Of a stretch of 20,177 nt of DNA, positions 1-20,177 are shown piece by piece. Within the stretch, counting starts at the first letter, position 1, and each line of letters starts with the position of its first letter. This DNA is from Candidatus Gerdarchaeota archaeon (lineage in GTDB: Archaea; Asgardarchaeota; Heimdallarchaeia; JABLTI01): positions 1 to 20,177 of the forward strand of contig JAEORM010000166.1 in NCBI GenBank assembly GCA_016840905.1, written 5' to 3'. The notes under the pieces were generated by a model. That model saw only the letters and a program-made list of their open reading frames with translations, made no database searches and had not been told where the DNA came from. A program made the position numbers and the translations under genes.

Positions 1-1072
1 GCTGTTCCAAGTTTTCCAAACCTTTTATCTCTTTAATTTGATTATTTTCTAGTTTAATTTCTTTAAGCAAATTTAAATTATTTAGACCTGTAACTTCAAT
101 GATGGAATTATTAGAAAAAGATAATTTTTGAAGTTGCGTCAATTTATCCAATCCCATAATTTCTGTGAGATTATTGTTTTCGGCAAACAGTTCTTGGAGA
201 GAATTTAAATTCTCCAATCCTTTTATCTCTTTGATTTTATTTTTACTAATATCAAGATATTGAAGTTCAGTCAAGTTATCCAAATCAGTAATTTCTGTTA
301 TTTGATTAGATTGAATTGCTAGACGTTTGAGATGAATGGCTTTATTTAGACCTTTTAAATTAACAATTTGATTCTCCCAAAGATATAGTATTTGAAGTTC
401 TTTCAGATTTTCTAATCCTTCAATCCTCTTTAATTGGTTTTCTGAAAGGTAAAGTTCTTCAAGATTTTTTAAATTATCAAGACCAGAAATTTTGGTGATT
501 TTATTATCATAAAGAGAAAGTGATTTAAGTAACTTAGCATTTTCTAATCCTTTAATTTCTTTTATGTTGTTCTCTGCAAGCATTAGTTTTTGTAGTTGTG
601 TCAAGCACTCTAAGCCTTTGATTTCACTGATATTGTTAGTATAGAGAGCAAGAGTTTTGAGCTCTGTAAGGTTCTCTAAATTCTTAATCTCAGTGATTTG
701 ATTTACGTTTAACCAAAGATCTTGCAGGTTATGCAAGTTTTCTAGGTTTTTAATTTCTGTTATTTTATTACTTCTAAGACTGAGATAATTTAGTTTGTTT
801 AAGTTCTCAAGACCTTTTATTTCTGTTATTTTATTTTCAGAAAGAACAAGTTTTTTAATTTCTGTTAATTTTTCCAAATCAGGTATTTCTGTAATATTTT
901 TTATTCCACAGTTAGTTAATCCAAGTTCGATGATTTCTCCGTTATTCTCCTTATATCCTAATGTTCTAGATTTAACTTCATCAACTTTAGGAATTTTTTT
1001 TCCATAAAGCTTCTCCAAATTTGCTATAAATTTTAAAACGTCCATTGTTTGCCTTTCCATATATTTATTCAT
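1..1072 (-). CDS. Leucine-rich-repeat protein, C-terminus cut by window edge
   Basis: The minus strand is open from an ATG at 1072 to the left edge, so only the N-terminal 357 residues are visible. After a short leader of about 50 residues come thirteen complete LRRs and the beginning of a fourteenth, all very close to 22 residues. They follow the pattern ITEIKGLENLxxLxxLxLxxN, which is the SDS22-like/bacterial internalin-like class that forms a curved solenoid for protein binding. No signal peptide or membrane segment is visible in this part, so it is probably cytosolic, but the C-terminus is unknown. In-frame ATGs at 1060 and 1045 are alternative starts. An in-frame TGA lies eight codons upstream of 1072. 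The partner is unknown. It is divergent from a second LRR gene. Recognition of the repeat family is certain; a specific function cannot be given. Confidence 0.9.
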   Translation of the reverse strand, partial: MNKYMERQTMDVLKFIANLEKLYGKKIPKVDEVKSRTLGYKENNGEIIELGLTNCGIKNITEIPDLEKLTEIKKLVLSENKITEIKGLENLNKLNYLSLRSNKITEIKNLENLHNLQDLWLNVNQITEIKNLENLTELKTLALYTNNISEIKGLECLTQLQKLMLAENNIKEIKGLENAKLLKSLSLYDNKITKISGLDNLKNLEELYLSENQLKRIEGLENLKELQILYLWENQIVNLKGLNKAIHLKRLAIQSNQITEITDLDNLTELQYLDISKNKIKEIKGLENLNSLQELFAENNNLTEIMGLDKLTQLQKLSFSNNSIIEVTGLNNLNLLKEIKLENNQIKEIKGLENLEQ

Positions 1073-1126
1073 AAACTCTTGATAATAATCATATCAGTAT
1101 TTACTTAAGTATTGTTGAGCTCAGAA

Positions 1127-1134
1127 CATATAAA
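1127..1134 (-). promoter_or_regulatory. Candidate TATA box for the left LRR gene
   Basis: On the minus strand this reads TTTATATG, about 55 nt before the ATG at 1072. That would give a transcript starting near 1104 with a short untranslated leader. Assigned by motif and spacing only, in an AT-rich background. Confidence 0.3.
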
Positions 1135-1266
1135 TCCATGAGTTGTATTCAATTATTTAGACTTAGAAAATATATAATGGAGAAATTTGTTTTTATTAAT
1201 TTGGTTTAACTTATATTTTATATTGTATCGTTTATATGAGGTAAAAATTGTATTTGTTTCTTTTGC

Positions 1267-1294
1267 GCGAGTTCGAATCTCGCCTTATGTTCCA
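1267..1294 (+). pseudogene. tRNA 3' end remnant (T-arm, acceptor strand, CCA)
   Basis: Bases 1267-1271 GCGAG and 1279-1283 CTCGC form a perfect 5-bp stem around the canonical T-loop TTCGAAT. Seven acceptor-strand bases (1284-1290), one discriminator base and CCA (1292-1294) follow at exactly the right spacing for a mature tRNA 3' end. No matching D-arm, anticodon arm or full 5' acceptor (ACATAAG) is found upstream. The nearest partial complement, ATATGAG at 1234-1240, leaves only 26 nt for the rest. It therefore looks like a fragment, of the kind left at an integration (att) site in a tRNA gene, or a 3' half of a split tRNA. Chance cannot be excluded. Confidence 0.45.
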
Positions 1295-1334
1295 ATTTCT
1301 CATTTTATTATATTTTATGCTCTACTTTTCGTTG

Positions 1335-1359
1335 TTTCCTCCAAAGGAAAGTTTATAAG
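1335..1359 (+). promoter_or_regulatory. Inverted repeat next to TATA-like box for zinc ribbon-LRR gene
   Basis: TTTCCT (1335-1340) and AGGAAA (1345-1350) are perfect inverted repeats with a 4-nt spacer. They abut TTTATAAG (1352-1359), a good archaeal TATA-like box that would place the transcript start near 1382, about 40 nt before the ATG at 1421. The palindrome sits where a regulator or TFB contact would be. Motif and position evidence only. Confidence 0.35.
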
Positions 1360-1420
1360 AAATTTTTACCTTTTTCCTTTGTATATTGATTCTTAAAAAA
1401 GAGTTGATGTCTTAGTGTCA

Positions 1421-2617
1421 ATGATTAAAAAATGTGAGCGTTGTGGGATTCAAAACAACGAATATGTAAGAATTACTGCAACATGTAAAAAGTGCGGAAA
1501 ATCTTATTTGCTCTGCACAACATGCAAATTATCTTGGAAATCTCAAAAATGCCCTTCATGTGATGCATGGATTGGCAGTGGTACTTGGGATTTTTTGGAT
1601 ATGAAAGGCAGTGGAACTGTAACTGATGATATGTCTAGTTATCTAGAAGCTTTCAGCGCAAGTAATGATTATATTAAATTATGGAATGAAAGTGCTGATA
1701 AAAGAAAAGAAGAACAAGCTAAAGATGGTGATTCTAAACATCGTGGTATAGATTTAACAGCTAATGAAGTTTCCTTCTTAAGAAATCTAGAAAATGTGAT
1801 ATATGAACCTATTTTCACGGTTGGTGATGATCGTAGTAATTATGTCATTATAGAAGATGGTCATGTGACCACTTTACGATTACGAAACAGTCATTTAACT
1901 GATAATTTTCCTGAGGATATTAATGCTTTAACTAAACTACAGGAATTGCGTATTGAACGCACAGATAAAAATGCTCCAACCTTGAAGAAATTACCAGAAA
2001 CAATTGTTGATTGTAAAGAATTGGAATCAGTTGTCATAAGGGGTCAATCTCACACTATTAATATTGGTGTATTAAAGAATCTCCCTAATTTGAAGAACCT
2101 TAGTATCCATAACAATTATCGTGAATATGAAAAAGGTACTATTGAAGAAATATTTGATATTTCAACTTTAGAAGAACTTAATCTACGGCAATGTATTGTC
2201 TCCCTTCAAACACTTGAAGGCGTTGGAAAATTAGCTAAATTACGAAAATTAAACTTGGCTTGGGTGAAAGAGCCTAATGGTGCTCTTTGCAGTTTACCAA
2301 ATTCCTTGCAGAATTGTAAGGACCTCGAAGAACTTGATGTTTATGGAACAAACATTGGTTATACCTATCCTGGACAACCTTGGCCTGATTGGATTACTAG
2401 TCTTCCAAAATTAAAATTAGTTCATAATCAACATCGCCAATTATTGAATAAAGCTGGACCATTGATTACCTTATTGTATGAAAAATATCCTGTTATCTAT
2501 GAGGTTCCTGATGTTACTCCTGAAATGCGACGTGACTATAGCCAATCTGATTGGGATAGGTGGTACGATAAATACAAATCCGAAGAACTTAAAGCAGGAT
2601 GGACTGGTATAGAATAA
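1421..2617 (+). CDS. Zinc ribbon / LRR protein
   Basis: A 398-residue protein of unknown specific role. The N-terminal 50 residues hold four CxxC pairs (Cys 5/8, 22/25, 32/35, 44/47), enough for two zinc sites, possibly interleaved like RING/FYVE or rubredoxin-knuckle modules. After a linker of about 70 residues there are irregular LRRs (about residues 130-330, for example LTKLQELRIE, LPNLKNLSIHNN, LEELNLRQC). These are longer and less regular than in the divergent LRR neighbour. The C-terminus is Trp/Tyr-rich and charged. No signal peptide or membrane segment is visible. An ATG at 1421 was preferred over a GTG six bases upstream. LRRs mediate protein binding in known families; a zinc ribbon plus LRR suggests an adaptor or, if the zinc module is RING-like, a ubiquitin-type ligase, but the latter is speculation. 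Confidence 0.88.
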   Translation: MIKKCERCGIQNNEYVRITATCKKCGKSYLLCTTCKLSWKSQKCPSCDAWIGSGTWDFLDMKGSGTVTDDMSSYLEAFSASNDYIKLWNESADKRKEEQAKDGDSKHRGIDLTANEVSFLRNLENVIYEPIFTVGDDRSNYVIIEDGHVTTLRLRNSHLTDNFPEDINALTKLQELRIERTDKNAPTLKKLPETIVDCKELESVVIRGQSHTINIGVLKNLPNLKNLSIHNNYREYEKGTIEEIFDISTLEELNLRQCIVSLQTLEGVGKLAKLRKLNLAWVKEPNGALCSLPNSLQNCKDLEELDVYGTNIGYTYPGQPWPDWITSLPKLKLVHNQHRQLLNKAGPLITLLYEKYPVIYEVPDVTPEMRRDYSQSDWDRWYDKYKSEELKAGWTGIE

Positions 2618-2774
2618 TTCTTGTATTCATACCTCTTTTCTTTTTTTCATTCAATATTTTTTCATATAATTTTTCATTTTTTTAATCTTGTTTTTAATAT
2701 TCCAGTCGAATTTAGAGAACATTAGAAAACCCTTATTTCTTACTTTTTTTATTATTGAATTATCTAATTGAATT

Positions 2775-2782
2775 GGATGTGA
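2775..2782 (+). promoter_or_regulatory. Ribosome-binding site deciding the pncC start
   Basis: GGATGTGA matches the Shine-Dalgarno GGAGGTGA at seven of eight positions and lies 5 nt before the GTG at 2788. It supports that start over the TTG at 2755 or the GTG at 2779, which overlaps it. Confidence 0.5.
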
Positions 2783-2787
2783 AATAT

Positions 2788-3285
2788 GTGACCACCTTAG
2801 CTGAAGTTACTGAGTTAGCTGAAAAATTACTTGATGAACTTTCAACACGAAATTTTACCCTCGCTATTGCTGAAAGTTGTACTGGGGGATTAGCTTCCTC
2901 TCTTATAACTGATTTTGATGGCGCTTCTGATGTGCTCCTTTACAGTGTTGTAGCTTATTCAACAGAAGCTAAAGAGGAATTTCTAGGAATCCCATCCCAC
3001 ATTATTCATAACCACGGAACTGTTTCTCTCGAGTGTGCTAAAGTAATGGCTGAAGGTGTAACAGTATATGATGCTGATATTGGTTTAGCAACTACCGGAG
3101 TAATAGGTGAATCAATAGAACAAAAGCTTAAAGGTACAGTTTTTATTGCCGTAGCAATTACTGGCCAAGAAACTTTTGCTCGTGAATTAACCCTTAATCC
3201 CAAGAAATCAAGATACGAATTAAAATTAGAAATAATAGAACAGCTATTCAAAGATTTGTTAGCTGTTATTGAAGATCTATACTGA
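2788..3285 (+). CDS. pncC: Nicotinamide-nucleotide amidohydrolase (CinA C-terminal domain)
   Basis: A stand-alone CinA C-terminal domain of 165 residues, the usual size for PncC/YgaD. Family members hydrolyse nicotinamide mononucleotide to nicotinate mononucleotide plus ammonia, recycling pyridine nucleotides in the cytosol. The hallmark AESCTGG is present, with the catalytic serine at residue 30, and the conserved lysine is at residue 62 in YSTEAKEEFLG. One difference is visible: the usual TGIAGPGGG-type loop is replaced by TGVIGESIEQKL and is about two residues shorter, which may alter substrate preference. The gene starts with GTG after a good ribosome-binding site; upstream is a T-rich region without a clear gene. 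It converges on the RibK gene with only 12 nt between stops. Family assignment is secure; activity on NMN is inferred. Confidence 0.88.
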   Translation: MTTLAEVTELAEKLLDELSTRNFTLAIAESCTGGLASSLITDFDGASDVLLYSVVAYSTEAKEEFLGIPSHIIHNHGTVSLECAKVMAEGVTVYDADIGLATTGVIGESIEQKLKGTVFIAVAITGQETFARELTLNPKKSRYELKLEIIEQLFKDLLAVIEDLY

Positions 3286-3297
3286 TTTCGTATTATA

Positions 3298-4038
3298 TTA
3301 TTGAAGAAGAACATCTATCTTGATACTTGTTCTATCTCTCAATGGTTTGCCATTTTCAGCTAAAGTTTCGCGTATATTCACTGGGGCAATAGCTTCTAGG
3401 ATGTCTTTATTGTGGTGTGTTCTACTTGGTATTATTATTGCACCCATAGTACCATCACTAAATCGTGCTTTATAACACATTACATCACCAAATTGTCTGC
3501 CTTTTTTCATAAATCCACTTATAATATAAGGCTCAGATTGTCTTATTTGAGAGATCTTCTTTAAATCATCAAGATTCAAAATACGAAGATTCAAAGTTCC
3601 AGGATAAGGAACAAATCCTAATACCTCTCTAAATTGCTCAGTATATTCATCTTGGGATATGTACCATGCTCCTTCACCCAAACCACTCTCTATTTCTCCA
3701 TAAATCGTTGCAGATCGTGTTTGAGAATAGAGTGCTTTTGTAATCATAATGCTCAAATTTTCCAATAATTCTTTGCCTAATTTTGTTATTTGTACTGCTT
3801 GTCCTCGAGAAGTGCGTGTTCGTTCTATTAGATGGTTGTTTTCTAATTCCACAAGATATCTTGCTGCAGTTTGCTGTGAAACACCTAAGTATCTTCCCAG
3901 CTCACTACTAGTGATATCAATGGGATTATTTATAGCACCATAGATCCCTAGTTTCAACACTACTGCTAATTGTTTACTGTCAAAATCAACATCACTACCA
4001 AATAAAAATGTTTTATGAGCACTTTCTTTCTTAGGCAT
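3298..4038 (-). CDS. ribK: CTP-dependent riboflavin kinase with N-terminal winged helix
   Basis: A 246-residue protein with two parts. Residues 20-95 are a winged helix (ITSSELGRYLGVSQQTAARY and a wing), and residues 110-246 are the archaeal RibK barrel. The kinase signature is visible: GLGEGAWY (119-126), PGTLN (146-150), which in this family contacts flavin/metal, and the PSRTHHNKDILEAIAP block (204-219). The family converts riboflavin to FMN using CTP instead of ATP. The HTH-RibK fusion is known in several archaea and is thought to let the enzyme regulate flavin genes, although no operator is identified here. The start has a purine-rich ribosome-binding site (AAGAGG, 4051-4056). Flavin-using proteins occur elsewhere in the window (flavin reductase-like, FAD dehydrogenase) but not in its operon. 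Confidence 0.9.
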   Translation of the reverse strand: MPKKESAHKTFLFGSDVDFDSKQLAVVLKLGIYGAINNPIDITSSELGRYLGVSQQTAARYLVELENNHLIERTRTSRGQAVQITKLGKELLENLSIMITKALYSQTRSATIYGEIESGLGEGAWYISQDEYTEQFREVLGFVPYPGTLNLRILNLDDLKKISQIRQSEPYIISGFMKKGRQFGDVMCYKARFSDGTMGAIIIPSRTHHNKDILEAIAPVNIRETLAENGKPLRDRTSIKIDVLLQ

Positions 4039-4160
4039 AGTAGTTTACAACCTCTTTCTTTTTATATCTAGGAAATACTTGTTGATGCAATTTCTTTTCT
4101 TAAAAAACTATTTATTCTTACTCAAATATAATTATTGGTATATTTTAATGAGAACCTAAT

Positions 4161-4194
4161 AAAAAAAAGAAGATATGAAGGATCTAAAAGATCC
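4161..4194 (-). terminator. Hairpin plus T-run after the TrmB-like gene
   Basis: GGATCT (4180-4185) and AGATCC (4189-4194) form a perfect 6-bp stem with a 3-nt loop 15 nt after the stop codon. On the minus strand it is followed by a T-rich tract ending in eight T (complement of 4161-4168). It resembles an intrinsic terminator; in archaea the T-tract is the main signal. Confidence 0.5.
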
Positions 4195-4208
4195 GTTCAT
4201 TTATTATT

Positions 4209-6554
4209 TTACTTTAATTCGCGTGAAATTGAAAGTGCTTGTCTACCTAATGTTTCGCCTATTACTACATTCTTGAAACCATCAGATTGTGATAAAATAC
4301 CTACCCAATCTTTCTCGGTTTCATCTTTGAAAGCAATAAGCATTTCTTCTCCACCATCGATATCAAATGCTAGATATTCTGAATAACCAACCATATCTTG
4401 CATACCAATCTTTCGAATCTTGATACGTCCAAGAGCGTCAGATGCTTTTATTTCATCAATTATACCTTTATTGGCGACTTCATCGATTTTTGAAATAATA
4501 GTTACTTTCGCTTGTTGTTTAATTTTAGCAATAACTTTGGTTGGTATATCTGCTGGATCAGGTATGACCATTGTAACATTTGATTTTATTCTGGTTGTGA
4601 GAATTTCTTTAAGACGTTCAAAAATAGCATCTTTACTATAAAGAATAGCTGTTTCTATAAGTGGTCTTGGATGAACTTTAACAGCTTCTTGCAAGCTATC
4701 GTGATCTGATCTAAAGTCGCTAAGTAATTTGGCGATTTTCATTGCGTCTTGTGCAAATCTCTTATAATAATCGTCTAATCCACTTTTAACAGCAGTAATT
4801 TCCTTCCGGACAGTTGTTTCAACAATATTAGCTACATTGTTAATTGTTTCTATGGATTTTTCTTCATTGTTTTTAACACTTGTTTTAGCAAAACCTTGAG
4901 TTTCAGTTAAGACTGTTTTTGAAGTAGTGCTGATGGTATCTACACCAGTCGTTGTTTCAGAAGTAACCTTTTCCTTAGCTTTCTTTGTTTCAGCCATCAT
5001 TGTACCTTTTGTTTCACTAACCTTTTGTTTGGCTTCTTTAGTCAAAGTATCTGTTGATGTTTTGATATCTTGAGTTTGCTTGGTTGTAACATTTGTAGTT
5101 CCTGTGGTATTTCCAGTTGTTAGTGTTTCCAAATTCTCTGTAACTGTAGCTCTTGTTGTTTCGTATTCATCTTTTGTTGCTTGAGCTGTCTCATCCATAG
5201 TTGTATGCATTGAGGTTAAAGTCTCACTAACTCTGGTATTTATGTCAGTTACGTAGTTTGATTTCAATAAGGTCAAACTGGATTTCAATGTTTCAACCGT
5301 TGAACCAATTGTTTGTAACGCTTTAGTATTCTGTTCGGTTATCTTAGATATCATTATCGCTGTTCCATCTTCTACAGCTTTGTTATCTAAATCAACATTA
5401 GCAGAGATTTCCTCATTATGCTTTGCTATTAATTCACCTAGAGAAGTATTTGCTTCATCACATAATAAACTAATATCTTGTGCTGTTGTATCTTTAAGTT
5501 CATCAATTTGTTTTTTGAACTTATCAGCAATTTTCTCTAATTTTGAATTGAATTTATCATTAAACTCATTCAAGTCTTGAGCAAAATTTTCCTTTACTTT
5601 TTCAAAACTATCATCTATACCTGATTTAAATTGATTATTCAAATCAATACGATTCTTTTTAGCTTCTTCGGTAATAGACTTAACATTTTCTGTTTGAGTT
5701 TTTGTTGCTTCAGTTAAAGTAGTATTAAGATTTGTTACATTTCCATCAGACTGACTAACAAAAGAATCTAACCCAGTTAAAATATGGTCTCTTGTGCTTG
5801 TCAATCTTTCATTAGAATCCTCTTTAAGAGTAGAAACCAATTCATCGGTTTTATCGTTAATTTCATCCTTAGCTGTTTCTAATGCAGTCTTCCCATCAGC
5901 TAAAAATCCATCGTTTTTAGCTTTAATATCAGCACTTAATTTTTGTAAGGATGCTTCAGTTTTTGATTTTAGATTATTAGCAAAAGCATCCAATTTTTCA
6001 TGTGAAGATGTTTCAAAAGTATCTGCTGTGGTGGTTTGATTTTTTAGAAAAGTACTTGTGCTTGTTGTAATAGTTTTCTTTGTAGCATCTGTGGTTGTAA
6101 TAATGGTGTTAGTAGCTTCGGCAATCTTCTGATCGATATTTTTACGATTTTGTTCGCTATTTGCAGTAACAGCATCTGTTCCATTCTTTTTCTCTGTTCT
6201 TATATGCTGCTCTGTATCTTTCATTACCTGCTCAAGATGAGCTAATTGTTTTGCTACATAATCTTTCAATTCAATGACTAATTTGTCAATGTTTTTAGAA
6301 TCCTTTTCCGCTTCAGCTGCAATCTCTCTGAATGGATATAATCCTATAGCTTTGTCAACTAATCCTTCAATTTGATAGGCATAATTCCTTTCAAACAATT
6401 TTTGTAGGATTTCATTTACTTTAGGTATGCTCTTTACACCAGAGTATTTAGCTATCTCTCCAGCTGAAAGAGGGCCTAAAGCGAGTAAAGCAAGATAAAT
6501 TTTCTGTTCTTCTTCACTCAATCCAATTTTCACTAAAAATGGTAGTGTTGTCAT
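4209..6554 (-). CDS. TrmB-type regulator with giant coiled-coil insert
   Basis: A 781-residue protein. Residues 1-75 are a TrmB-type winged helix (LVKIGLSEEEQKIYLALL, then LSAGEIAKYSG and a recognition helix). Residues about 625-781 resemble the C-terminal effector part of TrmB proteins (RPLIETAILYSK onward, alternating strands and helices). In ordinary TrmB-family regulators, about 250-350 residues long, a short coiled coil joins the two. Here about 540 residues rich in Thr, Lys, Glu, Asn and Ala intervene, nearly without Pro or aromatics, and predicted to be long amphipathic helices similar in composition to MCP or SMC-like coiled coils. No membrane segment is visible. The start has a strong ribosome-binding site (GAGGGGT, 6565-6571) and two inverted repeats upstream. 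Transcriptional regulation is inferred from the HTH; the role of the long helix is unknown. Confidence 0.85.
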   Translation of the reverse strand: MTTLPFLVKIGLSEEEQKIYLALLALGPLSAGEIAKYSGVKSIPKVNEILQKLFERNYAYQIEGLVDKAIGLYPFREIAAEAEKDSKNIDKLVIELKDYVAKQLAHLEQVMKDTEQHIRTEKKNGTDAVTANSEQNRKNIDQKIAEATNTIITTTDATKKTITTSTSTFLKNQTTTADTFETSSHEKLDAFANNLKSKTEASLQKLSADIKAKNDGFLADGKTALETAKDEINDKTDELVSTLKEDSNERLTSTRDHILTGLDSFVSQSDGNVTNLNTTLTEATKTQTENVKSITEEAKKNRIDLNNQFKSGIDDSFEKVKENFAQDLNEFNDKFNSKLEKIADKFKKQIDELKDTTAQDISLLCDEANTSLGELIAKHNEEISANVDLDNKAVEDGTAIMISKITEQNTKALQTIGSTVETLKSSLTLLKSNYVTDINTRVSETLTSMHTTMDETAQATKDEYETTRATVTENLETLTTGNTTGTTNVTTKQTQDIKTSTDTLTKEAKQKVSETKGTMMAETKKAKEKVTSETTTGVDTISTTSKTVLTETQGFAKTSVKNNEEKSIETINNVANIVETTVRKEITAVKSGLDDYYKRFAQDAMKIAKLLSDFRSDHDSLQEAVKVHPRPLIETAILYSKDAIFERLKEILTTRIKSNVTMVIPDPADIPTKVIAKIKQQAKVTIISKIDEVANKGIIDEIKASDALGRIKIRKIGMQDMVGYSEYLAFDIDGGEEMLIAFKDETEKDWVGILSQSDGFKNVVIGETLGRQALSISRELK

Positions 6555-6564
6555 GATTTCTTTT

Positions 6565-6571
6565 ACCCCTC
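6565..6571 (-). promoter_or_regulatory. Strong ribosome-binding site of TrmB-like gene
   Basis: GAGGGGT on the minus strand, 10 nt before the ATG at 6554. It is one of the clearest Shine-Dalgarno sequences in the window and fixes the start. Confidence 0.6.
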
Positions 6572-6605
6572 ATATATTAGTTTACTATCTAGTTTTTCTA
6601 GTCAC

Positions 6606-6618
6606 TTGTATTATACAA
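6606..6618 (-). promoter_or_regulatory. Palindrome over likely TATA box of TrmB-like gene
   Basis: TTGTATTATACAA is a 13-bp palindrome (6-bp arms around one base). On the minus strand it contains TATAATA, suitably placed as a TATA box for a transcript starting near 6586, upstream of the ribosome-binding site. A protein bound here would compete with TBP. The operator role is inferred. Confidence 0.45.
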
Positions 6619-6626
6619 ATGGTAAA

Positions 6627-6651
6627 ATCAGATTGATATTGACAATCTGAT
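6627..6651. promoter_or_regulatory. 9-bp inverted repeat upstream of TrmB-like gene
   Basis: ATCAGATTG (6627-6635) and CAATCTGAT (6643-6651) are perfect inverted repeats separated by 7 nt, just upstream of the palindromic TATA region. The spacing suits a dimeric winged-helix regulator, making auto-regulation by the TrmB-like protein plausible. It could instead be a hairpin at the 3' end of the ABC ATPase transcript, but no T-run follows it. Confidence 0.5.
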
Positions 6652-6738
6652 ATTTCTAGTAACAGAAAAGAAACAAAGTATATTTTAATATTCTTCTACA
6701 GACATTTAAGTATAAGGTTTATGAGCACTAATTTTATT

Positions 6739-6764
6739 TTTAAAAAATTAAAAAAAAGAACGAA
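6739..6764 (-). terminator. T-rich 3' end after ABC ATPase gene
   Basis: Immediately after the stop the minus strand reads GTTC followed by long T-runs (complements of the A-runs at 6742-6759). A weak GAAC/GTTC pairing precedes them. This is typical of archaeal T-tract termination. Confidence 0.35.
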
Positions 6765-7511
6765 TTACAATGTTCCTTCTTCTATAGCTTTTATGTCTAA
6801 GAATGACTCTAGAATTCCTTCGTAAATTTTACCATCAATTATTGTAAATGGTTTACGTGCTTCTGCAGCAATACGATCTTCATGTGTAACAACAACTAGT
6901 GTTATACCTTCTTCTCTGTTGATTTGAAGTAAGTAGTCCATAATTTCACGTGAGGTATTACTGTCTAATTGACCTGTTGGTTCATCGAGTAAAATTACCT
7001 CTGGTTTGTTAGCTAATGCACGAGCAATAGCAATACGTTGCCTTTGGCCACCACTTAATTCCATTGGAAAATGGTTTCCTCTATCAGGCAAACCAATAAT
7101 TTCAAGAAGTTCTTGGACTCGCTTTTCCCTTTCTAGAGCTGGCGTGCCATTAATAATCATTGGTAAAGCAATATTTTCAGCTGCTGTAAGGATTTCAAGG
7201 AGGTTAAAAGCTTGAAAGACAAAACCAATTTTAGATCTACGTAACTCACGTATATTTTTACCACTCATAGCTGAAACTTTTTGTCCATTAAAGAAGATTT
7301 CACCAGAGGTTGGGGTATCAATGGTACCAATTAAATTTAAGAAAGTAGTTTTACCACTACCCGAAGGACCAACAATGGTTGCATATTCACCACGTTTTAT
7401 TGCAAAATCAATTCCATTAATTGCTTTAATGGTAGTTTCACCAAAAGGATATTCTTTTGTTAAACCTTTAGTTACAATAACATAGTCTTCATCAGATGAC
7501 AAGTATTTCAC
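6765..7511 (-). CDS. ABC transporter ATPase, LolD/MacB type, no adjacent permease
   Basis: A 248-residue ATP-binding subunit. Motifs are all intact: Walker A GPSGSGKT (48-55), Q-loop Gln100, signature LSGGQ (152-156), Walker B VILLDE (172-177) and switch His210. The order and spacing fit the MacB/LolD/FtsE class, which powers permeases with large extracytoplasmic domains that extrude peptides, lipoproteins or lipids without transporting them through a classical channel. No permease gene is next to it: the neighbours are a zinc ribbon-PspC gene upstream and the TrmB-like gene downstream. It may serve a permease encoded elsewhere. It starts with GTG, with no strong ribosome-binding site. The 86-nt gap to the PspC gene allows co-transcription with that envelope-stress-type protein. 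ATPase function is secure; the substrate is unknown. Confidence 0.92.
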   Translation of the reverse strand: MKYLSSDEDYVIVTKGLTKEYPFGETTIKAINGIDFAIKRGEYATIVGPSGSGKTTFLNLIGTIDTPTSGEIFFNGQKVSAMSGKNIRELRRSKIGFVFQAFNLLEILTAAENIALPMIINGTPALEREKRVQELLEIIGLPDRGNHFPMELSGGQRQRIAIARALANKPEVILLDEPTGQLDSNTSREIMDYLLQINREEGITLVVVTHEDRIAAEARKPFTIIDGKIYEGILESFLDIKAIEEGTL

Positions 7512-7597
7512 GTCCAGCTACGTTAAGACAAGTAATTTAGAATAAAAAGAGTTTCTAATAATCTTAATTTAAGCAAAAAAATTGATAGAACAAAATC

Positions 7598-7975
7598 TTA
7601 ATCGATTTTGCTATCGGTAGTAACTTCAGTTTCAGGTTCTAATGGTATCACTAGTGCCATAATGAAGTAAATTAAAATAACAATTCCTCCAGAAAGAAAA
7701 GTTGCTACGACCCAGAGAATTCTTACTATATCTACATCCAAATTGAAATGTTCCGCCAATCCTGCAGATAAACCAGTAAGTATTTTATTTTTCCTCGATC
7801 GATAAAGCTTTTTCTCTTGAGTAGATTGTGTTGAACTTACTGTTTGTTGTTGGGCAAATTGTTCATTAGTTTTTTCTTTAGCTTCTCTTGCAGAAGCGGT
7901 TGGTTCTCCACAACTTGCACAAAATTCAGCAAAATCCTCATTTGCTGCACCACATCTTGAACAATAAATGGTCAT
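7598..7975 (-). CDS. Zinc ribbon-PspC domain membrane protein
   Basis: A 125-residue protein. Residues 1-24 are a zinc ribbon with Cys 5/8 and 19/22. A Gln/Ser/Thr-rich linker follows, then a PspC domain at about 56-115 (LYRSRKNKILTGLSAGLAEHF, then a membrane segment containing FLSGGIVILIYFIMALVIPL). In bacteria PspC is an inner-membrane sensor of phage-shock/envelope stress; many archaeal homologues are small and uncharacterised. The ribosome-binding site GGAGA lies 8 nt before the ATG. The gene is followed by the ABC ATPase on the same strand, and a membrane-stress link between the two is plausible but inferred. Domain calls are confident. Confidence 0.9.
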   Translation of the reverse strand: MTIYCSRCGAANEDFAEFCASCGEPTASAREAKEKTNEQFAQQQTVSSTQSTQEKKLYRSRKNKILTGLSAGLAEHFNLDVDIVRILWVVATFLSGGIVILIYFIMALVIPLEPETEVTTDSKID

Positions 7976-8071
7976 TTAAAATATCTCCAACTAATTTCTA
8001 TGATGTAGTGGATTAATTTGCTTTTAAAATCTTTGTGAATAAAATTTGGATTAAAAATATGGTATTTTTAA

Positions 8072-8998
8072 TTAATAATCCTGAATAGCTGTTAGATTAA
8101 TGATAATGTTATTTGTTTGCCCAGGAATAAGTTCATAGAAATATTGATCATTTACTTGTTTAACATGAATTTCCTTAATAGAAACAGCATTTCTTTTCAA
8201 GAATTCACTAATATGACATAATTCAATACTAAAAGGAAAATTAGATCCATACCCTCGCTTTAATTCTTTTCTTAAACTTGGAGAGATTTCACCATTATAA
8301 ATTAATAATAAGTTTTTCACATCGTAGCCAGTACGATATATAATAAAAGGATAAATCAAAGTTTTTCGTAGATCAGCTACTGTTAATCCTGTGTTCTCTT
8401 TATTTTTAGCTTCAAAGATAGAAAAAACATTATTAGAATAGGTGAAGAAATCTAATCGTTTTCGTATCTGAACGGTTTTTAAAAATCCGTTTTTTAACAG
8501 AAAATCAATCATTCGTTGTTTTGAACCTTTATTTAGTAAAACCCATTTAGATTTCTTTTCCTCACTAACTTGAAACCAACCTTTCTTACATTTCCAACAT
8601 TTTTTGGAAAATTGTTCATTTGATCTGATCTTTTGACCACAAAAATTACAGACTTTCCAACTTTTATCAATGATCCGTTCCCTAATCCAAATTTCAATAT
8701 ATTCTACAAAATCAGTTAAATGTACATAAGACCATTTAGAGAGAAATTTTTTATCTTGGGTCCGAAATGGTTTTTCTATTAAGAAATATTCATTTTGTAT
8801 CTCTTTTAAATTGTTGAATATCTTCCTTAAAGAAATGTCATTTTCATTTTCTGAACCTAAACTATGACAAACCAATTTTTGCATCGCCAAACCTTTCAAA
8901 GTGTTTCTTTTCTGAAGGTGATCCTCACAACCAATTGTTACAATATCATTCACTTTAAAGGATTGAAAGATTGAATCACTATTAGTTAACTCATTCAT
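8072..8998 (-). CDS. Zinc-finger protein with PD-(D/E)XK-like nuclease signature
   Basis: A 308-residue protein not recognised as a named family. The first 110 residues are mostly helical. A CxxC-x13-CxxC zinc finger follows (Cys 117/120, 134/137). Next is a basic stretch and then RLDFFTYSNNVFSIFEAKNK, where Asp183, Glu196 and Lys198 have the D...ExK spacing and strand pattern of the PD-(D/E)XK nuclease core. The helix after it (VADLRKTLIYPFIIYRTG) and the strand LLLIYNG fit that fold. This suggests a DNase of restriction or repair type with a zinc DNA-binding module, or a domain that kept only the fold. No methylase or other defence gene is adjacent. A TATA-like box 28 nt before the ATG suggests a leaderless transcript. 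Existence of the gene is likely; the nuclease call is tentative. Confidence 0.75.
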   Translation of the reverse strand: MNELTNSDSIFQSFKVNDIVTIGCEDHLQKRNTLKGLAMQKLVCHSLGSENENDISLRKIFNNLKEIQNEYFLIEKPFRTQDKKFLSKWSYVHLTDFVEYIEIWIRERIIDKSWKVCNFCGQKIRSNEQFSKKCWKCKKGWFQVSEEKKSKWVLLNKGSKQRMIDFLLKNGFLKTVQIRKRLDFFTYSNNVFSIFEAKNKENTGLTVADLRKTLIYPFIIYRTGYDVKNLLLIYNGEISPSLRKELKRGYGSNFPFSIELCHISEFLKRNAVSIKEIHVKQVNDQYFYELIPGQTNNIIINLTAIQDY

Positions 8999-9020
8999 TA
9001 TAAGAATTAATGTAAAAATA

Positions 9021-9030
9021 CCTATAAAAG
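9021..9030 (-). promoter_or_regulatory. TATA box of a probable leaderless transcript
   Basis: On the minus strand this reads CTTTTATAGG, centred about 28 nt before the ATG at 8998. That is where an archaeal TATA box would put the transcript start at or next to the start codon. No ribosome-binding site is visible for this gene, which fits leaderless translation. Confidence 0.45.
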
Positions 9031-9104
9031 AACCAAGATTTTTTACATTAGCTGTTAATTTAAATTAATCAATTTAATACTTAAGCTGTTACAAGAACAA
9101 ATAC

Positions 9105-9113
9105 ATTTAAATT
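9105..9113 (+). promoter_or_regulatory. TATA-like box for zinc ribbon/membrane gene
   Basis: TTTAAATTA, about 70 nt before the ATG at 9177, would start transcription near 9135 so that the hairpin at 9146-9165 is in the leader RNA. Weak evidence in an AT-rich region. Confidence 0.3.
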
Positions 9114-9145
9114 AATAAAATAGATTGTTTTTTTACAAAAAATCA

Positions 9146-9169
9146 CCAATTTTCCTAAAAATTGGAGAG
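9146..9169 (+). promoter_or_regulatory. Hairpin overlapping the ribosome-binding site (GGAGAG)
   Basis: CCAATTTT (9146-9153) and AAAATTGG (9158-9165) form a perfect 8-bp stem with loop CCTA. The last two stem bases, GG, are also the first two of the ribosome-binding site GGAGAG (9164-9169), which lies 7 nt before the ATG at 9177. In RNA this could hide the site; in DNA it could be an operator. A similar CCAAT/ATTGG hairpin precedes the gene at 12440. Confidence 0.5.
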
Positions 9170-9176
9170 AGTCAAG

Positions 9177-9659
9177 ATGTCAGCAAATAAATATTGTCCA
9201 TTTTGTGGCTCAGAAAATCCTGCTGTTAATCAATTCTGTTCGAATTGTGGTGCAGATTTAAGCGCTACTCAAGCAAAAACACAAGAACCAGGGTATACCC
9301 CCCCTCAACAACCAATGTATGGTCAACCTCAACAACCAATGTATGGTCAACAACCTACCTATGGTACAACAACTGTTTATACAACTCCCCAACCGGTTGC
9401 GAAATCCTCCGGTAAAGCTACCACTGGATTGGTTCTAGGTATAATATCATTAGCGTTATTATCTTGGTTATCTTGGTTGGTATATATTTGGTATGTGGCT
9501 GTTATGTTAATAGTACCTATTATAGGAATAGCCATGTCAGCTACTGGTATGAAAGAGGATAAATCAAAGGGTACTATTGGTCTAGTATTAAATATTATTG
9601 GAATTATTCCTATTGCTATAGCGTTGGTTATCCTCATTATTTGGTTTATTACTTGGTAA
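9177..9659 (+). CDS. Zinc ribbon membrane protein (DUF4190-like)
   Basis: A 160-residue protein. A zinc ribbon with Cys 7/10 and 21/24 is followed by a Pro/Gln/Tyr-rich linker (about 37-78) with two exact copies of PQQPMYGQ. Then comes a hydrophobic half with about three membrane segments (roughly 84-104, 105-122 and 134-159), joined by a charged loop KEDKSKG. The layout resembles the zinc ribbon plus DUF4190 membrane proteins found widely in archaea and Gram-positive bacteria, whose function is unknown. The ATG at 9177 is chosen because GGAGAG sits 7 nt upstream; a TTG at 9162 lies within the hairpin and before that site. It is divergent from the nuclease-like gene and has its own terminator-like hairpin. 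Confidence 0.88.
   Translation: MSANKYCPFCGSENPAVNQFCSNCGADLSATQAKTQEPGYTPPQQPMYGQPQQPMYGQQPTYGTTTVYTTPQPVAKSSGKATTGLVLGIISLALLSWLSWLVYIWYVAVMLIVPIIGIAMSATGMKEDKSKGTIGLVLNIIGIIPIAIALVILIIWFITW
9303..9350 (+). repeat. Two exact tandem copies of a 24-bp unit
   Basis: Bases 9303-9326 and 9327-9350 are identical and in frame, encoding two PQQPMYGQ units in the linker of the zinc ribbon/membrane protein. A degenerate third unit (QQPTYG) follows. This points to recent slippage in a flexible linker. Confidence 0.85.
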
Positions 9660-9679
9660 TAAGAATACTAATGGAATAA

Positions 9680-9718
9680 CCTCTAATTATCAAAAGAGGG
9701 GTTTCCTCTCCTTTTTTT
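9680..9718 (+). terminator. Hairpin and T-run terminator
   Basis: AGAGG (9695-9699) can pair with CCTCT upstream (9680-9684) or with a second CCTCT downstream (9705-9709). Seven T (9712-9718) follow. It lies about 20 nt after the stop of the zinc ribbon/membrane gene. The alternative pairing partners are unusual but the T-tract makes termination likely. Confidence 0.55.
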
Positions 9719-9801
9719 CTTTCAATTAACAAAGAATTATCCCAATCTAATATATATTCTTAAATACATTAGAAATAATTCTCAAAACGATAAGAAAAAT
9801 A

Positions 9802-10389
9802 ATGGTTTTGCTAATTATGACGAAAATTGAAAGCGGGCCAAATGGTGGATATCTCTTTCCACATCCTGTAACATTAATATCAGCTTATGATAAAAATGGC
9901 AAAGCAAATGCTTTTGCAACATGTTGGATAATGAACATAGGACATAAACCTCCAAAATTAGCTTTTGTCACTCGAGAGCATAGATATACCTATAATCTAT
10001 TCAAAGAAAGTGGTTTTTTCGGAATAAATGTTCCAAGTGCGAAGATAGTCAATGAAGTGGATTTTTTTGGATGCCATTCGGGTAAAGATCTTGATAAATT
10101 TGCTGCCACCAAACTAACTTTCTTCGAAGGAACAAAAGCCAAAATCCCATTAATTACAGAATGCCATGTAAATCTTGAATGTAAAATAATTGAAACTCAT
10201 CCTGTGGAAGAAACAATGATCATAATTTTTGCAGAAGTAATCAATAGTCATTATGATAAGGAATTGTTTGGTGAAGATAAGAAATTAGATGAGTCAAGAG
10301 CGCAAATGATGGTCTATGGTATTCAAAATTATTGGGGCGCTTTTGAGAAGATTGGAACAGTAGGAATGTCAAAACAAGATAAAAAGTAG
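9802..10389 (+). CDS. Flavin reductase-like FMN-binding protein
   Basis: A 195-residue protein of the flavin reductase-like/flavoredoxin family with a split-barrel FMN fold. Visible features are the N-terminal YLFPHPVTLISAYD strand-loop, NAFATCWIMNIGHKPPKLAF, where the flavin phosphate is bound in relatives, the segment YNLFKESGFFGINVPS, and the late block LECKIIETHPVEETMIIIFAEV. Relatives bind FMN and take part in electron transfer or NAD(P)H-dependent flavin reduction in the cytosol; the specific partner is not evident here. ATG 9802 is used, with a second in-frame ATG at 9817 possible. It is a single gene, converging on the minus-strand gene that follows, with a T-rich stretch between them. 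Family call is confident; the reaction is inferred. Confidence 0.88.
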   Translation: MVLLIMTKIESGPNGGYLFPHPVTLISAYDKNGKANAFATCWIMNIGHKPPKLAFVTREHRYTYNLFKESGFFGINVPSAKIVNEVDFFGCHSGKDLDKFAATKLTFFEGTKAKIPLITECHVNLECKIIETHPVEETMIIIFAEVINSHYDKELFGEDKKLDESRAQMMVYGIQNYWGAFEKIGTVGMSKQDKK

Positions 10390-10426
10390 AATTTTGCTTT
10401 ACCCTTTTTTTATTTTCATAAAAAGA

Positions 10427-12184
10427 TCAAAAAGTCCATTGATGATTTTGATAGTCGTAAAGTTCGTGGAAGGGAATATACCGTTGAAAATTCTTTATTG
10501 TTTGAATCTTGTAAATAGATGGACTTATACCTGATGTTTTAATTATTTCTTCTATTAAAGGAACTACCGAGTGAGTCAAACTAATATCTATGAAACCAAA
10601 AATAACTCTGTCATAAAATTTGTAGACTACAAGAGCAGAAAAAACCTTAAACTTATTGACAAGTTGATTTACTAGAGGATTTTCAGGATTAATTATTAAT
10701 TCAAATAATACTGCACGACGAAATTCATAAACTGCTGGATGGATAAACAAACAATAGTCAATTAAATTCAGTCGTTTAGTTCTTAATTCCATTTTATTAA
10801 CAAAATCCATTAAATCTTCGGATTCCTCAGGATTAATGCCATTTCTTTTACATAATTCAAATAACTCTGATAAAGGAAATAACATATAATGGGCCTTAAT
10901 CAGATACCTAGCACAAAAAATTGAAAAGAATGTCAAAAGATTTTCATCAATGGCTATTTTTCGTTTAGCTTTTGGAGCATTTACTATATCATAGATAGTT
11001 TCATCTAATAGTAAAGTTTCATAAGAAAATTGAGAGGGATTCTCCAAAAATTTTTTATAGTTTTCAACAGTAGGTTCAATGTTTTCCGTTGTAATAGAAC
11101 TATAAAGTTGTTGGCACCGAATCTGTTGGAAAAAGTACTTACTAATAATTTCTTTTTTGGCTAATTTCTCAAAATAGTCATGAAGATGATTATGAACAAT
11201 TAAAGGACAGTAAAGAGTTCCACAAATAATATCTAAAGCTGAATTTGTAAAAATATTATACATGTATTTGGTTTCTTTTAATTTTGTTAGTAATTGATCA
11301 GAATACTTTTTGTTCGTTAAAGTAATTCTAAAGAAGTACGGATATAGATTCAAAAGTAGAAAATTGTGTTTAGCATACCAATAAGTATTATATTTATCAT
11401 AAAATTCCTTGAATAAATTATCTATGGTATCATGACTTAGTTCAAATTGGTCACCAATAGTTTTGGGGCTAGCTGCGTCTTGACCTAACTGATGTATTAT
11501 TTTAATCACTTGAAAATCCCGAGAGGGCATATGGATAGGTAGAAGTAAAGTATCTCTCTCTTTAAGATACTGGTTTATCCAGGAGGTGAATCTATCAATA
11601 GTTTCCGCATAAGATTTATTTTCAACATGACTCCAAGTAAGGATTCGCACAAATTCATCATAGATACGAATGGGTTGAGTGTCATTTAAAACACCTAGTA
11701 AAACATAACTATCCCAAGTGACATGATGGAAGAAATCATCATCATCGAAAGCAGAACGATGACGAATCCAAACAATTTGAGGATTGCTAGAAGTAATATC
11801 TTTGTATTTGATTAACCAAAGTGCAGCAATAACAAAAAGAACTAATTCAACTAAATCGTTAGAAGGACAAGCGAAATCTAATTGACAAGTAAGAGCAAAA
11901 CGAAAAGCTTCTTTGATAAGCAAATATTCAAATAAATTCTTTTGTTCACGGATAGGAAGGGCTGTAAGCCAATTAGCTAAGATAAGTTCATTTGTCTCAG
12001 AATCAAATTGAACGCCAAAAGATTTGCCAATAGAAGGGATTACTCTTGAATCAGTATCTTCTTGAATAATCAACCTGAAATTAGGTCGAATTAAAGGTAA
12101 TTCAAGATACTCGAAAATCTCCTTCAAAAAAAATGAAAAATCTTTGTTCAATTTGCCAATAAGTTTGTTATCTTTATCGCTCAT
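10427..12184 (-). CDS. Large uncharacterised protein with HTH-like stretch
   Basis: 585 residues from the ATG at 12184; not recognised. The frame stays open further upstream and a TTG at 12280 would add 32 residues, but neither start has a clear ribosome-binding site and ATG was preferred. The protein is rich in Leu, Ile, Phe, Tyr and Asn and predicted to be mostly helical, with no signal peptide and only one short hydrophobic stretch (LVELVLFVIAALWLI) that may be buried helix. An HTH-like segment is visible at about residues 237-268 (SPKTIGDQFELSHDTIDNLF), similar to those in sigma- or LuxR-like DNA-binding proteins. No catalytic motif stands out. It is divergent from the secreted Ig-like gene, with 255 nt between starts, and converges on the flavin reductase gene. 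The HTH suggests nucleic-acid binding, but weakly. Confidence 0.75.
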   Translation of the reverse strand: MSDKDNKLIGKLNKDFSFFLKEIFEYLELPLIRPNFRLIIQEDTDSRVIPSIGKSFGVQFDSETNELILANWLTALPIREQKNLFEYLLIKEAFRFALTCQLDFACPSNDLVELVLFVIAALWLIKYKDITSSNPQIVWIRHRSAFDDDDFFHHVTWDSYVLLGVLNDTQPIRIYDEFVRILTWSHVENKSYAETIDRFTSWINQYLKERDTLLLPIHMPSRDFQVIKIIHQLGQDAASPKTIGDQFELSHDTIDNLFKEFYDKYNTYWYAKHNFLLLNLYPYFFRITLTNKKYSDQLLTKLKETKYMYNIFTNSALDIICGTLYCPLIVHNHLHDYFEKLAKKEIISKYFFQQIRCQQLYSSITTENIEPTVENYKKFLENPSQFSYETLLLDETIYDIVNAPKAKRKIAIDENLLTFFSIFCARYLIKAHYMLFPLSELFELCKRNGINPEESEDLMDFVNKMELRTKRLNLIDYCLFIHPAVYEFRRAVLFELIINPENPLVNQLVNKFKVFSALVVYKFYDRVIFGFIDISLTHSVVPLIEEIIKTSGISPSIYKIQTIKNFQRYIPFHELYDYQNHQWTF

Positions 12185-12367
12185 AGAAAATCTCGAAACC
12201 TGTAAAACAATAAGATTTCTTTTCGTTACTCTTTTTTCAATATTTCTATTCGAAAATTCTGAAGTTATTTCTAAAGACAAAAATATTATTTCTAAAAATA
12301 AAAAATGGCTATTATAATCATTTTAAAATTACTTTTTTTTAAATTTTAATACTAGGTTTTTATTTAC

Positions 12368-12375
12368 TTTATATT
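12368..12375 (+). promoter_or_regulatory. TATA-like box for Ig-like secreted protein gene
   Basis: TTTATATT about 70 nt before the ATG at 12440 would start transcription near 12397, so the hairpin at 12405-12422 would lie at the head of the leader. Confidence 0.35.
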
Positions 12376-12404
12376 TATTACTTAAATCCTCATTTTCTTC
12401 ACAA

Positions 12405-12430
12405 AACCAATAAAAATTGGTTCTAGGAGA
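12405..12430 (+). promoter_or_regulatory. Hairpin followed by ribosome-binding site AGGAGA
   Basis: AACCAAT (12405-12411) and ATTGGTT (12416-12422) form a perfect 7-bp stem with loop AAAA. AGGAGA (12425-12430) begins 2 nt later and lies 9 nt before the ATG at 12440. The stem resembles the one at 9146-9165 before another membrane-protein gene. Confidence 0.5.
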
Positions 12431-12439
12431 AAATTAGAA

Positions 12440-13192
12440 ATGAAAAATAGAGGATATTTAATTCTAATTGGTTTTATTATGGTAATGGGATTAGTTCCCT
12501 TGACCTTATTTGTAAAGGGTGAAACGGTACCACCAATTGTTGATATAACTTCACACGTGAACAATCAAACTGTAAGTGGGACTATAGTAATTACAGCGAC
12601 TGCTTCTGATTCCGGTAGCGGTATAGCTTATCTCCAATTTTATTTTGGAGGAGAATTTATTAGCCAAGATAGCAGCTCTCCATATCAAAGTGTATCTATT
12701 GATATTGATCACCATTCTGAAGGAGCAAATACAATTGCTGTTGTAGCATTTGATAAAGATGGTAACTTCGCTGTTGATACAGTCATAGTTAATTCTGTAA
12801 TCAATTATGATACAATAGAATATTCACAAATTGGTGCAAGTGAAGCTTCTAGATGGTATTTATTAACTAAATATACCTTATGGATGAGTAATTTAGTAGT
12901 CTATTATGTAGAGAATCAAATTCGAAAAATAACTTTTGATGCTTATAGCCCAAATACAAATGTGATTTTTAAGTGGCATATCTACGATGTTTTAGACGCA
13001 ACAGTGAATTGGGATGTGTCTGGTAATCTAGGTATTTTATTGAATTCTAATCCTACACATGTTACTATGAGATTTGATTATGGTGAATTGCCATCATCAT
13101 TGGTAGGTCGTCATGATCAAGTTTTCATTCAAATGTATAAAGGTAGTATATATCTTTTACAAGTGATGAAAAGTGTCTACTATGTTCCTTAA
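12440..13192 (+). CDS. Secreted protein with N-terminal Ig-like domain
   Basis: A 250-residue protein. Residues 1-27 look like a Sec signal peptide or membrane anchor (MKNRGY, then a hydrophobic run ending near FVKG). Residues 31-120 are a bacterial-type Ig/fibronectin-like domain: PPIVDITSHVNNQTVSGT, then ATASDSGSGIAYLQFYF and NTIAVVAFDKDGN are the usual strand patterns of surface Ig-like repeats. The remaining 130 residues, Tyr/Trp-rich and beta-looking (RWYLLTKYTLWMSN, FKWHIYD), are not recognised. It probably acts outside the membrane, either attached or released, in surface adhesion or the S-layer. The start is supported by AGGAGA. A T-rich tract (about 13207-13247) follows the stop and likely terminates transcription. 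Confidence 0.85.
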   Translation: MKNRGYLILIGFIMVMGLVPLTLFVKGETVPPIVDITSHVNNQTVSGTIVITATASDSGSGIAYLQFYFGGEFISQDSSSPYQSVSIDIDHHSEGANTIAVVAFDKDGNFAVDTVIVNSVINYDTIEYSQIGASEASRWYLLTKYTLWMSNLVVYYVENQIRKITFDAYSPNTNVIFKWHIYDVLDATVNWDVSGNLGILLNSNPTHVTMRFDYGELPSSLVGRHDQVFIQMYKGSIYLLQVMKSVYYVP

Positions 13193-13206
13193 AATTAACT
13201 AATAGA

Positions 13207-13247
13207 TTTTTTCTTTTTTTTTCCATTTTCTTTTTTATAAACCACTA
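13207..13247 (+). terminator. T-rich tract after Ig-like gene
   Basis: Several T-runs of 6 to 10 bases interrupted by C, directly after the stop codon and with no hairpin, as in archaeal termination. Confidence 0.35.
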
Positions 13248-13249
13248 TT

Positions 13250-13443
13250 TTATCTATATATAATCACTCTAAAAATTAAAAGAATCTTCCAAATGAGCAA
13301 AAATTTTATAACTGAGGGAAAAAAAGCTCTAAAGTGCAGATGATTTACCTTAATTAGAAAGCTATACAAAAAATTCATAAAGGGAAGTCTAAACTCTGCA
13401 AATATCAATAAATAAAGTGAGAAATTTCTAGGTGTAAAAAACT
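13250..13443 (+). promoter_or_regulatory. Promoter and leader region of EF1A gene
   Basis: Three TATA-like boxes are visible: TATCTATATATAATC (13251-13265), TTTTATAA (13305-13312) and CTATACAAAA (13362-13371). Which one is used cannot be decided by eye; the first would give a leader of about 160 nt. AGGTG (13430-13434) is the likely ribosome-binding site, 9 nt before the ATG. Confidence 0.4.
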
Positions 13444-14838
13444 ATGGCCGATGAAAAACCCCATCTAAACCTAGTAGTTATAGGACATGTCGATCACGGA
13501 AAGAGCACAATGACAGGACACATGTTGTTCCTAGCTGGTGCTGTAGATAAACGTTTGATCGATAAGTATGCAGAGGAATCTGAGAAGATCGGCAAACCTT
13601 CATGGAAGTATGCTTGGGTCTTACAAAAACTCCAAGAAGAACGTGAAAGAGGTCTAACCATTGACGTCTCCTTCTTCAAATTTGAGACCAAGAGTACTGT
13701 TTTTACGATAATTGACGCTCCTGGACACAGGGACTTCGTTAAAAACATGATTACTGGTGCTTCTCAAGCCAATGCTGCTATTCTTGTCGTTTCTGCTGAA
13801 AAGAACGATCTTGAAGCTGGCCTTGCTACTGAGAGAATTGAGAAAACACCAAAAGGTGATCGTCGTATCCCTGGTGGTCAAACTGTCGAGCACTTAACTC
13901 TAGCAATTACATTAGGTATTAACCAAATTGTTGTTGCAGTCAACAAGATGGATCTTGTTGGTTTTAAGGAGGAAGGTTACAAGAATGTCGTTGATCGTGT
14001 GAAAGCACTCATCGATGGTTTTGTCAAGAGCGGTTTAGTCTCCGCTGAACGTGTTGCAAACATTAAATTCGTACCAACAAGTGGTATGACTGGTGATGGT
14101 CTTGTTGACAGAGGCGATAAAATGCCCTGGTATAAAGGCCCAACCTTAATGGAAGCTCTTAGTGAGTTTTCCGCTCCAGAACTCCCAACAGCCAAACCTC
14201 TAAGAATGCCTATTCAAGATGTTTATGCTATCAAAGGTGTAGGTACTGTTCCAGTAGGAAAGATTGAATCTGGTGTTTTGAAACCAGGATTAGAAGTAAT
14301 CTTCCCAATTTCAAAGAAGCGAGCGAAAGTTCAATCCATTGAAATGCACCATGAAACTTTACAACAAGCTTTACCTGGTGATAACGTTGGTTTCAACATT
14401 AAAGGTATTAACCGAAATGAAATCAAGAAAGGTGATATTGTTGGTTACCCAGGTGCTGATGAACCAAAGTTAACTGACACTTTTGTTGCCAGAACTTTCA
14501 TCTTGAAGAACCTTTCAAAACCAGGCGCAAACCAACCAACTGGTATGTCTGTTGGTTACGCACCAATTATCCACCTTGGTCAAGCAGCTCAAGCTTGTCA
14601 AATTGTTTCCTTCAATGTTTTGAAGAAATCTGCTCAACGAAAATCCTTAGTTGCAACTGGTGATTATAATCCTGAAACCTATTTATTGCAAGGTGACTTC
14701 GCTGAAATCGTCTTCCAACCATTTGCCCCATTCATCTGTGAAAAATTCGCTGATTATCCAGCCTTAGGTCGTTTCGCAGCTAGAGATATGGGCCAAACAG
14801 TTGCTGTCGGTGTTATCACCGAAGTTAAAACAAAATAA
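13444..14838 (+). CDS. tuf: Translation elongation factor 1-alpha
   Basis: A 464-residue archaeal EF1A, the GTPase that delivers aminoacyl-tRNA to the ribosome. G-motifs: GHVDHGKST (14-22), Thr72 in switch I (ERGLTID), DAPGH (91-95) and NKMD (167-170). Domains 2 and 3 are complete (TVPVGKIESGVLKPG, ALPGDNVGFN, FADYPALGRFAARDMGQTVAVGV). KPSWKYAWVL in switch I matches the archaeal/eukaryotic type. It is longer than the typical archaeal factor of about 430-440 residues; part of the excess is an insert at about residues 127-144 (ATERIEKTPKGDRRIPG) between the EAG and GQT motifs, where archaea have only a few residues. Codons favour C-ending and preferred forms much more than those of neighbouring genes, as expected for high expression. 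It has its own promoter and hairpin terminator. Confidence 0.98.
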   Translation: MADEKPHLNLVVIGHVDHGKSTMTGHMLFLAGAVDKRLIDKYAEESEKIGKPSWKYAWVLQKLQEERERGLTIDVSFFKFETKSTVFTIIDAPGHRDFVKNMITGASQANAAILVVSAEKNDLEAGLATERIEKTPKGDRRIPGGQTVEHLTLAITLGINQIVVAVNKMDLVGFKEEGYKNVVDRVKALIDGFVKSGLVSAERVANIKFVPTSGMTGDGLVDRGDKMPWYKGPTLMEALSEFSAPELPTAKPLRMPIQDVYAIKGVGTVPVGKIESGVLKPGLEVIFPISKKRAKVQSIEMHHETLQQALPGDNVGFNIKGINRNEIKKGDIVGYPGADEPKLTDTFVARTFILKNLSKPGANQPTGMSVGYAPIIHLGQAAQACQIVSFNVLKKSAQRKSLVATGDYNPETYLLQGDFAEIVFQPFAPFICEKFADYPALGRFAARDMGQTVAVGVITEVKTK

Positions 14839-14871
14839 GAATAGAATTTATTATTCTATTCCATTTTTTTT
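14839..14871 (+). terminator. Strong hairpin terminator after EF1A
   Basis: GAATAGAAT (14839-14847) and ATTCTATTC (14853-14861) form a perfect 9-bp stem with a 5-nt loop, beginning directly after the stop codon. A run of eight T (14864-14871) follows. This is the clearest bacterial-style intrinsic terminator in the window. Confidence 0.7.
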
Positions 14872-14893
14872 ATTTTTAATTAATTTAATGATT

Positions 14894-14908
14894 TCCAATT
14901 ATTTTGGA
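14894..14908 (+). repeat. Small inverted repeat TCCAA...TTGGA
   Basis: Five-base arms with a 5-nt spacer, about 90 nt before the double-PadR gene. It shares the CCAA/TTGG core of the two leader hairpins at 9146 and 12405 but is shorter and may be chance. Confidence 0.3.
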
Positions 14909-14994
14909 CTATTCAAGTCTATTTTGAAACCAATAAATATTAAAAGGTACTAATAAAAGTTGATAGTAGTAATATATTTTTATGTTGGAATGTC

Positions 14995-15675
14995 GTGAGT
15001 TCATTGCCTGAAAAGAGTGAGATTACTGATATGAGTGATGCTGAAACTCAAACTGATGATGGTCAAGAATTAATTTCAGGTTTAACTCAGATGCTTATCT
15101 TATTGTTACTCAAACGCGGTCCTCAACATGGGTATGAGCTTGCTAGTAGACTTGAACCTATCTATAAACGTCGTTTATCACCTGGTACAATTTATCCTCT
15201 TTTACAACGAATGGAATTGAAAGAATATATTCAAAGTAAATCATTAGTTGTATCAGGGCGAACTCGCAAAACATATGTAATAACCCGCTTAGGACGTATT
15301 GGTTTAGATAATGCTCAATTAACACTTTTAAGCATAGTAAAAAATGAGATTCCCGATATAGATCAAGATTCAGCTGGTATAGAACTTTTGAAAAGTTTAG
15401 CTCAATATCGAATATTACTAATTCTTGATCTTTCACCTCTTCATGGTTATGAACTTGTTGAAAAATTAGATGACCAATTCGGAAAGAAAATTGCTCTTGG
15501 AACAATTTATCCCTCTCTTCATAGATTGGTTGAAAAAGGTTATATTGTAAGCAAATCAGAATGGGAAGGTGATCGTGAAAGAAAGGTTTATGAGCTTACT
15601 CCTTTAGGAAAGGCAGCTTTAAAATATGCTCATCAAGAGATCACTCAAATAGCTGAGGATACAATTTTTGATTGA
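14995..15675 (+). CDS. Regulator with two PadR domains in one chain
   Basis: A 226-residue protein containing two PadR-type winged helices in tandem. The paired hallmarks are HGYEL at 45-49 and 150-154, and GTIYP at 64-68 and 169-173, each separated by 105 residues. Each wing is followed by a LTPLGK-like end (VITRLGR, ELTPLGK). Single-domain PadR proteins bind palindromic DNA as dimers and usually repress stress, efflux or phenolic-acid genes. Here one chain would supply both halves, giving a pseudo-dimer with non-identical reading heads. The first 28 residues are acidic and likely disordered. It starts at GTG 14995; an ATG at 15031 with GAGTGAG upstream is also possible. The gene between EF1A and the 15802 cluster is monocistronic by spacing. 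Target and ligand are unknown. Confidence 0.88.
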   Translation: MSSLPEKSEITDMSDAETQTDDGQELISGLTQMLILLLLKRGPQHGYELASRLEPIYKRRLSPGTIYPLLQRMELKEYIQSKSLVVSGRTRKTYVITRLGRIGLDNAQLTLLSIVKNEIPDIDQDSAGIELLKSLAQYRILLILDLSPLHGYELVEKLDDQFGKKIALGTIYPSLHRLVEKGYIVSKSEWEGDRERKVYELTPLGKAALKYAHQEITQIAEDTIFD

Positions 15676-15801
15676 AATCCTCATTGAGAATATCTTTATA
15701 ATTCAAATTTTTCACACAAACAACATCAAAAATACTTTAATTTGATTAAAAACAAATAATAATCCTCAAGAATTAATAAAAAAAATTTTGAAGGTAAAAA
15801 A

Positions 15802-16278
15802 ATGCGACAAACACGTCTTACTTGGTTTATCATAAGTGGAGTTTTGGGATTACTATTCATCATCTGGGGAGCTATAACTCCAAATATAGATTTATTACCA
15901 GGCGATGTTTGGTTGATTTTACCAGGAATTTTGATGTTCTTTATTTGTTTATTTGGAATTTTAGAGGATGTTTTTACCGATTGGGAAATATCAAAATATC
16001 TACTATCTGATAAATCAAACAATAAGACCTTAGAAGAAATAGCTTCTGACTTGAAAATTACTATTGATATAGCTAAAGAAAAAATTCTTACACTTCGAGG
16101 TAAAGAAAAGCTTACAAAAGCTTTCGACTCGAAAACAGGTTTCTTTATACCAGTTGATCTTGATAGCACTAATACTTGTAAGTATTGTTTTCATACAGAT
16201 GTCATAAGTGATTTTTGCCCGGTTTGTGGATCAAAAGTGATTTCAGTTTCAAAAGAAACTAATAATCAAAAGAAGTAA
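15802..16278 (+). CDS. Two-helix membrane protein with C-terminal zinc ribbon
   Basis: A 158-residue protein. Two membrane helices lie at about residues 8-26 (WFIISGVLGLLFIIWGAI) and 36-54 (VWLILPGILMFFICLFGIL). A cytosolic helical segment of about 65 residues follows that resembles a winged helix (TLEEIASDLKITIDIAKEKI). The C-terminus is a zinc ribbon with CKYC and CPVC. No family is recognised. Similar short-TM plus HTH-like plus zinc-ribbon proteins are common in archaea and are thought to be membrane-tied regulators or adaptors. The ribosome-binding site is AAGGT, 7-8 nt before the ATG. It is the first gene of a tight cluster: the DapA-like gene begins 24 nt after its stop, so co-transcription is very likely. 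Confidence 0.82.
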   Translation: MRQTRLTWFIISGVLGLLFIIWGAITPNIDLLPGDVWLILPGILMFFICLFGILEDVFTDWEISKYLLSDKSNNKTLEEIASDLKITIDIAKEKILTLRGKEKLTKAFDSKTGFFIPVDLDSTNTCKYCFHTDVISDFCPVCGSKVISVSKETNNQKK

Positions 16279-16302
16279 TTTAAAAAAGATTGCAAGAGCT
16301 GA

Positions 16303-17280
16303 ATGCTAATGGTTAAAAAATTCAAAGGAATAGGGTGTCCTTGTGTCACTCCTTTTAATGATGATGAATCTCTAAACCTAACTGCTCTTAGAGAATTAGT
16401 TGATTTTCTAATTAACAGTGAAATTAACGCTATTATTCCTACTGGAAATTGTGGAGAATCTTATACACTTTCAGATGAAGAATATCATGTGATTATCGAT
16501 ACAGTAGTTGATCAAGTAAATGCTGCTGTTCCAGTGTATATTGGATTACCTTCGGAAAATGTGAATAGAATTTTATCCATTGCTAAATATGCATCTGATT
16601 GTGGTGCAGATGGATTGGTTATCTATCCCCCTGAGATACCTTCGTTAAATGTGAATGAGTTAGTTAATCACTTTGAGTATTTAAGTTCAAATATAGATGA
16701 GAATCTCCTTATAGTAAATGACCCTGATTCAACAAAAATAGATTTACCTATTGAATTAATATCTAAATTATCAAAACAAAGCTCAATAGTTGGGATTATT
16801 GAACTAAGTAATGATTTCAAAAAGATACCACAAATAAGTTCTTCTGTACGAGATGATTTTAGAGTTTATACTGGGAGAGGTTTATTAGTACCTCAAGCTA
16901 TTAGAGAAGGAAAGGTTGAAGGAGCTATTGTACCAAGTGCAAATGTTGTTCCTAATTTATTGGTTGAATTATATGAAGCTTATAATGTTGAAATGATAAA
17001 TCGTTTTGAAGAGCTTCAAACAAAATTGATACCTCTTGAAATAGGCTTAAAATTAGGTTCTTTTCCAGCTGCTATAAAAGCTAGTTTGAATATGTTAGGT
17101 GTTAATGTTGGCTTACCTAGACGACCTATTTCCCCCTTACAAAACGGGGACATTGAAAAGCTACGTAACATCTTAATAAGTGTCGGTTGTTTAAGACCTC
17201 CAGTAAAAGAGGAAGACGAAGAAAAATCTCCAGCAGAAGAGGGTGAGGAGAAAAAACCAAAAACAACTAAAACAAAATGA
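16303..17280 (+). CDS. DapA/NAL-family protein lacking catalytic lysine and tyrosine
   Basis: A 325-residue protein with the DapA/N-acetylneuraminate lyase TIM barrel. Members normally form a Schiff base on lysine in G-I-K-E and use tyrosine in YNxP and the GTTGE loop. Here GIKE reads G-I-I-E (Ile166), the YNxP tyrosine is Val138 (V-N-D-P), and GTTGE reads GNCGE (48-52). The barrel is otherwise complete, with conserved positions such as GCPCVTPF, ADGLVIYPP and GAIVPSANV. It is therefore probably not an aldolase/lyase and may be a sensor, scaffold or enzyme with new chemistry. A charged tail of about 25 residues rich in Glu, Lys and Pro extends past the barrel. An ATG at 16309 is an alternative start. 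The prepilin peptidase begins 10 nt downstream, so the two gene products are likely made together. Confidence 0.88.
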   Translation: MLMVKKFKGIGCPCVTPFNDDESLNLTALRELVDFLINSEINAIIPTGNCGESYTLSDEEYHVIIDTVVDQVNAAVPVYIGLPSENVNRILSIAKYASDCGADGLVIYPPEIPSLNVNELVNHFEYLSSNIDENLLIVNDPDSTKIDLPIELISKLSKQSSIVGIIELSNDFKKIPQISSSVRDDFRVYTGRGLLVPQAIREGKVEGAIVPSANVVPNLLVELYEAYNVEMINRFEELQTKLIPLEIGLKLGSFPAAIKASLNMLGVNVGLPRRPISPLQNGDIEKLRNILISVGCLRPPVKEEDEEKSPAEEGEEKKPKTTKTK

Positions 17281-17290
17281 GCTGTAAAGT

Positions 17291-18592
17291 ATGGATTTCC
17301 TAATAGTTTATTCAATAATTGTTCCGATTGTTGCAATACTATCATTATTATATGCAGGAATTGAGGATATTTTACATCGAGAAGTTCAAAGAGAATTTAT
17401 TTGGCTTATTATGATTGGTGTCGGAATAATTTTGGATATTCTTTATTTGATTTTTTATAATGGTGCTCGAGCAAAAACAGATATATTAGCTGAAATGCTT
17501 TTATCGATTGTAATAGGTTTTATTTTGGGATTTTTACTTTTCTATATTGGAGCATGGGGCGGTGCGGATTCAAAAGCTCTCTGGTCAATTGTGATTCTTT
17601 CACCACTACATCCATTTTTAGAAACAAGGGGTACTTTAGTAAATCCTATTTTTCCAACTATTGAACCAAATATCTGGGTTTTAGATTCTTCTGTTATATC
17701 AATTCTATTGAATAGTGGTTTACTAGCTATCCTTTATCCACTCGTTCTTATCATTTTTAATTCAATCAGAGCAACTCGTGGTTCATTGTTTGATGAAGTT
17801 AAGGGCTCAACCGCAGGTAAGGTACGAAGTTTTATTTTTGGTTATAGGAAAAAAGTTACCAAAATAAATCCCAAAAAATTACATTATGATTTTCTTGAAA
17901 TTTTACCAGATAAGAAATTTCAAGGTTTATTTGAAGGTGATTTCAAAGGTCATCTTGATGGCAAATTTATTGGTCTCTACCAAGGATCCTTTAAAGGTGA
18001 ATTTAATGGATCAATTGTTGGAAAATTACTCAAAACACCCGAAGTAGGAATCAATGAAATGAAACTTGAAGATATAGTTTCTCAGGCGGAAAAAATTTCT
18101 AATGAAATTAAAATTGAGAAAAAGACTGAAGATGGAGAATTAGATTTTATTTTAAATAAATATCAAGAAATGTTTCTAAAAGAGAAGCTTGATTCCTCTA
18201 TAAAAGAAACTAACCAATTTATTAATTTTAATGGTAGAATAACCAATCAGATAACTGGTATTTTTATTGGTACTATGGAAGGATTATTTGAAGGTAATTT
18301 AACTGGTAAATTATTAGGAAATCTAGAAGGACATTTTTTTGGTAATTCTGGGAAAGGGAAATTATCTGGAACAACAATGGAAGAAAATTCTTGGCAATTG
18401 AAAATGCGAATAGGTTTAGATGAAGAGCAAGCAATGGAACGAAGACAATTACGTACATTGTGGCTTTTGCAAAATACAAAGAAAGAGACTGTCTGGGTAA
18501 CACCTGGATTGCCTTTTGTAACCTTAATGCTATTTGGTTATATCTTATATATCCTATTTGGGAATCTCTTTTTATTCCTAATAAGAATCTAA
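17291..18592 (+). CDS. Prepilin peptidase (A24) with glycine-phased repeat insert
   Basis: A 433-residue membrane aspartyl protease of the archaeal prepilin/prearchaellin peptidase group, which cleaves class III signal peptides of pilins and archaellins. Catalytic aspartates are Asp26 (GIEDILHREV) and Asp93 in GGAD (90-93). About five hydrophobic segments occupy residues 1-160. The family is usually 200-270 residues; here about 240 more follow before a final membrane helix at about 405-430. That cytosolic region has two blocks with glycine at every fourth residue: 212-244 (nine Gly, for example LFEGDFKGHLDG) and 323-351 (eight Gly, for example IFIGTMEGLFEG). They are separated by a charged helical linker. 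The pattern suggests a beta-solenoid or polymer-like module. No prepilin or secretion ATPase is nearby. Peptidase call confident; repeat function unknown. Confidence 0.88.
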   Translation: MDFLIVYSIIVPIVAILSLLYAGIEDILHREVQREFIWLIMIGVGIILDILYLIFYNGARAKTDILAEMLLSIVIGFILGFLLFYIGAWGGADSKALWSIVILSPLHPFLETRGTLVNPIFPTIEPNIWVLDSSVISILLNSGLLAILYPLVLIIFNSIRATRGSLFDEVKGSTAGKVRSFIFGYRKKVTKINPKKLHYDFLEILPDKKFQGLFEGDFKGHLDGKFIGLYQGSFKGEFNGSIVGKLLKTPEVGINEMKLEDIVSQAEKISNEIKIEKKTEDGELDFILNKYQEMFLKEKLDSSIKETNQFINFNGRITNQITGIFIGTMEGLFEGNLTGKLLGNLEGHFFGNSGKGKLSGTTMEENSWQLKMRIGLDEEQAMERRQLRTLWLLQNTKKETVWVTPGLPFVTLMLFGYILYILFGNLFLFLIRI

Positions 18593-18673
18593 GAGTATAA
18601 ATTACTGCTATATTTATAATAATAAGCGAAGAATTTTTTATCTGGTAATTAAATGACATCAAGGTAAGAACAA

Positions 18674-20062
18674 ATGGACGATTATGTTATTGTTGGAGCA
18701 GGTCCCGCAGGGATTCTTTGCGCCTATGAATTAGTCAAAAACGGCATTACAAATATCACTCTTATAGATCGTGGTAAAGAAGTTTACAAACGAAAATGTC
18801 CCAGGCGTGAAAGAAATACTGAATGTGTTGCTTGCAAAATTTGTGATATCACAAGTGGATTTGGTGGAGCCGGCGCGTGGTCTGATGGTAAAATAACCAA
18901 AGACACTTCTGGAACAGTGGGAGGATGGATGAGTGATTTTCTAACTCATGAAGAATTAACCTCTCTAACTGAATATATCGATCAAACCTTTTTATCATTT
19001 AGTAATGGTGGTGATAGGTATTTTAGTCCCGATCCAGAATTTGTTGATAAAATGAAAAGCAAATGTCGAAAGGAAAACATGAAATTAATTACTTACCCTA
19101 TCCGCCATTTAGGTACTGATAATGCTTCAGCAATTATGGATAATTTTTACAATTATCTGAAAGATAAAATCAATATTGTCTTAAAAGAACAAGTCGATAA
19201 AATCCTTGTTAACAATGGTGTTGTTGAAGGTGTTTCGACTTCTTCCGGTAAAATCTACAAGGCCAAAAAAGTTGTTATGGGTGTTGGTAGAGGGGGAACT
19301 AATTGGCTAAAGTCGGAATGTTCAAGATTAAATATTGCTTATTCAAATAATGCTGTAGATATCGGTGTTCGAGTTGAAACATTAAATGAATATTGTGCAG
19401 AATTTACTGAAAACCTCTATGAATTCAAAATCGAATATGTAACTAAAAACTATGAAGACCATGTGAGAACTTTTTGTGTCTGTCCAGGTGGTTTTGTTAC
19501 AACAGAACGTTATGATGAGACTACTTGTGTAAATGGCGAAAGTAGAACAGATATTAATAGTCCAAACACAAATTTCGCTATCTTAGTCACTTGTAATTTT
19601 ACTGAACCATTTAAGCAACCTATCCAATATGCTAAACATGTTGCTAATTTAGCTAATATGCTTTCAGGCGGTAATTCAGTTTTAATTCAACGTTTTGAAG
19701 ATTTGAAAAACGGTCGACGTTCCACACCAGAACGATTGGCTCGTTCAGTTATAAAACCGACTCTCGAGAGTGCCGTTGCAGGTGATATAAGTTTTGCTAT
19801 TCCAAGTAGAGTTATGAGTGATTTACAAGATTTCATTACCCATCTAAATGCGATTATGCCAGGTATAGATGGTCCAAATACACTGATCTATGCTCCTGAA
19901 ATAAAACTATACAGCATTCGTATTGACCTAAATAAAAACCTTGAATCAAAAACGGTAAAAAATCTATATTTCATAGGAGATGGAGCAGGCATCACTCGAG
20001 GTGTTATGCAAAGCGCCATGTCTGGAGTAGTGGTTGCTCGAGCGAACCATAAGAAAGTTTAA
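18674..20062 (+). CDS. FAD-dependent dehydrogenase (COG2509 type)
   Basis: A 462-residue flavoprotein. The dinucleotide fold starts at residue 4 with VIVGAGPAG (GxGxxG at 8-13) and ends the second strand with an acidic residue (LIDRG, Asp32). A cysteine cluster follows (Cys 42, 51, 54 and 57), then GFGGAGAWSDGK, the hallmark of COG2509 'FAD-dependent dehydrogenases'. The C-terminal FAD site is NLYFIGDGAGITRGVMQSA. These proteins are mostly uncharacterised oxidoreductases; the cysteine cluster may bind metal or an Fe-S cluster. AAGGT precedes the ATG. It sits 81 nt after the prepilin peptidase gene, so it may be at the end of that operon or have its own promoter. Its stop overlaps the stop of the truncated minus-strand gene by three bases. 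Confidence 0.92.
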   Translation: MDDYVIVGAGPAGILCAYELVKNGITNITLIDRGKEVYKRKCPRRERNTECVACKICDITSGFGGAGAWSDGKITKDTSGTVGGWMSDFLTHEELTSLTEYIDQTFLSFSNGGDRYFSPDPEFVDKMKSKCRKENMKLITYPIRHLGTDNASAIMDNFYNYLKDKINIVLKEQVDKILVNNGVVEGVSTSSGKIYKAKKVVMGVGRGGTNWLKSECSRLNIAYSNNAVDIGVRVETLNEYCAEFTENLYEFKIEYVTKNYEDHVRTFCVCPGGFVTTERYDETTCVNGESRTDINSPNTNFAILVTCNFTEPFKQPIQYAKHVANLANMLSGGNSVLIQRFEDLKNGRRSTPERLARSVIKPTLESAVAGDISFAIPSRVMSDLQDFITHLNAIMPGIDGPNTLIYAPEIKLYSIRIDLNKNLESKTVKNLYFIGDGAGITRGVMQSAMSGVVVARANHKKV

Positions 20063-20177
20063 TTTTTTTTCTTTCTTCTTATTTTTATTTCGTTATCAAA
20101 TTTTTTACGTTCGTTTTGCAAGTCCTCTAAATTTCCCAATAGAACACCTTCTAAAGTGAAGACCTCTGCATTATCAA
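20059..20177 (-). CDS. C-terminal end of a gene running off the right edge
   Basis: On the minus strand 38 codons are open from the right edge to a TAA at 20059-20061. They encode a tail with LEGVLLGNLEDLQNERKKF followed by a Lys/Arg-rich end, which looks like a helical C-terminus of a real protein rather than AT-rich noise. It overlaps the stop codon of the convergent FAD dehydrogenase gene. Family cannot be told from this fragment. Confidence 0.5.
   Translation of the reverse strand, partial: DNAEVFTLEGVLLGNLEDLQNERKKFDNEIKIRRKKKN

Follow-up and report, generated by a model that had tools for sequence, protein, structure and literature searches.

What role could be played by a prepilin peptidase in which some 160 additional residues carry glycine at every fourth position? 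The question is raised by one gene of the window, the whole stretch of 20,177 nucleotides of a Candidatus Gerdarchaeota contig analysed here. The gene and the segments of its product are the following.

17291..18592, + strand: ORF of 433 aa, A24 prepilin peptidase with glycine-tetrad insert
17291..17905, + strand: residues 1-205, membrane catalytic core with predicted membrane helices 1-5, an amphipathic helix and hairpin strand 1 (~198-203) (AF2, alignment with insert-less relatives)
17366..17368, + strand: catalytic Asp26, by homology (invariant in 34/34 and in 15/15 sequences, ten insert-less among the 15)
17567..17569, + strand: catalytic Asp93 of the GGAD (GxGD-type) motif, by homology (invariant in the same 34/34 and 15/15)
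17906..18388, + strand: insert, ~residues 206-366, replacing a short turn between core strands ~198-203 and 368-373 (matches to insert-less relatives, alignment A3)
18389..18589, + strand: residues 367-433, core strand 2 (Trp368), a helix, the WVTPG segment and the last membrane helix (Arc_PepC_II at 377-425, AF2, FlaK alignment)

Identity of the enzyme and site of the insert

The window's protein belongs to the archaeal A24 prepilin peptidases of the GxGD, FlaK/PibD-like type, and both catalytic aspartates are present. It passes the cut-offs of the Pfam profiles Peptidase_A24 (28.5 bits, cut-off 26.5) and Arc_PepC_II (33.9 bits, cut-off 29.9), which are both matched by 34/34 members of the family at E ≤ 1, and it matches the membrane fold of FlaK over 214 aligned residues (PDB 3s0x). 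The FlaK equivalog NCBIfam NF040695 is not reached (67.1 bits against a curated cut-off of 330). The agreement of Pfam profiles and FlaK fold bears out the identity proposed when only the DNA letters had been read (the sequence-only reading).

A protein search gave 40 matches, P0001 being the window's own protein. Alignment A1 has 34 rows: the window's protein and 33 homologues (P0002, P0003, P0005-P0035) that are 45-78% identical. It excludes P0004, labelled partial, the 254-aa family piece P0036, and P0037-P0040, of which the last four are enzymes of 262-274 aa devoid of the insert.

The protein shares with FlaK/PibD (PDB 3s0x) the catalytic Asp pair, the GxGD-type motif, the membrane fold and the Arc_PepC_II carboxyl terminus, and differs by ~160 additional residues in a putatively cytosolic hairpin ahead of the last membrane helix. 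The exact place of the corresponding hairpin in FlaK is taken in part from the alignment. The active site of FlaK is described as lying on the cytoplasmic side (PMC4307647), and by homology the insert-bearing hairpin would lie in the cytosol.

Alignment with ten insert-less relatives places the ~160 residues where the latter have a turn between a strand ending at Glu203 and a strand starting at Trp368. When 58 genomes of the class were searched, the majority of the matches in insert-less relatives broke off at residues 187-208, a small number already at 111, 153 and 178, and second pieces restarted at 363-370. The nine genomes that carry the insert match the Arc_PepC_II profile only from ~position 41-59 onwards; most of the others match nearly all of it. 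The glycine blocks are therefore, as first proposed, a genuine insert missing from ordinary relatives.

Periodicity, conservation and predicted fold of the insert

The insert is composed of two glycine blocks joined by a linker.

17912..18031, + strand: block 1, predicted 40-residue strand 208-247 with Gly 212-244 (AF2, ten-residue pLDDT means 74-88; recurs in the domain-only model)
18032..18220, + strand: linker 248-310, predicted helices 259-277 and 286-295, acidic loop, invariant Tyr291 (AF2, low confidence at 271-310)
18221..18379, + strand: block 2, predicted strands 311-317, 321-352 and 357-363 with Gly 315, 323-351, 356 and 360 (AF2, conservation)

Glycine occupies every fourth position from 212 to 244 (a run of nine) and from 323 to 351 (a run of eight), Gly315 and Asn319 standing in phase ahead of block 2. 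Beyond Gly351 the phase moves by one residue, followed by the invariant Gly356 and Gly360. In 20,000 shuffles of the protein's own composition the longest every-fourth run was six (4/20,000) and seven was never reached. The glycine positions reported by the sequence-only reading are exact on the translation, and its claim of a hydrophobic residue at the second position of the tetrad holds for 100% of the cells in both blocks of the 34 sequences.

Three trivial or familiar origins of such a pattern were rejected. Codons vary from tetrad to tetrad in both blocks and Tandem Repeats Finder (minimum score 30) leaves blocks 1 and 2 empty, its sole row (18539-18557) falling outside them; since the codons differ and no tandem DNA array lies within the blocks, recent expansion of a DNA repeat is discarded. 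An artefact or frame error is incompatible with the presence of the insert in 33 aligned homologues of several sources, so that the outcome of an insert shared by no relatives, which would have spoken for an assembly error, did not occur. Disordered repeats like those of FG-nucleoporins do not fit either, given the F-x-G motif, its strict period and an AF2 model that is ordered there.

The insert is kept in all 33 homologues. The nine-glycine run of block 1 is intact in 33/34 rows of A1, the remaining one (P0017) having a single Tyr instead. Block 2 is more variable, with runs of 7-10 in 31 rows, of 4 in P0022 and P0032, and of less than 4 in P0031. Mean entropy in the two blocks is 0.02 and 0.17 bits at the glycine positions, 0.92 and 1.11 bits at the hydrophobic position, which is aromatic in 61% of block 1 and 45% of block 2, and 2.1-2.2 bits at the two x positions, which are 71-80% polar. 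Fixed glycines and hydrophobes next to variable x positions are as expected of a β strand with one buried and one exposed face under strong purifying selection.

Asp223, Tyr291 and Trp368 are invariant in A1. Acidic residues recur at the outward-facing positions 223 (34/34), 237 (29/34), 330 (32/34), 334 (28/34) and 348 (31/34), the last being His in the window's protein. The tip loop 274-287 is net negative in 32/34 sequences (P0034 has a charge of 0, P0035 of +2 and the window's protein of -2). Basic residues are conserved as well, at positions 357 (32/34), 221 (26/34) and 225 (26/34). No conserved cluster of catalytic appearance is seen in A1, and no cysteine cluster within the insert. A mutual-information test of the register of strand pairing gave no clear signal with 34 sequences.

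AF2 folds both blocks as strands, neither disordered nor helical, as a β character of the repeats had led one to expect; the domain-only model has a mean pLDDT of 64.7 and a pTM of 0.60, and sequence repeats can mislead AF2. The two long strands would pair antiparallel and extend the ancestral hairpin into a ribbon, a pairing judged from the strand ends and from structural neighbours that are weak, mostly double-stranded β-helices of the cupin type. Foldseek with the domain model yields viral jelly rolls with a best E of 0.54, which is not significant. The insert differs from cupin and other double-stranded β-helix folds by the absence of a Pfam match and of conserved histidines in its blocks. 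We hold with good confidence that the protein is an A24 peptidase with a glycine-tetrad ribbon inserted in it.

The alternation of glycine and hydrophobe in β structure is also found in bactofilins and halofilins. Bactofilin-type proteins are moreover present in 9/9 insert genomes of a 12-genome survey. It was on the basis of this alternation that the insert had been likened to a bactofilin- or pentapeptide-like single-strand β-solenoid polymerising into a filament, a reading that now appears very improbable. Models of bactofilin (PF04519), pentapeptide, hexapeptide and MORN repeats are absent from the 20 Pfam families matched by the 34 members at E ≤ 1, and the profile comparison proposed to reveal a similarity gave an hhalign probability of 0.4% when the insert was set against two of the lineage's bactofilin-like proteins. 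These two have a period of ~17 residues, judged by eye, against four in the insert. A right-handed parallel β-solenoid was considered too: the AF2 strands, their pairing judged from strand ends, fit a two-stranded antiparallel ribbon, and the structural neighbours are mostly cupins, although the absence of solenoid families from the neighbour lists is no proof against a solenoid. The co-occurrence, suggestive in 12 genomes, carries no argument because PF04519 matches are found in 129/227 genomes of the phylum (106 above the family cut-off), of which 120 have no insert. Among open-licence PMC papers none was found that deals with both Heimdallarchaeota and bactofilin.

Two 387-aa bactofilin-domain proteins of the lineage (L042:1306-2469 and L039:811-1974, both on the - strand) display VGG at about every 17 residues.

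Association of another kind would be achieved if the ribbon served oligomerisation or scaffolding, pairing edge to edge with those of neighbouring peptidases and so clustering the enzyme in the membrane. The predicted strands are very long and could have edges free for this purpose, and the polar face tolerates change while the hydrophobic and glycine face is fixed. The scaffold nevertheless seems to us rather unlikely: no polymer family matches the insert, a coiled double-stranded helix would bury its edges, and the prediction is of a single chain.

Distribution of the insert among Asgard archaea

The insert profile is matched in 9/227 genomes of the phylum. These are all nine genomes searched of one order (9/9), and the 218 others give no match (0/218). 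The GTDB order JABLTI01 is equated with Gerdarchaeota, within Heimdallarchaeia, in the literature (PMC9723677). From this and from the WGS prefix JABLTI of one insert genome (L003), we infer that the order of the nine insert genomes is JABLTI01, Gerdarchaeales.

PF06847, the C-terminal A24 profile, is found in 62/227 genomes, with no match in 165. The corresponding frames, counted from stop to stop, are 432-474 aa long in the nine insert genomes against 131-310 aa in the other 53, the shortest of which looks cut. The window's protein itself matches 51/58 genomes of the class; 42 of these do not belong to the order, and their frames do not exceed 293 aa. PF01478, the A24 profile, was run on 12 genomes and finds a single peptidase in each of the 9/9 insert genomes, as PF06847 does, in draft assemblies from which a second copy could be missing. 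A cell with the insert-bearing peptidase probably has no second one.

Other carriers were sought at several levels. There is none among the 227 genomes at E ≤ 0.001 and none convincing in the 12 genomes, where one match in G007 (E 0.012, 15.6 bits) covers profile positions 61-121, mainly linker. Among proteins of ~108-345 aa only P0036 was recovered, itself a truncated family member, and an insensitive region search returned just three family members, the window's own protein included. Pfam holds no relative of the insert, nor does the PDB by sequence beyond 23fj and 6su9, whose low-complexity repeats of four residues are taken to match by chance; a match to p62 (E 0.23) was discarded since it falls in the linker. 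No description of the insert was found from the titles and abstract openings of open-licence PMC papers, a scope outside which most subscription papers lie. The protein thus joins a known enzyme to a domain that these searches found in no other protein.

Two database family members, P0003 and P0031, are labelled Bathyarchaeia and Thorarchaeota, despite the confinement of the insert profile to one order among the 227 genomes. These labels may reflect either mislabelled bins or transfer.

Enlarged A24 peptidases have been described in other lineages. EppA is a 9-TM variant of the archaeal prepilin peptidase, with nine membrane helices against five in the count of the paper describing it (PMC4858521). 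As far as that description goes it is also a lineage-specific enlargement, set apart from the window's protein in that EppA gains membrane helices and the latter a soluble β domain. The four-cysteine domain of bacterial PilD, as described, is likewise a lineage-specific cytosolic addition; the insert has no cysteine cluster and hence another chemistry. The PilD domain presumably sits elsewhere in the protein than the insert does. Its zinc is reported to be required for pilin methylation but not for cleavage (PMC3584216).

Gene neighbourhood, candidate prepilins and possible roles

The peptidase gene belongs to a conserved neighbourhood.

13444..14838, + strand: EF-1 alpha, with which the conserved neighbourhood begins (Pfam; 9/9 loci L001-L009)
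16303..17280, + strand: DHDPS-family gene directly upstream, with no evident functional link (Pfam; 9/9 loci)
18674..20062, + strand: FAD-dependent oxidoreductase directly downstream, a conserved neighbour (Pfam; 9/9 loci)

The order EF-1 alpha, double PadR, 158-aa protein, DHDPS, peptidase and FAD oxidoreductase is common to the window and to 9/9 loci of relatives; EF-1 alpha is short at a contig end in L002, and the 158-aa gene is shorter in L008. The EF-1 alpha gene of L008 (4317-5708) is split into two frames, perhaps by a sequencing error. Given this common gene order, the window very likely comes from the order to which the nine relatives belong. The 158-aa protein (15802-16278, + strand), found near the peptidase in 9/9 loci, has no Pfam match; inspection by eye suggests a zinc ribbon together with two membrane helices.

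Several other ORFs of the window have unusual features. The one at 4209-6554 (- strand) codes for 781 aa with an N-terminal TrmB-type HTH and a very long coiled-coil-like middle, unusual for a transcriptional regulator, and with an Apolipoprotein match under its cut-off. A 617-aa ORF at 10427-12280 (- strand) has zero Pfam matches at E ≤ 0.01. The 400-aa product of 1415-2617 (+ strand) has leucine-rich repeats (LRR_14, LRR_4 and a plant F-box LRR model) after zinc-ribbon-like cysteines. In three insert-less relatives (L010:6301-7947, L011:2831-4546 and L012:37-1488) the A24 peptidase gene comes immediately after a gene of 483-571 aa or shares some of its final bases, and the only match of that longer gene is a sub-threshold one, like squalene-hopene cyclase; this is a possible conserved pairing.

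No pilus gene lies beside the peptidase gene in the window or in the loci of relatives. T2SSF platform genes are found in 12/12 genomes tested, the nine insert genomes among them. One T2SSF gene of G005 is preceded by an ATPase gene that matches T2SSE and scores 449 bits as FlaI-like, against a cut-off of 550; a similar arrangement is recognised by eye in G006 and G009 too. The other T2SSF gene is adjoined by genes with no Pfam name whose products start with a basic leader, K-G-Q or similar, and then a hydrophobic stretch, which we take to be the look of class III prepilins. A24 enzymes are described to cleave class III signal peptides (PMC4858521). On these sequence features, prepilin substrates and pilus machinery probably exist in the insert genomes.

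A leader filter applied to 23 insert and 8 insert-less sources retained 14 leaders in seven insert genomes, with charges of +4 to +7 (mean 5.5), and six leaders in three insert-less genomes, with charges of +2 to +8 (mean 4.0); it missed at least two candidates seen by eye, start codons are uncertain and several leaders are closely related. Given the overlap of the two ranges and the close kinship, leader charge is no more than a possible correlate of the insert.

Since acidic positions are conserved on the ribbon and prepilin leaders are basic, the simplest functional proposal is a ribbon that would hold leaders, or the pilus motor, in place near the active site or capture them there. A short cytosolic β hairpin ahead of the last membrane helix would have grown by ~40 residues per strand in one Asgard order. 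One face of the resulting ribbon would alternate glycine with a bulky hydrophobe (Phe, Leu or Ile) and the opposite face would be polar. The hydrophobes of one strand could then lie over the glycines of the other, imposing a tight twist or coil, perhaps up to a small barrel-like double-stranded β-helix, whose far end would bear the two helices and the acidic loop. Asp223, Glu237, Glu330, Glu334, position 348 and the tip loop could receive the basic leader of the prepilin or serve as the enzyme's docking site for the pilus motor. Cleavage would thereby be gated, or placed at the site of pilin assembly. Three observations go against docking: leaders of insert-less relatives are basic too, the conserved residues 357, 225 and 221 are basic so that the ribbon face is not purely acidic, and the peptidase gene lies away from pilus genes. 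The docking role itself we regard as possible rather than probable. The statement as a whole, an active prepilin peptidase whose lineage-specific cytosolic ribbon docks basic prepilin leaders or couples the enzyme to the pilus motor, comes nearer to an even chance, though we advance it tentatively.

The lack of a partner gene or of a clear change in leaders tracking the insert, together with the lack of a catalytic-looking cluster in the alignment, would also suit a structural oddity of the lineage with no new function, a hairpin that grew by tetrad expansion and was kept only since its misfolding would be harmful. This is difficult to reconcile with retention in 33/33 aligned homologues at 45-78% identity and in 9/9 genomes of the order, with nine block 1 glycines in 33/34 rows, and with the invariance of Asp223, Tyr291 and Trp368; we deem it unlikely.

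We privilege, with due reserve, docking or motor coupling by the ribbon. The insert may then represent a new domain with a new β architecture, an antiparallel, coiled glycine-hydrophobe hairpin of 40 residues per strand with a single origin in the ancestor of Gerdarchaeales, through which prepilin processing would be controlled or localised on the cytosolic side; we put this forward as a conjecture that could well fail. A24 peptidases process subunits of archaella and type IV pili, and Asgard archaea are close relatives of eukaryotes. The other 53 genomes of the Asgard phylum with PF06847 have compact enzymes. In one order the cytosolic portion has been remodelled by a domain of strict periodicity, which among the genomes searched is a protein marker specific to that order. 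If the conjecture is true, a membrane protease becomes regulated or motor-coupled. The insert offers a clean test case both for the way a four-residue rule may build a stable long β ribbon and for the possible regulation, or motor coupling, of archaeal prepilin processing from the cytosol.
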